64,000 nucleotides of DNA from Myxococcales bacterium (lineage in GTDB: Bacteria; UBA10199; 2-02-FULL-44-16; JAAZCA01), in NCBI GenBank assembly GCA_012513515.1, contig JAAZCA010000029.1:169812-233811 (forward strand), written 5' to 3'. This document shows positions 1 to 64,000 of the stretch, in pieces. The notes beneath the pieces were generated by a model that worked only from the letters and a program-made list of their open reading frames with translations, was not told the DNA's origin and ran no database searches. Position numbers and translations under genes: made by a program. Each line of letters starts with the position of its first letter. Position 1 is the stretch's first letter.

Positions 1-320
1 GTTGAGGTTGAGGTTGAGGTTCAGCTTTAGGTTCGGGTTCGGGCTCAGGTTGAGGTTCTGGCCTTACGTCTTCAGATAAATTGTCCCCTTTGCTCCTGAG
101 AAAACCTGCGACAAGGTCGAGGGCGGAATTAGGTTCAGGTTTAGGTTTAGGTTCAGGTTTAGGTTCAGGTTTAGGTTCTGCTTCCGGCCCCAACTCTTCC
201 AACGAGTCATTTTTTTTGCTCCTGAGAAAATCTGCGACAAGATCGAGGGCGGAATTAGGTTGAGGTTGAGGTTGAGGTTGAGGTTGAGGTTGAGGTTGAG
301 GTTGAGGTTGAGGTTGAGAC
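1..320. repeat. Hexanucleotide tandem repeats (GGTTGA / GGTTTA / GGTTCA units)
   Basis: Two blocks of degenerate hexamers lie at about 131-178 and 254-318, with a third at 1-58. They encode the Gln-Pro and Glu/Lys-Pro runs of the overlapping minus-strand gene. The block near 254-318 is almost perfectly regular, which suggests recent expansion by slippage. A similar TTAAGG-type hexamer track appears in intergenic DNA near 40105-40135. Confidence 0.9.
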
Positions 321-655
321 TTGGAAATGCTCTCAGGCTTATCGGCACCCTTTAAAACCCCACATGAGGTCGCAGCAGAACCCACAGAGATAGAATTCTT
401 CATGAAATAATCGGCAGCGCTCATGCACTGTGTAAAGCTGAAGGGGGTAAGATAAAATCCGCTCTCTGTGCATATCCTCCCGCCGACGTACTGGTCTATC
501 TGCATTTCAGTGCACTGCTGCAGGTACTTCTTGCAGTCCTCTGACTTGGAGGGATCGATCCCGCGGGACTGTAGAGATGCCGCAGAACAGATTTGAAGTT
601 TTTTTTCCACTGTGGACATACTAACCCCCTCAAAAATGGAAATTTCCCCAGCCAT
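1..655 (-). CDS. Proline-rich repeat protein, C-terminus cut by window edge
   Basis: The reading frame is open to the left edge, so the C-terminus is missing. About 125 residues of ordinary sequence with several cysteines come first (for example in SEDCKKYLQQC and GRICTESG). They are followed by a Gln-Pro run coded by tandem CAACCT hexamers, a module reading NSALDLVADFLRSK, a Glu/Lys-Pro run, a second copy of the module (NSALDLVAGFLRSK), and more Pro-rich repeats to the edge. The start at 655 has AAGGA five bases upstream; an in-frame ATG at 619 preceded by GAGGGG is an equal alternative. No signal peptide is visible. I do not recognise the family. The hexamer repeats can change in number without shifting the frame. 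Confidence 0.7.
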   Translation of the reverse strand, partial: MAGEISIFEGVSMSTVEKKLQICSAASLQSRGIDPSKSEDCKKYLQQCTEMQIDQYVGGRICTESGFYLTPFSFTQCMSAADYFMKNSISVGSAATSCGVLKGADKPESISKSQPQPQPQPQPQPQPQPQPQPNSALDLVADFLRSKKNDSLEELGPEAEPKPEPKPEPKPKPEPNSALDLVAGFLRSKGDNLSEDVRPEPQPEPEPEPKAEPQPQPQ

Positions 656-735
656 TATCGTCCTTCCCTGGGAAATGTTGCTAAATTTGGAAATTGTAAA
701 CAAATCGGATCCTCAAAGATAACCAACTGATAAAT

Positions 736-772
736 AAACAAAAACGCGGATCGAGCTCTTCCTCGAACCGCG
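736..772 (-). terminator. Rho-independent terminator after tRNA-Met
   Basis: Arms 745-755 and 762-772 pair over 11 positions with one A/A mismatch and a 6-base loop. On the minus strand the hairpin is followed by a T-rich tract (736-744). It lies just downstream of the tRNA-Met gene. Confidence 0.8.
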
Positions 773-777
773 TCTTG

Positions 778-851
778 TGGCGGAGGACGGGATCGAACCG
801 TCGACCTAGGGGTTATGAATCCCTCGCTCTCACCAACTGAGCTACCCCGCC
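778..851 (-). tRNA. tRNA-Met (CAT), elongator type
   Basis: A complete cloverleaf reads on the minus strand: acceptor GGCGGGG with CTCCGCC, D-arm with AGTTGG, anticodon loop TTCATAA and T-loop TTCGATC. The anticodon is CAT. The three consecutive G-C pairs next to the loop that mark initiators are not in register, and the closing 31-39 pair is A/C, so an elongator Met (or lysidine-modified Ile2) is more likely. No CCA is encoded. Confidence 0.85.
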
Positions 852-913
852 ATAATTCCCAAAAAAGTGCGCCGCATATGCCATAACCGATCTTTTTACG
901 CAAGATGTATTGA

Positions 914-1318
914 TCAGAGGACTCCTTTGCAAATAGAGAAGACCCACTTCGCGTCATCGAATGCCTGTTTGGCATCCTCTTCCTTGTAAAATTCCGAGGG
1001 AGTAAGGTCTTCGCTCCCGTAAAAAGCCAGCTCTCTATCGCGGCGAAGGTTCCTTGAAACCCTCCCCAACTGGGCGACGTGGGGCTTTACCGAAGCCGGA
1101 AGGGCCGCAGCGGCATTCGCAAGAATGTCGCTGACATCGTGAAGCCTCGGAACTTCTACATTGGCGACACGAAGCAGCCCCTTCATGCAAAGCTCCACGA
1201 TCTCCTGCGCCTCCCTTACAACATCGGCATAACTCTGCCGCTGCATCAGGACTTCAAGTGCTGCAAGCCTGTGGCCCGCCCTAGATATGTAGTCCGCAGC
1301 GAGGCTTTTGTTTCTCAT
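914..1318 (-). CDS. HEPN-domain protein of an MNT/HEPN toxin-antitoxin pair
   Basis: A 134-residue all-helical protein typical of minimal HEPN partners of MNT nucleotidyltransferases. The start at 1318 is chosen because GGAGGT lies immediately upstream and it sits one base after the stop of the upstream gene; a longer frame to 1378 would overlap that gene. Near the C-terminus the region R93-D-R-E-L-A98-F-Y100 aligns with the RX4HXY nuclease/AMPylation motif, but alanine replaces the histidine. In characterised pairs HEPN is an RNase toxin and MNT neutralises it by AMPylating the motif tyrosine. Here the tyrosine is kept and the histidine is not, so RNase activity is uncertain. Confidence 0.75.
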   Translation of the reverse strand: MRNKSLAADYISRAGHRLAALEVLMQRQSYADVVREAQEIVELCMKGLLRVANVEVPRLHDVSDILANAAAALPASVKPHVAQLGRVSRNLRRDRELAFYGSEDLTPSEFYKEEDAKQAFDDAKWVFSICKGVL

Positions 1319-1319
1319 A

Positions 1320-1892
1320 TTACCTCCAGATCCAATAAGAATGCCCGTTGGATGTGTATCTTCTGACGCGCCCCTCATCGATCAACTCCTTTATCTTCTT
1401 GAAGAGATCGGTCAAGGCGCTCCCGCTCTCATATAAAATTCGTCCGGCAGTGGCGACCTCAAGCCAGAGGCCGCCCGCCCGCTCCGCATCATCTGGAATA
1501 TTTACAAAGTGTGGATTCAGTGTTGCACCCTCATACCAGATGACGTTGTCGTCCCACCACTTGTAAAGACTTCTCTCAATCGGAGTCCCCCTGTTAAGAA
1601 CTATGAGGAGATCGATATCGGAGGCTGAAGTAGCATCGCCGGTGGCGTACGACCCGAAGAGGGCCGTCCCGCAAAGGGTGGGACCAAAGTGTTTTTTTAA
1701 CTGCAGGGAGAGGGCTCTTAAGTCCTCGAAAAAGGCCGGTTCCGGGTCTTGGACTTTCGCCTTCAAACCATCAGCAAGCAGCGAAACACAGAGCTGATTT
1801 AATGAGAGCTTTTTAGACCTCGCCATGGCAGATAGGGATTCGTGCATATCTGCTGGAATTCTAAGAACAAATTTCCCTGAACGCGAAGACAT
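1320..1892 (-). CDS. RHH-MNT fusion: DNA-binding domain plus minimal nucleotidyltransferase antitoxin
   Basis: A 190-residue protein. Residues 6-43 (FVLRIPADMHESLSAMARSK onward) look like the ribbon-helix-helix DNA-binding module found at the end of HicB-type antitoxins. Residues about 70-155 form an MNT-type nucleotidyltransferase with G80-S81 in the GSYATG loop and the D92-x-D94 pair in SDIDLLIV; I see no clear third carboxylate. The stop is one base before the HEPN start, so the two are translationally linked. The fused RHH suggests that the antitoxin represses its own operon, and a palindrome covers its start codon. Canonical MNT antitoxins are about 100 residues and lack such a domain. 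Confidence 0.75.
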   Translation of the reverse strand: MSSRSGKFVLRIPADMHESLSAMARSKKLSLNQLCVSLLADGLKAKVQDPEPAFFEDLRALSLQLKKHFGPTLCGTALFGSYATGDATSASDIDLLIVLNRGTPIERSLYKWWDDNVIWYEGATLNPHFVNIPDDAERAGGLWLEVATAGRILYESGSALTDLFKKIKELIDEGRVRRYTSNGHSYWIWR

Positions 1893-1909
1893 GGTACTAT
1901 AGTACTATG
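1890..1909 (-). promoter_or_regulatory. Palindromic operator overlapping the start codon of the RHH-MNT gene
   Basis: A 20-base inverted repeat with 9 of 10 pairs complementary; the inner 12 bases GTACTATAGTAC are perfect. It spans the predicted -10 element and the ATG at 1890-1892. An RHH dimer produced by this operon is the obvious candidate ligand (inference). Confidence 0.6.
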
Positions 1910-1927
1910 CCAGGTATCGGTGGTCAA
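1899..1927 (-). promoter_or_regulatory. Sigma70-like promoter of the MNT/HEPN operon
   Basis: TTGACC (1922-1927) is separated by 17 bases from TACTAT (1899-1904) on the minus strand. Initiation about seven bases downstream would fall on the A of the ATG, giving a leaderless or nearly leaderless mRNA, in line with the absence of a Shine-Dalgarno sequence. Confidence 0.5.
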
Positions 1928-1960
1928 GGATCTCGATTGATTTCGGCTTATGACAGCGAG

Positions 1961-2060
1961 TTACTTTGCTCCGTCTGATGGTTTTACTTTGCTCCGTCTG
2001 ATGGTTTTATCAAAAATAACAGTGGGTTAGTTTGCTCCGTCCGATAATTTCGTCTGATGA
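1961..2060. repeat. Tandem repeats, possible IS21-type end remnant
   Basis: A 23-base unit, TTACTTTGCTCCGTCTGATG plus GTT, occurs twice in direct tandem (1961-1983 and 1984-2006). A diverged third copy, TTAGTTTGCTCCGTCCGATA, follows at about 2027-2046, then a fragment CGTCTGATGATTTT. No ORF is present. IS21-family termini carry such multiple repeats, so this may be a leftover IS end; the family is a guess. Confidence 0.5.
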
Positions 2061-2072
2061 TTTTGACGATTT

Positions 2073-3179
2073 TTAGAAATCAAACCGGAATATTCTGGAC
2101 GAGGTGCTCTTCATGAAGAAGTCCCCTCCCTCATGGATGATGACGTATATGCTGTCCGAACCCTCCTTGCGGGGTAGAACTGCTAAGTCCACTATCGCGC
2201 CGGGAAGCTTCGGGGTCCGCGATTTTTCGACGAGCCCGAGCACCGGATCGGGCCTGAAAAAGACGACCATCGAATCCTTCACGTAGGGAGTTCTTCCGAC
2301 GATGCTGCGTATCGGCATCTCGTTTTGAACAACCGCCACAAGGATTCCATCCACAGCCTTCATAGCAACCGGAGGGATATCGAATATCGCTATCTCGCTC
2401 GATTCCTCGCCCATGACATTTCTCGATGACGCCGGAAGATAGTTGACGCTGCCCCCGAACTTTTCCGAACTCTTCCAGAAGCGTTTGAAGGATCTCTCTT
2501 CGCGCCTCATTATCTCAAGCGGTGAATAGCTCTTCTGCAGCAAGACGAAATGCTCCTCTCCCATCTCAGGCAGAATAAGAAAATCGTAAAGCGAAGCGAA
2601 GCGTGGCAACAGGAGTTTATCCCTCTTCTTTATTTTTTTGGATATCTCGATCGAATAAACAGGGCCGGAAAAATATTTTTGCCCGCTCCACCATTGCCCG
2701 TAAAGCCCATCCTGCTCTCCGCCGGAGATAGCGCGGAAGGACCAGGGAATTTCGCTTTTCACCACGCGGCATCCGGCGGAATCGTAATCGATAAGCATCG
2801 CTGTGGGTTTCCCGATTGTAATTGCGGTAACGACCGCCTCGTAATCTCCATCTCCATCGATATCGAATAAATCGAGGCGCGCCCCCTTAGCACCATTTTT
2901 GAAATTGCAGCTTGCGCTTCTGACGAAGGCACCATCCTTGAAATGTCCGATCTCAAGAAAATCCCTGTAAAGCAGAATTATTTCCTCATCCTTGTCGCCG
3001 TCGAGATCGCCGACTTCAAGCCCCCATGGCATTACATCCATGCGATCGGAGACCCAAGCGTAGGAAAGGACCCCAGCATCTGAGGACAGGGCTTTATCAA
3101 TGGCAAAAAGAGGTCTAAATGACGCGACGAGGGCGATGACGCAAAGAAATATCGTAAACAACGAAATATTTTTTTTCAT
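2073..3179 (-). CDS. Exported FG-GAP/VCBS-like repeat protein
   Basis: A 368-residue protein with a Sec signal peptide (MKKNISLFTIFLCVIALVAS onward, cleavage near residue 26). Calcium-loop motifs GDLDGDKDEEI and FDIDGDGDYEAVV lie around residues 57-67 and 104-116, typical of FG-GAP/VCBS beta-propeller repeats. The rest looks beta-rich and periplasmic. AGGTGG precedes the start, which lies two bases after the era stop, so it is the last gene of the mnmA-mtaB-rnc-era string. Similar repeats occur in surface and adhesion proteins; no function can be assigned. Confidence 0.7.
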   Translation of the reverse strand: MKKNISLFTIFLCVIALVASFRPLFAIDKALSSDAGVLSYAWVSDRMDVMPWGLEVGDLDGDKDEEIILLYRDFLEIGHFKDGAFVRSASCNFKNGAKGARLDLFDIDGDGDYEAVVTAITIGKPTAMLIDYDSAGCRVVKSEIPWSFRAISGGEQDGLYGQWWSGQKYFSGPVYSIEISKKIKKRDKLLLPRFASLYDFLILPEMGEEHFVLLQKSYSPLEIMRREERSFKRFWKSSEKFGGSVNYLPASSRNVMGEESSEIAIFDIPPVAMKAVDGILVAVVQNEMPIRSIVGRTPYVKDSMVVFFRPDPVLGLVEKSRTPKLPGAIVDLAVLPRKEGSDSIYVIIHEGGDFFMKSTSSRIFRFDF

Positions 3180-3181
3180 AT

Positions 3182-4093
3182 TCAGTCCACCTGATTGGTA
3201 TAACCGAACTTGCGAATTGAACCGGGGTCCTTCGTCCAGTTGTATTCCACTCTAACGAACAGCTGCAAAAAAACCTTTCCTCCGACCAACTCCTCTATCG
3301 CCTCGCGTGAACGGGATCCGATCTCCTTTATTCTCGTTCCGCCCTTGCCTATGACCATCCCTTTCTGCGAATCCTTCTCGACGATGATGGCGGCCTTGAT
3401 GCGAAAGATGGGATCATCTTCGGTGGCATCGGTAAACTCCTCTATCTCGACGGCCGCGGAATACGGAAGCTCCTGGTGCATCTGCAGGAAGAGCTGTTCG
3501 CGTATCAATTCGGCGACCAGAAAACGAACGGAGTGATCGGTAAAAATATCGTCTGGAAAATATTTCGGGCCTTCCGGAAGTCGCCCCTTGATAGCCTCGA
3601 CGAGCTCACCCATCCCTATCTTCTGCAGAGCTGATATAACCATGAGCTCCTTTGCGCCCCACGCATCGCGATATTTCAAAATCTTCGTCTCGAGTTCGGC
3701 GTGCGAGACGAGGTCGGCCTTGTTGATGACGATGAGAGCCCTCTCACTCCCTATCCTCTCGAATAACCCCTTCTCGATCCCGTCCTCATCCACATGATTG
3801 GCAGGAATGAGAAGACATACGACATCAGCGTCGTTTATGACCGAATCGACTATATCGTTCATCGCCTCATTTAGAGGCTTGTGTGAGCGATGATACCCAG
3901 GGGTATCAAAAAAGATGATCTGTGAACCGGCATCGTTTAGAAGTCCTCTTATCCTGTGCCGCGTGGTCTGCGGCTTTTCGGTCACTATCGAAAGTCTCTC
4001 TCCCAATATCGCATTGATGAGTGTGGATTTCCCGGCGTTGGGTCTGCCTACGATCGCAACATATCCAGACTTGAAACCCTTTTCCTCGTTCAT
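3182..4093 (-). CDS. era: GTPase Era
   Basis: A 303-residue GTPase that binds the 3' end of 16S rRNA and acts in 30S maturation. G1 is GRPNAGKS (16-23), G2 includes TTRHR, G3 is DTPGYH (63-68) and G4 is NKAD (124-127). The C-terminal KH domain has the VIGKGGTRIKEIG loop. Length matches the family. It overlaps the rnc stop by four bases, the common rnc-era pairing, so the two are translationally coupled. Confidence 0.97.
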   Translation of the reverse strand: MNEEKGFKSGYVAIVGRPNAGKSTLINAILGERLSIVTEKPQTTRHRIRGLLNDAGSQIIFFDTPGYHRSHKPLNEAMNDIVDSVINDADVVCLLIPANHVDEDGIEKGLFERIGSERALIVINKADLVSHAELETKILKYRDAWGAKELMVISALQKIGMGELVEAIKGRLPEGPKYFPDDIFTDHSVRFLVAELIREQLFLQMHQELPYSAAVEIEEFTDATEDDPIFRIKAAIIVEKDSQKGMVIGKGGTRIKEIGSRSREAIEELVGGKVFLQLFVRVEYNWTKDPGSIRKFGYTNQVD

Positions 4094-4818
4094 AATTCTT
4101 CCTCTTCCGAAAACTCCAGCTTCTGCAGGGCTTTTCTTGCAGCCTCCTGCTCGGCGGATTTTTTATTGTGACCTTTTCCAACGCCGAATATTTCATCGTT
4201 GATGTACAGGTTTATTTCAAAAATTTTGCGGTGATCCGGCCCCGAGGTGCACATCAGACGGTACTTTGGAACCGTCTTGAAACGGGACTGGGAGACCTCC
4301 TGCAGCCTGGTCTTGTAATCCTTCACGAACCCGACCCCTCCCGCACGATCGAGAACCGAGTCGTAGAGCTTCGCTATGAGGTCGAAGGCCTTGCCGAATC
4401 CACGGTCGAGATAGACCGCACCGAGCACCGCCTCGAGTGCATCGGAAAGAAGAGAGTGCTTCTCCCTGCCGCCGGTCCCATCTTCCCCTTTTCCGAGATA
4501 CAAAAATTCGCCGAGTCCGATCTCCTTGGAGATCTCGGCGAGCTGCTCTTCATTTACTATCGCGGCGCGAAGCTTCGACAGCTCTCCCTCCGGATGATCG
4601 GGGAATCTTCTCATTAAAAGTGTGCTAACGCCAAGCTCCAAAACGGCATCGCCCAGATACTCGTAACGCTCGTTATGTTCAAGGGGGGAAAGCCTCAGCT
4701 CGTTCGTATAGGATTTGTGAGTAAGCGCGCGTTTGAGATAATCCCTGTGTCTGAACTTGTAGCCGAGTTTTTTTTCAAAAACTTTGAGTCTCTTTTTTTC
4801 CTGAGTGGTCAGATCCAT
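4090..4818 (-). CDS. rnc: Ribonuclease III
   Basis: A 242-residue double-strand-specific endoribonuclease for rRNA precursors and mRNA leaders. The RNase III signature NERYEYLGDAVL is at 49-60 with the second acidic site in the SDALEAVLGAVYLD region. A C-terminal dsRNA-binding domain (about 166-240) carries the GHNKKSAEQEAARKAL helix. The start overlaps mtaB by ten bases and the end overlaps era by four. The long imperfect stem in the pnp leader of this window is a plausible target. Confidence 0.97.
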   Translation of the reverse strand: MDLTTQEKKRLKVFEKKLGYKFRHRDYLKRALTHKSYTNELRLSPLEHNERYEYLGDAVLELGVSTLLMRRFPDHPEGELSKLRAAIVNEEQLAEISKEIGLGEFLYLGKGEDGTGGREKHSLLSDALEAVLGAVYLDRGFGKAFDLIAKLYDSVLDRAGGVGFVKDYKTRLQEVSQSRFKTVPKYRLMCTSGPDHRKIFEINLYINDEIFGVGKGHNKKSAEQEAARKALQKLEFSEEEEL

Positions 4819-6080
4819 TTTCCGAATATCCTCATTCCATCAACCCTGTTTATTTCGCCCGTTGCGAGCTCTCCATAGGAAGCTCCTGCGGAAGGCATCG
4901 TAACGGAAATCGCATTGTCTGAAAAGGCGGAAACGAAAGGCAGCCCTGCGGGGGGGGAGGTAACGATCAAGCCAAGCTTCGCACCAAGAAAACCTTTTAA
5001 AAAGTCCCTCCTTTTTTCCGCTGCGGATTTTCTCAAAGCTGCAGCCCTGCCTCGTACTTCATCCTTTGAAAGATGCCCGTCGATATCGCAGGCCTTTGTA
5101 CCCGATCTGAGGGAGAAAGGAAAGACGTGAAGCCCCGCGAAGGGAAGCGCCTCGATGCTCTCCATCGCAAGAAGATGATCCTCTTCACTTTCTCCCGGAA
5201 AACCGACAATGAGATCGCCCGTTATCGCTATGCCCGGAACCGCGCTGCGCAGAAGCTCCACCGCCTTAAAAATATCAGCGCGCCCATACCCCCTCGACAT
5301 CAACTTCAGCAGCGAATCGGAAAAACTCTGTATCGAGAGATGAATATGCCTGCAAAGCTTTGCGCCCGCAGAAAAGGCATCAGCGAGCCTGTCGTTTATC
5401 ATCGCAGGATGAAGAGAGCTGAGCCTGAATCTCGCAGCTATATCTGAGGAGATCAGCCTCTCTACAAGATCGTAAAGCCTCGCACCGCTTCGCGGACAGA
5501 GGTACTGCCCTATATCAATGCCGGTTATGACTATTTCAGAATGAAATCGAGAGAGAGATCTGGCGTTTTCAACAACTTCGTCCAAAGAAAGGCTGCGGCT
5601 CTTCCCACGCGCGGAAGGCACTATGCAATATGAACAGGTGCGGTCGCAGCCATCCTGAATTCTCATGAACGCCCTCGCCCTGGACTGGCGCATCCGCGAA
5701 TGACTTATCTCCAAAACCGGGCGGTTGATCTCAGCTATCCTGAAAATTTCCTCAAGAAGCCTTTTTCGATCGGATGTCCCGAATATCGCGTCTATCTCGG
5801 AGATGGCGCGCATTGACTCCGCCCCCACCTCTCCCGAACAGCCCGTCGCAAAAACCGCTGCATCCGGATTTCTTCTGCGCGCGCGACGAAGCATCTGGCG
5901 GGACTGCTGATCGGCGACAGCGGTCACCGTACAGGTGTTGACGACGTATATGTCGGCCTCTTCTTCGAATTCCACGACCTCCAGCCCGGCCTCCCTGCAG
6001 GATTGAAGAAGGGCCTCGGTATCGGTCCAGTTCGCCTTGCATCCCAGCGTTGCAAATGCGACCCGCTTCACAGGATCCAC
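4809..6080 (-). CDS. mtaB: tRNA t6A37 methylthiotransferase MtaB
   Basis: A 423-residue radical-SAM enzyme that methylthiolates t6A at position 37 of ANN-decoding tRNAs. The N-terminal UPF0004 domain has LGCKANWTDTEAL, NTCTV and ATGCSGE, which hold the three auxiliary cluster cysteines. The SAM cluster motif is CDRTCSYC. The C-terminus is TRAM-like. GCKAN and the short length favour MtaB over MiaB or RimO. Translation seems to start at GTG 6080, inside the end of mnmA (13-base overlap), placing two tRNA-modification genes in one transcript. Confidence 0.92.
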   Translation of the reverse strand: MDPVKRVAFATLGCKANWTDTEALLQSCREAGLEVVEFEEEADIYVVNTCTVTAVADQQSRQMLRRARRRNPDAAVFATGCSGEVGAESMRAISEIDAIFGTSDRKRLLEEIFRIAEINRPVLEISHSRMRQSRARAFMRIQDGCDRTCSYCIVPSARGKSRSLSLDEVVENARSLSRFHSEIVITGIDIGQYLCPRSGARLYDLVERLISSDIAARFRLSSLHPAMINDRLADAFSAGAKLCRHIHLSIQSFSDSLLKLMSRGYGRADIFKAVELLRSAVPGIAITGDLIVGFPGESEEDHLLAMESIEALPFAGLHVFPFSLRSGTKACDIDGHLSKDEVRGRAAALRKSAAEKRRDFLKGFLGAKLGLIVTSPPAGLPFVSAFSDNAISVTMPSAGASYGELATGEINRVDGMRIFGKWI

Positions 6081-7120
6081 CCCCCACCGATCACCTCATC
6101 GCCATCGTAGAAAACGGCAGCCTGCCCCGGAGCGACCCCCGAAACGGGCCTTTCAAAGGAGAGCTTCGCCGTTCCATCACCGGATTGAAAAAACCCTGCG
6201 CGCTCGCCGGCATGTGTGGAGCGAATTTTAACCAGAAGATCCTTTCCATTCGAAGGCTCCTCCACAACCCATGAGATATCCCTCACTGAAATCTCTTTTG
6301 TTTGCAGCTCTTCCTTGGAGCCGAGAACTATCCGATTGGAGGAAGTATCGATTTTTATCACATACTGGCGCTCGCCCACACCGAAGCCCAGACCGCGGCG
6401 CTGCCCTATCGTGTAGCGGTGAATTCCGCTGTGCCGCCCCAGAATTTTTCCGCTTGAATCAACAAAATCCCCCGCCCCGGCGCTTCCACCTGAGGGATGA
6501 GACTCCACAAAACTCGCGTAATCATCATCCGGAATAAAGCATATCTCCTGACTCTCCGGTTTCTCTCTGGTTATCAGCCCGTGATCGGAAGCGATCGCAC
6601 GAATCTCCGTCTTTTTCATTTCACCGATAGGAAATAATATCTTTGAAAGCTGTTCCTGTTTGAGCGTGAAAAGAAAATACGACTGATCCTTGACGAGATC
6701 CACTCCGCGAAGGAGGTGAAAGAATCCCCCTTCGCTGACTACCCTTGCGTAATGTCCGGTGGCGACGGCCTTAGCACCTATTCGATCCGCCTCCTCCAAA
6801 AGAGCGCCGAATTTCATGTGTTCATTGCAGAGTATGCACGGAGATGGAGTTCTCCCTGCGAGATATTCTTTCACAAAAGACGAAACGACCCTCTCTTCGA
6901 AAAGTTTTCGGAAATCCACTATATAGTGTTTGATCCCTATCTGTTCGCATATCCTTGCTGCATCCAGACGATCGCTCGATGAACAACAACTGGCTGACCC
7001 AGCCTTGCTGCAGGTCATCAGGTTCATCGAAACGCCCACGACCTCGTGACCGCCTATTTTCAAAAGCAGCGCTGCTACGGAGGAATCTACTCCACCGCTC
7101 ATTGCGGCAAGGACCTTCAC
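6068..7120 (-). CDS. mnmA: tRNA-specific 2-thiouridylase MnmA
   Basis: A 350-residue PP-loop enzyme that makes 2-thiouridine at the wobble position of Lys, Glu and Gln tRNAs. The PP-loop SGGVDSS is at 8-14. The catalytic cysteine is C98 in [11 protein letters not shown] and its persulfide partner is C194 in [11 protein letters not shown]. The position of E. coli Asp99 is occupied by C95, a variant seen in many bacteria. An extra Cys-rich stretch ([15 protein letters not shown], 36-50) sits in the N-terminal domain. The start overlaps the cysE stop by four bases. Confidence 0.95.
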
Positions 7121-7788
7121 TGCGTCTTTCTCTCCACATCGATCAGCCTTCGTTCAAGCTCATCCACGCTCTTTCTAAGCCCCTGTATTGCATCGCCGAA
7201 CGGGTCAGGGAGTGTGGCATGCTGAAGGTCGAAGTGATAATCCCCCTCTTTCTTGATAATGGGATCCCTCCTGCGGATCACCTTGCCCGGTATGCCTACG
7301 ACGGTGGAAAATGGCGGAACGTCATTGATCACAACTGAAGAGCTTCCTATTCTGCTGTCATTTCCGATCGTAACTGGGCCGAGCACGATCGCCCCGGCGC
7401 CCACTATGACCCGGTCGTGGAGAGTCGGATGGCGCTTCCCCTTGCTCCAGCTCGTACCACCGAGAGTCACACCCTGATAAAGGGTGCAATCGTCGCCTAC
7501 CTCCACCGTCTCCCCGATTACGATCCCCATCCCGTGATCTATGAAGAAGCGCTTTCCGATCTTGGCACCTGGATGTATCTCTATTCCGGTTATCCATCTG
7601 GCAAAGTGCGAAATACATCTGCCAAAAAGTTTCAGATGATTATTCCACATCGCATGCGCTATGCGATATAGAACCAGAGCATGCAGCCCCGGATAACAGA
7701 GCACGATCTCAATCCTGGATCTGGCGGCTGGATCCCGGTCGAAGACCATGGCAAAATCGGATTTTATCGCCTGCATAAATTTTATCAT
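7117..7788 (-). CDS. cysE: Serine O-acetyltransferase CysE
   Basis: A 223-residue enzyme making O-acetylserine, the committed step to cysteine. A helical N-terminal part carries DRDPAA and ALVLYRIAH, followed by the left-handed beta-helix with hexapeptide repeats ([20 protein letters not shown], then [20 protein letters not shown]) and the catalytic DHG. The frame is open to 7980, but the start at 7788 is preferred: AGGAAGGG lies eight bases upstream and the family begins there. Cysteine supply next to the thiolation enzyme MnmA makes metabolic sense. The C-terminus has a short coiled-coil-like tail. Confidence 0.95.
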
Positions 7789-7996
7789 TCTCAAAACCCT
7801 TCCTGAAAATATGCCCCGCAATGACTCTTGAAGGTCACCCCGGGGCCAGACTGCACTGATGCCTGTGCAGAAGCCAGCATCAGAAATAGTTACATTATGG
7901 TCGAAAAAGATGAAATCCAAAATCACAAAAATCTTCAGCCGAAATTCCTGATCGAAACGAAACATCGCTCTCTCAACCAAAAACAGCTTCCCTCGG

Positions 7997-8071
7997 TCGG
8001 GGCGACGAGATTTGAACTCGTGACCCCTTGCACCCCAAGCAAGTACTCTATCCAGGCTGAGCTACGCCCCG
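7997..8071 (-). tRNA. tRNA-Pro (GGG)
   Basis: Cloverleaf on the minus strand: acceptor CGGGGCG with CGCCCCG, D-loop AGCCTGG as in bacterial tRNA-Pro, anticodon stem CTTGC/GCAAG around loop TTGGGGT (anticodon GGG), T-arm ACGAG TTCAAAT CTCGT. It decodes CCC. No CCA is encoded. It lies upstream of cysE in the same direction. Confidence 0.93.
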
Positions 8072-8174
8072 ACCAAAAGAAGCTTCAATTCAGTTTTTAA
8101 AAAACGATATCTCATCTTCGATTCGCAAGCCACTAGTTACGAGTCACGGACTCTAACGGATCTCCGACAAAAAT

Positions 8175-8627
8175 TCAAACCCGGCCGTGATCCTCCCCGC
8201 GAACTATCCCGAGAAGAAGCTCAAGATCCTTCCTGATCTTCTTGAGCGTCTTGCCATGGGCCGGGTTCAGTTTTGAAGTCGCCGCTTCCTGCTCCGCACC
8301 CTCGCTGCCGGATGAGGAAAAAACTTCAAGCTGCCTGGGCTCACCATCAACCCTCTCGGGGGCCTGCTCTTTGGTCTCGATCCGCGGAGTCTCTTTGAGC
8401 CTCTTACGGGCACCGTTTATCGTATATCTTTCATCATAGAGAAGCTCCTTGATCTTGACGAGCATCTCGACATCGCGGCGCTTGTAAAGCCTCTGACCCG
8501 ATTTCGACTTCGACGGCTTGATCTCGGTAAACTCCGACTCCCAATATCTCAAGACGTACGGCTCGACATTCAGGAGCTTGCTGACTTCGCCTATTCTGAA
8601 ATAAAGCTTGTTGGGAATGTTGGGCAT
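8175..8627 (-). CDS. MerR-family transcriptional regulator
   Basis: A 150-residue protein with an N-terminal MerR winged helix: FRIGEVSKLLNVEPYVLRYW (10-29), then FTEIKPSKSKSGQRLYKRRDVEML. The wing ends in RYTINGARKRLKE. The rest is a Ser/Glu-rich linker and a short basic helix with no metal-binding cysteines, so it is not a classical metal sensor. It directly follows ihfA, an arrangement frequent in deltaproteobacteria, but its regulon is unknown. Confidence 0.85.
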   Translation of the reverse strand: MPNIPNKLYFRIGEVSKLLNVEPYVLRYWESEFTEIKPSKSKSGQRLYKRRDVEMLVKIKELLYDERYTINGARKRLKETPRIETKEQAPERVDGEPRQLEVFSSSGSEGAEQEAATSKLNPAHGKTLKKIRKDLELLLGIVRGEDHGRV

Positions 8628-8694
8628 GCGTTAAAGCCCCCTTCCCTCCGGAATCATCCGGAGACTGGTTAATTAAAGAGATCAGCCCGCCAAA

Positions 8695-8988
8695 TCACCC
8701 AGCCGCCGGCTCCTCGCTGTTGAGCGCCGATTTTAAAACCTGGCTCGGCCTGAAGGTGAGAACCTTCCTGGCAGATATCTCTATCTCTTCGCCAGTCTGC
8801 GGATTGCGCCCTATTCTGGGTCTCTTCTGGCGGACGACGAAATTGCCGAATCCGGAGATCTTTATCTTCTCACCCTTTTCGAGAGTCTCCTTCATCGTAT
8901 CGAACACGAGTTCCACGATTTCGGCCGATTCCTTCTTTGAAAAACCAACCTTTTCGTAAATCTGTTCTATTATCTCAGCCTTCGTCAT
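8695..8988 (-). CDS. ihfA: Integration host factor alpha subunit
   Basis: A 97-residue HU/IHF-fold protein that bends DNA at specific sites as a heterodimer with IHF-beta. The beta-arm carries RPRIGRNPQTGEEI, whose RNPQTGE core contains the proline that intercalates at the kink. The N-terminal helices read MTKAEIIEQIYEKVGFSKKE. Its place directly after pheT, as in E. coli, supports the alpha identity. A small hairpin without a T tract (9017-9033) lies in the gap to pheT. Confidence 0.93.
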   Translation of the reverse strand: MTKAEIIEQIYEKVGFSKKESAEIVELVFDTMKETLEKGEKIKISGFGNFVVRQKRPRIGRNPQTGEEIEISARKVLTFRPSQVLKSALNSEEPAAG

Positions 8989-9016
8989 GCCGTCCTCCCT
9001 TCTTCCGGCTGTCGCC

Positions 9017-9033
9017 CTGGCGAAAATCGCCAG
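9017..9033. other. Small hairpin between pheT and ihfA
   Basis: CTGGCGA and TCGCCAG pair perfectly around a 3-base loop. There is no T tract, so it is more likely an RNA stability or processing element than a terminator. Confidence 0.5.
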
Positions 9034-9059
9034 ACCGGCTCCGGAATAAAGTTATACTA

Positions 9060-11123
9060 TCATGTCCTGAGCGTCGCGCCCAGCTTAGTCTTTAAAGTTT
9101 CAACGATTTTTTCCATCGCCATGCCGACCTCTTCGTCGGTAAGCGTCCTGTCATGAGTTGCAAATCGCATGCTAACCGCCAGACTCTTCTGACCCTCCGG
9201 GATTCCCTTCCCCTTGTACAAATCGAATATGGAAACTTTGGTTATCAGAGTTTCTCCGCTATCCTGTATGCTCTTTTCCACTTCGACCGCAGGGATTCGG
9301 TCGGGAAGCAGCATCGAGATATCACGTTCCACGAAGGGAAACTTTGAGAGCTCGGCAAACCGCGCCGGCTCTCCGAGAGACATCTCCGCCACAAGTCTAA
9401 AATTGATCTCGAACAGGTAAACGCCCCGCTGCAGATCCCACTTGGCGGCGACCTCGGGATGAAGTTCTCCCACGAAGCCAACTCTTTTCCCTCTGCACAG
9501 TATGTGGGCAAAACGCCCCGGGTGGAGAAAGGAATATCCCTCTCCCCTCTGAAATATCGTATCGGAATGAATTCCAAGGGCGGCCATAACATTTTCAACG
9601 ACCCCTTTGGCGTCGTAGAAATCGACATTTTCCTTGGCGCGCTCCCAAGCCCCCAGGTTCCTAGCGCCCGATAAAAGACCGGCAAAACACCTCGTCTCCC
9701 TGAAGCCGCCGGCTGAATCCGTCTTCGAAAAAACATTCTGAAAGGCGTATATCCGGGAATCATGCCGATGACGGCTTGCATTTAGCTTGTACACATCAAG
9801 CAGCCCCGGAAGCAGCATGGTCCTCATGACGCTTTGATCCGCCGAAATAGGATTGGCAAGCGCAACATGGGTCCCACCGGCCTCCGCAAAAGGCGTCAGC
9901 GACTCTGCCGATGTGAAGGCATAGAGAACCGTTTCTGTAAGGCCGGAACCCGCGAGCGCCGACCTGACAGCCGCTTCCTGCTCGAAATATTTCGGACGCG
10001 TTATCGATTTCATCGCGACTTCCGGCATCCGGCTGGAAATATTATCGTAGCCGTGCAGCCTCGCGACTTCCTCTATCAGATCCACCTCTCGTTCGATATC
10101 CGGGCGAAAGGTAGGAACTGAAACATTCAGTTTGCCCGGAGATGCGGGAGAGACTTTCATCCCGATGCTCTTGATCAATTTCGATATGGCAGCAGGCTTC
10201 AGATCTATTCCTAAAATCCTTTTGACCTCGGCGGATGATATCGAAATCTTTCTCGGTAAAATTTTCTTCGGAAAGAGATCGATATGATCCGCGCTTGGAG
10301 TGCCGCCCGCACTTTCAACTACCAGTTTCGTCAGAAGGTTGAGGGCGTCGAGCAGCCCCAGCGGATCCACGCCGCGCTCAAATCTTCTGGATGATTCAGA
10401 TGCGAGACCAAGACGCCTTGAGCTTCTACGCACCCCTTTAGGTTCAAAGAAGGCGCTCTCGAGCAGAAGGGAGTGCGTGTCCTCCCGAACCTCGGAGTTT
10501 TCCCCTCCCATTATTCCCGCGAGGGCCACGGGTCCTTCGCCGTCGCATATCATCAGATCCTCACGAGAGAGAATCCTCTCCACACCATCGAGAGCCTTGA
10601 ACTTCATGCCTTCATCGGCCTGTTTGACGACTATCTTGTTTCCGCGGACCCGGGATAAATCGAAGGCGTGCAGAGGCTGCCCCGTAAGAAGCATGACGTA
10701 ATTCGTCGCATCGACAACGTTGTTGATCGAACGGACGCCGCATTCGGCGAGGCGCTTGACCATCCAGTCGGGAGATGACCCTATCCTTATCCCTTCAATT
10801 ATCTTGGCGCAATACCTAGGACACCTCTGGCTGCTCCTCACTGAAACTTTTATGCGCCCCGCCATTTTCCCCTTCCCTTTTACGGAAGCGAAGGAGGGCG
10901 GCTTCAGCGGCAAACCGAAGGCGGCGGAAATTTCACGCGCAATTCCAATGATGGAAAGACAGTCGCCGCGATTGGGGGTGACGCCTATTTCGAAGATGCA
11001 CTCCCCTCCAACGCGCTCGATGGATTCCACCTCGAGGCCTGAGATCGTAAGGGCGAGCGCCAGCTTTTCGGGCTTCGCCTTCACATTCACGTATTGCCTG
11101 ACCCATCCGAGAGGTAATCTCAT
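9060..11123 (-). CDS. pheT: Phenylalanyl-tRNA synthetase beta subunit lacking the OB-fold domain
   Basis: A 687-residue beta subunit; the usual bacterial form is near 800. The N-terminal MRLPLGWVRQYV and ISGLEVESIE are followed directly by FEIGVTPNRGDCLSIIGIAR, so the EMAPII-like OB-fold that normally separates them (about 110 residues) is absent. B3/B4 editing, B5, the catalytic-like core and the C-terminal anticodon-binding domain (FPFVERDISMLLP near residue 595, then a ferredoxin-like fold) are present. It overlaps the pheS stop by four bases. The gap falls cleanly between domains, so a natural OB-less form is likelier than a frameshift. Confidence 0.95.
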   Translation of the reverse strand: MRLPLGWVRQYVNVKAKPEKLALALTISGLEVESIERVGGECIFEIGVTPNRGDCLSIIGIAREISAAFGLPLKPPSFASVKGKGKMAGRIKVSVRSSQRCPRYCAKIIEGIRIGSSPDWMVKRLAECGVRSINNVVDATNYVMLLTGQPLHAFDLSRVRGNKIVVKQADEGMKFKALDGVERILSREDLMICDGEGPVALAGIMGGENSEVREDTHSLLLESAFFEPKGVRRSSRRLGLASESSRRFERGVDPLGLLDALNLLTKLVVESAGGTPSADHIDLFPKKILPRKISISSAEVKRILGIDLKPAAISKLIKSIGMKVSPASPGKLNVSVPTFRPDIEREVDLIEEVARLHGYDNISSRMPEVAMKSITRPKYFEQEAAVRSALAGSGLTETVLYAFTSAESLTPFAEAGGTHVALANPISADQSVMRTMLLPGLLDVYKLNASRHRHDSRIYAFQNVFSKTDSAGGFRETRCFAGLLSGARNLGAWERAKENVDFYDAKGVVENVMAALGIHSDTIFQRGEGYSFLHPGRFAHILCRGKRVGFVGELHPEVAAKWDLQRGVYLFEINFRLVAEMSLGEPARFAELSKFPFVERDISMLLPDRIPAVEVEKSIQDSGETLITKVSIFDLYKGKGIPEGQKSLAVSMRFATHDRTLTDEEVGMAMEKIVETLKTKLGATLRT

Positions 11124-12151
11124 CTGAACTGCTCCAAAAATCTCAAATCGTTTTCGTAAAAGAGACGAATGTCGTTGATCGCGTACTTGAGCATCGCTAT
11201 GCGGTCGACGCCCAATCCGAAAGCAAAGCCGCTGTATTTCTTTGAATCTATCTTCACCGCCTTGAAGACCGCGGGGTCAACCATCCCGCATCCCAATATT
11301 TCTAGCCACCCATTCTGTTTGCAGACCCTGCACCCCTTCCCGCCGCAGATGACGCACTGTATGTCTATCTCTGCCGAAGGTTCCGTAAAGGGGAAATAGC
11401 TGGGACGAAACCTGACGCCGACGCCCTGCCCAAAAATTCTGTGGCAAAATTCTGAAAGCACGCCCTTCAGGTCGCGCATCGTTATGTGACTGTCGACCAT
11501 CAGCCCCTCGACCTGAAAGAACATCGGCGAATGGGTTACGTCATTGTCGCGCCTGTAAACCGCACCCGGGAAAATCCCCGCTATCGGCGGCTTGTGATTT
11601 TCCATCACATGGATCTGAACCGGGGAGGTGTGGGTGCGAAGCAGCCTTCCACCTTCCACGTAAAAGGTGTCCTGCATATCACGCGCAGGGTGATCGGCTT
11701 TGACGTTTAAGGCCTCGAAGTTGTAGTACTCCGTCTCGATCTCGGGACCAGCGTAGATGGAAAAACCCATCCCTGTAAAAACCGTGATGACTTCCCGCAT
11801 CACACCCATCAGAGGGTGTTCGTGCCCCATCGGTGTACGCCTGCCCGCGAGGGTGATATCGATTTTATCGGAGGCTATCCTGCTATCCCGTAGCTGCTGC
11901 TGAAACCCTGAGATAAGAGAAGATATCTTCTCGTCTATTTCCGATTTGAGGATATTGACCTCCTTGCCGATCGCAGGGCGATCTTCGGATGAAAGCGAAC
12001 CCATCGATTTGAGAACCGATGTAATAAGCCCCTTCTTGCCGAGATATTTGATTCGGCAAAACTCTGCCGCAGCTGCGTCCTTGACGGCCGACAGCTCGGA
12101 GCCAGCCTCCGCCCTTATCTCGCCTATTGTCCGAAGCAATTCTTCTTTCAT
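11120..12151 (-). CDS. pheS: Phenylalanyl-tRNA synthetase alpha subunit
   Basis: A 343-residue class II catalytic subunit. An N-terminal coiled coil (about 1-90) is followed by GHEHPLMGVMREVITVFTGM, motif 2 around VYRRDNDVTHSPMFFQVEGL and motif 3 GFAFGLGVDRIAMLKYAI. A Cys cluster CVICGGKGCRVC precedes GWLEILGCGMVD, as in many bacterial PheS. The start at 12151 removes an upstream extension that would overlap rplT and lacks family similarity; a GAGAG-type Shine-Dalgarno precedes it. No Phe-rich leader peptide is seen in the 58-base gap after rplT. Confidence 0.97.
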   Translation of the reverse strand: MKEELLRTIGEIRAEAGSELSAVKDAAAAEFCRIKYLGKKGLITSVLKSMGSLSSEDRPAIGKEVNILKSEIDEKISSLISGFQQQLRDSRIASDKIDITLAGRRTPMGHEHPLMGVMREVITVFTGMGFSIYAGPEIETEYYNFEALNVKADHPARDMQDTFYVEGGRLLRTHTSPVQIHVMENHKPPIAGIFPGAVYRRDNDVTHSPMFFQVEGLMVDSHITMRDLKGVLSEFCHRIFGQGVGVRFRPSYFPFTEPSAEIDIQCVICGGKGCRVCKQNGWLEILGCGMVDPAVFKAVKIDSKKYSGFAFGLGVDRIAMLKYAINDIRLFYENDLRFLEQFR

Positions 12152-12209
12152 CCCAGACTCTCTCGCAAACAGGTTAAGGAAGAACCAATAGCGCCTCTGG
12201 CAATGAGGT

Positions 12210-12560
12210 CTAGTTCGCCTTCGACCACTCGACCATGGCGGCAAAATCCTGCGGATAGCGCACAGCTATCTCAGAGAGAACTTTTCTGTCCAGCAGGGAG
12301 CTTTTTTTCTTAAGACCACCCATGAACTTGCTGAACGAAGTCCCGTTGGCCTTTGCAGCCGCCGAAATTCTGGTCTGCCACAGCGCCCTGAAATCCCTCT
12401 TCTTGAGTTTGCGGCCTACATATGCGTGCTGAAGCGCCTTGTCGACGGCCTCCATCGCCGTTCTTACAAGACGGTGCCTGGCTGCATAATAGCCCTTCGC
12501 CTTTTTAAGCACCTTGTTGCGGCGACGTCTCGCTTTGAAACCTCTTCTTACCCTTGGCAT
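12210..12560 (-). CDS. rplT: 50S ribosomal protein L20
   Basis: A 116-residue rRNA-binding protein of the large subunit, essential early in assembly. It starts MPRVRRGFKARRRRNKVLKK and has the usual basic N-terminal half and globular C-terminal half. Length matches the family. It sits between rpmI and pheS. In E. coli L20 represses this operon by binding the infC-rpmI mRNA; whether that holds here is unknown. Confidence 0.98.
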   Translation of the reverse strand: MPRVRRGFKARRRRNKVLKKAKGYYAARHRLVRTAMEAVDKALQHAYVGRKLKKRDFRALWQTRISAAAKANGTSFSKFMGGLKKKSSLLDRKVLSEIAVRYPQDFAAMVEWSKAN

Positions 12561-12582
12561 ATCAATCCACCTTTCTTGAAGA

Positions 12583-12780
12583 TCAGCTCGCGCAGAGCAG
12601 CTTCCTTATGTTCTTAGTATCCGACTTGGACACATGCGCCTTCGAGCGCAGGCGGCGCTTCTGTTTTCTCGTCTTGCCTGTCAGAATATGACGGAGCTTA
12701 GCACGCTTCCTTTTCACCTTGCCTGACTTTTTAGCTTTGAAGCGCTTCGCTGCGCCCTTCCTCGTTTTAAGTTTCGGCAT
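12583..12780 (-). CDS. rpmI: 50S ribosomal protein L35
   Basis: A 65-residue very basic protein beginning [20 protein letters not shown] with the typical [10 protein letters not shown] stretch. It lies in the canonical infC-rpmI-rplT order, 22 bases before rplT. Confidence 0.98.
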
Positions 12781-12831
12781 CTTTCACTCCTTTTTACCCC
12801 CGGCGAAACGCTTCGCGCGGAGAAGTTTGAT

Positions 12832-13500
12832 TCATTTTGAACCGCCTGAAATTTTTTCGGTGCCGGTTACCCTGTGGACCTCCACCTCAAGCTCCCTCGA
12901 GCGCCTCTCAACCGAAGGTTCGTTCAGCTGATCCGGCTCCTTCTTCTCATCCTGACGTTTGGCCGAGGATAGCATGATCATGAGCTGCTTGCCCTCCAAC
13001 TTTGGATGCGATTCGGCCTCTCCAAGATCCTTAACCTCTTCGATTATCCTCCTCATCCGCTCATGACCGAGATCCAAGTGGGCCATCTCCCTTCCCCTGA
13101 ACCTAATCGTGACCTTCACCTTGTTGCCTTCCTCCAGAAAACGCTTTATGTGTTTGAGCTTCGTCTGGAAATCATGTTCATCAGTCGAAGGCCTCAGTTT
13201 TATCTCCTTTATATGAACGACGACCTGCTTCTTCCGCTGCTCGTGTTTCTTCTTCGCCTGTTCATATTTGAACTTGCCATAGTCCATTATCTTGCAGACC
13301 GGCGGGCGGGCCATCGGGGAAATCTCCACCAGGTCGAGGCCCGCATCCTCGGCCCTCCTCAGCGCTTCCCTGGTTATGAAAACACCGAGCTGGCCTCCAT
13401 CCTCATCTATAAGCCTCACCTCCGGCACCCTGATCCTGAAGTTGATGCGATGTTCATCCTTACGCGGCCTGCGTTCCTCAAACGGCATGACTTTCTTAAT
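12832..13500 (-). CDS. infC: Translation initiation factor IF-3, probable ATT start
   Basis: About 222 residues. The N-terminal domain (DEHRINFRIRVPEVRLIDED) and C-terminal domain with the basic linker (KYEQAKKKHEQRKK, VVVHIKEIKLRP) are typical. GGAGG stands seven bases before an ATT codon at 13498-13500, while the first ATG is four codons further and about 19 bases from the same GGAGG. ATT initiation with autogenous control is the known rule for infC. After the normal end near residue 175 there is an extra charged tail of about 40 residues (for example LNEPSVERRSRELEVEVHRV). The gene lies 34 bases after thrS. Confidence 0.93.
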   Translation of the reverse strand: MKKVMPFEERRPRKDEHRINFRIRVPEVRLIDEDGGQLGVFITREALRRAEDAGLDLVEISPMARPPVCKIMDYGKFKYEQAKKKHEQRKKQVVVHIKEIKLRPSTDEHDFQTKLKHIKRFLEEGNKVKVTIRFRGREMAHLDLGHERMRRIIEEVKDLGEAESHPKLEGKQLMIMLSSAKRQDEKKEPDQLNEPSVERRSRELEVEVHRVTGTEKISGGSK

Positions 13501-13534
13501 GGCTACACCTCCTTGTAAAAATTGTGGAAAAAAA

Positions 13535-15280
13535 TCACCCGTTCCTGCGATTGGTGATTTCATTCAGTATCTTCATTTTAAATTCCTCTACCGACATGGT
13601 TCCAAGATCCCCTTCCCCCCTCGAGCGCACCGCCACCGTCGAGGAGTCAGACTCCTTGGCGCCGACGACGAGCATATATGGAACCTTGTTCATCTGGGCA
13701 TCGCGTATTTTGTAGCCCAGCTTTTCGTTTCTAGAATCGACTTCCACGCGAACTTCGGCGGCTCTCAGATCGTCGGCGACCGACTGTGAATACTTCACAA
13801 AATCATCTCCGACTGGAAGAAGCCTGACCTGCACCGGCGCAAGCCACGTCGGGAAAGCCCCTGCGTAGTGTTCTATGAGAACCCCGAAAAACCTCTCTAT
13901 GCTACCGAGCAGCGCCCGGTGCACGACGTAGGGACGATGCTTCGCGCCATCGACGCCGATGTAATTCATATCGAAGCGTTCGGGAAGGTTGAAATCAAAT
14001 TGTATCGTGGTCATTTGCCATTCGCGCCCTATGGCGTCTTTGATCTTCAGATCTATCTTGGGACCGTAGAATGCACCGCCCCCTTCATCCATCTCATAGG
14101 CGATGTTTTCTTTTTCCACCGCACTCTTGAGAGCTGCAAGCGCCTGATCCCATCTTTCAGGATCACCAACCGCGTCTGCGGGGCGCGTAGCGAGATAAGC
14201 CTTTATATCCTTGAACCCAAAGATATCCCACATAAACAAAGAGAACTTCAAGACCTCGGAGATCTCGCTCTCTATCTGTTCGGGAGTGCAGACTATATGC
14301 GCATCATCCTGTGTGAAACCCCTCACACGCAAAAGGCCGTGGAGCACCCCGCTCTTCTCATAGCGATATACAGTGCCGAGTTCGGCCCACCTCATCGGCA
14401 GATCCCTGTATGAGCGAACGTGCTTTTTGTAGATCATGATGTGGAAGGGGCAGTTCATCGGCTTGATGTAGTAATCGAACTCATCGACACTCATCGGGGA
14501 ATACATCCCCTCTTTATAAAAATCGAGATGCCCCGAAGTTTCCCAAAGAGCAGCGCGCCCCATGTGCGGCGTATAGAGAATTTCGTAACCGTGTTTATAG
14601 TGCTCGGACTTCCAGAAGGCCTCGATCGCGTCGCGTATCCTAGCACCCTTGGGATGCCACAGTATCAGCCCCGGACCGTAGTCATCGAGGCTGGAAAAAA
14701 GGTCGAGCTCCTTGCCGAGCTTTCTGTGATCGCGCTTGGCGGCCTCTTCCAAAAGCTTCAGGTATTTTTCAAGTTCTTCCTTGGAAGCAAACGCGGTGCC
14801 GTAGATCCTCTGAAGTTGGGCGTTCTTTTCATCCCCACGCCAGTATGCACCCGCTACTTTGAGAAGTTTGAAGACACGAACCTGACCCGTGTGTTCCACA
14901 TGAGGGCCTCGGCAGAGATCGACGAAATCTCCATGCCTGTAAGCCGTTATAGTTTCCTCTTCAGGTAGTTCATCTATTAATTCAATCTTGTATCTATTAT
15001 CGGCAAAAAGTTTTTTTGCATCCTCGCGCGAAAGCTCTTCGCGAACAAAAGGCCTCGCCTCGCCGACAATCTTATTCATCACCTTTTCGATCTCTTTGAT
15101 ATCCTCTTCGGTGAATGCATGCTTGAACTCGAAATCGTAATAAAAACCATCCTCGACTGAAGGGCCGATAGTAGGTTTGGCATCCGGAAAAAGGCGAAGC
15201 ACCGCGTCGGCCATTATGTGCGCAGCCGAGTGACGAAGCATATCCAGATCTATTTGGGGCTTCTCCCTCTTGGAAGACAT
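13535..15280 (-). CDS. thrS: Threonyl-tRNA synthetase lacking the TGS domain
   Basis: A 581-residue class II synthetase. It begins almost directly at the editing/second additional domain (LDMLRHSAAHIMADAVLRLF), so the usual N-terminal TGS domain of about 60 residues is missing. Editing residues HSAAH and CRGPHVEHTGQV, the zinc-binding cysteine in MNCPFH, motif 2 around YRYEKSGVLHGLLRVRGFTQ and motif 3 near HRALLGSIERFF are present, with a C-terminal anticodon-binding domain. AGAGG lies seven bases upstream of the start. It is the first protein gene of the thrS-infC-rpmI-rplT-pheST-ihfA operon. Confidence 0.96.
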   Translation of the reverse strand: MSSKREKPQIDLDMLRHSAAHIMADAVLRLFPDAKPTIGPSVEDGFYYDFEFKHAFTEEDIKEIEKVMNKIVGEARPFVREELSREDAKKLFADNRYKIELIDELPEEETITAYRHGDFVDLCRGPHVEHTGQVRVFKLLKVAGAYWRGDEKNAQLQRIYGTAFASKEELEKYLKLLEEAAKRDHRKLGKELDLFSSLDDYGPGLILWHPKGARIRDAIEAFWKSEHYKHGYEILYTPHMGRAALWETSGHLDFYKEGMYSPMSVDEFDYYIKPMNCPFHIMIYKKHVRSYRDLPMRWAELGTVYRYEKSGVLHGLLRVRGFTQDDAHIVCTPEQIESEISEVLKFSLFMWDIFGFKDIKAYLATRPADAVGDPERWDQALAALKSAVEKENIAYEMDEGGGAFYGPKIDLKIKDAIGREWQMTTIQFDFNLPERFDMNYIGVDGAKHRPYVVHRALLGSIERFFGVLIEHYAGAFPTWLAPVQVRLLPVGDDFVKYSQSVADDLRAAEVRVEVDSRNEKLGYKIRDAQMNKVPYMLVVGAKESDSSTVAVRSRGEGDLGTMSVEEFKMKILNEITNRRNG

Positions 15281-15294
15281 CGAAATACCTCTTG

Positions 15295-15318
15295 AAAAAA
15301 TCCGCCGTTGCCGGCGGA
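15295..15318 (-). terminator. Terminator-like hairpin between tRNA-Val and thrS
   Basis: TCCGCCG and CGGCGGA pair perfectly around a 4-base loop and are followed on the minus strand by six T. It ends only a few bases before the thrS Shine-Dalgarno, so it either ends the tRNA transcript or works as a partial terminator/attenuator for the thrS operon. Confidence 0.8.
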
Positions 15319-15343
15319 ACAGCGCTAAAATCGAGGATGTCCC

Positions 15344-15420
15344 TGGTGGGCGTAACAGGACTCGAACCTGTGACCCCTACCATGTCAAGGTAGTGCTCTA
15401 GCCAACTGAGCTATACGCCC
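15344..15420 (-). tRNA. tRNA-Val (GAC)
   Basis: Cloverleaf on the minus strand: acceptor GGGCGTA with TACGCCC, D-loop AGTTGG, anticodon stem CTACC/GGTAG with loop TTGACAT (anticodon GAC), T-loop TTCGAGT. The 3' CCA is encoded, unlike the other tRNAs in this window. Confidence 0.95.
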
Positions 15421-15445
15421 ATCAGAAGCACCCTGATTTGTTATT

Positions 15446-15471
15446 CTTTCCGGGGTCCATCCCCCGGAAAG
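15446..15471. other. Perfect 10-bp hairpin in the tRNA-Val leader
   Basis: CTTTCCGGGG (15446-15455) pairs with CCCCGGAAAG (15462-15471) around a 6-base loop. No T tract follows on either strand. It lies between the predicted promoter and the tRNA and may guide 5' processing. Confidence 0.5.
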
Positions 15472-15512
15472 CCGCGCCTTATTGTCAAAACCCTCAAAAA
15501 TAATCAAGAATT

Positions 15513-15541
15513 TTGATATTGAAGGGGGCAAAAAAAGTCAA
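15513..15541 (-). promoter_or_regulatory. Sigma70-like promoter upstream of tRNA-Val and thrS
   Basis: On the minus strand TTGACT (15536-15541) is separated by 17 bases from TATCAA (15513-15518), in an AT-rich stretch just downstream of the trxA terminator region. It is the best promoter candidate for the tRNA-Val-thrS transcript. Confidence 0.5.
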
Positions 15542-15552
15542 GGGAATTGATT

Positions 15553-15590
15553 TTAAAGAAAAAACAATCCACCCCATAAAGGGGTGGATT
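15553..15590 (-). terminator. Rho-independent terminator of trxA
   Basis: A perfect 10-bp stem, AATCCACCCC (15566-15575) with GGGGTGGATT (15581-15590), loop of five, followed on the minus strand by TGTTTTTTCTTT. It lies 35 bases after the trxA stop. Confidence 0.92.
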
Positions 15591-15625
15591 GATTAACCCA
15601 CGTAACCCCATGTTTTAAAAACGAA

Positions 15626-15949
15626 TCAACCCTTTGATACCAGTGCGTCAATAGCACCCTTCGGAACATTGCCTATTAGCTGCCCTACGTTCTCACCGTT
15701 TTTGAATAAAAGCAGAGTCGGGATACTCCTGATGGCATATCTACCGGCTACATTGGGGCTGCTATCGATGTCTATCTTACAAACCTTGAGCGATCCGATT
15801 CTCTCCGAAGCGACCGCCTCGATAGTAGGCGCAAGGGCGCGGCAAGGACCACACCATGAAGCCCAGAAATCTACGAGCACGGGCTTGTCAGACTCGATTA
15901 CCTCCTGTTGAAAATTACCATCTGTAACCTCAATAACGTGTCCGGCCAT
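15626..15949 (-). CDS. trxA: Thioredoxin
   Basis: A 107-residue general protein disulfide reductase with the WCGPC active site (32-36), the buried Asp in VLVDFWA and the cis-Pro in IRSIPTLLLF. No signal peptide, hence cytoplasmic. A strong GGGAGGT precedes the start. It lies 99 bases downstream of rodA and ends in a clear terminator. Confidence 0.97.
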   Translation of the reverse strand: MAGHVIEVTDGNFQQEVIESDKPVLVDFWASWCGPCRALAPTIEAVASERIGSLKVCKIDIDSSPNVAGRYAIRSIPTLLLFKNGENVGQLIGNVPKGAIDALVSKG

Positions 15950-16048
15950 ATAACCTCCCTGTCAGTTGATATCGGCGAAAGGCCTTCGTATAGGATGAAG
16001 AAAAAAATGGCAAGAATTTTGGCTATTGATGTTGGCTATTAGCCTCAA

Positions 16049-17149
16049 TCAAAACATGAACCTCTTCCTGTTTATGCTCAGAAGAATGCCGATGGATGCA
16101 AGGATCGCTATCATCGATGAACCGCCGTAGCTCATGAGGGGAAGGGTAACACCGGTCAGGGGCATCAACCCCAAGACCCCACCGAGGTTGATCGCCAGTT
16201 GCCAAAATAGAAGCGAGACTACCCCGATAGCTGTGAAGGCGCCAAACCTGTCTCGGGCATGGGCGCCTATATCAACTCCTATCATCAGCAGGGATGCGTA
16301 GAGGATCAAAAGCACCAACGAACCGGCGAACCCCCACTCCTCAGCAAAAACTGGAAAAATGAAATCAGTATGTCTTTCAGGTAGATATCTTAATTTATTA
16401 ATATTACCCTTTAAATATCCCTTCCCGAATATCTGCCCGGAACCGACCGCTATTTTTGACTGCATCAGGTGATAGCCGCTCCCCCTCAAATCCGCCTCGG
16501 GGTTCATAAAGGTAAAGATCCTGTCGCGCTGATACTCCTTGAGGCCGAAGTTAAAAACGGCCCAGCCCGCCAATGCAGCTATCAATACGCATATGACGAG
16601 GGTTTTAGTTTTCACCTTCGCAAATAGCGCCATGGACACGAATATGCACAGGATAAAAATGGAGGAGCCCATATCCCCCTGAAGAACGATTAACGCAACG
16701 ACGAGGCTCATCATCAAACCCGGCTGCCAGAGCTCGCGCAGATTGTATCCTTCGGGATTGGGATTGTTCGCAAAAAAGCGGGCAGCTACCAGAATGTAGG
16801 CGATCTTTGCAAATTCAGCGGGCTGAATCGAGAAAGATCCTATCTTTATCCATCCGTGCGTCCCCCTCACCGCATCACCGGTAAAGAGCGAGAGCAAAAG
16901 CATCGCACAGGCAACTCCGAAGAAGAGGAAAGCGAATCTATAAAAAAACCGGTAGTCCATCATCGCGATGAATATCACCGTCGCAATGCCTATGAGCGTC
17001 CAGGCAAGCTGCGACCAGAAGAGGGCCATCGAAACCCCTTCTCCCCAGAAGTAGATGGCGCTGTAAAGATTGACAATGCCGATCAGGACGATCGCCGAAG
17101 AGACCCATATGAGGGGCCAGCTCAATGTGGAGGTCTTTTTATACATCAA
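16049..17149 (-). CDS. rodA: Peptidoglycan glycosyltransferase RodA (SEDS family)
   Basis: A 366-residue polytopic membrane protein with about ten transmembrane segments. SEDS hallmarks are ERHTDFIFPVFAEEWGF and GVTLPLMSYGGSSMI near the C-terminus, and the catalytic-loop region around residues 210-260 (MQSKIAVGSGQIFGKGYLKG). It polymerises lipid II during elongation together with PBP2. It overlaps mrdA by four bases. Confidence 0.96.
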   Translation of the reverse strand: MMYKKTSTLSWPLIWVSSAIVLIGIVNLYSAIYFWGEGVSMALFWSQLAWTLIGIATVIFIAMMDYRFFYRFAFLFFGVACAMLLLSLFTGDAVRGTHGWIKIGSFSIQPAEFAKIAYILVAARFFANNPNPEGYNLRELWQPGLMMSLVVALIVLQGDMGSSIFILCIFVSMALFAKVKTKTLVICVLIAALAGWAVFNFGLKEYQRDRIFTFMNPEADLRGSGYHLMQSKIAVGSGQIFGKGYLKGNINKLRYLPERHTDFIFPVFAEEWGFAGSLVLLILYASLLMIGVDIGAHARDRFGAFTAIGVVSLLFWQLAINLGGVLGLMPLTGVTLPLMSYGGSSMIAILASIGILLSINRKRFMF

Positions 17150-19065
17150 AAAACCTGTCTTTTCTCCGGACTCTTCTCATTTTTCTTATCCGGTTTTTCC
17201 TGTCCGCCGTGTTCGATATCGTAGTATCTCTCGAATAGAGCACCCACAATCGGAGCCGCAGCCGAGGCTCCGAAACCGCCGTGTTCGACGATGACCGCTG
17301 CCGCTATCTCCGGTTTGTCAGTCGGAGCGAATCCTATGAACCAACCATGGTCGCGGCACTTCTCTCCGCTGCATTTAGCGGCAGCTTCCATGCTCATGGT
17401 TTGCGCTGTACCGGTCTTTCCGCCTATTGAAATCTTGAGTCTCGAAAGTCGGTGCCCCGTTCCCCCTTCTGAAACAACTCCTGTCATCGCATCCTTGACT
17501 ATTTTCAAAATCGACGGATCGACATCCACGCGCTGTTCATCCTTTGGGGCTTCCCATCTATAGGGCTCTCCCCCCGAGGCGTCGAATGCAGCGTCAACGA
17601 GATGAAGTTGGGGAATTTTTCCTCCACCCGCCACTATCGATGTAAAGTAGGCATTTTGAATCGGCGTTACTACATCATAACCCTGACCGATGGAGATCGA
17701 TATGGTCTCACCCTGCTGCCAGGGAATTCCGAATCTCTTCAGTTTCCATTCGGAAGTTGGAATAAGCCCGGAGGACTCCCCTTCAAGCGGAACTCCGGTC
17801 TTTCTGCCAAAGTTGAACATCTTTGCGTATTTCGCAAGGTTGTCGACCCCTGCGCGGAGCCCGGCCACATAGAAATAGACGTCACAGGATGAAACTATCG
17901 CCCTATGGACGCTTATGGGACCGTGCCCCCCCTTCGCCCAGCACTTATAAGGCCTACCTCCGAAAAGGAAGGCCCCTCTGCATGTTATATTCTCCTCGGG
18001 CTTCACGACCTTTTCACTGAGAGCCGCAATAGCCGTTAGAATTTTATAAGTCGAGGCCGGTGGATATCCGCCTTGTATGGCGCGGTTGAGAAGATATTTA
18101 TCCGGATGAGAGGATATCTCCTGCCAGTACTGCCCTCCGATGGCAGAAGCCAGTTTATTGAGGTCATAAGAGGGGGAGCTGTACATGGCGAGGATACCGC
18201 CCGTTCTCACATCAATCGCAACAGCTCCACCCTTTCTATCGCCGTACATATCGCGCAGAACTTCCTGAAGATCCTTGTCTATCGTAAGTCTGAGATTCGT
18301 GCCGGGGATGGCAGGGCGCTTCTCGAGCCCCGATGCGATACCCTGATAATCGACCTCACGACCGACAGCGTTTACGATCCTCTGTTCGTATCCGTCTTCG
18401 CCGCGAAGAAGTAAATCCCACCTCTCCTCTATCCCCCTTATGCCGGCGAGATCCCCCGACTTGTATTTTTGAGGATGAAGTTTGGAGAGCTTTTCCAACC
18501 TGTCCTTATCTATCTCCCTGACATATCCCAGGACGTGAGTTGCAATATTGGAGTCGGGATAGCTTCTCTGATAACCCACGATGACGTCAACCCCCCTCAA
18601 GTCATACGGATCGTCTCCGTCATACCATGGATTCTTTCTTGAGCGTATGAGGGCGACGTCGTCCGGCGTCGCATCACGCTTAACTACCAATGGCTGATAT
18701 TTAGGCTGCGAATGGCGTTTCGCCCAGATGTTATCGAGCTCCTCTCGAGGTATATTGAGCAACGCACTCAACGACGCGAACATATGCTCCGGATCGGCGA
18801 CATACTGAGGGATGACGACGACGTCGAATGAGGGCCTGTTATCGACAAGAACCTGCCCCCGCCTGTCGAATATCATCCCACGTGCAGCCGGAATCGTAAT
18901 CTCCTTGATACTGTTTTGTGTGGAAAAGAAATGGTAATAGGCCCCTTTTATCACTTGGAGATAATAGAGCCGCACGATTACGATAGCTATCAACGCGACT
19001 ACGAAGATAGTTCCGTATTTGAATCTTCCTTCTATATCTACGGCATATTCCTGGGTCAGCTTCAT
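17146..19065 (-). CDS. mrdA: Penicillin-binding protein 2 (elongasome transpeptidase)
   Basis: A 639-residue class B PBP. One N-terminal transmembrane helix (about 17-38) is followed by the dimerisation domain with ARGMIFDRRG and the transpeptidase domain: active-site S338-T-Y-K341, second motif S393-C-D and K550-TGTAQ. An insert with a Cys pair (CSGEKC) and DHGWFIGFAP follows. It crosslinks side-wall peptidoglycan and works with RodA, encoded next. It overlaps mreD and rodA by four bases each. The last 25 residues are highly charged. Confidence 0.96.
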   Translation of the reverse strand: MKLTQEYAVDIEGRFKYGTIFVVALIAIVIVRLYYLQVIKGAYYHFFSTQNSIKEITIPAARGMIFDRRGQVLVDNRPSFDVVVIPQYVADPEHMFASLSALLNIPREELDNIWAKRHSQPKYQPLVVKRDATPDDVALIRSRKNPWYDGDDPYDLRGVDVIVGYQRSYPDSNIATHVLGYVREIDKDRLEKLSKLHPQKYKSGDLAGIRGIEERWDLLLRGEDGYEQRIVNAVGREVDYQGIASGLEKRPAIPGTNLRLTIDKDLQEVLRDMYGDRKGGAVAIDVRTGGILAMYSSPSYDLNKLASAIGGQYWQEISSHPDKYLLNRAIQGGYPPASTYKILTAIAALSEKVVKPEENITCRGAFLFGGRPYKCWAKGGHGPISVHRAIVSSCDVYFYVAGLRAGVDNLAKYAKMFNFGRKTGVPLEGESSGLIPTSEWKLKRFGIPWQQGETISISIGQGYDVVTPIQNAYFTSIVAGGGKIPQLHLVDAAFDASGGEPYRWEAPKDEQRVDVDPSILKIVKDAMTGVVSEGGTGHRLSRLKISIGGKTGTAQTMSMEAAAKCSGEKCRDHGWFIGFAPTDKPEIAAAVIVEHGGFGASAAAPIVGALFERYYDIEHGGQEKPDKKNEKSPEKRQVF

Positions 19066-19583
19066 TTAAGCACCAACCCTTTCGGCTTGGTGATCTTCTC
19101 CCAAGAGAGCTCCCAGTACCACCTGAGAAATGGAATCATCACCAAGGCAAGCGCCGCATCCAAGACGGCCTGCGCCGGCATGGAAGTTATCATCACTGAC
19201 GGATAATCGGCCGTTCCTGTCAGGGCCATGAGAAGAAGCATGGATACCAACTTATCCTCAATGCTTATGATTCCCATCCAAAAAACCAGCGCCATCCCAC
19301 CCTGAAACGATATCTTGGATATAAGAAGGCGTATTCCCCCGTAAATTACGAGATAGGATATCGTCGACACAGCGAATGGGGCTCCACTTACTATGTCCGA
19401 CATGATGCCAAAAAATATTATGAGTGAAACGGCCCTGAGAGGTTCCTGATAGAAAGAGAGTGCGGCAACCGCCACCAGGACGAAATCGAATCTGATCGTT
19501 TCGACAGGAAGCCCCGCAAGCCAAGTGCTCTCAAGCACGAGAGCCAACAGTCCGTAGAAGGCCATGAGGATAAAATACGTCAT
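19062..19583 (-). CDS. mreD: Rod shape-determining protein MreD
   Basis: A 173-residue integral membrane protein with about five or six hydrophobic segments and few charges, in the canonical mreB-mreC-mreD-mrdA-rodA order. The sequence is weakly conserved, as usual for MreD; the assignment rests mostly on length, topology and context. Confidence 0.85.
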   Translation of the reverse strand: MTYFILMAFYGLLALVLESTWLAGLPVETIRFDFVLVAVAALSFYQEPLRAVSLIIFFGIMSDIVSGAPFAVSTISYLVIYGGIRLLISKISFQGGMALVFWMGIISIEDKLVSMLLLMALTGTADYPSVMITSMPAQAVLDAALALVMIPFLRWYWELSWEKITKPKGLVLK

Positions 19584-19592
19584 CTAAAAACC

Positions 19593-20459
19593 TCACTGAA
19601 CGGAATCCGGAGAGGAGAGGTTCTGGGTAACGAGCAGAACCAACACTTCCTGAAGCTCCGCCATATTCTCGAACGGAACGACGTTGGCCTCTAGGAATAT
19701 TCCATATCTCTCTTTTTTGACGTCGGTGACGCTGCCGACTGGAATTCCCGATGGGAAAACCCTGTCAAAACCCGACGTGACCACAACATCTCCGTCCGCC
19801 ACATCGCTTATCCTGCGCAGGTATTCTATCCTAGTCAGGTAGTAGCTCGGGCGAAGAGCAGTTTTGACAGCCATTCCAACAACGACCCCTCTTGCCCTGG
19901 ACCTCTGGACAAGGACATCGACTGCGCTGTTAGGATCGGTTACGAGCAGAACGCGAGAGGCTTTGGATCCAACCGTCGCGACTCTGCCGACAAGCCCTTT
20001 GGGACCTACCACCGGCATAAGCGGTCTTACACCATGATCGTGTCCCTTGTTTATGGTGATATTCTTGAATTCTGCCCTTGGATCGTTGGCGATGACCTTT
20101 GCGGTAAGCGATTTATGGGAAAAGCTCTTCTCATATGAAAGAAGTTCATGAAGCCTCTCATTCTCTTTCTCAACCTCGGAGAGCTTTATGATCTCCCCCT
20201 CCAACAATGCGACCTTCATGCGCAGAGCTTCATTTTCCTTTTCCGCTCCGACGAGTGCAAAATAATGATTCCATACGGAGGAGATGGCACAGCCTATCGA
20301 AGTTAGGATTTTTTGGGGTGGGGTGACTACATTCCAGAGAATCTGCTGATACCACGGCGCCCGCCTGTAACCACCCGCCGTGAGGGAAAGAAACGCTATT
20401 AGGAGCAGAAACGGGACGAGAAAAGAAAGAAGCCTGGCTTTTCTCCTGAATAAGGCCAT
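19593..20459 (-). CDS. mreC: Rod shape-determining protein MreC
   Basis: A 288-residue bitopic protein: a transmembrane helix at about 11-28, a coiled coil (AEKENEALRMKVALLEGEII, then SEVEKENERLHELLS) and the beta-rich periplasmic domain with ARGVVVGM and the ITRIEYL-like repeat region. It links MreB to the PBP2/RodA machinery. It is 2 bases from mreB and 9 from mreD. Confidence 0.95.
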   Translation of the reverse strand: MALFRRKARLLSFLVPFLLLIAFLSLTAGGYRRAPWYQQILWNVVTPPQKILTSIGCAISSVWNHYFALVGAEKENEALRMKVALLEGEIIKLSEVEKENERLHELLSYEKSFSHKSLTAKVIANDPRAEFKNITINKGHDHGVRPLMPVVGPKGLVGRVATVGSKASRVLLVTDPNSAVDVLVQRSRARGVVVGMAVKTALRPSYYLTRIEYLRRISDVADGDVVVTSGFDRVFPSGIPVGSVTDVKKERYGIFLEANVVPFENMAELQEVLVLLVTQNLSSPDSVQ

Positions 20460-20461
20460 GG

Positions 20462-21580
<1,119 letters not shown>

Positions 21581-21602
21581 CCATCCGCTAGCTTGCCGCG
21601 CC

Positions 21603-22550
21603 ATGCTAGACATAATCAGAAAACATTCGAGGTCCTGGGCGATAAAACTGCCGATCATCGCCATAATCATCGTCTTCGCGCTATTTTTCGGCTACAGCGC
21701 CATGCGGAACAGCGGGAGATCCGGATCGGACAAACCGGTCGGGACCGTGAACGGGCGCCCCCTTATGGCCTCCCAGTTCAGATACTTCTCTGAAAGCAAC
21801 ATCGGTCAGATAAAGCAGTCCTTGCAGGGCGGCGAAATCCCCGATTTTCTGATGGATATGGCAAAACAAAACACCATGCGCCAGCTCGTTTCCCGCGAAG
21901 TGGCGCTCTCCGAGGCCGATGCCCTTGGGGTAGTCATCACGGATTCCCAGCTGGCAAATGAGATAAGGAGCTCTCAAGCTGCTTTTCAAGGCGGAGAATT
22001 CGATCCGGCCTTTTATACGGAACGCTTTCTTCCACACTTCAAATCGAGATATGGCCTCTCCTACGAGGATTTCGTGAGGGATGATATGAGAATCTCCTCC
22101 TTCGCAAGCATCTTCAAGGGGGTTGGCGAAAAGATAGAACCAGCCAGGTCGCCATCCGACCAGTGGACGTTTTCAGTGGTCGAGCTGCCAGCCGAAGATG
22201 GAAATCTCGCATCAGAGCTGCTGGCGCCGTCGGCCAACTGGAAGGATATCCTCTCCAAGAAGGAGCTCTCTGAAAACAAGGTCGGTCCAATATCGGTCGC
22301 CCAGAGGGGGAGGATCGCAGGCGGAAATCTCACCGCAAGCGAATACGGTGAGATATTCTCGCTGGAAAAGAAAAACTCCACGACCGGTAAGAGCTACACC
22401 AGCGGGGATAAAACCTATGTGATCCGCCTCGTCGAAAAAAAGGTCGGCAAGGAAGATGACAAGGCGGATGCCCCTGACAAACTCGACTTTTTTAGGACTT
22501 GGATGTCAAAGCTTCTGGCAAGCGCGAAAGTCGAGTCCTATCTGGAATAA
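21603..22550 (+). CDS. SurA-N-like membrane-anchored periplasmic chaperone
   Basis: A 315-residue protein with an N-terminal transmembrane anchor (LPIIAIIIVFALFFGYSAM, about 18-36), then a SurA/PpiD-type N-terminal domain (VGTVNGRPLMASQFRYF; MRQLVSREVALSEADALGV). The typical parvulin PPIase core is not evident; a degenerate version may lie near residues 190-290. It could be a reduced PpiD-like chaperone acting on outer-membrane clients. No good Shine-Dalgarno precedes the ATG. Confidence 0.7.
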   Translation: MLDIIRKHSRSWAIKLPIIAIIIVFALFFGYSAMRNSGRSGSDKPVGTVNGRPLMASQFRYFSESNIGQIKQSLQGGEIPDFLMDMAKQNTMRQLVSREVALSEADALGVVITDSQLANEIRSSQAAFQGGEFDPAFYTERFLPHFKSRYGLSYEDFVRDDMRISSFASIFKGVGEKIEPARSPSDQWTFSVVELPAEDGNLASELLAPSANWKDILSKKELSENKVGPISVAQRGRIAGGNLTASEYGEIFSLEKKNSTTGKSYTSGDKTYVIRLVEKKVGKEDDKADAPDKLDFFRTWMSKLLASAKVESYLE

Positions 22551-22612
22551 AGCGAGGAATGATCCTTTCCCGCTTCGCCCTGTGCAATAATCGTTCGAGG
22601 TAAAATTTTTCA

Positions 22613-24043
22613 ATGAACTCCAGCCTTTCAATTTGCGTCGAAGCCCTCGCCAAGGCGGGCGGCGATCTATACGAAGTAGGCGGACCCGTCCGTGATGCGC
22701 TCTTGGGGCGCGATGTCAAAGACCATGACCTGCTTTGCCGCAAACTCACAGCTAGAGAGATTTCCAAAACTCTTTCCAGACTTGGGAAGGTTTCAGCCGT
22801 CGGCAAGTCATTCGGCATCGTGAAGTTTTCTGCGCGGGGAAGTGAAAATGAAATCATAGACATCGCCCTCCCCAGAAAAGAAATCTCCACCGGGGCAGGA
22901 CATAGAGATTTTGAAGTCAACTTCGACCCCGATCTTCCTGTCGAAATAGATCTGGCAAGGCGTGACTTCACTATAAATGCGATGGCCAAGTCTCTATCTG
23001 ACGGAAAAATAATAGACCCATTCAACGGCAGAGATGACCTTGAAAAACGGTTGATACGGATGGTCTTCCCCAGGGCGTTCGAGGAGGATCCCCTTCGGCT
23101 GATACGGGCCGTGCAGTTCGCCGCAAGGTTTGGCTTCAAAATAGAGCATGAAACACTCGAGGCGATGAAAAAATCTTCATCGCTGATCGAAACGGTCTCA
23201 GGCGAACGAATAAGCATGGAGCTCGTAAAACTCATGAGTGCGGAAAGACCCTCATACGGATTCGATCTCATGAATGAATGTGGAATCCTGAAGCACGTGC
23301 TCCCGGAACTCTACGCGCTGAAAGGAATCAAGCAGGACAAACAGCCGGGCGACGACGTCTACAAACACACCATGCGCGCGCTGGACGCCGCGCGCAGCGA
23401 TTCCCATATAGAAAATACGGGTTCGCTCGAACTCCTTTTCGCCGCCCTCCTCCACGACATCGGAAAAGCAAAAACGGCATCCTTCAACCAAGAGGCAAAT
23501 CGAGTCGTATTCTTCGGACACCAGATAGTCTCGGCACGCATGGCCAAAAGATGGATGAACAGGATGAAGCTGGCAAGCTCGGGAGTTGACGAATCCGCAG
23601 TCCTGCGCCTGATCGAACACCACATGTTCGAGACAAAGGCATATTTCACCGACCGGGCAATACGCAGGTTCATCTCGAAGATCGGTCCTGATTTGATCTT
23701 CAGGCTACTGGACATGCGCCTCTCCGACAACCGCGGCGGAAAGCATCCAAACGGGATCAAAGGGGTCCTCAGGCTTCGCAAGAGGATACGCGAGGAGATG
23801 GAAAAAAAGCCCCCGTTCGGACCGCAGGACCTCGCCATCAACGGCCACGACATAATGTCGATGGGAATACCTGAAGGAAAGATGGTCGGCACAATTCTCT
23901 CCGCGCTGGTGGAAATCGTGCTGGATAACCCCGAAGAAAACACCCGCGACAAGCTCCTTGCGCTCACGAAAGAAATGGTGGAAAATCCCGAAAAGCTAAA
24001 CGGGGGGGACGGGCGAGATGAAAGAAAAAAAACTGAATCCTGA
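22613..24043 (+). CDS. CCA-adding enzyme / poly(A) polymerase family nucleotidyltransferase with HD domain
   Basis: A 476-residue class II nucleotidyltransferase. The head domain has YEVGGPVRDALLGRDVKDHD (20-39), followed by the RRDFTINAMA region and the RNA-binding ERISMEL part. The C-terminal HD domain has LLHDIGK (about 281-287). The combination suits a bacterial tRNA CCA nucleotidyltransferase with phosphohydrolase, but CCA versus poly(A) activity cannot be told by eye. Most tRNAs in this window lack an encoded CCA, so the function is needed. Its end overlaps the next gene by 26 bases. Confidence 0.88.
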   Translation: MNSSLSICVEALAKAGGDLYEVGGPVRDALLGRDVKDHDLLCRKLTAREISKTLSRLGKVSAVGKSFGIVKFSARGSENEIIDIALPRKEISTGAGHRDFEVNFDPDLPVEIDLARRDFTINAMAKSLSDGKIIDPFNGRDDLEKRLIRMVFPRAFEEDPLRLIRAVQFAARFGFKIEHETLEAMKKSSSLIETVSGERISMELVKLMSAERPSYGFDLMNECGILKHVLPELYALKGIKQDKQPGDDVYKHTMRALDAARSDSHIENTGSLELLFAALLHDIGKAKTASFNQEANRVVFFGHQIVSARMAKRWMNRMKLASSGVDESAVLRLIEHHMFETKAYFTDRAIRRFISKIGPDLIFRLLDMRLSDNRGGKHPNGIKGVLRLRKRIREEMEKKPPFGPQDLAINGHDIMSMGIPEGKMVGTILSALVEIVLDNPEENTRDKLLALTKEMVENPEKLNGGDGRDERKKTES

Positions 24044-24497
24044 AAAATCCGCAAAGCTCGAGGCCAAGGGTGACAAGCTCCTTGCCAAGGGCAAATTCAA
24101 AAAGGCGCTAAAAAAATTCAAGGAAGCGATGGAGTTTAACCCCAACCGGGTCGAACTCTACGACAAACTGGTCCAAACGCGCGACGGGCTCGATGAAGAC
24201 TGGAAGATGGACGACTTCGTAGAATCGGTCAACTGGATGATGAAAAAACAGGAGATCGAAACCCCTCAGATCAAGCACGTCTATGCACAGCTCTCTCCGG
24301 AATGGAATGAGGCGCGCATGGTCGCAATAAGCCTTCTCGAGGCTACTGAAGATGAGATCCCGAGGATAATTGAAAAGATGGTCTCGCTCGGCGAAATCGG
24401 CACGCGCGCCGCAGCGAGCGTACTGACGGATTTTCGAAAGATAGCAAAGTCAAACTCCGAAGAAAGCACCGAAGAAAAGCAGCAAACTCCGGAATGA
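24018..24497 (+). CDS. Small TPR-type protein
   Basis: A 159-residue cytoplasmic protein. The N-terminus is Lys-rich and one clear TPR motif is visible (AKGKFKKALKKFKEAMEFNP, about 22-41). The middle looks helical and HEAT-like (LGEIGTRAAASVLTDF) and the tail is acidic. It overlaps the preceding gene by 26 bases and coaE by four. No specific function is recognised. Confidence 0.75.
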   Translation: MKEKKLNPEKSAKLEAKGDKLLAKGKFKKALKKFKEAMEFNPNRVELYDKLVQTRDGLDEDWKMDDFVESVNWMMKKQEIETPQIKHVYAQLSPEWNEARMVAISLLEATEDEIPRIIEKMVSLGEIGTRAAASVLTDFRKIAKSNSEESTEEKQQTPE

Positions 24498-25099
24498 AAA
24501 ATGATCGAACAATCGTGGTCGCGATAACCGGGGGAATAGGCTCCGGAAAATCCTCCGTCCTCTCGATGATGGCGGATCTCGGCGCCAGAGTCATCGATGC
24601 GGACAAACTCGCCCGCGAGGCACTTTCGAAAGGGGCGCCAGCATATCTCAAGATGGTTGAAAGATATGGGCCATCAATCCTCGATCAAAATAAGGAAATT
24701 GATAGATCCGCTTTGGCATCCATCGCATTTGACTCCGATGATGACCGCACCTTCATCGAGAAAGCGATTCATCCCTTCGTGAAAAATGAGATAAATCGCC
24801 TCGCCTCCGAATTTTCAAAGACGGGCACAAGGGTCGTGGCGGCCGAGATCCCCCTTCTCTTCGAGGTCGGATGGGAGAAGGAATTCGGCGCGGTCATCAC
24901 CGTGGTCACGAATGAGGATGAGGGACTACGCAGGTTCTGTAAAAAGAGAAATATGCCATTAGAAGAGGCCAAAAAACGGTCAAAAGCTCAGATTCCCATC
25001 GAAATTAAGGCAAAAAAATCAAACTTCGTCATAAACAATGATGGAACGCCGGAAGAAACCCGTTCCCAGCTCGCCTCGATATTCAAAAAATTGGTATAG
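24494..25099 (+). CDS. coaE: Dephospho-CoA kinase
   Basis: A 201-residue P-loop kinase for the last step of coenzyme A synthesis. The Walker A motif GGIGSGKS is at 13-20, followed by VIDADKLARE, AAEIPLLFEVGWEKE and the RRFCKKRNMPLEEAKKRSKAQI lid. It overlaps the TPR gene by four bases and ends before a bidirectional terminator. Confidence 0.95.
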   Translation: MKNDRTIVVAITGGIGSGKSSVLSMMADLGARVIDADKLAREALSKGAPAYLKMVERYGPSILDQNKEIDRSALASIAFDSDDDRTFIEKAIHPFVKNEINRLASEFSKTGTRVVAAEIPLLFEVGWEKEFGAVITVVTNEDEGLRRFCKKRNMPLEEAKKRSKAQIPIEIKAKKSNFVINNDGTPEETRSQLASIFKKLV

Positions 25100-25228
25100 T
25101 TTTTATATATACCCCACCTCCTATTTTCAACTTACATCCCAAGTTCCCACAACTGTGGAAATCAGGAAAATGATTTCCTGTTTCAAAATCCACCCGAGGA
25201 TCTGCTCACTATATAAAACATGGCCTAC

Positions 25229-25262
25229 AAAAAAGGCCCCGTCATTTGACGGAGCCTTTTTG
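25229..25262. terminator. Bidirectional terminator between coaE and pnp
   Basis: A symmetric hairpin: AAAAAGGC (25230-25237) pairs with GCCTTTTT (25254-25261), one C/A mismatch, then CCGTCA with TGACGG around a 2-base loop. T tracts follow on both strands, which suits the convergent coaE and pnp genes. Confidence 0.92.
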
Positions 25263-25282
25263 AAAATAATTTCAATTCAGCA

Positions 25283-27391
25283 TCACACCTCTTCAACTTC
25301 GCTCTCATGACCGAAGGCATCCTTACGCGAAAGCCTTATCTTGCCGCTTTCGGCATCGATCTCGAGAACCTTGACCACGACCTCGTCTCCGACCTTGAGG
25401 ACATCGGATACCTGTTTGATCCTGGAATTGTCGATCTGGGATATGTGAAGCAGGCCGTCGACCTTCGGAAAAATTTCGACGAAGGCACCGAAATCGGCTA
25501 TGCGAACGACCTTACCTCTGTAGTACTTGCCAGCATCGGGGGATGCGGTGGCACGCTTGATAAGCTTCAAAGCGAGATTGCCGGATGCCTGGTCCGTCGC
25601 ACCGACCACGACCGTTCCGTCGTCCTCGATGTCGATCGTGACGCCGGTCTCTTCGACTATCTTGCGGACGTTCTTTCCGCCAGGGCCGATGAGGTCTCCG
25701 ATCCTGTCGACCGCTACCTTTATTATCGTAAGCTGAGGCGCATACGGCGAAAGGGCCTTGCGCGGAAGCGCGAGGGTTTCTTCCATCTTCGAAAGTATGT
25801 GCAACCTCGCATCGCGAGCCTGACGAAGCGCCTTATTGAGGATCTCTTTATCGATACCGCTTACCTTTATATCCATCTGAATGGCGGTAACTCCCTCGGC
25901 GGTTCCAGTGACCTTGAAGTCCATGTCGCCGAGATGATCCTCGTCGCCGAGGATATCCGTGAGTACCGCGGTAGTGTTTCCTTCCTGAATGAGCCCCATC
26001 GCAACGCCGGCAACCGGCGCCTTGATAGGAACTCCGGCATCCATCAGCGCAAGCGTCCCGCCACAGACGGTGGCCATCGAAGATGAACCATTGGACTCAA
26101 GGACTTCGGAGACTATTCGTATCGTGTACGGAAACACGCTTTCGTCCGGCAGAACCTTCCTAAGCGATCTCTCAGCAAGTGCGCCGTGACCTATCTCTCG
26201 CCTGCCCGCACCGCGCAAAAACTTCACTTCGCCAACCGAAAACGGCGGGAAGTTATAATGAAGCATGAACTTCTTGTAGTAATCCTCAGTAATATTTTCT
26301 ATCAGCTGCTGATCCTTTTTTGTTCCAAGGGTTATCGTCGCAAGTGCCTGCGTCTCACCTCTCGTGAAGATCGCCGAACCGTGAGCCCTTGGCAGATAGC
26401 CTACATCGCATGATATCGGACGGACATCGGTCAACCCTCTGCCATCGATCCTCTTGCCATCCTTCACTATCATATTCCTTACCAAGTCGCGTTTGATCTC
26501 GCCGAACATCTCTTTGACTTCGTCCGTGAGCTTTCCATCGTCATCCGGCGGAACGAGTTCGGCAACGATCGCGGCCTTTAATTCATCCAACGCCGCGTAC
26601 CTCTCCTGTTTTGTCGGGATCGTAACTGCTTTGAGCAGCCTATCGCTCAGGGCGGCCTCGAGCTTTTTTCTGATATCGGACAGATCGGGCAAAACAGGAT
26701 CCTCCCACTTCTGTTTACCAACCTCTTTTTGAAGATCGAGCTGCACATCGATTGCAGGCTGCATCTCCGCATGAGCGAAGAGCAGCGCATCAACGAGATC
26801 ACCTTCGGAGACCACGTTTGCGCCACCTTCAACCATCACGATCGCATCGCGGCTTCCGGCGACTATCATGTCGATATCGCTCTCCTGCCTCTGCGCGTAG
26901 GTCGGATTGATGATGAACTTTCCATCTATTCTTCCAACCCGGACGCCGGCAATCGGACCTTTGAACGGGTAAGGAGAAAGAGTCAGCGCCGCGGAAGCGC
27001 CGATGATGCCGAGGATGTCAGGATCTAGCTCGGGATCGGCGGAGAGCACGGTCGCTATCACCTGCGTCTCATTATAATATCCTTCCGGGAAAAGCGGCCT
27101 GACCGGACGATCTATGAGGCGGCTGATGAGGGTCTCCCTTTCGGTCGGCCTTCCCTCCCTCTTAAAAAATCCCCCCGGAAATTTGCCCGCCGCGAAGGTC
27201 TTCTCGACGTAATCCACCGAGAGCGGAAGGAAGGAGCGATTTTCGGAAGGCTCCTTTCTAGCCTGCGCGGTGACAAGCACCAAGTTGTCACCATATCTGA
27301 CGGTTACAGAGCCTTCGGCCTGTTTGGCTATGCGCCCCGTTTCGATAGTCAGGGCCTTACCGCCCAACTGTATTTCGACTTTCTTAACCAT
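25283..27391 (-). CDS. pnp: Polynucleotide phosphorylase
   Basis: A 702-residue 3'-5' phosphorolytic exoribonuclease. Two RNase PH domains, an intervening helical domain, then KH (DRIGDLIGPGGKNVRKIVEE) and S1 (GKYYRGKVVRIADFGAFVEI) domains. Key catalytic-region stretches are FLRGAGRREIGHGALAERSL and LTDILGDEDHLGDMDFKVTG. AAAGGAG precedes the start. It follows rpsO, and the gap carries a terminator plus a long imperfect stem, as expected for an RNase III/PNPase-controlled leader. Confidence 0.98.
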   Translation of the reverse strand: MVKKVEIQLGGKALTIETGRIAKQAEGSVTVRYGDNLVLVTAQARKEPSENRSFLPLSVDYVEKTFAAGKFPGGFFKREGRPTERETLISRLIDRPVRPLFPEGYYNETQVIATVLSADPELDPDILGIIGASAALTLSPYPFKGPIAGVRVGRIDGKFIINPTYAQRQESDIDMIVAGSRDAIVMVEGGANVVSEGDLVDALLFAHAEMQPAIDVQLDLQKEVGKQKWEDPVLPDLSDIRKKLEAALSDRLLKAVTIPTKQERYAALDELKAAIVAELVPPDDDGKLTDEVKEMFGEIKRDLVRNMIVKDGKRIDGRGLTDVRPISCDVGYLPRAHGSAIFTRGETQALATITLGTKKDQQLIENITEDYYKKFMLHYNFPPFSVGEVKFLRGAGRREIGHGALAERSLRKVLPDESVFPYTIRIVSEVLESNGSSSMATVCGGTLALMDAGVPIKAPVAGVAMGLIQEGNTTAVLTDILGDEDHLGDMDFKVTGTAEGVTAIQMDIKVSGIDKEILNKALRQARDARLHILSKMEETLALPRKALSPYAPQLTIIKVAVDRIGDLIGPGGKNVRKIVEETGVTIDIEDDGTVVVGATDQASGNLALKLIKRATASPDAGKYYRGKVVRIADFGAFVEIFPKVDGLLHISQIDNSRIKQVSDVLKVGDEVVVKVLEIDAESGKIRLSRKDAFGHESEVEEV

Positions 27392-27411
27392 AACTTTCTC
27401 CTTTTGAATCG

Positions 27412-27518
27412 CCGATAACAGTTCCCATCAGTTAACATCGCCCTGCGATGCACCCAGTCCACAAACCGCTGGAATGGAGCTTCGCAAGCCGGTGTTAACA
27501 GACGTTAACCGTTATCGG
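27412..27518 (-). promoter_or_regulatory. Long imperfect stem in the pnp leader
   Basis: Bases 27412-27436 and 27494-27518 are inverted repeats matching at 20 of 25 positions, including CCGATAAC with GTTATCGG and a GTTAAC pair, enclosing a loop of about 57 bases. It resembles the double-stranded leader that RNase III cuts to start PNPase autoregulation in E. coli (inference by position and shape). Confidence 0.6.
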
Positions 27519-27592
27519 ATATGTTGATAACAAATCGTAATCTCCGGAAATAATCATTCGGCGAGACTCAGGAGGGTGATAACTGATAACTT

Positions 27593-27624
27593 AAAAAAAA
27601 GCTCGCCTCTTATCCAGGCGAGCT
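27593..27624 (-). terminator. Rho-independent terminator after rpsO
   Basis: A perfect 9-bp stem AGCTCGCCT / AGGCGAGCT (27600-27608 with 27616-27624), loop of seven, followed by eight T on the minus strand. Outer sequences GGAGGGTG (27571-27578) and CACCCTCC downstream could form a larger enclosing stem. Confidence 0.92.
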
Positions 27625-27667
27625 GTTGTTAAAATTATCAGCACCCTCCTCGTTCAAAAGCCGACCC

Positions 27668-27937
27668 TTACTTCCTTATGCCGAGCCTAGCGATGAGATC
27701 CCTGTAGCGGCTGTCATCGACCTTCTTGAGATAGCTCAAAAGCTTACGTCGGCGCCCAACCATCATCAGCAGACCGCGGCGGCTGGCATGATCTTTCTTA
27801 TGAGCGTCGAAGTGCCCGGCAAGCTTGTCAATCCTCTTCGTGAGGATGGCGACCTGCACCTCAGGCGAACCGGTGTCACCTTCGTGCGTGCGGTAGCTGT
27901 CGATCAACTCTTTTTTCGTCTGTTGCGTCATTGTCAT
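27668..27937 (-). CDS. rpsO: 30S ribosomal protein S15
   Basis: An 89-residue primary rRNA-binding protein. It carries [20 protein letters not shown] and the conserved [20 protein letters not shown] with LLSYLKK after it. The start at 27937 gives the standard length and has GGGGAG nine bases upstream; an ATG two codons later is possible. The open frame to 28018 is not family-like. It precedes pnp in the usual order. Confidence 0.97.
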
Positions 27938-28020
27938 AGTGGAGGGCTCCCCTATCATGTGCTCTTGGCGCTGTAAAGCTATTTTTAAAGAATTTTTAAA
28001 GAAAATGAATAATTTCAAGG

Positions 28021-28299
28021 AACCTCTGAAAAGCTAGCTGTAACAATAACTTCGACCATGGAGAATTGAGCATCGACCAAAAGATCAAGAAGCTAGAATC
28101 TAGAAGTGAGAAGCGAGATTTCTACAGGCGAGATTTTTCTAGCTTCTAGCCTCTCGCTTCTAGCTTCTGTTTTTCCCCGGTCACGGCTGTTACTGGATCC
28201 CCGATTACACCACTCGGGGATGACAACCTTTTCGCCATTCGGGGATGACAAGCGCATAGCTTTTAGAGACCCCCTGAATTTGCTGATTTTTCGGAGGTT
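28021..28299. mobile_element. MITE-like composite repeat, copy 1 (truB-rpsO gap)
   Basis: It begins AACCTCTGAAAA and ends TTTTCGGAGGTT, an inverted repeat with one mismatch. Inside are a stretch shared with copy 2 (AACAATAACTTCGACCATGG), palindromic AGAAGCTAGAA / TTCTAGCTTCT modules, a GGATCCCCGATT...CGGGGATGAC hairpin and the tract ending in GAATTTGCTGATTTTTC. No ORF. It lies eight bases after the truB stop and upstream of rpsO. Confidence 0.75.
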
Positions 28300-28307
28300 A
28301 CTCAACA

Positions 28308-28985
28308 TCAAATCGCTATCAGGACCCTTTTCCAAAGCCCCGCATCCAATTTTAAGTCATCCAATGTAACCGCTTGAGAAATATCAAATTTTCCGCTTTT
28401 AAGGCGCCTTATTCTTGAGGCATGGCCGCAGGAGCCAATACGCTCCCCAAGATCCCTGCAAAGACTCCTGACGTAGGTGCCGGCCATACATTCAAGCTTC
28501 ATATGAATATCATCGTCACAACTATTTATTATAGATATACTTTTTATTTCAACTGCGCGAGGCTCCAGCTCTATCTTTTCCCCAGCATATGCGGCATGAT
28601 ATGCACGCTGTCCGGCCACCTGAATCGCAGAGTAAATGGGTGGAACCTGCATTATCTTCCCTATAAAATCGGGGATAGAGGCCTTGAGGCGTTCCAACGC
28701 ATCAGATGAAACCGCCGAGGTGGAAAGCACCTCGCCCTGATCATCATCGGTGGAGGTCTTGACTCCGAGCTTCAACACGAATTCATATACCCTTTCCCCG
28801 CCTGAAAGGCTCGAGGCAAGTTTGGTCGCCCCATTTATCACCAAGGGAAGGACGCCGGTCGCGGCGGGATCGAGCGTGCCAAGATGTCCTACCTTCCTGG
28901 CCCCTGTGATACGCCTCACTATCGCGACTATATCATGCGAAGTAAAACCGGCGGGTTTATCGACTACCAATACTCCATCGATCAT
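28308..28985 (-). CDS. truB: tRNA pseudouridine-55 synthase, short form
   Basis: A 225-residue enzyme making pseudouridine 55 in the T-loop of tRNAs. DKPAGFTSHD and the catalytic D39 in HLGTLDPAATGVLPL are clear, as are VPPIYSAIQVAGQRAY and ECMAGTYVRSLCRDLGE. It ends at LKLDAGLWKRVLIAI and lacks the C-terminal PUA-like domain of typical TruB (about 300 residues). A repeat element begins eight bases after the stop, so loss of the tail by insertion is possible. Confidence 0.93.
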   Translation of the reverse strand: MIDGVLVVDKPAGFTSHDIVAIVRRITGARKVGHLGTLDPAATGVLPLVINGATKLASSLSGGERVYEFVLKLGVKTSTDDDQGEVLSTSAVSSDALERLKASIPDFIGKIMQVPPIYSAIQVAGQRAYHAAYAGEKIELEPRAVEIKSISIINSCDDDIHMKLECMAGTYVRSLCRDLGERIGSCGHASRIRRLKSGKFDISQAVTLDDLKLDAGLWKRVLIAI

Positions 28986-28994
28986 GGCTAAAAC

Positions 28995-29969
28995 CTATTC
29001 TCCAAGCTCTTTCTTTACGATCTCCTCGAGCGAACGCTTGGCCTCGCCAAGTGGAAGCTTTATCCTGGCGCCCGCCGCCCTGGCATGACCGCCACCTCCG
29101 AAAAATCTGGCGACCTTCGCCACATCGACGATATCCTTGGATCTCAAACTCACCTTAGTCAGCTCAGGTTCCACCTCACGGAAGAGCGCGGAAACTTCAA
29201 CTCCCGCGATTGAACGCGGGTAGGTCGCGAACTCCTCCGAATGTTCCATCGATGCCCCGCTATCTAACAGCATCTTCTGCGAAATTTCCATGCTGCAGTA
29301 TTTCCCGTTCATCCCTACGGAGATCGTCGAAAGCGACAGCGCAAGAAGGCGAATTGTTTCGATCGGGCGGGACTCTTCGAGATTTTTCGCTGAAGCCCAG
29401 GGATCGGCGCCGAGTTTCACCAGCCTGGAAGCCATCTCGAGCGAATGGGCCGAAGTATTGGAATATTTGAAAAAACCGGTATCAACTACGAGAGTCGTGT
29501 ATATACACTGCGCTATATCCGGCGTAATCTCGAATCCTGCCTCCTCGAGAAGGTGCATGACGACCTCGCCCGTCGAGGCAGCCGCCTTGTCGATGAGCAG
29601 CAGATCGGCCTCGGCCTTCTCGAGCAGATGGTGGTCTATGCAGATGAAGATGTCAGCATCCTTCAAGGCCGCAAACTCTTCAGATATCCGGCTGCGCTGG
29701 GCACAATCGAGCATTATCGCCATATCGAAGTGACGGTCCGCAGGAAATTCCCTCCGAATCTTTTCGGCTTCCGGTAAAAAGACAAGGTTGAAGGGAACTC
29801 CGTCCTTGCTGTACATAAGGACGTCCTTCCCCATCCTGCGGAGCGCTATACCCAGAGCGAGGATGGACCCTATTCCGTCACCGTCCGGATTGAGATGGGA
29901 AGCTATGATGAACGAACGGGCTTTTTTTATCTCATTCGCCAGCGCTCCATAACCTAGATCCTTTGACAT
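28995..29969 (-). CDS. nrnA: Bifunctional oligoribonuclease / PAP phosphatase NrnA (DHH family)
   Basis: About 324 residues. DHH-family motifs: ASHLNPDGDGIGS, the DCA motif in MLDCAQRSRI, IDHHLLEKA, and the DHHA1 domain ending FFGGGGHARAAGARI. It degrades nano-RNAs and dephosphorylates pAp. The start at 29969 has GGAGGG eight bases upstream and follows the rbfA stop by one base. It lies in the conserved infB-rbfA-nrnA-truB string. Confidence 0.93.
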   Translation of the reverse strand: MSKDLGYGALANEIKKARSFIIASHLNPDGDGIGSILALGIALRRMGKDVLMYSKDGVPFNLVFLPEAEKIRREFPADRHFDMAIMLDCAQRSRISEEFAALKDADIFICIDHHLLEKAEADLLLIDKAAASTGEVVMHLLEEAGFEITPDIAQCIYTTLVVDTGFFKYSNTSAHSLEMASRLVKLGADPWASAKNLEESRPIETIRLLALSLSTISVGMNGKYCSMEISQKMLLDSGASMEHSEEFATYPRSIAGVEVSALFREVEPELTKVSLRSKDIVDVAKVARFFGGGGHARAAGARIKLPLGEAKRSLEEIVKKELGE

Positions 29970-29970
29970 T

Positions 29971-30321
29971 TCAGCGCCCTCCGGAAAGCGCATCTATTTT
30001 TTCGCAAAGCTCGATGGATTCATCGAAGAAGAATTTCAGATCGGGAACGAACTTCAAGGCAAGCGCACTGCCGATTTCCCTCTTTAAAAATCCCTTTGCG
30101 CTCTCGAGGCCGGAAGCTGCGCTCAACTTCAATTCGTCGTTCGTGTCGTACATATGGAAATAGACGTAAGCAATTCGCAGGTCCTTGGTCATCCTGACCC
30201 TGGTGATGCGCACATTCACAAGCCTCGGGTCGGCAATACGCATGACGAGGGACTCATTGATCATCATGTATATCTCATCGGCTATTCTGTCGCCTCTGCT
30301 ATACGGTAAATTCTTTGACAT
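29971..30321 (-). CDS. rbfA: Ribosome-binding factor A
   Basis: A 116-residue KH-like protein for late 30S maturation, with LVNVRITRVRMTKDLRIAYV and the C-terminal FVPDLKFFFDESIE. Its place between infB and nrnA is conserved. Confidence 0.95.
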   Translation of the reverse strand: MSKNLPYSRGDRIADEIYMMINESLVMRIADPRLVNVRITRVRMTKDLRIAYVYFHMYDTNDELKLSAASGLESAKGFLKREIGSALALKFVPDLKFFFDESIELCEKIDALSGGR

Positions 30322-30382
30322 CGCTTTAAACCTCTACCTCCCACAAGCGCCTGAAAAAAAACCTCACTGCAAAATAGTATTT

Positions 30383-32830
30383 TTACAGAACGGCTGCGGT
30401 TTTTTCTATGATATAGGCCTCGATCACATCGCCTATCTTTATGTCGTTGAAGTTTTCGAGTCCGATTCCACATTCGTAACCTTCGGCAACCTCTTTTGCA
30501 TCATCCTTGAACCTCTTCAGAGATGAAAGCTTACCTTCGAATACGACGACCTGGTCGCGAACCAGCCTGCCGAAAGCATTACGCTGTATTTTACCCTGAA
30601 TGACATAACATCCGGCGATAGCGCCGACCTTGGATATCCTGAATACGTTTCTGACCTCGGCAGCGCCGATTTCGACCACCTTCTCGTCAGGAGAAAGAAG
30701 GCCTGCCATGGCCTTTTTTACATCATCGATCATCTCATAGATTATTCTGTAGGTCCTTATCTCGACGCCGTCGGCAGCAGCTGCAGACCTGGCTTTTCCG
30801 TCCGGCTGAACGTTGAAACCAAGTATGACAGCCTCGGAAGCCGCAGCGAGCATGACATCGCTCTCTACAATTCCACCAACTGCGGAATGCAGGACTTTTA
30901 ATTTCACTTTGTCGGTGGAGAGTTTTTCCAGAGCGTCCTTAACCGCCTCAGCGGAACCATGGACATCCGACTTGATTATCACTCCAAGTTCCTTGCTCTC
31001 GCCCTCGGAAAGTCGCGCCGACAGATCTTCCAAAGAGATATGTATGTCGCTAGATAGACCCCTCTTGCGCATCTTCTCCCTTCTCTGGTCCACCACCATT
31101 TTTGCGCTGCGATCGTCGGCAACGCCTACCATATCATCGCCCGCGGTGGGAGTGCCGGAAAGACCCAGGATCTCTACCGGCTGCGAGATATGTGCCTCCT
31201 TGACCGGCTTGCCTTCATGGTCGAACATAGCCCTGACTTTTCCATCTACGCTTCCGCAAACGATATAGGATCCGACCTTGAGCGTACCTTCCTGGATAAG
31301 TACGGTAGCCACAGGCCCCCTGCCCTTATCAAGTCTGGCTTCTATGACGACTCCCTTGGCGCGGATGGTGGGATCGGCTTTGAGGTCGAGCATCTCCGCC
31401 TGAAGAAGGACCATCTCCAAAAGCCTGTCGATCCCTTCGCCGGTTTTTGCGGAGGTATGTACGCATATGACATCCCCGCCCCACTCTTCAGGGACAAGTC
31501 CGTGTTCCGTAAGCGCTTGGCGAATCCTGTCGGGCTGAGCCTCATGCTTGTCCATCTTGTTGATCGCCACGATGATCGGAACACCGGCCGCCTTGGAGTG
31601 ATCTATAGCCTCGATTGTCTGAGGCATTATTCCATCGTCGGCAGCGATCACCAGAATAACTATATCCGTCAATTGGGCGCCGCGGGCTCGCATCATCGTG
31701 AAAGCTTCATGGCCAGGGGTGTCCAAAAATGTAATATTCCCCTTACTGTGTTTCACCTCGTATGCGCCTATGTGCTGGGTGATTCCGCCAGCCTCACGAT
31801 CTGCTACGCTGCTCTTCCTTATGTAGTCCAACACTGAGGTTTTGCCATGATCGACGTGACCCATGACAGTAACTACAGGCGCCCTCGGTACAAAATTTCC
31901 TGCCGAAGCGCGAGCTTCGGGTTCGGCGAGTATTTCCTCTTCCCTGAACGCGGTGTTTTCAACCGTGAACCCGTTTTCCTCTGCGATCAGCTGTGCCGTA
32001 TCAACATCTATGTGCTGGTTGATCGTAGCCATGACTCCAAGGGAGATCAGCCTTTTGATGATATCCGCAGCTTTCACGCCAAGGGTCTGGGATAACGCCG
32101 AGACGCTTATCTCGCCCTCTATCCGAATGATCTTCTTGATCGCCTTTCTTTCAGTGATCTGAGTTTTCTTGAAATCCTTGCGTACGGTTTTTTTCTTTCG
32201 CCCGGAGATAGCTGGTTGAAAAACCCTATCCCCCACAGCGGCAGCCGAAGGCTCCATGTCATCTTCGGTATATTTTTTGAGACCTCCCGCGCGCTGTATG
32301 GCCTCCATCTCCAGCTCGTCACGGCTTTTCTTTCTGCGAGTCCTTTTGAATTTATCACGCCAATCTTCCTTGAGGCTGATGATCTCGACCGTCCCATCGG
32401 CAGCGACTGTCGTTTGCTGAGGAGTCGGAGCCGGGCGCTCCAGAACTATGTGTCCCACAACGCCTATCTTCTTTTCGGCCTCGCTCGGGGCTTTCAGTTT
32501 TAAACCTTCATCTGCAGCAACGGATTCACCACCTTCATCTCTTGGCTCTGCTTTTTCGGAGGGAATTTCCTGTGGAGTTGCCTCCTGAACTATCTGTTCC
32601 GGCTTCGGCTCGGCAGCCGGCTGCTTTTCGGCAGTCTCTTGCGGTGCAGCTTCGGGTTGAAGGACTTGTTGAGTTGCGGACTCGACCGCAGATTCCTCCT
32701 GTGCAGGCTGCACAGGGACTTCCGGCTCGACGACCTTCTTGGCCCTTCGCCTGATTATCGTCGTGGTAACCCTTTTCTCAACGACTTTCGTTGCCGATTC
32801 ACTATTCTCGTTTTTAAGCTCTTCAGACAT
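30383..32830 (-). CDS. infB: Translation initiation factor IF-2
   Basis: An 815-residue GTPase placing initiator tRNA on the 30S subunit. A low-complexity Pro/Glu/Ala N-terminus (about 1-170) is followed by an IF2-N domain ([20 protein letters not shown]), the G domain with [20 protein letters not shown] and NKMDKH, and the C1/C2 domains ending in the [20 protein letters not shown] region. Length and order are normal. Confidence 0.98.
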
Positions 32831-32876
32831 GCCTGGTTCCTTCTTTTACTCTGGTTGTTTTAATCTCTCTAAAAAA

Positions 32877-34304
32877 TCAGCTCGCCGAATCTTCCCCTTC
32901 GGAGGCCGACTCGGAAGAATCAGCAATATCCTCAGCTGCTGCTGCGGCCATGGCGGCTTCCTCCGCCAACCTGGCTTCCTCCTCAGCGGCCTTGCGAGCC
33001 TTCTCCTCTGCCTCCTCCACCTTCAGCATTTCGGATATCATGGCCTCGGTGCTCTTTCCCTCCGCCAAAGCAACTCGCGCCATCTCATGCAGACGTTTCG
33101 CGTTATCCTCGCTGATACCGGGAACCTGTTTGAACTCCTCGAAGTCGGAATTGCCTATGTCTTCAAAGCTCCTGAAGGTATGCGAATAGAGGAGCATGGC
33201 CATGCTCGCATCGATGTCCAGGACGTCGCACAGAACCTTGCGCGCACGTTCGGCGACCTTCTCGATCTTGGTCTCGCTGAAGACATCGATATTCCATCCG
33301 GTCAGCTGGGCAGCAAGGCGCACGTTCTGACCCCGCCTGCCTATAGCCAGCGAAAGCTGGTCATCCGGAACGACGACTTCCATAACATGCTCGCGTTCTC
33401 TGATGATTACCTTCACAACCTCTGCGGGAGCAAGGGCGTTGCAGACAAAGCGCGCAGGATCATTTTCCCATTCGACGATATCTATCTTTTCACCTTTCAG
33501 CTCGCTGACGACGTTCTGGACTCTCGCCCCCTTGATCCCTACGCATGCGCCGACGGGATCGACATCCTGATCCTTCGAGTAGACTGCTATTTTGGAACGA
33601 ACGCCGGGCTCTCTCGCCGCACAACGTATCTCGACTATTCCTTCAGCTATTTCCGGAACCTCCATCGTAAAAAGCCCGGTCAAAAGCCCCAAGTGCTTTC
33701 TGGAAAGGACTACCGCCGGGCCGCGCCCTTCCCTGTCGATCCTCAGGAAGTACCCCTGCAGGCGCTCTCCGGCACGATAGCTCTCGCTCGGGACCTGTTC
33801 GACCTTTGGCAGTACAGCCTCGGTGCGCCCGAGGTCTATGACGATATCGCCTTTTTCAAAGCGGCGTACTACTCCGGTGATGAGCTCGCCGAGCCTGTCC
33901 TTGAATTCATCATAGACAACTTGGCGCTCAGCGTCGCGAACCTTCTGGATGACAACCTGCTTGGCGGTCTGCGCGGCAATCCTTCCGAAGACGGAGGGGT
34001 CCATCTTGACGCCTATGCTGTCTCCGATCTCGGCCTCCGGATCTAGCTCCCTCGCCTTTGAAAGATCCATCTCGACGTTCTCATCGGCGACCGTTTCAAC
34101 GGCCGTCTTGAACTGAAAGAGCTCTATTTCGCCGAAATCTTCGTTGAAGTGGGCCTCGAGGTCCCCGAGGTAGCCCCACTTTTTTCGGGCTGCGCTGAGA
34201 AACGCCTCCTCAATGGCCGTTATGAGCATCTCGCGCGGTATGCCCTTGTCTTTACTTACCTGATCGAGCACCTTACCTAGATTCTGAAACATTCCCGAAC
34301 TCAT
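32877..34304 (-). CDS. nusA: Transcription termination/antitermination factor NusA
   Basis: About 475 residues: NusA-N with FQNLGKVLDQVSKDKGIPRE, an S1 domain (ELITGVVRRFEKGDIVIDLG), KH1 and KH2 (GVRSKIAVYSKDQDVDPVGA; SLAIGRRGQNVRLAAQLTGW), one helix-hairpin-helix repeat (FEDIGNSDFEEFKQVPGISE) and an Ala/Glu-rich acidic tail. The start at 34304 has GGAGG five bases upstream and lies one base after the rimP stop; the longer frame overlaps rimP. A terminator-like hairpin in the rimP leader may let NusA tune its own operon. Confidence 0.97.
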   Translation of the reverse strand: MSSGMFQNLGKVLDQVSKDKGIPREMLITAIEEAFLSAARKKWGYLGDLEAHFNEDFGEIELFQFKTAVETVADENVEMDLSKARELDPEAEIGDSIGVKMDPSVFGRIAAQTAKQVVIQKVRDAERQVVYDEFKDRLGELITGVVRRFEKGDIVIDLGRTEAVLPKVEQVPSESYRAGERLQGYFLRIDREGRGPAVVLSRKHLGLLTGLFTMEVPEIAEGIVEIRCAAREPGVRSKIAVYSKDQDVDPVGACVGIKGARVQNVVSELKGEKIDIVEWENDPARFVCNALAPAEVVKVIIREREHVMEVVVPDDQLSLAIGRRGQNVRLAAQLTGWNIDVFSETKIEKVAERARKVLCDVLDIDASMAMLLYSHTFRSFEDIGNSDFEEFKQVPGISEDNAKRLHEMARVALAEGKSTEAMISEMLKVEEAEEKARKAAEEEARLAEEAAMAAAAAEDIADSSESASEGEDSAS

Positions 34305-34305
34305 A

Positions 34306-34815
34306 CTATCCTCCGGCATTGCATTTCCATTTTGTTCCCTTCTTTTGTGATTTAAAGGGGTCCTCATCTATCCGGGCCTTGCCAAGCTCGGCGATGGGTA
34401 CATTATAATTTTTCCCGTCTATCGTCACCACGACGTCATCACCGCTGAGACCGACGAGTTCTCCTTTGAAATTGCTCCTGCCACCTACTGGATTCCTGGT
34501 CTTCATCCTAACGATCGAACCGGCATATCTTTCGAAATCCTCTCGCTTCCTCAAGGGACGGTTTATTCCGGGGGAAGAGATTTCCAGGACATATTTTTCG
34601 GGTATAAGCTCTTCTACCTCTATCAGATCCTCGACGGCATGTGAGGCTGCCGAACAATCGTCAATCGTAACTCCCCCCGGCCTATCTATATAGATGCGCA
34701 GAATCCTCCGCCCCCCCTCCACAGCAAACTCCCTATCCACCAGCTCATATCCGAGATTTGCCAGTACGGGGGAGACCAGGTCCTCGATCTTAGTGAGTAT
34801 TACGGCACTATCCAT
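34306..34815 (-). CDS. rimP: Ribosome maturation factor RimP
   Basis: A 169-residue protein for 30S assembly, with LGYELVDREFAVEGGRRILR, VEDLIEVEELIPEKYVLEIS and the SSPGINRPLRKREDFERYAG stretch, then a C-terminal Sm-like domain. It heads the rimP-nusA-infB operon. AAGGGA is directly against the ATG, an unusually short spacing. Confidence 0.95.
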   Translation of the reverse strand: MDSAVILTKIEDLVSPVLANLGYELVDREFAVEGGRRILRIYIDRPGGVTIDDCSAASHAVEDLIEVEELIPEKYVLEISSPGINRPLRKREDFERYAGSIVRMKTRNPVGGRSNFKGELVGLSGDDVVVTIDGKNYNVPIAELGKARIDEDPFKSQKKGTKWKCNAGG

Positions 34816-34845
34816 TCCCTTAGCGTCTCTTTTCCGTGTTAGACC

Positions 34846-34872
34846 AAAAAAAATGGGCTCCCGCAGGGCCCA
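34846..34872 (-). terminator. Terminator-like hairpin in the rimP-nusA leader
   Basis: TGGGCTC and GGGCCCA pair (one G-U) around a 5-base loop, followed on the minus strand by eight T (34846-34853). It lies between a predicted promoter (34908-34937) and the rimP start at 34815, so it is either an attenuator or the terminator of the upstream lipoprotein gene. Confidence 0.8.
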
Positions 34873-34907
34873 AAGAAGAAAACTCGATGAGGTTTGATAC
34901 GGGCGGG

Positions 34908-34937
34908 ACTATATATACAAAGCTGAAAGAGGCGCAA
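34908..34937 (-). promoter_or_regulatory. Promoter candidate of the rimP-nusA-infB operon
   Basis: TTGCGC (34932-34937) followed after 16-18 bases by overlapping TATATA / TATAGT hexamers (34908-34915) on the minus strand. Initiation would give a leader of about 85-90 bases containing the terminator-like hairpin. Confidence 0.5.
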
Positions 34938-35011
34938 GGAAAAAGTTAATTATTTTCATAGGGAAAGCTTCGGAGAGAAGGTCTCGAATATGATGAAACT
35001 CCTGTAAAAAA

Positions 35012-36091
35012 TCACAAAATGCCGGGGGTCGGCATGGGAAGCGTCACAAAATCCGAAAGGTTATCATCGCTGTCAGCCCCGCCTACCCGGGAAAGGCTGG
35101 AACCAGCCGGAACCCTCGGGGCAGGTTCTCCCTCGAGACAGGGAAGCCCGCTATCAACGAACCGGGAGGTTACATCACCGTAGCCGAGCGCATCCACAAC
35201 CCTTCCCGAAGCATCGACGAGTATCGCGCAGTCCGGACCATTTTGTGGGTCGAAATTCTCCACATGATTCGCCCCCTCCACAAAGCTCTCCCTGCTCGAT
35301 CCGGTCTTCGCGTCGGCGATCAGAAAAATCCCGTCATCGGGGATGATGGATTTAGCGGGAAGCCTGATGGTATCCTTTACGGCGCCATCGTCCCCATTTG
35401 CAAGGTAGATGGCATATCCGGATATCTCTTTGTTGGGCTCGCCAAACAGCTCTATGAAGACATTTCCATTTGTATCGACCCCTGGCACATCGTACAAAAT
35501 CTCATTTATCACCAGATATGATGGCCTCTCCGGCGGGGCGGGCTTGTAGCTTCCACCCCCGCTGGGACTCGTTTCTCCGGGGTAGTGCGACCCATCCCAA
35601 CCTTCCCCTCCCTCCGAAACGATAAATCTGCTCACGAATGGAGAGTGTATGCGCACGGGGTTCTGGGAAAGCGGCACAAGCTTCTCGCTGAAGACGAGCC
35701 TTGTAACCACGATCGCATATTCACCGGGATGGTAAGGGTCGAGACTTTCGAACGACACCACCTTGCCGTCATCGCTGACATGGAAACGCCCAGCCCTGCC
35801 TATCAAATCCCCCTCTATCGCACTTTCAGATATATCCTCATCGGATTCTTCCCCCTGCGCCTCGACCACCACGACAGATTTGGAGTCTATGCTGTCCGGA
35901 TACACAGGCTCGGAAAATTCGATCTCTATCCTCTCATAGGGCGACGCAAAGGACATCCGTTCCGGAAAAACTGAGACGACCCTGGGCTGCGAATCGGAGA
36001 GCATGGAGATATCGGGAACCGAAACGCCGCCGCATCCTGAAAATAAAAATATCAAAAGTATGACAGCTCCAGTATAGATTGATCTTTTCAT
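35012..36091 (-). CDS. Lipoprotein with Ig-like and lamin-tail domains
   Basis: A 359-residue protein. The signal peptide MKRSIYTGAVILLIFLFSGC has the lipobox LFSGC with Cys20 as the lipidation site. Residues about 35-125 resemble a bacterial Ig-like domain (SVFPERMSFASPYERIEIEF, SKSVVVVEA); residues about 195-345 match a lamin-tail domain (YLVINEILYDVPGVDTNGNV, FIELFGEPNKEISGYAIYLA). Such proteins are usually surface or periplasmic. GGGAGAAGGT precedes the start. It follows the next listed exported protein by 33 bases. Confidence 0.8.
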   Translation of the reverse strand: MKRSIYTGAVILLIFLFSGCGGVSVPDISMLSDSQPRVVSVFPERMSFASPYERIEIEFSEPVYPDSIDSKSVVVVEAQGEESDEDISESAIEGDLIGRAGRFHVSDDGKVVSFESLDPYHPGEYAIVVTRLVFSEKLVPLSQNPVRIHSPFVSRFIVSEGGEGWDGSHYPGETSPSGGGSYKPAPPERPSYLVINEILYDVPGVDTNGNVFIELFGEPNKEISGYAIYLANGDDGAVKDTIRLPAKSIIPDDGIFLIADAKTGSSRESFVEGANHVENFDPQNGPDCAILVDASGRVVDALGYGDVTSRFVDSGLPCLEGEPAPRVPAGSSLSRVGGADSDDNLSDFVTLPMPTPGIL

Positions 36092-36124
36092 ACCTTCTCC
36101 CTTCCCGATTTAAACCCTCGATAT

Positions 36125-36793
36125 TCAATCGATCTGTTTTCCGAACCAGCCGCCCGTCATCGCATCGAGCGCCGCCGTAGCCTCCCGCATAGCCACCTCC
36201 TTCATGAAAAGCTCCCGTTTCAGCGTCCCCCTGTCGGCATTTTCGGAACGGAGTTCTTTCTTTATGAAGTCTATTTCACCAGCAAAGCGCTCGCGGTCGT
36301 AGTAGCTTTTACTCACCTCTGAGAGAAGGGTCTGTCTCTCCCTCGCGAGATTTCTTGCCTCCGCCGAGATCGCTAATGAATCGCGGCTGAAGAGAGCCTC
36401 CCCCAAATGCCAGGTAGCCCTGACCTCCACGTTCTGACCCAGATCGTTGTTGTAGCCGTATTTGCCCTCGTCGGGGCCGACCATAACGCCGGCGCTTCCG
36501 ACATAAACATTATCATTGACGTCGACGGCGACTACGTCCCTCGCGCGGCGCTGATACCCGACCTCCAGCTTCGGAAGCAGCGCCTGAAGCTTCACCCTCT
36601 TGCGCCATGAGGATATCTCCTCAGGCTCGAGGCGGGCGTGCGCGATCGCCCTCGCCTGCACCTCGGATATGGAGGGAATTGGGGGTTCGCCCGTTGTACT
36701 TTCGTACGTGGATTTGGCTGGCGCAATGGCAAGAATGAGGAGGGCGATCGCACAAATTTTCATAACCGAAGGACAAAGCAATCGCTGTGCCAT
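36125..36793 (-). CDS. Exported coiled-coil protein, TolC-like
   Basis: A 222-residue protein with a signal peptide (about MKICAIALLILAIAPAKS). Most of the mature part is helical (for example AISAEARNLARERQTLLSEV, YYDRERFAGEIDFIKKELRS), reminiscent of one half of a TolC-type outer-membrane efflux protein, with a beta-like segment LEVGYQRRARDVVAVDVNDN in between. It is too short for a complete TolC. Neither the ATG at 36793 nor that at 36763 has a good Shine-Dalgarno; the second gives a more standard signal peptide. Confidence 0.6.
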   Translation of the reverse strand: MAQRLLCPSVMKICAIALLILAIAPAKSTYESTTGEPPIPSISEVQARAIAHARLEPEEISSWRKRVKLQALLPKLEVGYQRRARDVVAVDVNDNVYVGSAGVMVGPDEGKYGYNNDLGQNVEVRATWHLGEALFSRDSLAISAEARNLARERQTLLSEVSKSYYDRERFAGEIDFIKKELRSENADRGTLKRELFMKEVAMREATAALDAMTGGWFGKQID

Positions 36794-36972
36794 AAAAACT
36801 TTTTATTTTTCGCCGCCCAGCATGAATGAAGGTGCAGCAAAATCATCCAACCTGCTCGTTATCAGTCAGGAGGTCATGCGCCTCCACTCCGGGCATCAGC
36901 TGGCAAAGCCCTTCTGATCGCAATCCGAAGGGGATTCAAAACGGGCCTGGATATTGCAAAGCCACGCGCACG

Positions 36973-37959
36973 ATGAAGAGAATAGCAGCAATATTCGCAT
37001 CATTTATTTTTTCAGCTGCCGCATGCGGGCCGGCGCTGGGGCCCGAGGATTTCTTCGAAGACCGGAACAAAAGGGACGAGTCAGAGGAATCACACCACGA
37101 AAGCAGAATGGAGATAATCTTTTTCGACGTCGGACAGGGGGAGGCCGCACTGATAAAAACTCCGTCCGGCAGGGGGATATTGATAGACGCAGGCCCAGCG
37201 GGCGCAGGAAAGGATAAAATACTCCCCTACCTTATATCTTCGGGGCCGAGAAGGATAGAACACATATTCATCTCACACTATCACGCCGACCATATTGGAT
37301 CTCTTTCAGAATTGTTAGGACAAGGCTCGATACATCTTGCGGGAAAAATCATGGATCGCGGAAACTACCCATTGGATGACGACCTGGAGGAATTCGCACC
37401 ATATTGCGAGGCCTTCGATCAGCTTAGAAGCAGCACCTCGGCCGGAGAAAAATTCTCGATAGACGAAGTGGAAATTGAGGTGGCGGCATCCGGCGGAATG
37501 CTTTCGGATGGCAGGATAATCGAAACGGGAAATCCGCCGGACGAAAACGCGCTAAGTCTCGCTTTAATCGTTCGTTTCGGGGAATTTTCAGCCTACTTCG
37601 GCGGAGACCTTACCGCTGGCGGAGGAGATCCCCCGAACAGATCCCCCGACGTGGAAGGTCCACTCGCCGAGGTAATCGGCGAGATCGATCTGATCAAGGT
37701 ATCGCATCACGGCAGCAAAAGCAGCACCTCAGCAAAATTTCTAGACGCCACATCCCCGTCCGCAGCCATAATATCGGTCGGCGACGGGAACGGATTCGGA
37801 CATCCGGACCAATCCGTCATAAGCGCGATGCTGGACCGCGGGATCGAGGTTCATCAAACCGAGCGCGGCGCAACGCTGGATCCCGGGGTAAATATCTCCA
37901 ACGGCGACATCCTGATAACGGCATCCAAGGATGGCAGCTTCGAAATCTTCCATTTCTGA
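36973..37959 (+). CDS. MBL-fold lipoprotein, ComEC/Rec2 C-terminal type
   Basis: About 328 residues. The start at 36973 gives a lipoprotein signal peptide (lipobox SAAAC, Cys18); the frame extends upstream without similarity. The metallo-beta-lactamase fold has IIFFDVGQGEAALIKTPSGR, HYHADH (102-107), YFGGDL and KVSHHGSKSSTSAKFLDATS, which match the soluble C-terminal domain of ComEC. Without the ComEC membrane domains it is a stand-alone exported hydrolase; DNA or nucleotide substrates are a guess. Confidence 0.75.
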   Translation: MKRIAAIFASFIFSAAACGPALGPEDFFEDRNKRDESEESHHESRMEIIFFDVGQGEAALIKTPSGRGILIDAGPAGAGKDKILPYLISSGPRRIEHIFISHYHADHIGSLSELLGQGSIHLAGKIMDRGNYPLDDDLEEFAPYCEAFDQLRSSTSAGEKFSIDEVEIEVAASGGMLSDGRIIETGNPPDENALSLALIVRFGEFSAYFGGDLTAGGGDPPNRSPDVEGPLAEVIGEIDLIKVSHHGSKSSTSAKFLDATSPSAAIISVGDGNGFGHPDQSVISAMLDRGIEVHQTERGATLDPGVNISNGDILITASKDGSFEIFHF

Positions 37960-38050
37960 AGGAAATTCGTTTTTTATCAAAAAATTCTTGAGATGAGATC
38001 AAAGCTAACCTATGACTTTTATGCCGCACACAAAAACCGGAGGAACTCAT

Positions 38051-38686
38051 ATGTTCATCAATCAAGGACGCCACTCAGGCTGGATCGAGGTAATATGCGG
38101 CCCGATGTTCTCGGGGAAGACAGAGGAACTGATAAGACGGCTCAAACTCTCCATGATCGCCAAACAGAAAGTTCAGATATTCAAACCGACGACCGATGAC
38201 AGATATAGCGAAGAGCATATAGTTTCCCACAACGAACAGAAATTTCTTTGCACCCCTGTTACCTCCCCCGAAATGATACTCGACAGGGTGCGAGAGCATA
38301 CGCACGTCGTAGGAATAGACGAAGCACAGTTCTTCGACATCGGAATCGTCGAACTCTGCCAGACGCTGGCCAACAGGGGGAGAAGAGTTATCATAGCAGG
38401 TCTCGACCAGGATTATCTCGGCGTCCCCTTCGGGCCGATGCCGGAGCTGATGGCGATCGCCGAATCGGTGCTGAAGCTCAAGTCGATATGCATGGTCTGC
38501 GGCGGACTCGCCTCAAGAACTCAGCGCCTGGTACAAAATTCGAATCAGGTTCTAGTCGGGGCAAAGGAACACTACGAGGCCAGATGCAGGGCCTGCTTCG
38601 ACCCTGAGCTCGCCTCCGCAGAGGACGCCCCAAAAACCGCGGTTTCAAACACCGCGAATTCCACTCCAAGTCACACCTCAGGTTAA
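38051..38686 (+). CDS. tdk: Thymidine kinase
   Basis: A 211-residue type II thymidine kinase. P-loop GPMFSGKT (17-24), the DEAQFFD motif that supplies the catalytic base, and the zinc site formed by CMVCGG and CRACFD. The start at 38051 has GGAGG seven bases upstream; an upstream in-frame ATG at 38012 lacks this. It heads a group of nucleotide salvage genes. About 25 extra C-terminal residues are Ala/Thr/Ser-rich. Confidence 0.95.
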   Translation: MFINQGRHSGWIEVICGPMFSGKTEELIRRLKLSMIAKQKVQIFKPTTDDRYSEEHIVSHNEQKFLCTPVTSPEMILDRVREHTHVVGIDEAQFFDIGIVELCQTLANRGRRVIIAGLDQDYLGVPFGPMPELMAIAESVLKLKSICMVCGGLASRTQRLVQNSNQVLVGAKEHYEARCRACFDPELASAEDAPKTAVSNTANSTPSHTSG

Positions 38687-38713
38687 TTCTCATCCTTCAA
38701 CGACGGGGGAAAG

Positions 38714-40042
38714 ATGAAAAATTGGTTAAGGGGAATATTCGATCTTGAAAGCAACCAGACCGACTTGAGGACTGAGCTGATAGCCGGACTCACTACATTT
38801 CTCACGATGGCTTACATCTGCTTCGTCAACCCGAACATACTCAAAGCGGCGGGGATGCCATTTGGCGCGGTCATGACTGCGACCTGCCTCTCAGCAGCCG
38901 TCGGCTCCATACTGATGGGGATATATGCAAATCTTCCGATAGCCCTGGCACCGGCTATGGGAACGAATGCCTACTTCGCATTCTATGTATGCGGAGTGAT
39001 GGGAATAAACTGGCAGACGGCCTTGGGCGCCGTATTTCTCTCCGGCGTTGGCTTTTTACTCCTTACGCTGACAAATCTTCGGGTCAAGATAATGGATGCG
39101 ATACCGGATTCCATGAAACATGCGGTAGCCGCCGGCATAGGAATATTCATAGCCTTCGTCGGACTCCAGCAGGCCGGAGTGATAGTCAAGAATGAACAGG
39201 TGCTGGTCGGCCTCGGCAACGTTTCCAGCAAGGAAGTCCTGGTGACGCTGGCCGGGTTTATCATCACCGGTTTTTTTCTCGCTCGAAAAATAAAAGGTGC
39301 ACTGATGTGGGGAATCCTTACAACTACTGCACTGGCGATAGCGGTCGGGGTGTCGAAAATGCCGGAGGCGATTCTGTCGATGCCGCCATCGATGTCGGAG
39401 ACATTCGGAGCGATGGATATAAAAGCGGCATTCAAAATAGGACTTTTTCAGATAATCTTCGCCTTCCTGTTCGTGGATCTCTTCGACACGCTGGCGACGC
39501 TGATCGCGGTCTCTGATCAGGGCGGCCTGATGAAAACCGGAAGCGATGGCCGTCTCCATCTCCCGCGCGTCGGCAGAGCTCTTACATCCGATGCCATAGC
39601 GACGATAGCAGGAGCGGTCTTTGGAACCTCCACAACGACGAGCTACATCGAAAGCACTGCAGGAATAGCGGCCGGAGGAAAAACCGGTCTCACTTCCGTC
39701 GTAGTGGGGGTCTTATTTCTTCTCATGTTATTCATATCCCCAGTAATCGGGATCGTGCCGGCACAGGCCACGACTCCGGCTCTCGTCATAGTATGCATCT
39801 TCATGATGAAAAGCCTGTCCAAGATCGACTGGAACGATTACACTGAAGCGATACCCGCCGTAGTTACCTGCCTCGCGATTCCGCTGACATTTTCCATATC
39901 CAACGGGCTCGCCTTGGGATTCCTGCTCTACCCAGTCCTCAAGCTCATCACCGGCAGGTGGAGGGAAGTAAACTGGATGGTCTATCTGCTTGGCGCACTA
40001 TTCATGTTCAAATTCATATTTCTCGGAAGCTCGGGAGAATAG
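38714..40042 (+). CDS. Purine permease of the AzgA/PbuG (NCS2) family
   Basis: A 442-residue transporter with about 12-14 membrane segments. Family landmarks are TTFLTMAYICFVNPNIL, GIYANLPIALAPAMGTNAYF and FLFVDLFDTLATLIAVSDQG, and the GTSTTTSYIESTAGIAAGGK stretch. It imports adenine, guanine or hypoxanthine by proton symport. The hpt gene a few kilobases away would salvage the imported base. GGGGAAAG precedes the start. Confidence 0.92.
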   Translation: MKNWLRGIFDLESNQTDLRTELIAGLTTFLTMAYICFVNPNILKAAGMPFGAVMTATCLSAAVGSILMGIYANLPIALAPAMGTNAYFAFYVCGVMGINWQTALGAVFLSGVGFLLLTLTNLRVKIMDAIPDSMKHAVAAGIGIFIAFVGLQQAGVIVKNEQVLVGLGNVSSKEVLVTLAGFIITGFFLARKIKGALMWGILTTTALAIAVGVSKMPEAILSMPPSMSETFGAMDIKAAFKIGLFQIIFAFLFVDLFDTLATLIAVSDQGGLMKTGSDGRLHLPRVGRALTSDAIATIAGAVFGTSTTTSYIESTAGIAAGGKTGLTSVVVGVLFLLMLFISPVIGIVPAQATTPALVIVCIFMMKSLSKIDWNDYTEAIPAVVTCLAIPLTFSISNGLALGFLLYPVLKLITGRWREVNWMVYLLGALFMFKFIFLGSSGE

Positions 40043-40059
40043 CTTACGAAACTTTTTAG

Positions 40060-40490
40060 AAATTAGCGAATTTGCCATCCCCGAGCGACGAAAAGGTCGT
40101 CATCTTAATCTTAATCCTAATCTTAACCTTAATAACGATATTTTCGAATATAAGCTAATCTTACAAAATGCTGATCAAAGATCAGCGATCAGGATTCGAC
40201 CCCCTCCCGCAACGACCGTGACTTGTGACTCGTAACTGGTGAACGGTCGGAACGGGATTCCCGTCTGCCCCGCGCGGTAGCGGTGGTTTGCCCCGCGTTA
40301 GCGGCGGCTTACAGCATGCGGGAATGACGGCGTGATTGTCATCCCCGAGTGCTTTAATCGGGGATCCCGTAACAGCCGTGACTGGGAAAAACAGAAGCTA
40401 GAAGCGAAAGGCTAGAAGCTAGAAAAACCTCGCCTGTAAAAATCTCGCTTCTCACTTCTAGATTCTAGTTTCTTGATTTTTCCGCTTTCC
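40060..40490. repeat. Composite dispersed repeat (permease-symporter gap)
   Basis: This 510-base gap (40043-40552) holds no gene. It contains a hexamer track (CTTAATCTTAATCCTAATCT), the AACCTTAATAACGATATTTT stretch shared with 43370-43400, GACTCGTAACTGGTGAACGG, a GCGGCTTACAGCATGCGGGA module, the ATCCCCGAGTGCTTTAATCG hairpin and the AGAAGCTAGAAGCGAAAGGC palindromic module. No terminal AACCTCTGAAAA ends are present, so it is interior material only. Confidence 0.8.
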
Positions 40491-40552
40491 GATTAGATAT
40501 CTTTGCAAGTCATAAATACTGTGTTAATTTGCGGCTTCGAAAAGGGGAAACG

Positions 40553-42025
40553 ATGAACGTCTATCTTCTCGCAGTAATAGCATATCTGGCTTTGATGATC
40601 GCGATAAGTGCCTACAAGAGCAGATCTATCAAGGGTCAGGATGATTTCATGGTTAGTAACAGGAACGTCTCGACATTCATGCTGGTAACGACGCTCATCG
40701 CAACATGGACCGGGGCCGGCAGCCTGATAGGAGGCGCAGGGCTCGCCTACAGACAGGGGTTTTCCGAGCTCTGGATGTCAGTAGGGGCGTGGTTCGGCAT
40801 ACTGCTGGTATATTGGTTCGCAGGGAGGGTAAGGCACATATCACAGTTCACCCTCCCCGACATACTTGAAAAGAGATATAACGGATTCGCCAGGGCAATC
40901 GGATCCCTCGCCATTATTATCGCCTACCTAACCATAGTGGGCTATCAGTTAAAGGGCGGTGCCTTCGTACTGGAGCTCACCACCGGAATACCGTGGCAAA
41001 GCGGGGTCACCGTAATAGCGGTCTTTGTAATACTTCTTACGGCGCTGGCCGGAATGAAATCCATCGTCACTATAGATCTCATAAACGGCATACTTATAAT
41101 AGCCGCAATAGTCGTGGCGGTTCCCATACTCTTCTTCGACCTCGGAGGATTCGAGGCAGTCGTAGCCGCCCTTCCGCCAGAACACTTCTCCATCATGGGC
41201 GGGCATAACATCATCTGGGCGATGGCTGTATTTTTTCCGGTATTTCTGCTGCTGATAGGCGAACCCTCGATGTACCAGAAGTTCGCCTCAGCAAAAGATG
41301 AAAAAAGCGCACGCAGATCGGTAATAGGATGGATCATCGGAATCATTATCGTCGATACCCTCATCTGCACGCTCGCAATCCTGGGACGTGTAAAATTCCC
41401 TCACCTGGGAGCAGACGGCAACGCTGAAAGGGTGATACTCGATATCGCCCGATTCGGCCTACCGACGTGGGCGGGATTCCTGCTCCTGGCTGGCGCCCTC
41501 GCCATAGTCTTTTCGACAGCTAATTCCTTCCTGATGGCACCGGCGACAAACGCGACACGCGACATAATACAGAGGTTCATCGCTAAAGGAATGAGCGAAA
41601 AAACGGTCGTCATCGTAAACAGGATAGTGCTCATAGTTTTCGGCCTTCTCTCCTACCTTCTCATAACCAGATTCAGCAATGTTCTCACCATGGCGCTAAC
41701 GGCCTACACAATGATAGGGGCGGCAATAACTCCGGCGGTATTCGCCGCATTCTTCTGGAAGAGGGTCACCACCGCCGGAGGAGTATCGGCGATAGTCGGC
41801 GGAATGACGGGAACGATAGCGGCAAAAATCCTCTCGGATAAACCGTCGGTACAAGCTTACTTTGAAGGTGCATTCGGCATCCCTGGCGGAGAGCTCGGAG
41901 AATACATAATGATTCCAGCCTTCGCAATTTCAGTCACGCTGCTCATCGCCGTTTCGCTTCTGGGCAAGAAACCTCCAGAGGAAAAATGGGCGGTTTTCTT
42001 TGAAAAAAATAACGGAGGGAAATAG
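40553..42025 (+). CDS. Sodium:solute symporter (SSS family)
   Basis: About 490 residues with 12-13 transmembrane helices. Typical SSS features are LITTLIATWTGAGS-like sequence at the first helices (TTLIATWTGAGSLIGGAGLA), KGGAFVLELTTGIPWQSGVT, and a late FSTANSFLMAPATNATRDII segment near the sodium site. The substrate cannot be told; panthothenate, proline and sugars are all carried by this family. The start at 40553 has AAGGGGAAA upstream. Two bases separate it from the PilZ gene, so they share a transcript. Confidence 0.9.
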   Translation: MNVYLLAVIAYLALMIAISAYKSRSIKGQDDFMVSNRNVSTFMLVTTLIATWTGAGSLIGGAGLAYRQGFSELWMSVGAWFGILLVYWFAGRVRHISQFTLPDILEKRYNGFARAIGSLAIIIAYLTIVGYQLKGGAFVLELTTGIPWQSGVTVIAVFVILLTALAGMKSIVTIDLINGILIIAAIVVAVPILFFDLGGFEAVVAALPPEHFSIMGGHNIIWAMAVFFPVFLLLIGEPSMYQKFASAKDEKSARRSVIGWIIGIIIVDTLICTLAILGRVKFPHLGADGNAERVILDIARFGLPTWAGFLLLAGALAIVFSTANSFLMAPATNATRDIIQRFIAKGMSEKTVVIVNRIVLIVFGLLSYLLITRFSNVLTMALTAYTMIGAAITPAVFAAFFWKRVTTAGGVSAIVGGMTGTIAAKILSDKPSVQAYFEGAFGIPGGELGEYIMIPAFAISVTLLIAVSLLGKKPPEEKWAVFFEKNNGGK

Positions 42026-42027
42026 AC

Positions 42028-42705
42028 ATGGCTGCGAAGAATAAGGACTTGAGGTCCGCACTGACAGATGCCCACGCCTACTTCTACATACTGAAAGGCG
42101 ACGAAATCGAGCGCCTCAAGATGTGGGACATAACCGAAGACTCCATAGTCATCGACCTCCCCCTGAACTCGCCCCTGCGCAAGACGGTGCTCGGCTTCAT
42201 CCCAACCCTTATGGGCACAGCTATCTACGAAGTTGAGGGAGAGGTCTCGATGGAACCACTCCCCGACCAGATGGAAAAAACGGTCCGGGTGATCGTCAAA
42301 CCCAGCGACGTCAAAAAAATCAATCGCCGCCTCTTCCCAAGATACAACTTCACTCCGCCCATAGGGATAATCGTAAGCTCTGAACAGGAAATTGACGGAA
42401 CGGAGGGGAAGATAGTCAACATAAGCGCCGGCGGAGCCAGAATAGAGATGCCAGAACAGCTTAGGCCGGAGATGGACTACATCTTCGAATTCGATATCGA
42501 GCTTGACGATGAGATGCATTCATTCATCATATCAGGGAAAATAGTATACGAGATCCCGATGGCTTCGGGATACTCCTACGGAGTGCGATTCGGGGCATCG
42601 GAAGATGACAGATGCAGCCCAACCGACGAAGTCCCAATAAGATCTATAGACAGAACCGTCGATCTGATGGCTCTGGTAAACAAGCTGACTGTTCGAGGAA
42701 ACTAG
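42028..42705 (+). CDS. PilZ-domain protein (YcgR-like)
   Basis: A 225-residue cytoplasmic protein. An N-terminal YcgR/PilZN-like beta domain (about 20-90) is followed by a PilZ domain with R101-x3-R105 (RRLFPRY) and N131-x-S133-x2-G136 (NISAGGARIE), the two motifs that bind c-di-GMP. It is probably a c-di-GMP receptor. Its coupling to a sodium symporter gene is unusual; motility genes are not seen nearby. Confidence 0.88.
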   Translation: MAAKNKDLRSALTDAHAYFYILKGDEIERLKMWDITEDSIVIDLPLNSPLRKTVLGFIPTLMGTAIYEVEGEVSMEPLPDQMEKTVRVIVKPSDVKKINRRLFPRYNFTPPIGIIVSSEQEIDGTEGKIVNISAGGARIEMPEQLRPEMDYIFEFDIELDDEMHSFIISGKIVYEIPMASGYSYGVRFGASEDDRCSPTDEVPIRSIDRTVDLMALVNKLTVRGN

Positions 42706-42741
42706 CGAACACGCGAAGCTGAAAGTGAGGCATTAAAAACA

Positions 42742-42775
42742 AAAGGCCCCGTATCCCTACGGGGCCTTTCTCTTT
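42742..42775. terminator. Bidirectional terminator after the PilZ gene
   Basis: A perfect 12-bp stem, AAAGGCCCCGTA with TACGGGGCCTTT (42742-42753 and 42758-42769), 4-base loop. TCTCTTTTCC follows on the plus strand and a T-rich tract on the minus strand. It serves the symporter-PilZ transcript and the convergent SWIB-like gene. Confidence 0.92.
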
Positions 42776-42793
42776 TCCTTTTTACCGCGCCAA

Positions 42794-43009
42794 CTATTTG
42801 TTGGAGAGGTTGTACTTCTTCACATACGCCCAAAGTTTCTTCGTCATGAGTGACGGAGCGATCGGGGTCGTGCCAAATACGTTCTCAAGCGTGTGCTCTG
42901 AGCCCTTGAAGCAGATGCTGTAGCCGCCGAACGCGCCCTTCTTGGATGCGCTCTTCGTGCTCTTTTTCGTCGTTCTCTTCGGGGCCTTCTTCGTGTTCTT
43001 GCTTACCAT
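42794..43009 (-). CDS. Small basic SWIB-like protein
   Basis: A 71-residue protein. Residues 1-25 are Lys/Thr/Ser-rich and histone-H1-like (KKAPKRTTKKSTKSASKK). Residues about 38-68 (LENVFGTTPIAPSLMTKKLW, then AYVKKYNL) match the first half of a SWIB/MDM2 domain (GxxPxxRxxVTKKLWxYIKKxNL). It ends before the second half of the fold. AAGGAGG precedes the start, so it is a real gene. Complete bacterial SWIB proteins occur in Chlamydiae and some deltaproteobacteria. A nucleoid-associated role is plausible. Confidence 0.65.
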   Translation of the reverse strand: MVSKNTKKAPKRTTKKSTKSASKKGAFGGYSICFKGSEHTLENVFGTTPIAPSLMTKKLWAYVKKYNLSNK

Positions 43010-43153
43010 ATTTCCTCCTTAAGGAATGTTGTGGATTGCAGACTTGCGGCATTCTATACCATAAGCACATTCGGGAAAGAAGCAAAAAGTGCAGATTCTC
43101 ACTTTTTTCCCCTCGTAAAAACAGACTTTTTACAATGCAAATTTGACTTATGT

Positions 43154-43530
43154 AACCTCTGAAAAATCAGCAAATTCAGGGTACCCTCTAAAAACTATGC
43201 GCTTGTCATCCCCGAGTGACAAGAAGGTCGTCATCCCCGAATGGTTCTATCGGGGATCCCGCAAGAACCGTGACTGGTGACTGGTGAACGGTCGGAACCC
43301 CGCGGTAGCGGCGGCTTACAGCGTGCGGGAATGACATTCATGGTGTCATCCCCGAATCTTCGTCTTAACCTTAATAACGATATTTTCGAATATAATCCAG
43401 CCTTACAAAGGGCGGATCAAAGATCAGCGACAATGGACCATTGACCATTGAACAGCTGCGATCGGTGGTTTTGGTCGATGGTCAATCGTCCATGGTCGAA
43501 GTTATTGTTACAGCTAGCTTTTCAGAGGTT
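43154..43530. mobile_element. MITE-like composite repeat, copy 2 (SWIB-hpt gap)
   Basis: The ends AACCTCTGAAAA and TTTTCAGAGGTT are a perfect 12-base terminal inverted repeat. Relative to copy 1 it is inverted: its left end has AAATCAGCAAATTCAGG and its right end TTCGACCATGG-type sequence and GCTAGC. Interior holds CATCCCCGA...CGGGGATCCC, GTGACTGGTGAACGGTCGGA and AACCTTAATAACGATATTTT modules. No ORF. Its right end stops two bases before the hpt stop codon. The rest of the 43010-43532 gap holds nothing else recognisable. Confidence 0.8.
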
Positions 43531-43532
43531 CC

Positions 43533-44051
43533 TTATTTGAATGCTCCGACATAAGGAAGAGATCTGTAGAGCCCCTCGGAATCCAGGCCGTATCCGATGA
43601 CATATCTGTTGGGAACCTCGAAACCGATGTAGCTGACCACATCCTTCAGACCAGCCCCGGTTTCCTTGTAGAGCAGAGAGGCGATTTTAAGCTTGGCTAC
43701 CCTCTTACTTTCCATATGGGCAATCAGGTGTCTCAGCGTTCTTCCGGTATCGACTATATCCTCAACCAAAAGCACCGATTTGCCGAAGACGGGCTGCGTC
43801 ATGTCGAACTCCATACGCACGGCACCCGTGCTCACATCCCCAGAATAGCTCGACACCCTTAGAAAGTCGCAGGTAAGAGGCATCCTAATCCTCCTTACCA
43901 GATCGGCCATGAAGATAAAGGAGCCCTTTAGGACGCCAACCACTACGAGGTCATCGCCGGCGAAATCCCGGTCCACAGCAGCAGCGATCTCCCCTATGCG
44001 ACGCTTTATCTCTTCCTCCGAAACGAGGATATCCACTTTTCGTTCTTGCAT
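43533..44051 (-). CDS. hpt: Hypoxanthine phosphoribosyltransferase
   Basis: A 172-residue purine salvage enzyme. The PRPP-binding loop is VLLVEDIVDTGRTL, with VVVGVLKGSFIFMADLVR near residue 40 and a C-terminal FEVPNRYVIGYGLD. The start at 44051 has GGAGG and follows the pyrF stop by 13 bases; the longer frame overlaps pyrF. It probably uses purines imported by the NCS2 permease. Confidence 0.95.
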   Translation of the reverse strand: MQERKVDILVSEEEIKRRIGEIAAAVDRDFAGDDLVVVGVLKGSFIFMADLVRRIRMPLTCDFLRVSSYSGDVSTGAVRMEFDMTQPVFGKSVLLVEDIVDTGRTLRHLIAHMESKRVAKLKIASLLYKETGAGLKDVVSYIGFEVPNRYVIGYGLDSEGLYRSLPYVGAFK

Positions 44052-44064
44052 CCAAGCCTCCAGA

Positions 44065-44763
44065 TCATCCCAGGTATGAACAGACCTCTTTCGCCGCCTC
44101 ATGCATATCAGGCGCATCGTAGATAGCCCTCCCCACTATGGCGTGGAAATGCTCCCCGGCGGCCTCGATGGCGGCGTCCACCCTGCCACCTTGGGTCAGA
44201 AATCCCGGCGAATAGAAGACGGGGTTGGAACGCTCCCTGATCAACATCTCGCGTATCTTACGTATCGACTCCGGATTGTTCCCGGGAACTACATAGTCGT
44301 TGATACCCAGGTTTGCAGCACACTCGTACATCTCGACTATCGCATCATCGGCGATATATCCGCCCTCGCTGCGCAGGTATTTCTTGTGCGTCATCAAACC
44401 ACCGACGATAACCTCCAGCTCCTCATTTCTCGCAAAATCTATCCAGGCGCGCTCCGTCTCAGGGCCAGCCTGAGGGAAAAGAATGACAGCGTCTATTCCA
44501 GCCCGCTTGCAGACCTTGGCGAACGAACTCCCGGTATGAGGGATATCGGTCGCTGCCTTCTGATGATCGTAGATGATCGGCTTGTCGGTATATTTCCTCG
44601 CGATTTCGACGGCCTTCGGCAGCCCGATGGAGAGGGCCAGAACGAAGCCCAGCTTGTAGGCACCTATCTCCTTCAGACCTGCGGTCGCCTTCAAAAGCTC
44701 TTCGTATTTTTCGACCCCTACATCGCACGCCGGAATTATGCTATGCTTCTCATGGATCAACAT
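44065..44763 (-). CDS. pyrF: Orotidine 5'-phosphate decarboxylase family protein with altered active-site spacing
   Basis: A 232-residue TIM-barrel protein. The usual catalytic motif DxKxxDIPxT appears as YDHQKAATDIPHTG (about residues 69-82), with one extra residue on each side of the lysine. The C-terminal phosphate site VFYSPGFLTQGG and VGRAIYDAPD fits OMP decarboxylase. It neighbours pyrE, which supports pyrF, but a HUMPS-type enzyme with different substrate is possible. It would convert OMP to UMP. Confidence 0.78.
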   Translation of the reverse strand: MLIHEKHSIIPACDVGVEKYEELLKATAGLKEIGAYKLGFVLALSIGLPKAVEIARKYTDKPIIYDHQKAATDIPHTGSSFAKVCKRAGIDAVILFPQAGPETERAWIDFARNEELEVIVGGLMTHKKYLRSEGGYIADDAIVEMYECAANLGINDYVVPGNNPESIRKIREMLIRERSNPVFYSPGFLTQGGRVDAAIEAAGEHFHAIVGRAIYDAPDMHEAAKEVCSYLG

Positions 44764-44810
44764 TGCAGCCTCCTCTTTATTTAGATTTTTGGTGCAGCCC
44801 TCATCAAACT

Positions 44811-45497
44811 TTACAACAGCCTGACCGGCGCCACCCCGTATTCACGAAATTCAGATTCTATAGCATGCGCAATCTCTTCCCCCGGCTTCAGCGCCTCGTA
44901 CGCCTGCGGAAGAAAACTCGTGGCCTCGCTGAGACAGAGATATCTCACTCCCATATCGGCTATCGCCTGCTCGACGCTCTTGCCGTCGTCGGTCTTCTCC
45001 ATCCTGTTGGTGAGGCTTATCGCCGCGACTACTTCTATCTTCGCCTCGGCAAGCCCCTCGAGGGAAGCGATGAGGGAACCACCCGTAGTCGTGACATCCT
45101 CCAAGACTACCGTCCTGCCCCTGGGGGCTCCGACGAAAAAACGATCTTCGGGAACACCGTGTTCCTTAGGCTTTGCCCTTCCCATCGGAAGGGGGAAACG
45201 GCCAGGCTTGAAATCTGACGACCCCTTCGCCCAGATGTAACTGGCAAGAACACCCAGCTTGGTTGCACCCTCGGGAACCCCGTAAAAGGAGTCGGGAGAA
45301 AGCCCGGCATCCCTCACGAAGGATATGAGATAAGAAATGAGCTGATCCATCAGGAAAGCATCCGATGAAATCGTCCTCCAGTTTACATACCAATGCGATT
45401 TGCGCCCTGATTTGAGAGTGACTGCCTTCTCGAAGAAACCGACCACCTTGTTTTGTATTATGAACCTGTTGAACTCGTCGCGGTTGAAGCTTCCCAT
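44811..45497 (-). CDS. pyrE: Orotate phosphoribosyltransferase
   Basis: A 228-residue PRTase making OMP from orotate. PRPP loop VVLEDVTTTGGSLIASLEGL, GVPEGATKLGVLASYIWAKG region and the N-terminal TLKSGRKSHWYVNWRTIS, which binds orotate. It is followed by pyrF (47 bases), which uses its product. Confidence 0.93.
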   Translation of the reverse strand: MGSFNRDEFNRFIIQNKVVGFFEKAVTLKSGRKSHWYVNWRTISSDAFLMDQLISYLISFVRDAGLSPDSFYGVPEGATKLGVLASYIWAKGSSDFKPGRFPLPMGRAKPKEHGVPEDRFFVGAPRGRTVVLEDVTTTGGSLIASLEGLAEAKIEVVAAISLTNRMEKTDDGKSVEQAIADMGVRYLCLSEATSFLPQAYEALKPGEEIAHAIESEFREYGVAPVRLL

Positions 45498-45545
45498 ATA
45501 ACTCCCGATGAGAGGTTAGTAAAATTTTCACTCCCCTGACCTTTG

Positions 45546-45631
45546 TGCCCGGGACCGGAATCGAACCGGTACAGGGATCGCTCCCCGAGGGATTTTAAGT
45601 CCCTTGCGTCTGCCAGTTCCGCCACCCGGGC
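45546..45631 (-). tRNA. tRNA-Leu (TAA)
   Basis: An 86-base class II tRNA on the minus strand with acceptor GCCCGGG/CCCGGGC, anticodon stem GGGA/TCCC region with loop CTTAAAA (anticodon TAA), a long variable arm (CGGGGAGCGATCCCTG-type) and T-loop TTCGATT. No CCA is encoded. It lies 48 bases upstream of pyrE. Confidence 0.95.
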
Positions 45632-45768
45632 TTCGGCCCAAAAGGGGGCCTGAAAACCATCACGGAATTTGAGGGATTTATTGCATAGCGGATCCTTTTG
45701 CAACGCATATGTTGAAAATGGCTTTCCCAGGATAGATTCATTTGCTAATTATCCCTAACGAGCGACCG

Positions 45769-48700
45769 ATGAGAACGCCGGAAAAAGAGAGCTTCGCGGG
45801 ATATACAGTCACGAAGCGGGATATAGCCCGTGGCTGCTCCAGTATGATCCACGAGGGGCTCTCTCACGACGGGAAAATAAGGGTCGCGATAAAAATACTG
45901 CGCCCTTCTAAAATTTCAAAAAACAGAATAGAGCGGTTCAAGGCCGAGTATAAAACTCTCACAAAACTGAACCATCCGAACATAGCCAAAGTCCTTGAAG
46001 CGGGATTCAAGGAGGGCACCCCCTTCATAATTTCAGAGTTTATTGAGGGAAAGCAGATCCTCTCCGCGCTGGCCGGATATGAGATCGGCCGAATGATTCC
46101 GATATTTATAGAGCTGCTAAAGGGGCTGGATTTCATCCATCGAAGCGGAATGCTCCATCTGGATATCAAATCGCAGAACGTATTTGTAAACGCCAACGCA
46201 AAGGGAAATAGGTTAAAGATACTGGATTTCGGCCTGGCGATGCCGGAAAAAGAATATCGTGGAGAATTCGTCGGAAGCCCTTCGACGATGGCCCCCGAAA
46301 TAGCCTTGGGGCTGTCGGAAAAAGTCGGAAAGCGCTCGGACCTGTATTCCGCGGCAGTACTCATGTACCAGTGTTTGTCCAAGGGGAGGCATCCCTTCGA
46401 CAGAACTCTTCAAAAATCGCGAGCTGAACTCATGAAGATGGTGGAAGCGGAAAAGGAAAAGCTCCCCGCGCCGCTGGATAGAGAGATCCCGGGATGGCTG
46501 GAGCTGCTCCTTTCCAGGATGCTCATCTTCGAACCTGAGGAACGGTTCTATGAAAACGCCGCCGGAGTCATACACGCCATCTCTTCAGGAAGGACGTCGG
46601 AAGCATCGCGCACATCAAGGGGTTCGCCCGAGTATCTAGTACCCGATCCGACGAAACTGGTAGGGCTTTCAGAAATTTCAAAAATCCTGACCTCCGAAAT
46701 CGAAAAGAGCACAAGCGGAGATCTGCCGGAAAAGCCGCTGCATATCATATCCGGCGGCCACGGGATGGGAAAAAGCCACATAGTACATTTTCTCAAAACA
46801 TTCGGAGACACGATCTCCGACAGAATATCGATCCACCGAATCTCCTTCCCCTCAGACGATGAGACGCTCAGCGAAAAGATTGCTGAGCTGCGCATATCGA
46901 TATCGGACAATAAGTCCCCAATTCTCTTGCTCATCGACAACCTGGATGCTGCCGAAGGCAAAACACCGATAGAAGCTGAGGTCGAAAGGTTGATCTCCGG
47001 AATTTTTGCCTTCGCTGCAGCGCGTACCGAAAATCCGGAAATATATTCAGAAATAATCCCCACGATCGTGGCAGCGACAGTTACGGAAATACAGAAGGTC
47101 GGATTTCTGAAAGAGATATTGGCTTCAGCGCTAAAACTCCACGAGCTAAAACCATTCACAGCCTCTGATATAACGGAATACCTGGCGGCGACCCCGGCAT
47201 TTTTCAGGCGACAGATCCCATCCGAAGCGACGCAGCACATACTTAAAATAACGGGCGGCATTCCGCTCGAGGTTAAAGAGCTTCTCTCCAAAAACTTTGA
47301 AGGCTTGTTCTCTTTCGATGCCGCAGGAGAAATAATCCTCGATCCCAAGATAATCGCCCCATCCACCTTTAGGCATGGGGCATCTACCGCCTTTGAAAGG
47401 CTCTTGCATAAGATCAAAATTCTGGACCGCGACGAAATCAAGTTGCTTGAGTCGATAGCCTGCTGCACGGCCGCACCGTATCTCGAGGCTCCAAAATTCC
47501 CGCTTTTAAAAAGGGTGACCGGATTGAAAGATATCGAAGAAATTTCTGAAAGGCTGATGCGCGCCGGCATACTGGAGATGGATCGAAAGGATAGGATTAA
47601 ATTCTGTGACGAACATATGCCGGGGATGATCCTGATGAGGATGAACCCTGCGGATAGAAAAAAACTACACTCCGAGCTGGTCAAACATGTCAGCTTAAGG
47701 TGGAAAAATTTTCACACGGCTCACGGCGAGGATGATAAAAAAGCGATCAAAGCCGCAATCACCCTCGGCAAAAAAATGTTGAAGAACCACGGCGACTGCT
47801 CCGCAGCCATCAAGCTTTACACATCAGCTTTGAAAAGAGGATCGGAGGCTCATTGGAAACTCCGCTCGTACATTTCATCCCTAATTGCGGCTGCGGCACT
47901 AAACACCGGAGACCTGACAAGAGCTGGCGAAGCCATTTATTCCGGCAGCAGAATGATACCGGAGGGTGAATATCCTGCATACCGAAGGAGGTTCGCGCTC
48001 CTCGATATCGCCATGGCCCTGAGAGCCGGCACCCTCAATCACGCGCAGCGCCTCATAGAATCATCTCGCCTTATTGCGGCAAAATCCCGCCTGGAGGACT
48101 ACGACCTGGCTTTGAAAAATTACAATGGAAATCTTCTCTATGAGATGGCAATCAGAGATCCGTCCAAAGATGCGAAAAAACTGCTTGAGGCCAGAAAGAT
48201 ATTTGAAGGTTCGAAGTCCATGGAATTCCGACTAGCCCCCCATTCAAGAAAAAAAGTCATGAACAACCTCTTATATTCCGTGCTGACTGCGCAGGGCTTG
48301 TACGAAGAGGCCGCTCGAACTCTTGAATTTGAGATTTCCGGAAATAAACCCGACATATTTCATCTGATACCCGCGTATATGGCAATAGCAGAGGGGTTGC
48401 GAATCTCAGGAAAAACCGGACGCGCCCTTCTTTGGGCCAAAAGGGCGTTGAAGCTGGCCGGCAACGGGAATTCCGGACCGATGCTGGCCTATTCGCATGC
48501 AGTTCTTGCCAACATATTTTATGACATGGACGATTTTCAAAGATGTCTCGCCCACTGCTCCAGCGAACTTGCATCGATAGCATGCCGGTCGGCGCACACG
48601 ACACCAAACTCCATGGCCAGGATATGGTCGATGATGGGACGCTGTCATGGCGAAAGCGGAAATCACAGGAAGGCGATAGTCTATTTCGAGGCGGCCCTGG

Positions 48701-48903
48701 CATCAGCATCGGAGGGATATTTCGCGATGTCGGCATATCTGGGAATGGGCGAAGCCTACCTGTCGCTGGGAAAAAAGAAAACTGCGATGGAATACATAGG
48801 TTGCGCCGAAGCGATGCTAAAGACAATGCCCGTCGATGAGATTTCCAAATCGCACCGGAAACGGGCGAAGCAGGTCAAAAAACTCATCAGGGATCAAATG
48901 TGA
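45769..48903 (+). CDS. Ser/Thr kinase - STAND ATPase - TPR protein, paralogue A
   Basis: About 1044 residues. A protein kinase domain (about 10-275) has K42 in VAIKIL, a catalytic loop HLDIKSQN (130-137; Leu replaces the Arg of HRD), DFG at 153 and APE at 175. The Gly-rich loop is weak (ARGCSSMIHEG). An AAA/STAND-type ATPase follows, with Walker A GGHGMGKS (329-336) and Walker B LLLIDNLD (about 386-393). From about 640 on the protein is a TPR solenoid. A TTG at 45742 could extend it by nine residues; the start is chosen by alignment with paralogue B. It resembles PknK/HstK-like signalling proteins. Its end overlaps the convergent histidine kinase by 17 bases. Confidence 0.9.
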   Translation: MRTPEKESFAGYTVTKRDIARGCSSMIHEGLSHDGKIRVAIKILRPSKISKNRIERFKAEYKTLTKLNHPNIAKVLEAGFKEGTPFIISEFIEGKQILSALAGYEIGRMIPIFIELLKGLDFIHRSGMLHLDIKSQNVFVNANAKGNRLKILDFGLAMPEKEYRGEFVGSPSTMAPEIALGLSEKVGKRSDLYSAAVLMYQCLSKGRHPFDRTLQKSRAELMKMVEAEKEKLPAPLDREIPGWLELLLSRMLIFEPEERFYENAAGVIHAISSGRTSEASRTSRGSPEYLVPDPTKLVGLSEISKILTSEIEKSTSGDLPEKPLHIISGGHGMGKSHIVHFLKTFGDTISDRISIHRISFPSDDETLSEKIAELRISISDNKSPILLLIDNLDAAEGKTPIEAEVERLISGIFAFAAARTENPEIYSEIIPTIVAATVTEIQKVGFLKEILASALKLHELKPFTASDITEYLAATPAFFRRQIPSEATQHILKITGGIPLEVKELLSKNFEGLFSFDAAGEIILDPKIIAPSTFRHGASTAFERLLHKIKILDRDEIKLLESIACCTAAPYLEAPKFPLLKRVTGLKDIEEISERLMRAGILEMDRKDRIKFCDEHMPGMILMRMNPADRKKLHSELVKHVSLRWKNFHTAHGEDDKKAIKAAITLGKKMLKNHGDCSAAIKLYTSALKRGSEAHWKLRSYISSLIAAAALNTGDLTRAGEAIYSGSRMIPEGEYPAYRRRFALLDIAMALRAGTLNHAQRLIESSRLIAAKSRLEDYDLALKNYNGNLLYEMAIRDPSKDAKKLLEARKIFEGSKSMEFRLAPHSRKKVMNNLLYSVLTAQGLYEEAARTLEFEISGNKPDIFHLIPAYMAIAEGLRISGKTGRALLWAKRALKLAGNGNSGPMLAYSHAVLANIFYDMDDFQRCLAHCSSELASIACRSAHTTPNSMARIWSMMGRCHGESGNHRKAIVYFEAALASASEGYFAMSAYLGMGEAYLSLGKKKTAMEYIGCAEAMLKTMPVDEISKSHRKRAKQVKKLIRDQM

Positions 48904-49771
48904 TTTCCCTCAGCATGGGCCACATTTCGAAGGCCGATGTCAGGCGGGATTTGATGCGCGACATGTTGACCGAAGAACAGTCTCTCGCGATGGCGGCCAC
49001 AAAGCTCGTCCTCTCTCCATCGGCACAGTCGAGCCAAAGATCGCCCATGTGCTTCCTGGCCGTTTCCTTCGCCGATGAAAGACCAAACCCGCTGCCACAC
49101 TTCTTCCCCGAGCTGAATCCCCTCTCGAAAATTCGCTCGCGAATCTCATCGGAGATTCCAACTCCGTCATCCGAAACCGAAAATCTGATTTCATCAGCAC
49201 AGGAAGATGCGCAGATTTCCACCAGCCCTCCCCCTTCCGCAGCGGCCTCGATCGCATTTGTAACGAGATTATAAATCAGCGCCGAAATTTCCCCTCGGCG
49301 CAGAATTGCAAAAATGGAATCGGGGCCTATATAGTTAAGATGAACCTTTCTCCTCTCCGCGACAGGAGAAAGTTCCTGAATCACCTCGGAAACTATACCG
49401 GCAAAGTCGCAGCGAACCGGAACTTCATCCTGATCGAAAACTATACAGTTTCTTATCTTGAGAAGGATATCCTCTATCTTCGAATAGGCGCGCTGCGCTA
49501 TCGCTCCTATGTCCTCATCCGGAAGAATCTCAGCGCAGCGGTCAGGACCGACGGCGATGTATTCCCTTATGAAGGAAAGCGGGCCTGAGGCATCATGGGC
49601 GAACTGCCGCATCTTCGCCAAGATATCGTTAAGCGCTCCGCCGGACTCGCAGCTCCAGGCCGAAAGTGAAGAATCGAAGGTTTTACTCACTGCATCGCGA
49701 AAACTTCCCGCCTTGATTTTCAGCTTCAGGCCGGTATCCCTGTGCCTAATTTCATAGATTCTCTGCTTCAT
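48887..49771 (-). CDS. Soluble histidine kinase without sensor domain
   Basis: About 294 residues. The N-terminal 45 residues have no recognisable sensor and no membrane segment. The H-box is QFAHDASGPLSFI with His59; the ATPase has N-box LVTNAIEAAAE, G1 VSDDGVGIS and G2 GSGFGLSSAKE. The start at 49771 has GGGAG ten bases upstream; a longer frame lacks a ribosome site. No response regulator is nearby. It lies between two Ser/Thr kinase-STAND-TPR paralogues and its 3' end overlaps the first, suggesting that one of them provides its input. Confidence 0.85.
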   Translation of the reverse strand: MKQRIYEIRHRDTGLKLKIKAGSFRDAVSKTFDSSLSAWSCESGGALNDILAKMRQFAHDASGPLSFIREYIAVGPDRCAEILPDEDIGAIAQRAYSKIEDILLKIRNCIVFDQDEVPVRCDFAGIVSEVIQELSPVAERRKVHLNYIGPDSIFAILRRGEISALIYNLVTNAIEAAAEGGGLVEICASSCADEIRFSVSDDGVGISDEIRERIFERGFSSGKKCGSGFGLSSAKETARKHMGDLWLDCADGERTSFVAAIARDCSSVNMSRIKSRLTSAFEMWPMLREITFDP

Positions 49772-50003
49772 AACTTGTACGCTCCCGACCGTCGCCATCC
49801 CCATTGGAAAGGACAAACCGGGGAGGAAGTGCAACCATCATGCCACATGCTGTGTAAGTATAAGTAATTGAAAAATCTAGCTAATTTGAAGAGAGAAAAA
49901 GGCGCGGCGGATTCGCATGGGAACTCTCCTCCCCCCTTTTCGGACAAAAAAGGGAAGAAGGGGTTTGAGATCGTAATCCTTATGCGGCCGCGCTGCCGTT
50001 CCA

Positions 50004-50262
50004 ACAATAACTTCGACCATGGACAATTGACCATCGACTGACATCTCTAGCTTCTGTTTTTCCGCCAGTCACCAGTCACGGCTGTTACGGGATCCCCGAT
50101 TAAAGCACTCGGGGATGACGACCACACTGTCATTCCCGCATGCTGTAAGCCGCCGCTACCGCGGGGTTCCGACCGTTCACCAGTAACGAGTCACGGTCGT
50201 TGCGGGGATGACAAGCGTATAGCTTTTAGAGGTGCCCTGAATTTGCTTATTTTTCAGAGGTT
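50004..50262. mobile_element. MITE-like composite repeat, copy 3 (HK-kinase B gap)
   Basis: The right end is TTTTCAGAGGTT, preceded by GAATTTGCTTATT and the AGCTTTTAGAGGTGCCC tract as in copies 1 and 2. The left end starts at AACAATAACTTCGACCATGG without the terminal AACCTCTGAAAA. Interior: GGATCCCCGATTAAAGCACT hairpin module and TAAGCCGCCGCTACCGCGGG. Nearly the same interior occurs at 63196-63390. The remaining gap (49772-50003) has only a C/A-rich imperfect hairpin (about 49930-49965). Confidence 0.75.
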
Positions 50263-50425
50263 GCTTAAATGAAATAATTGATAAGAGAGGTTTCAAAAGT
50301 CCAAAATAAATGTTAGATTTCACCCTCGAAAAAGCGGCATGGCCATCTTTGGGTCAGCGCCAAGGCAGGATCGAAAACGCAGTTGTCGTTGCAAGAGTGG
50401 AATGAAGGACGGGAGAATCCTCGCC

Positions 50426-53400
50426 ATGTCTGAAGCGAACGCGTTTGGCGGTTACATAGTAACCCGGCCTGAGATTGCGCACGGGGGATCGGGACTCGTT
50501 CATGAAGGATCCGCCCCCGATGGCAAACGCCGAGTCGCAATCAAGGTCCTGGACAAGGAACTCATAGAAAGAAATATACAGCGCGCATTAGCGCGAAAGC
50601 ATCCTTCACTCGGAAATCGCCCTCTGGAGATAACTCAAGAGACCAGGCGGGCATACGAGATCAACGTAGAACGTTTCAAGATAGAATACAGAACGCTTCT
50701 CCAACTCGAGCATCCCAATATAGCGAGGGTCTTTGAAATAGGATTCAAGGAGGGCCACTTTTTCATAGTCTCGGAATTCGTCGACGGAAAACCACTCGCG
50801 CAGTACGTAAAGGGGTGGGAACCCTCCGAGATGATTCCACTGTTCGTGCAATTCCTAGAAGGACTCGACTTCATACACAGAAGCGGGCTCATACATCTCG
50901 ATATCAAATCCGACAACATTCTCGTCGAAGAGGTGGAAGGATCCCCGAGGGTGAAGATAATCGACTTCGGCCTCGCTATGACCCCTTCCGAATATAGAGG
51001 AAGCTTCATAGGAACCATTTCTACGATGGCGCCGGAGGTGGCTCTCGGCCTACGCGAAAAGGTGAACTCCAAGTCAGACCTGTATTCGGCAGGGGTGGTC
51101 ATGTACAACTGCATCACCTGGGGAGCTCATCCGTTCGAAAGGAGCGCAAGGGGATCGCGCGACGCCATACGGAAAATGATCGACGGCGAGGAGTACATAT
51201 CGCCGGATCCTCCATCGGCGGCACACAAGCAAAAAGGAAGATTCGTCCCTGACTTTCTGGACAAGATAATCCTGAAGCTTCTTTCATTCGAGCCTGAAAA
51301 TAGGTTCTATCCAAACGCGCGTGCGGTAATAAACGCACTTCGGACTCATATGCCTGAAGCCTTCGGTGCGAAGGGTTCCTCAGAGGCCTCATATCTCCGC
51401 CCACCCGGACTTTCTCGCATAGGCCGCGAAAAGATATGTGACGAAATAGAACCCGATATCGATAGGGTGATTTCATCGGAGATCCCTAAGAATTCGCTCT
51501 ATCACCTGACCGGCCCGGACGGGATCGGCAAATCACATCTCATCTCCTGTCTCAAAAGCACAGCGGAGATGGACGTCGAGAGAATAGCGCTGCATTCAAT
51601 GACATTTCCGATGTCTGATGATCACATGCTCGAGTCGATAGCTCGCCTCGAGCGAGACATGGCGGAAAATTCCAAGCCTATCATCCTCTTCATGGATGAT
51701 CTCCATGAACTCATACAAGGATCGGAAGCGGCCGACAGAGCTCTTAAAACGTTAAAGGGATTGGCATCGCTGTTTGTGGAACGCAGAAAAAATCAGAAAC
51801 TCTATTCCGATCTAGCTCCCGTTCTGATGGTCGCGACATCAAAATCCGGCAGTGCGGTCGCGGATGGTTTGATGCCGGAACAGCTTGAATCGGTAAAATT
51901 CGAGATCCCGCCATTTAAAGCCGCCGATCTGAAGAGATATCTCAAGGCCACGCCGGCGCTCTCCGAAAGGGAAATCTCCTCTGCAACAATAGATCTCCTG
52001 ATAGAACAGACTGCGGGAATACCGCAGGAGATAGTCGAGAGGCTGGAGGAGCTCGACAGCAAAAGTGCGCTTTTCGACGCATGCGGGGAGGTTGTTATTA
52101 CCTCGCAGGAAATATCGCTCCGTCCGGAAAAACCCGCCAGCGGGTCAACGCGGGAGAGACTGCTTGCAAAATTTCACTCCCTCGAACCGGCTGAACGCGA
52201 AGCGGCGGAGATTGCCGCCTGTCTGGCATTCAAGCCCTTTCTTCCCCCTCCATCCGCCTCACTTATCATGAAGCTCTTAGACAGGACCACCTCCGCACAG
52301 ACCATAAGGATGCTTTGCGACAAGGGAATACTGAGGCCTGCCAAGTCGAAAGCGGGAAGCGTTAAAGATCCTTACACCTTTGTCGATGAAGCCTACATGC
52401 CGGGGCTCATCCATTCTGAAATGGAAACCAAACGCCGCGAGATGCTCCACGACGCGATATTTCTTGAACTCGAGAAGCGCGGGAAAAAAAGCGAAGAATT
52501 CCAAAATGAACTCCTCCTTCATCTTGCCTTTTCCAGCGACACCCGGAGGGCGGCATCTTCGGCGATCAAGCTCGGCAGGCGGATGCTAAACCACGAGGGC
52601 AAAGCCGCACTTGCGGTTGAACTCTTAGAGCTCGCGCTCCAAAAGATAGATGCGGAAAACTGGAAATTCCGATCGTATGTTCTGTCCCTCATATCGGGGG
52701 CTCATCTGAATCAGGATAGGTACACTGAGGCGGAACTCACAATAAGAGAGGCGCAGAAAATCACGCGAGAAAAATGCGGTTTTTGGCACGACCAAGTGAC
52801 GTCCCTCGCGATAATAAAAACTCTGCGTGGCGGCGACCTCACTTCCGCAGGCAAGCTCATCGAAAAAGAAAAGAATTCATGTTCCGAATGCGACACGCTC
52901 TTTCGCAAGGCCTTCTTCATGAATTTCGAGGGACAGCTTTTCTACCACAGGGCATATCGCGAACCACAACGTTCGAGGGAGTTGCTCGAAGAGTCAAAAA
53001 AACTTTTTGAAAAGAGCGCTGAGCTCGAGCAGCTCCTCCCTAAAAACCGCGTCGAGCTAATATCGAACAATCTGTTATACTCGGTTCTGATGTCGCTCGG
53101 AAATTATCGGGCGGCTGCTGCTAATCTTGAAAAACAGATCGAAGAAAAAAAGCTCGGCATATATTCGCTAAACTCGGCATACGTTACGCTCGCTGAAATA
53201 TACAGGCTCTCCGGAAACTTCGATAAGGCTCTTCTCTGGGCGAGAAAGGCCCTGAGGCTCGCTGAAAGCAAGCTCGCCGGCTTTCCGCTGCTGCAGGTTC
53301 ATGCGACGCTGGCCAACATATTCTATGATCAGGGCGACTACCCGCGCTGCATGGAGGAATGCAACAAACAGATATCGGCCAGCGCATGCCTGGGCGGTGA

Positions 53401-53824
53401 AAACTACGCCCTCTTTGCGGCACGCGTATGGTCACTGATGGGAAGATGCTGCAACGAGATGGGGGACTACAATAAGGCGATACTATATTTTGAAGCGGCG
53501 CTCGCCGGCGACCGCCGCGACTTCTTCACCATGTCGGCCATGGAAGGGCTTGGCGAAGCCCACTTCGGCAATGGAAATTTCGAAGAGATGGAAAAATGCT
53601 TCGAGGAGGCCGATCGCATGCTTTCTGGAATGCCGGAGGACGTCTCATCGAATTCGCACCGCTATCGAATCCTGCTTCTGCGCGCGCGCGCAAAACTCTC
53701 ATCGGGGGAGACAGACGATCTCGAATCCCTCCTCTCCGGCCTCAAGAAATACTCTCACGGCGACAAGGCGCATGAAGAGGAAATTTCCGAGATCGAAGAA
53801 CGCATGGCAGAAATACTACGGTAA
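50426..53824 (+). CDS. Ser/Thr kinase - STAND ATPase - TPR protein, paralogue B
   Basis: About 1132 residues, with the same order of domains as the protein at 45769-48903. Kinase: Gly loop AHGGSGLVHEG, K40 in VAIKVL, an insertion of about 35 residues after it (45-82), HLDIKSDN (157-164), DFG at 180 and APE at 202. ATPase: Walker A GPDGIGKS (363-370), Walker B LFMDDLHE (421-428). The rest is TPR-like. Both paralogues share HLDIK in place of HRDLK, so they are non-RD kinases. ATGs at 50339 and 50402 are alternative starts; 50426 follows GGGAG and matches paralogue A. Confidence 0.9.
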   Translation: MSEANAFGGYIVTRPEIAHGGSGLVHEGSAPDGKRRVAIKVLDKELIERNIQRALARKHPSLGNRPLEITQETRRAYEINVERFKIEYRTLLQLEHPNIARVFEIGFKEGHFFIVSEFVDGKPLAQYVKGWEPSEMIPLFVQFLEGLDFIHRSGLIHLDIKSDNILVEEVEGSPRVKIIDFGLAMTPSEYRGSFIGTISTMAPEVALGLREKVNSKSDLYSAGVVMYNCITWGAHPFERSARGSRDAIRKMIDGEEYISPDPPSAAHKQKGRFVPDFLDKIILKLLSFEPENRFYPNARAVINALRTHMPEAFGAKGSSEASYLRPPGLSRIGREKICDEIEPDIDRVISSEIPKNSLYHLTGPDGIGKSHLISCLKSTAEMDVERIALHSMTFPMSDDHMLESIARLERDMAENSKPIILFMDDLHELIQGSEAADRALKTLKGLASLFVERRKNQKLYSDLAPVLMVATSKSGSAVADGLMPEQLESVKFEIPPFKAADLKRYLKATPALSEREISSATIDLLIEQTAGIPQEIVERLEELDSKSALFDACGEVVITSQEISLRPEKPASGSTRERLLAKFHSLEPAEREAAEIAACLAFKPFLPPPSASLIMKLLDRTTSAQTIRMLCDKGILRPAKSKAGSVKDPYTFVDEAYMPGLIHSEMETKRREMLHDAIFLELEKRGKKSEEFQNELLLHLAFSSDTRRAASSAIKLGRRMLNHEGKAALAVELLELALQKIDAENWKFRSYVLSLISGAHLNQDRYTEAELTIREAQKITREKCGFWHDQVTSLAIIKTLRGGDLTSAGKLIEKEKNSCSECDTLFRKAFFMNFEGQLFYHRAYREPQRSRELLEESKKLFEKSAELEQLLPKNRVELISNNLLYSVLMSLGNYRAAAANLEKQIEEKKLGIYSLNSAYVTLAEIYRLSGNFDKALLWARKALRLAESKLAGFPLLQVHATLANIFYDQGDYPRCMEECNKQISASACLGGENYALFAARVWSLMGRCCNEMGDYNKAILYFEAALAGDRRDFFTMSAMEGLGEAHFGNGNFEEMEKCFEEADRMLSGMPEDVSSNSHRYRILLLRARAKLSSGETDDLESLLSGLKKYSHGDKAHEEEISEIEERMAEILR

Positions 53825-53879
53825 ATAGTGAACGGTGAACGGAAACCCACATCTTCATTGCGAGCGTCAAGCGAAGCAA

Positions 53880-53935
53880 TCCCGTTCCAACCGTTCACCA
53901 GTCACGAGTCACCAGTCACGGCAGTTCCTTACTTT
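53880..53935. repeat. Short dispersed-repeat fragment
   Basis: CCGTTCACCAGTCACGAGTC and CACCAGTCACGG, one module of the dispersed family, between the kinase B stop and the end of the TPR lipoprotein. Confidence 0.65.
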
Positions 53936-54719
53936 TTCGCGCCCTGTTCATATAGTCATCGGCCTCTGCGTCGCGACCGAGGGCTCGGTTCACCCGCGCG
54001 AGGGCATCCAAATCTTTGGAGATCCCCGCAGAATATTCGACCAGCTTGTCTTCAGCAAGAGCACGATCATACCCTTGCAGGGCGGCCTCAAAATCCCCCT
54101 CTTTTTCAGCGAGCCTCCCCAGCGAATAGTGAGATGTCGCGGAAAGGCGGTGAAGTTTTTTAGGAATCGATATCGCCAGCGATTGGGAGAGTTTGTCGCG
54201 AGCAGAGGCAAGCTCTCCCGATTCGATATCGATAAGGGCCTCGTTACTTAGAACGGTCGCGACCCCCTCGCCGTCCTTAGCGTCGCGATATCTCTTCATC
54301 GCTTCTAAAAATGAGCTACGAGCAGATACTAAATCATCTTTTGCCATCTGCGCACTGCCGATATTATTCAAGTTCGCCCCTGCCCCCTTCAAATTTCCTA
54401 TCCTGTCGTTGATCTCCAATGCCTCGCGAAATTTCGTGCAGGCATCGTCGTAACTGCCTGCGACAAGATACAGCTGGCCAAGATTGTTCAGGCTTTCGGC
54501 GACCCCTTCCTCATGATCTATCCTCTCGGATATCGAGAGAGCGCGACCGTAGAACCTGGCGGCATCATCGTAGCGCCCCTGATAGTAAAACTCGTTTCCG
54601 CGAAGGTTGAGGCGCTTAACATCGACCTTTATCGTATCGACCGTGGAAGCTCTCTTTCCGCCGCCACACCCTGCCATTGCTATCGTCAGCAGCGCAGCAA
54701 TTATCATTATCAGCTTCAC
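53916..54719 (-). CDS. TPR lipoprotein
   Basis: A 267-residue protein. GTG at 54719 is preceded by a perfect AAGGAGG at four bases; the longer ATG frame (to 54764) lacks one. The N-terminus MKLIMIIAALLTIAMAGCGG has a lipobox AMAGC (Cys17). At least five TPR units follow (RGNEFYYQGRYDDAARFYGR; LNNLGQLYLVAGSYDDACTK; LNNIGSAQMAKDDLVSARSS). It is probably tethered to a membrane facing the periplasm as a scaffold. It may belong with the upstream TPR kinases functionally or with the Mla genes; neither is proved. Confidence 0.82.
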   Translation of the reverse strand: MKLIMIIAALLTIAMAGCGGGKRASTVDTIKVDVKRLNLRGNEFYYQGRYDDAARFYGRALSISERIDHEEGVAESLNNLGQLYLVAGSYDDACTKFREALEINDRIGNLKGAGANLNNIGSAQMAKDDLVSARSSFLEAMKRYRDAKDGEGVATVLSNEALIDIESGELASARDKLSQSLAISIPKKLHRLSATSHYSLGRLAEKEGDFEAALQGYDRALAEDKLVEYSAGISKDLDALARVNRALGRDAEADDYMNRARKSKELP

Positions 54720-54775
54720 ATAACCTCCTTTTTTTCCGGGAACGCGTACCGTTTGTCTCCCCAATTGGATAAGGT

Positions 54776-54998
54776 TGAGGTTACAGAAGCTAGAGTCTAG
54801 AAGTCAGAAGCGAGATTTCTAATCTCCGCTTTTTCTAGCTTCTAGCCTCTGTTTTTCCCAGTCACGGCTGTTGCGGGATCCCCGATTACAGCACTCGGGG
54901 ATGACACCATGAACGTCATTCCCGCGGTCTTAAGCCGCCGCTACCGCGGGGTTCCAACCGCTCACCAGTCACGAGTCACAAGTCACGGCTTTTACGGC
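54776..54998. repeat. Composite dispersed repeat (TPR lipoprotein-mlaD gap)
   Basis: It contains AGAAGCTAGAGTCTAGAAGT and CTAGCTTCTAGCCTCTG, the GGATCCCCGATTACAGCACT / CGGGGATGAC hairpin, TAAGCCGCCGCTACCGCGGG and CACCAGTCACGAGTCACAAG. A GGTTGAGGTT hexamer pair precedes it. No ORF. Confidence 0.8.
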
Positions 54999-55795
54999 CG
55001 GGCTTCAAACTTGAGCGTCGAGTCCTGTTTTATCTGCTGCTTGATATTTCCGCGCAGCAGAAAACTTTTCTGCAGGGCCAGCGTTACCTTGTTAACCTCT
55101 TCAAGCCCGCGACGCGCCTCGACTATCGCGTCCCTGATCTCAGGACTCGCTTTATCGACCTCGCCAAGAATATGATTCAGATGCCCCATCGCCGAACTCA
55201 ATTTATCGTAAAGATCGCGGCGCTCGAGGAGAAGTTTCATGCTGGAGTCATTTTTCGTCATCGCATCAACTATTCCCTTCGTGGCCGTGCTTACGTTGGC
55301 AAGGGAAAGCATGAGATCCCCTTTGGGATCGCCGAGGGCCGCTATCAGCGAAGTCGCCTGTTCTATCAGGTCATCAAGGCCTGCTGCCTCCGCCCCTTCG
55401 GTCGGAATAAGACTGCCGGGCGCAAGTGCTGGAGCGGCTGGATCGCCGGGGATCAGAGCCATCACAGCAGAGCCTACGATTGGACGCAGAACTCTGACAC
55501 TACTACCTTCCCTGACTCTGTCGGCATACTGATCGAAAAGCTGAATCTGCATCTCTACACGATTATTCGAATCTAGCACAACGCGCCCTATCCGACCGGC
55601 CTCCAGATCGTTGATGACGACGAGCGAGCCTGGCTTCAAACCAGAAGCGCTTTGAAGATTTGCCGTGTAACGAACATACCCCTGAAACCAGCGCTGCCCG
55701 CGTGCGACGAGCATCAGGAGCACGACTACCATCAGTGCGGCGATGATGACGAAAAGGCCGACTATCTTTTGAAGATGTTTGAATTTAAAAATCAT
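54992..55795 (-). CDS. MlaD-like MCE-domain lipid-binding protein
   Basis: A 267-residue protein: N-terminal transmembrane helix (IVGLFVIIAALMVVVLLMLV, about 11-30), one MCE domain (about 38-120, with ASGLKPGSLVVINDLEAGRI) and a helical C-terminal part (about 140-240) that could form the hydrophobic channel. In Mla systems it carries phospholipids between the inner membrane complex and periplasmic carrier. It is the last gene of the mlaE-mlaF-mlaD group; a repeat separates it from mlaF. Confidence 0.85.
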   Translation of the reverse strand: MIFKFKHLQKIVGLFVIIAALMVVVLLMLVARGQRWFQGYVRYTANLQSASGLKPGSLVVINDLEAGRIGRVVLDSNNRVEMQIQLFDQYADRVREGSSVRVLRPIVGSAVMALIPGDPAAPALAPGSLIPTEGAEAAGLDDLIEQATSLIAALGDPKGDLMLSLANVSTATKGIVDAMTKNDSSMKLLLERRDLYDKLSSAMGHLNHILGEVDKASPEIRDAIVEARRGLEEVNKVTLALQKSFLLRGNIKQQIKQDSTLKFEARP

Positions 55796-55839
55796 AATTT
55801 CTCCTCATTCCGGGGACGCGTACCCGCTTCGCGTGAACA

Positions 55840-55978
55840 TACCCCCGCTGATAGTCACGGCAGCTAGTGGATCCCCGTCAACATCATGCGGGGACGACAA
55901 TCACAGCGCCATTCCCGCAGTTGTAGGCGGGAATCCCGTTCCGACCGTTCACCAGTTACGAGTCACAAGTCACGGTTT
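55840..55978. repeat. Composite dispersed repeat (mlaD-mlaF gap)
   Basis: Diverged modules GTGGATCCCCGTCAACATCA / GCGGGGACGAC, CATTCCCGCAGTTGTAGGCG with GGGAATCCCG, and CCGACCGTTCACCAGTTACG. It splits the Mla operon. Confidence 0.75.
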
Positions 55979-56611
55979 TATCTCCACCACCCTATCCACC
56001 AGCGGTTCAAGAAAAGTGAGATCGCCCGAAGCGATGAGACATAGCGCTCCGGCATCCCTCTTTTTTCTCAAAATCTCGGAAAAAAGTTTTTTGTAGCGCC
56101 CGTCCGAGACCTGATTCGGCTCGTCGCAGAAAAATGCGCCCTTGGCGCAAATTTCGGCGCGAAGCAGTGAGACGCGGCGCTTTATGCCATATGAGAGGGC
56201 CGCAGGAATCATCATCGAATACTCGCCGAGCCCGCCTCGCACGATGGCATCAGCTGCAAACTTGGCAGCGGCAGATTTATCTCCCATGGAATATTCCACC
56301 GGCAGCTGTAAATTCCGCTCGACGCTCATATTTGAAATTAAAGCTGCATCCTGAAAATCGAAGCCTGTCTTTCCCCTTAGAGAGTTCATCTCACGGTTGC
56401 CCAGCGACCAAAAATCATCCCCATCGACCCGAATTACACCGCAAATAGGCCGTAGAAGGAGTGAAATAATTTTCAGGAGAGTGCTTTTCCCGCATCCTGA
56501 AGATCCCACGATGCCAACGATCTCTCCCGACTGAAAGCGGTCGGAAAAATCCTCTATCAGAAGACGCCCGCCATCGTACCTAAATGAAACATTTTCAAGG
56601 GAAATCTCCAA
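55970..56611 (-). CDS. MlaF-like ABC ATPase with degenerate motifs
   Basis: A 213-residue ABC protein. Walker A GSSGCGKST (36-44) and the Q-loop near Q86 are good. The signature reads LSYGI (138-142) instead of LSGGM/Q, Walker B is AFFCDEP (158-164), the D-loop is QVSDG and the switch histidine is replaced by glycine (ASGDL, 192-196). It is shorter than MlaF (about 265). Position between mlaE and mlaD supports the role, but ATP hydrolysis may be weak or atypical. Confidence 0.78.
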   Translation of the reverse strand: MEISLENVSFRYDGGRLLIEDFSDRFQSGEIVGIVGSSGCGKSTLLKIISLLLRPICGVIRVDGDDFWSLGNREMNSLRGKTGFDFQDAALISNMSVERNLQLPVEYSMGDKSAAAKFAADAIVRGGLGEYSMMIPAALSYGIKRRVSLLRAEICAKGAFFCDEPNQVSDGRYKKLFSEILRKKRDAGALCLIASGDLTFLEPLVDRVVEIKP

Positions 56612-56623
56612 ATCAAGACTCCT

Positions 56624-57409
56624 TCAGATGTAGAAAAAAAGTGTTATCAATATATTGGACAAAAAGCAGAGGTATATCGATGTAACTACGGCCTTGGTAG
56701 TCACCTGCGGAATCTCGGTAAAGGAATATCTGACTGTGAAACCAGCGTAACAACATATCGTGGCTACGATCACGCCAAAGACTGCGCATTTGACTCCGCT
56801 GACGGCGACGTCCCAGAATCCTATGGCCGCGGAGAGATTGGCGATATAAGTCCCAAAAGGTATATCGACCATGAACCTAGCGAAAAAGTATCCTCCGAAA
56901 AGTGCAATTGTGTTGAAATAAAAGGATAGCGCAGCGATAGCGACCGCAACCCCTATAATCCTAGGAAGAGCGATGAAACGCAGCGGGTTTATTCCCATAG
57001 ATTCTATCGCTTCGACCTCGTGATTTACCGTCATATAACCTATTTCAGTTGAAATTGCGGTGCCGGATCGTCCGATGACGATAAAGGCTGTAAGCAGCGG
57101 ACCGAGCTCCCGGACAACGACTATAACCAGGATAGTGCCAATCGCCGACTCCCCCCCCAATCCGGGAAGTATGGAAAAAGTTTCAAGGATGACGACTCCA
57201 CCGATTATAAGAGCTATGGCAGTGATTATTTTCAAAGCCTCCACACCGGTAAAGAGAATCTGCCGCATGATGATGTCTAAAACCATCGCGGGTGCAACTC
57301 TCCTCTCGCACCATGCGCTTTTTAGGATTAATACAAAAAAAGCCCCTAGCTCCGAAATTTTGGAGAGAGTGGCGATTGATACAGCGCCTGTTCTGTCGAG
57401 AAAAGACAT
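56624..57409 (-). CDS. MlaE-family permease
   Basis: A 261-residue integral membrane protein of the MlaE/DUF140 family with about five or six helices. VIGRSGTAISTEIGYMTVNH and EVEAIESMGINPLRFIALPR are family hallmarks, as is the C-terminal GVKCAVFGVIVATICCYAGF. It is the permease of the lipid transporter. It ends 12 bases before mlaF. No mlaB or mlaC homologue is visible in the window. Confidence 0.93.
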   Translation of the reverse strand: MSFLDRTGAVSIATLSKISELGAFFVLILKSAWCERRVAPAMVLDIIMRQILFTGVEALKIITAIALIIGGVVILETFSILPGLGGESAIGTILVIVVVRELGPLLTAFIVIGRSGTAISTEIGYMTVNHEVEAIESMGINPLRFIALPRIIGVAVAIAALSFYFNTIALFGGYFFARFMVDIPFGTYIANLSAAIGFWDVAVSGVKCAVFGVIVATICCYAGFTVRYSFTEIPQVTTKAVVTSIYLCFLSNILITLFFYI

Positions 57410-57447
57410 GCGCCGCTTATATCATAGAAGCGAGAAAGTGCAATAAG

Positions 57448-57649
57448 GAGTAAGGTTGAGGTCAACGGTTAAAGGTGAAAGGTCAAAGGAAATCAGGCGT
57501 AGGGCGTAAGGCTCAAGGCGTGAGGGAAAAGCAGAAGTGAGAAGTCAGAAGCGAGGAGCTAGATTTATGCGGGCGAGGTTTTTCTAGCTTCTAGCATCTC
57601 ACCTCTAGCTTCTGTTTTTACGCCCGTCACCGGTCACGAGTCATGGAAG
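57448..57649. repeat. Composite dispersed repeat (yitT-mlaE gap)
   Basis: GGTTGAGG and GGTTAAAGG-type words, then AGAAGTGAGAAGTCAGAAGC and TCTAGCTTCTAGCATCTCAC, TCTAGCTTCTGTTTTTACGC, and the GTCACCGGTCACGAGTCATG tail. An imperfect palindrome forms around the AGAAGC/GCTTCT arms. No gene is present. Confidence 0.75.
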
Positions 57650-58525
57650 TTAAATCGGCATCGCTTTGAAGCCCTTCCCCATGACCTCGCTGACCTCCGC
57701 TATGGTCATAAACGCATGGGGGTCGGCGGATTGGACATAGAACTTCACCCGGGCGAGCTGACGAATTGAGACGATACAGTAGATGACCTTCTGCTTTCTA
57801 CCCATATACGCACCCTCGCCATCGAGGAAGGTCACGCCGCGATTCAGCTTCTTCATGATTAGATCGGCGATCCTGTGAGGCTCATCGCTTATTATAAATA
57901 CCGCCCTTCTTCTATCGAAGCCGAGCATGATTTTATCGAGTGCCATCGAGGAGCAAAATTGAACGACAACCGAATAGAGCGCAACGTGCAGACCATAAAT
58001 CAGTCCAAGCGAAAGCAAAACAATGGCGTTAAAAACAAAGGCTATCGTGCCTATGCTCATCGACCATCGTTTTCTGATTACCGCCGCTACGATATCGATT
58101 CCGCCATGAGAGCTATTGGTCCTAAAGACCAGTCCGGTGCCACCTCCGGATAGCGCCCCCCCTATCACTGCCGACAGAAGGGGCTCCGGCGCCCATCCCA
58201 TCTTGCTCATCCACACCGTGGAATAAAGACCCAGTGAAAGGGTTATCGTTCCGAAAAGACTTCCTATTATGAAAGAACGGCTGAGGTAGATTATCCCGAA
58301 AATAAAGACGGGGATGTTCAGAACAAGAACATAAGTTCCCACTTCATACCCTGTGAGATATGATGCAAACTGTGAAAGCCCGCTGACGCCACCGGAAAGA
58401 AATTTGTGCGGTATCAAAAAAACGCTAACCCCTACGGAGGTAATCGCCGAACCAATGATGATGATCAGAATATTTTTAAGGATTCCAACAAATCCTATCT
58501 TATCTGCCCCGAATATTTTTTTCAT
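57650..58525 (-). CDS. YitT-family membrane protein (DUF161/DUF2179)
   Basis: About 291 residues: five or six transmembrane segments (ILIIIIGSAITSVGVSVFLI, GSLFGTITLSLGLYSTVWMS), the LSGGVSGLSQFASYLTG motif near the start, FRTNSSHGGIDIVAAVIRKR in the middle and a cytoplasmic DUF2179 domain (GVTFLDGEGAYMGRKQKVIY) at the end. The function of the family is unclear. AAGGAG six bases upstream fixes the start at 58525. It follows the exporter gene. Confidence 0.85.
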   Translation of the reverse strand: MKKIFGADKIGFVGILKNILIIIIGSAITSVGVSVFLIPHKFLSGGVSGLSQFASYLTGYEVGTYVLVLNIPVFIFGIIYLSRSFIIGSLFGTITLSLGLYSTVWMSKMGWAPEPLLSAVIGGALSGGGTGLVFRTNSSHGGIDIVAAVIRKRWSMSIGTIAFVFNAIVLLSLGLIYGLHVALYSVVVQFCSSMALDKIMLGFDRRRAVFIISDEPHRIADLIMKKLNRGVTFLDGEGAYMGRKQKVIYCIVSIRQLARVKFYVQSADPHAFMTIAEVSEVMGKGFKAMPI

Positions 58526-58535
58526 CGCGAGCTCC

Positions 58536-58572
58536 TTTTCACCAGTCACCAGTCACCAGCCACCAGTTACAC
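58536..58572. repeat. Short direct repeats of CACCAGT
   Basis: CACCAGTCACCAGTCACCAG plus a diverged CCACCAGTTAC lies between the exporter stop and the yitT start. This is the same GTCACCAG word that borders the larger dispersed repeats. Confidence 0.65.
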
Positions 58573-58576
58573 CTCC

Positions 58577-61243
58577 CTACCTGCTTCTATTCCCGTAATT
58601 GAATGCCTTGGCTATCGACGGAAGAACTATCATAGTCGCAGCAAGACACGCAGCTGATGCTATCGCCATTATCTTCCCGAGACTCGCAATGCCGCGATGC
58701 GATGCGATCACCATCGCTCCGAAACCTATTGCATTCGTAAGAGCTGTAAGAACCACCGCCTTGGCAGTCGAACTAGTCATGGCGGAAAGAGATTTCTCCA
58801 ATCTCAGCCTGTGCACCATATGCACACCGAAATCGACGCCTATTCCGATCAAAATCGGAATCGCAAAAAAGTTTGCCATGTTGAATGGTATGCCGAAAAA
58901 TCCCATTCCGCCGAGAAGCCACAGCAACCCTATCGCAAGAGGAGATACTGCCATGACAGCGGATTTTACGGACCTGAAATCTATAAGGACCAGAACGAAT
59001 ATCACGACAAAAGCGAGTATTGCAGAACGCAAAAATGTTTCGCGCATCATCTTGGCAGATTCATAAACACTTATCGGGGTTCCAAAAACCTCCGGATGCA
59101 CACTCCTTATATCAGAAACAAAATGTTCCAAAGCGACGGGGTCCCAGATATCCTCCTTAGGATAGATAAACATGGAATACCTTCCCTTGGGGCTGACAAA
59201 GCGCCTTAGGATATCCGCCGGAAGATCCTTCTCCGATATAGTAGTAGGATCCATACCACTGGCAAGGATCTCTATGCTGTTGTGCAAATCCTTGAAGAAA
59301 TTTTCCTGAAGCGCAGCAACTCTTTTGACTTCTTCCGACGAGGCGGATGATATTGCGGCGGCGAGGTCAGAAGCCTTCGCACCGAATTTGTCCAACTCCT
59401 CGACAGCATCGGCCCTGCCTGCCTTAAAGGCCTCATTCTGTAGAAGCATCAGGTTATCTGAAAGATCAGTCAGCGACGACGAAAGAGCTGCCGCATCGAG
59501 TTCGCCGGAAAGCGGACTGAAAAGCAGATTTGCAAAGGCCGGGGCTATACCTTCAATTATCTGAATTTTTGCAAGCTGGTGTTCAGGGACTATCCGCTCA
59601 ACATCATCAACCTTTCTCACGCTTGGCCGCATCTCGAATTCTTTTGCCAGCTCGTGCGACTTCTGAGCGCTCTCCGTCACCGCCCTGGCAAACCAGGTTG
59701 TCTCCGAAGACTTCTCCATTATGATATGTTCATACTTTACTGATTCCAGACCATCTGCCTGTAAGTTAAGCAGGTTGTTATCGAATCCGGTCTTAGGCGC
59801 AAAAACGACCGCTACCACGCTGAGGATGAGAGCCGCAATCCCAAGCACCCATGTTTTGCGATAAGCAAAAGAAAGATATGGCATCGCGAATGGTTTCACC
59901 TTCTTGAGATCCATCGGCGCGCGTCTTCTGTCGCGTATAATGATCATGGCCGGCAGAACGATCAACATACTGGTGAGGCAGAGCAGTATTCCGCTTGCGG
60001 CTATGAATCCTAGCTGGGCGAGCGCAGTGAAATCCGTCCACATGATGGTTAAAAATGCCGCGGATGTGGTAAGAGCGCTGGTAAGATCTGCCCTTCCTGA
60101 AGTCGCAAGCGCTTTAGCGATGGAGGAATCTATCTCCCCGCTTTCGGACAGATACTCCTGATATCTGGCAACTATATGTATCGCATATTCGATCGAGGCG
60201 CCAATCAGGATAAGAGTGAAGACTATCGATAGAATATTGAGCGTTCCATAGACGACCGATACAAGGCCGAAGGTCCAGGATATCCCCATTATAAGCGATG
60301 TCATCGCAAGCATGGGCCTGCTGAAGCTTCCGAAGAAGAGGACGAAGAGCATTCCCACAAGTACAATGGCAAGAAGTGTGGCACGCGTCGTATCGCGGTC
60401 GGATGTTTGCATCTCGTCGGCTGAAAGCACCGGCCTTCCAGTAAGCCCAGCACTGATGTCGGCAAAATCCGACTCGCTCTTCGTCTGTTTTATCGCGGCA
60501 CGAATATCGGCCAGCGGCTTTTCTATCACTGACATCGTCGTAAAATCTTTGTCAGGCATGATCATGATGAGATACAGATCGCCATTTCTGTAATAGCCGT
60601 CGGAATCGAAGGTCTCATCCCCTCCGAAAAAAACCGATTCGAGCCCTGCTCCAGAAGTTTTACCGCCGGCAAGCGCAGCGGAAATATTATCCAGCATGCT
60701 GTCGATAAAAGTGAAGCCCTGTGAGAGTTTTCCCTCGTCATCTTTTGAAACAGGTTCTCTTACTTTCGAGGTGAGGGCGCTTATGAGTTCAGCAAAACTA
60801 TGCCAGCTGGCTATATTTTTTGCGGAAAAGGCCCCCTCCGTGAGCATCCCCTTGAGAGTCGTAAGCTGGTCGGTAGTCAGATACAGGAGAAAATTCTTTT
60901 CGAGCACAGGGTTTTCTATCTTCCATATCACCTGGCTGAGTCCATCGATCCCATGAAGCCGCCCCGCAAGCGAGGAAATGAAACGCTTTGCCCTTTCAGG
61001 ATTTCCCTCCGATTCGACCACCACATAGAGATATTCCTCGTCCCCGAACTCATCAAGAAAATCGAGATAGCGCCTGCTGTAATCGAGGTCGCGAGAGACG
61101 AGATCATCCTGGTTGGCGTTCAGCTTCAGGGTCAATGACGCATATACTGCGGAAAAAACCGTCAAAAGGAGCGCGGCTACGACTATCTTCCATGGATGCG
61201 CCGACACAAATCCGGCAATCGATTTAAAACATCTGGTTTTCAT
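58577..61243 (-). CDS. MMPL/RND-type lipid exporter, HpnN-like
   Basis: An 888-residue protein with two halves, each with one N-terminal helix, a large periplasmic loop and five clustered helices: SSD-like GTLNILSIVFTLILIGASIE and the second half GIPFNMANFFAIPILIGIGV with DFGVHMVHRLR. The periplasmic parts contain long helices. MMPL proteins export lipids; length and topology recall the hopanoid exporter HpnN. It follows dxs by 18 bases, linking it to isoprenoid supply (inference). No squalene-hopene cyclase gene is in view. Confidence 0.82.
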   Translation of the reverse strand: MKTRCFKSIAGFVSAHPWKIVVAALLLTVFSAVYASLTLKLNANQDDLVSRDLDYSRRYLDFLDEFGDEEYLYVVVESEGNPERAKRFISSLAGRLHGIDGLSQVIWKIENPVLEKNFLLYLTTDQLTTLKGMLTEGAFSAKNIASWHSFAELISALTSKVREPVSKDDEGKLSQGFTFIDSMLDNISAALAGGKTSGAGLESVFFGGDETFDSDGYYRNGDLYLIMIMPDKDFTTMSVIEKPLADIRAAIKQTKSESDFADISAGLTGRPVLSADEMQTSDRDTTRATLLAIVLVGMLFVLFFGSFSRPMLAMTSLIMGISWTFGLVSVVYGTLNILSIVFTLILIGASIEYAIHIVARYQEYLSESGEIDSSIAKALATSGRADLTSALTTSAAFLTIMWTDFTALAQLGFIAASGILLCLTSMLIVLPAMIIIRDRRRAPMDLKKVKPFAMPYLSFAYRKTWVLGIAALILSVVAVVFAPKTGFDNNLLNLQADGLESVKYEHIIMEKSSETTWFARAVTESAQKSHELAKEFEMRPSVRKVDDVERIVPEHQLAKIQIIEGIAPAFANLLFSPLSGELDAAALSSSLTDLSDNLMLLQNEAFKAGRADAVEELDKFGAKASDLAAAISSASSEEVKRVAALQENFFKDLHNSIEILASGMDPTTISEKDLPADILRRFVSPKGRYSMFIYPKEDIWDPVALEHFVSDIRSVHPEVFGTPISVYESAKMMRETFLRSAILAFVVIFVLVLIDFRSVKSAVMAVSPLAIGLLWLLGGMGFFGIPFNMANFFAIPILIGIGVDFGVHMVHRLRLEKSLSAMTSSTAKAVVLTALTNAIGFGAMVIASHRGIASLGKIMAIASAACLAATMIVLPSIAKAFNYGNRSR

Positions 61244-61261
61244 TGAAGCCTCCGGAAGAAA

Positions 61262-63160
61262 CTATCTACGGGGAGAAGATATATGAAGAACGGAATCAGA
61301 AGATCTCTCCGCGTTTTCGGAAATAACCGCACTGACTATGGCATCGGCGTAGAGGTCGTGCATTCTATGCAACTCAGGAATGGCCCCCTGCTCAACGAAG
61401 ATATCGTCATATCCAAATCTAAGGACCGATATTTCTTCGAACCCTCTGTCGCTTAGAAGTTCGAGCACCGCCGATCCAAAGCCGCCCGCCTTCATACCAT
61501 CCTCTATGGTGATAAAACGGCGGCATCTCTTGGCCATCCTTAGAATGCAGGACTCATCCAGCGGCTTGACAAATCTCGCATCAACCACGGCAGCATCTAT
61601 ACCCCGAAGCTTGAGCGATGACGCGGCGTCCACCGCTACCTTGAGCATATTCCCAGCTGAAAAAATAACACAGTCCGGTTTTTCCGGATCCCCTATCGTC
61701 ACCGATTTTCCAAATGGAATAGGCTCTGGACTGGCGGAAACAGCAACGCCGGTCCCTTTCCCTCTGGGATATCTTATCGCCACAGGCCCTTTATACGTCA
61801 TGGCCGAAAACAGCATCCTCGAAAGCTCCTCCTCATCGGATGGCGCCATGATAGTCATATTCGGAATAGATCTCAAAAAACTTAGATCGAAAACTCCATG
61901 ATGCGTAGGGCCGTCATCACCTACGACTCCCGCTCTGTCGATCGCGAAGATGACAGGCAAATTCTGGAGAGCGACATCGTGTATCACTTGGTCGAATGAG
62001 CGTTGCAGAAAACTGGAATAAACAGCAAAGACCGGGCGAAAACCACGTGTCGCAAGACCTGCTGCGAATACCGTGGCATGCTGCTCAGCTATTCCAACAT
62101 CGTAATATCTACCTGGAAATCTATCGCGCACCTTGTCAAGTCCGGTACCGCTGGGCATAGCGGCGGTTATAGCGATCACGCGGCTATCCTGTTGCATCAA
62201 CCTGCAGAGCGAATCGCTAAACGCGGCGGTATATGTAGGACGAGGATCATTGGGATCGGAAAGCGGATCGCCTGTGTTTATGTCAAATTTGGATATCCCA
62301 TGATATTTCGAAGGGTCTTTTTCGGCCGGGGCGTACCCCTTCCCCTTCTTCGTTATAACATGAAGCAGAACGGGCTGCGACTTATCGGGGCTCTTGTCGA
62401 TATCATCGGATATATTTTTCAGTGTTTCTACAAGCGATTTGTAGTCGTGGCCATCTATCGGACCGATGTATCTGAAACCGAAGGCCTCGAACAGACTCCC
62501 TGCCAGAAAAAAATCCTTCACTACGAGCGCCGCCCTTCTGGTCAAATCCACAAGATTGAGCTCTTTGGTCGAAACTATGTTGAGCAGGGTCTTCACATCG
62601 CGCTTGATACGGTTGTAGGTCGGATTGGTGAGGCCGCGATTCATGAATCGGGCTATGGCGCCGACGTTCTTGTCGATCGACATCTGATTGTCGTTTAGCA
62701 CCACTATCAGGTTTTTGTTCTGAATGTGTCCTGCGTTATTCATCCCTTCGAATGCAAGACCTCCAGTCAACGAACCATCCCCTATCACGGCGATGGTCTT
62801 GCTCTTATCGCCGGAAAGGCGTTTTGCCTCGGCGATTCCCAGCGCTGCGGAAATGGAGGTCGAGCTGTGCCCTGTGCCAAACGGATCATGCTCGCTCTCC
62901 TCGCGCTTCGGAAAACCTGAAAGGCCGCCGCGCATCCTTATCGTGTGAAAGCGATCGCCGCGGCCTGTAAGTATCTTGTGGGCATAGGCCTGATGTCCGA
63001 CATCCCATATGATGGAATCTTCGGGGCTTTTAAAAACCTCGTGCAGTGCTGTAGAGAGTTCAACAACACCGAGGCTCGGCGCAAGATGCCCGCCGTTTTT
63101 AGATGAGATCTCTATGATCCGATTTCTTAAATTTTCCAGATCTTCATTTGTATATGCCAT
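61262..63160 (-). CDS. dxs: 1-deoxy-D-xylulose-5-phosphate synthase
   Basis: About 632 residues; first enzyme of the MEP isoprenoid pathway, joining pyruvate and glyceraldehyde 3-phosphate with TPP. GGHLAPSLGVVELSTALHEV, the TPP motif GDGSLTGGLAFEGMNNAGHI ending NDNQMSI, the AGVVGDDGPTHHGVFDLSFL loop and PSDEEEL are clear. The start at 63160 has GAGGA upstream; the usual first 20 residues of longer Dxs proteins are shortened. It is followed by the exporter in one operon. Confidence 0.95.
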   Translation of the reverse strand: MAYTNEDLENLRNRIIEISSKNGGHLAPSLGVVELSTALHEVFKSPEDSIIWDVGHQAYAHKILTGRGDRFHTIRMRGGLSGFPKREESEHDPFGTGHSSTSISAALGIAEAKRLSGDKSKTIAVIGDGSLTGGLAFEGMNNAGHIQNKNLIVVLNDNQMSIDKNVGAIARFMNRGLTNPTYNRIKRDVKTLLNIVSTKELNLVDLTRRAALVVKDFFLAGSLFEAFGFRYIGPIDGHDYKSLVETLKNISDDIDKSPDKSQPVLLHVITKKGKGYAPAEKDPSKYHGISKFDINTGDPLSDPNDPRPTYTAAFSDSLCRLMQQDSRVIAITAAMPSGTGLDKVRDRFPGRYYDVGIAEQHATVFAAGLATRGFRPVFAVYSSFLQRSFDQVIHDVALQNLPVIFAIDRAGVVGDDGPTHHGVFDLSFLRSIPNMTIMAPSDEEELSRMLFSAMTYKGPVAIRYPRGKGTGVAVSASPEPIPFGKSVTIGDPEKPDCVIFSAGNMLKVAVDAASSLKLRGIDAAVVDARFVKPLDESCILRMAKRCRRFITIEDGMKAGGFGSAVLELLSDRGFEEISVLRFGYDDIFVEQGAIPELHRMHDLYADAIVSAVISENAERSSDSVLHISSPRR

Positions 63161-63195
63161 GTTTATATCCTCAAGTGAAGCTAGGCCGAAAATAC

Positions 63196-63390
63196 CGACC
63201 ATGAACAATTGACCATCGACCGACATCTCTAGCTTCTGTTTTTCCGCCAGTCACCAGTTACGGTTGTTACGGGATCCCCGATTAAAGCACTCGGGGATGA
63301 CGACCATACTGTCATTCCCGCATGATTTAAGCCGCCGCTACCGCGGGGTTCCGACCGTTCACCAGTTACGAGTCACCAGTCACGGCTTTT
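63196..63390. repeat. Composite dispersed repeat (WecA-like-dxs gap)
   Basis: A near copy of 50025-50210: GACATCTCTAGCTTCTGTTT, GGATCCCCGATTAAAGCACT with CGGGGATGAC, TAAGCCGCCGCTACCGCGGG and GTTCACCAGTTACGAGTCAC. It lacks the AACCTCTGAAAA ends. It overlaps the last codons of the WecA-like gene at its right. Confidence 0.8.
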
Positions 63391-64000
63391 ACACCCCGCC
63401 CATCTTTTTCAAATATCCGTACCTTTTATCCACCGCGGTGATAACCATCTTAACGAAGGACTCGATCTCGGCCTTGATATAATCATCGAAATCCTGCCTT
63501 ATGTAATACTCGAACCGAGTCCCGGAATTCACCAATTTTTCCGACTTGATCTGCAAGGATGGGACCGAGAACTCCCCTATTTTGCGCTCACTGTTGCCAT
63601 TGCCAAACCAGCTTATCGCCGGAAGCGAAAATTCCACAGCCATCCCCGACATCATCGACCAGAGGTCGTCCTTCGATTCAGCATGGCGAACCTTTATCAG
63701 AAGAAAATTTTTATACGCATGAAGCGCCTTAAACCTCGAACGATTCTGCAGATATCTGTTCAACAAGACGGGCTTGAAATAACCCGTGTATATGAAGAAT
63801 GCGGTAAGCCCCGCCAGAATAAGAAGTAAAAGTAAAAGCCCTGGTATAAAGAGGTGAAAGATGAAGAGAAGCGCTGCAATCAGCATGATCCCAGTGAAAA
63901 ACATTATGATTTTCACGCATCCATCATGCCCAAATCCATTACGCATCAGGAAATGATGCAGGTGCGCATTGTCCGCGCTCATCATCGGTTTGCCCTTTAT
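63389..64000 (-). CDS. WecA/MraY-type phosphoglycosyltransferase, C-terminal part
   Basis: The frame is open to the right edge, so the N-terminal membrane domain is missing here. The first visible residues read IKGKPMMSADNAHLHHFLMR, the GKPxxxxDxxHLHHxLxRxG motif of WecA/TagO-type UDP-sugar:undecaprenyl-phosphate transferases. Two hydrophobic helices follow (about IIMFFTGIMLIAALLFIFHL and GLLLLLLILAGLTAFFIYTG). After that comes a soluble domain of about 120 residues without clear family, with Phe/Tyr-rich end FEYYIRQDFDDYIKAEI. Such an extra cytoplasmic domain is not part of standard WecA. Confidence 0.8.
   Translation of the reverse strand: MKGKPMMSADNAHLHHFLMRNGFGHDGCVKIIMFFTGIMLIAALLFIFHLFIPGLLLLLLILAGLTAFFIYTGYFKPVLLNRYLQNRSRFKALHAYKNFLLIKVRHAESKDDLWSMMSGMAVEFSLPAISWFGNGNSERKIGEFSVPSLQIKSEKLVNSGTRFEYYIRQDFDDYIKAEIESFVKMVITAVDKRYGYLKKMGGV

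Follow-up and report, generated by a model that had tools for sequence, protein, structure and literature searches.

A candidate STAND kinase signalling module, reduced and with a local duplication, with a soluble histidine kinase in a Myxococcales bacterium

Two kinase-STAND-TPR proteins and the histidine kinase between them

The window, i.e. the whole analysed stretch of 64,000 nucleotides, encodes two very large kinase-STAND-TPR proteins (giants) on the forward strand and, between them on the reverse strand, a soluble histidine kinase (HK). Giant 1 lies at 45,769-48,903 (ATG start at 45,769, with a TTG alternative at 45,742), with its Hanks-type kinase at about 45,790-46,611, its STAND NTPase at about 46,633-47,709 and its TPR solenoid at about 47,710-48,864. 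Giant 2, at 50,339-53,824 (alternative ATG start at 50,426), has the same order, with the corresponding parts at about 50,420-51,364, 51,374-52,498 and 52,499-53,758. The HK gene occupies 48,887-49,771 from its ATG, or extends to 49,834 with a longer TTG start, and the coordinates confirm that its 3' end overlaps that of giant 1 by 17 bases (48,887-48,903). It had been described as convergent, which holds towards giant 1 but not towards giant 2, from which it is divergent. The spacer between HK and giant 2 (49,835-50,338) is the site of a pseudokinase gene in relatives, and contains a dispersed repeat at about 50,014-50,206. Promoter and terminator scans gave results near chance level.

The domain order of the giants, proposed earlier from the sequence, is upheld by Pfam, by motifs and, for giant 2, by a structure match. 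Pfam finds Pkinase (1e-35 and 1e-32) and TPRs in both proteins, which are 37% identical to each other, and AAA in giant 2. Both carry Walker A (GPDGIGKS/GGHGMGKS) and Walker B (FMDDLH/LIDNLD) motifs, and the P-loop motifs are present in all eight aligned members of the family, as expected of STAND proteins with a TPR/SUPR sensor. The best PDB match of an AlphaFold model of giant 2 is 6mfv, a solved structure of a STAND protein whose sensor is built of TPRs (E = 1.8e-9), for a model with a pTM of 0.48 and a low-confidence kinase part, and with a high rmsd of the match. The Hanks-type residues (Lys, alpha-C Glu, Asp, Asn and DFG) are all retained in both giants, and the glycine loop of giant 1 is degraded (IARGCSSMIH). 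The catalytic loops, HLDIKSQN in giant 1 (46,156-46,179) and HLDIKSDN in giant 2 (50,894-50,917), are of the non-RD type, as the earlier note had read them. The replacement of Arg by Leu before the catalytic Asp, taken there as a sign of control other than activation-loop phosphorylation, does occur in both loops but is not specific to this pair: it is found in 8/8 aligned giants, other kinases of the class carry HYD, HFD or HLD, and the HLD pattern recurs across many phyla. A defence function was considered and rejected: matches of PADLOC and NCBIfam cover the kinase domain only, and the giants have no full-length family match to the anti-phage defence kinases PD-T4-6 and MADS6.

In the HK, Pfam detects HATPase_c (2e-19; about 48,995-49,285), while HisKA stays below threshold in the window protein and matches weakly in a relative (L076). 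In the alignment the HK retains its H-box, N, G1, F and G2 boxes, and the codon of the phospho-acceptor His is at 49,595-49,597. No transmembrane helix is expected in the giants or the HK, since the highest 19-residue Kyte-Doolittle score among them is only 1.36, in agreement with the description of the HK as soluble. The label "sensorless" is not quite right, as residues 23-64 form a small domain of about 42 amino acids (49,643-49,768) common to two related HKs of genome G026 (L081 and L082), with E = 6e-9 for a model that was built without the window HK and is hence independent. HK structures are matched by phmmer from about residue 53. The window HK sits on a very long branch of the tree (3.1), and no receiver domain was found among the scanned genes, which are part of those in the window.

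The protein ends in an acidic Thr-containing tail (REITFDP, 48,890-48,910), similar to the tails of the other HKs of its clade and of the PP2C phosphatases of the module described below ("EITFDP", "EDTLDFE"); this motif was picked post hoc, after the sequences had been seen, and is only partly matched in G038 and G033. The tail Thr is a possible phospho-acceptor or docking site. The coding stretch of the window tail lies mostly within the overlap with giant 1.

Distribution and neighbourhoods of the module in the class

Full-length giants were found in only one class in the scan of genomes, where they form their own clade, defined by trees and present in 8 of 46 genomes of the class. In this sample, whose members are related and not independent and include many fragmented MAGs, the clade of the window HK occurs in 6/8 giant-bearing genomes and 0/38 others (hypergeometric 3e-6), and the pseudokinase in 7/8 and 0/38, respectively (1.5e-7). 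The earlier note had asked for such a search, and would have given up the association had giants been widespread without a nearby HK; this is not what is seen, because the HK clade tracks the giants, G006 and G036 aside. Since these two genomes encode a giant and a pseudokinase and no member of the clade, the HK is not obligatory. Together with the placing of clade HKs next to module genes in G038 and G026, the distribution supports a link of the HK with the giants, and the HK is very probably a member of the giant-kinase module. HKs near giants on contigs C67 of G026 and C60 of G036 are of other clades, and were rejected as the same partner.

The usual partner of a giant is a pseudokinase of about 330 amino acids, often with a divergent PP2C phosphatase. 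None of the nine aligned pseudokinases retains the β3 Lys or the catalytic Asp. What is conserved is a single giant paired with a single pseudokinase, and PP2C, HK or both encoded divergently from them: PP2C in G001 (twice) and G006, HK in G038 (with PP2C about 13 kb away), and both, on one strand and divergent from the pseudokinase, in G026. In G007, PP2C is found beside pseudokinase and giant. The HK adjoins kinase genes only in the window genome, in G038 and, next to the pseudokinase, in G026; in G001 the distance between clade HKs and giants is 10-12 kb, and in G033 and G007 they are on separate contigs. Of other neighbours, an 858-amino-acid protein in G001 has no Pfam family, and an FHA-sigma54 protein near the G006 module was set aside as a general partner, FHA genes being too common to inform; FHA domains, possible readers of phospho-Thr, have 12 matches in the window genome. 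The literature was searched for systems pairing a pseudokinase with PP2C, with no relevant result.

The window genome, which is 99.3% complete, has no pseudokinase anywhere, and no remnant of one was found in the spacer between HK and giant 2. For this reason we speak of a reduced copy of the module and not of a full member. The single PP2C of this genome, on contig C40, scores like the PP2C that is single-copy in most genomes of the class, and was rejected as a displaced part of the module. Judged from the gene content, pseudokinase and module PP2C have been lost from this genome. The two giants are sisters with 100/100 support, a tandem duplication that no other genome shares, and giant 1 has evolved faster, by a factor of about 2.4. 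That giant 1 has succeeded the pseudokinase finds no support in its position, on the other side of the HK, or in its motifs, which include Lys and Asp.

Interpretation and rival readings

The locus is best accounted for as a signalling module inherited as a set, here reduced and with a local duplication, whose STAND-gated kinase, similar to PknK and MalT, acts on a dedicated HK; we give this reading a probability of roughly one half, and infer the step of action itself. That the kinase acts on the HK and not the HK on the kinase is more tentative and falls somewhat short of an even chance. A ligand or partner protein would be sensed by the TPR solenoid, and exchange of ADP for ATP in the STAND core would lead to opening and oligomerisation, as in MalT, so that the clustered kinase domains might be activated by proximity, with the pseudokinase, where it is kept, as a possible allosteric partner. 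The active kinase would phosphorylate Ser/Thr of the HK, perhaps the Thr of the acidic C-terminal tail, and so tune its autokinase activity or its transfer of phosphate to a response regulator whose gene lies elsewhere; in genomes that keep PP2C, this phosphatase would undo the change. In the present genome, pseudokinase and module PP2C would have gone and a fast-evolving second giant arisen. A bolder version, which we consider rather unlikely, is that of an undescribed cytoplasmic circuit of STAND-gated Ser/Thr kinase, dedicated pseudokinase, PP2C and soluble HK, in which the tails of HK and PP2C would give the giant a shared address, either as phospho-acceptor or for docking.

The order of action may instead be inverted, with the HK upstream, sensing a cytoplasmic signal and controlling the giants by binding their TPRs, or in a phosphatase-like or adaptor-like role in the place of PP2C. 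The HK of G038 does occupy the place that PP2C has in G001 and G006, and the tail residues shared by HK and PP2C look as if both dock on one partner. However, the HK has the catalytic boxes of an ordinary HK, and it is not a simple replacement of PP2C, because in G026 the two are neighbours and in G038 a PP2C lies about 13 kb off; we regard this order as unlikely. We give similarly little weight to the view that the HK is an orphan two-component kinase, co-inherited with the giants on a mobile or variable stretch with no joint function. It would fit the absence of a response regulator from the scanned genes of the window, the lack of fixed spacing, the missing clade HKs of G006 and G036, the patchiness of the module across the class and the dispersed repeats between genes, but the association of HK and giants holds even where they are on different contigs, and the HK is repeatedly found adjacent to pseudokinase and PP2C.

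The model of the earlier note, a compact signal integrator in which one HK serves two receptors that differ in specificity, seems the least probable, and very doubtful. Two intact giants do flank one HK here, and the divergence of giant 1 is what a new specificity would call for. The arrangement is nevertheless confined to this genome, elsewhere one giant goes with one pseudokinase, and the fast-evolving copy is the one with the degraded glycine loop, so that duplicate receptors around a shared HK are not supported as the functional unit.

Related systems and significance

Among described proteins, PknK of M. tuberculosis and other STAND kinases resemble the giants in that an N-terminal Hanks kinase is followed by a MalT-like/STAND ATPase (PMC4381067, PMC1262709, both as excerpts); PknK is counted among STAND proteins, which oligomerise upon inducer binding, in the excerpt of the former (PMC4381067). 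The giants fit the PknK family, with Hanks kinase and MalT-like ATPase in one chain, on architecture only. They form their own clade, and the PknK excerpts mention no dedicated HK, pseudokinase or PP2C partner. MalT has a TPR-type sensor, as the giants do. Within the class, two kinase-STAND-TPR-sigma54 activators (L200 and L187) have the same N-terminal order of kinase, ATPase and TPR, but are fused to a sigma-54 activator and fall in a separate kinase clade.

The parallel drawn earlier with cyanobacterial HstK-type proteins, which like this locus bring together kinase, P-loop ATPase and HK modules, is retained as an analogy only. Single-chain proteins of this kind exist in the class (L214, with Pkinase-AAA_16-GAF-HisKA-HATPase, and L213), but they belong to other lineages than the giant and HK clades, whereas three separate genes are found here and the HK is soluble, with its own N-terminal domain. 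For the proposed action on the HK there is a precedent in the Hanks kinases YbdM and YabT, which phosphorylate the cytosolic HK DegS in vitro, with treatment by YbdM raising phosphotransfer (PMC3033389). DegS of Bacillus subtilis is, like the HK in the proposed step, a cytosolic HK tuned via Ser/Thr phosphorylation. DegS, YbdM and YabT are not known to be encoded as one gene module, nor are the two kinases known to have STAND-TPR parts. In Myxococcus xanthus, PktA5 and EspB may interact with the HK EspA (PMC4320627), by analogy another HK thought to work with Ser/Thr kinases, although EspA, a hybrid HK, carries a receiver domain, unlike the window HK.

What is known of cross-talk between Hanks kinases and two-component systems in bacteria comes largely from isolated examples. 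With a set of genes in which a STAND-gated kinase and a specific HK are kept together with a pseudokinase and a phosphatase in several families, such cross-talk could be tested between defined partners, and the Thr of the HK and PP2C tails offers concrete residues for experiment. The module would also add a conserved bacterial pair of kinase and pseudokinase.

Layout of the three genes

The two kinase-STAND-TPR proteins, giant 1 (45769-48903, + strand) and giant 2 (50339, or ATG 50426, to 53824, + strand), are separated by a soluble histidine kinase gene on the - strand (HK, 48887-49771 or 49834) that overlaps giant 1 by 17 bases; all three genes and the overlap lie where the earlier note had placed them. 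Each giant has Pfam matches to Pkinase and TPR, giant 2 has an additional AAA match, and the HK matches HATPase_c. Aligned over 1093 columns, the giants share 37% identity. Walker A and Walker B motifs occur in both, and both retain the kinase residues β3 Lys, αC Glu, the catalytic Asp, Asn and DFG. No segment of the three proteins is sufficiently hydrophobic for a transmembrane helix. The AlphaFold model of giant 2, built from five sequences (mean pLDDT 72.5), is poor in the kinase part and of good quality in the STAND and TPR parts, and its top PDB match is 6mfv, a STAND protein carrying a TPR sensor. Convergent with giant 2 is a gene (53916-54764) for a TPR protein whose N-terminus, MAGCGGG, resembles that of a lipoprotein. 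Further downstream (54992-57409 and 58577-61243) come genes for MlaD, ABC and MlaE together with an HpnN-like RND transporter, adjoining dxs.

A module of conserved partners within the class

Kinase-STAND-TPR proteins are numerous among the 60 relatives scanned, which include 46 genomes of the class. Scanning and trees place the distinct giant clade only in the window genome (G000) and in G001, G006, G007, G026, G033, G036 and G038. Among the matches listed for GTDB species representatives, full-length relatives of the giants occur only in contigs matched to class members, and matches in other phyla mainly cover the kinase domain. The Arg-to-Leu change in the catalytic loop, from which the earlier note suggested control other than by activation-loop phosphorylation, is fixed in 8/8 aligned giants. 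Comparable loops lacking the Arg are frequent both inside and outside the class, so the change does not single out the window pair.

The giant's neighbour in relatives is a gene for a kinase homologue of ~330 aa, sister in the tree to the giants' kinase domains. These homologues are predicted pseudokinases, because the VAIK Lys is missing and the catalytic Asp is replaced by Asn (HLN or HGN) in 9/9 aligned. Pseudokinases are found in seven of the eight giant-bearing genomes and 0/38 others (hypergeometric 1.5e-7), and the clade of the window HK in six of the eight and 0/38 others (3e-6). Shared ancestry is ignored in both probabilities, but the positive genomes come from five families (f1, f3, f5, f15 and f17), and close relatives, G002 and G003 among them, are negative. 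The pseudokinase-giant pair has a divergent PP2C phosphatase gene in G001 (two copies) and G006, and one beside it in G007; in G033 a PP2C lies close to a further pseudokinase, on the opposite strand. In G038 an HK holds the divergent place, and in G026 PP2C and HK share one strand, divergent from a pseudokinase, with a second locus reading HK then PP2C.

A tree of 40 class HKs unites the window HK with seven HKs from G026, G038, G033, G007 and G001 in one clade (99/92), and those seven are still a clade without the long-branched window HK (SH-aLRT 95). Members score 285-362 bits against the clade profile and the next HK in any genome 196, a separation partly by construction since the profile was built from the same members. 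An N-terminal HMM from two G026 HKs alone matched the window HK at 6e-9, with no other match apart from repeated copies of the same genes; this agrees with the tree placement, the N-terminal region being largely outside the tree columns. Judged on sequence, the window HK is very probably a member of the module.

Several other features were seen around these genes. G001:C9:66834-108235 (L073, L074, L075) is a mirror-image duplication around a middle segment, with HK, subtilase, giant, pseudokinase and PP2C each present twice in opposite orientation. Large subtilase-FG-GAP proteins whose signal sequences resemble those of lipoproteins recur near module genes, beside kinases and HKs (L074:15740-18664, L076:14199-17234, L083, L192, L199 and L209), and often adjoin beta-helix proteins; in the window genome, a subtilase of this family fills a separate 3.1-kb contig (G000:C41). 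An FHA-sigma54 activator, possibly a phospho-Thr reader, lies near the G006 module (L077:7855-9492).

Changes particular to the window genome

Giants 1 and 2 are mutual closest relatives (100/100), with a pair of G001 giants as sister (100/100), and the earlier picture of a shared HK between duplicate receptors fits the window genome alone. Giant 1 has a branch length of 1.34 vs 0.55 for giant 2, and a degraded glycine loop (IARGCSSMIH). Neither the pseudokinase nor the module PP2C was found in this genome (1.79 Mb, 99.3% complete). Its sole PP2C, on contig C40, was rejected as a candidate, scoring like the once-per-genome PP2C of most class members. The 504-bp spacer between HK and giant 2, the pseudokinase site in relatives, contains no pseudokinase remnant. 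It does contain a dispersed intergenic repeat (50014-50206; up to 95.6% identity over 181 bases), and similar stretches lie near 63196-63376, 40206-40402, 43154-43336, 54858-54979 and 28180-28299.

A proposed STAND-gated kinase and its possible target

The window system is best read as a STAND-gated kinase of PknK/MalT-like type. According to PMC4381067, which counts PknK among the STAND proteins, these switch from an ADP-bound to an ATP-bound form and assemble upon inducer binding; such clustering could activate the giants' kinase domains without an RD arginine. The earlier analogy with HstK is strengthened by two HstK-like single-chain proteins of ~1750 aa (kinase-AAA_16-(GAF)-HisKA-HATPase; L213:2993-8185 and L214:1162-6423) within the class, but these fusions belong to other lineages. 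In two further proteins of the class, kinase and TPR parts are joined to a sigma-54 activator (L200:7562-12562, with GAF, and L187:6673-11385).

Among the conserved partners, the HK would be the most likely target of the giant. There are precedents: DegS, a cytosolic HK, is phosphorylated by Hanks kinases, with a rise in phosphotransfer (PMC3033389), and a Ser/Thr kinase complex of Myxococcus may contact the HK EspA (PMC4320627). We infer binding, phosphotransfer and the direction of signalling. The C-terminal tail of the HK is a possible phosphorylation site. Clade HKs terminate in EITFDP, EVTLDP..., DDTLDPM or DDTLDWE, and module PP2Cs in EDTLDFE, EDTLNFE, DDTLI, EITIE or EETIR. The strict pattern is found in 6/8 HKs and 6/9 PP2Cs vs 20/417 background ORFs (four of the 20 being module gene copies), and is a lead rather than a result, since the motif was chosen with the sequences already in view and the members of each family share ancestry.

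The locus is a real variant of STAND-kinase signalling, undescribed as far as our searches show. The strongest of its new points are the pseudokinase as a conserved partner, the co-inheritance of the HK, and the Thr tails common to HK and PP2C.
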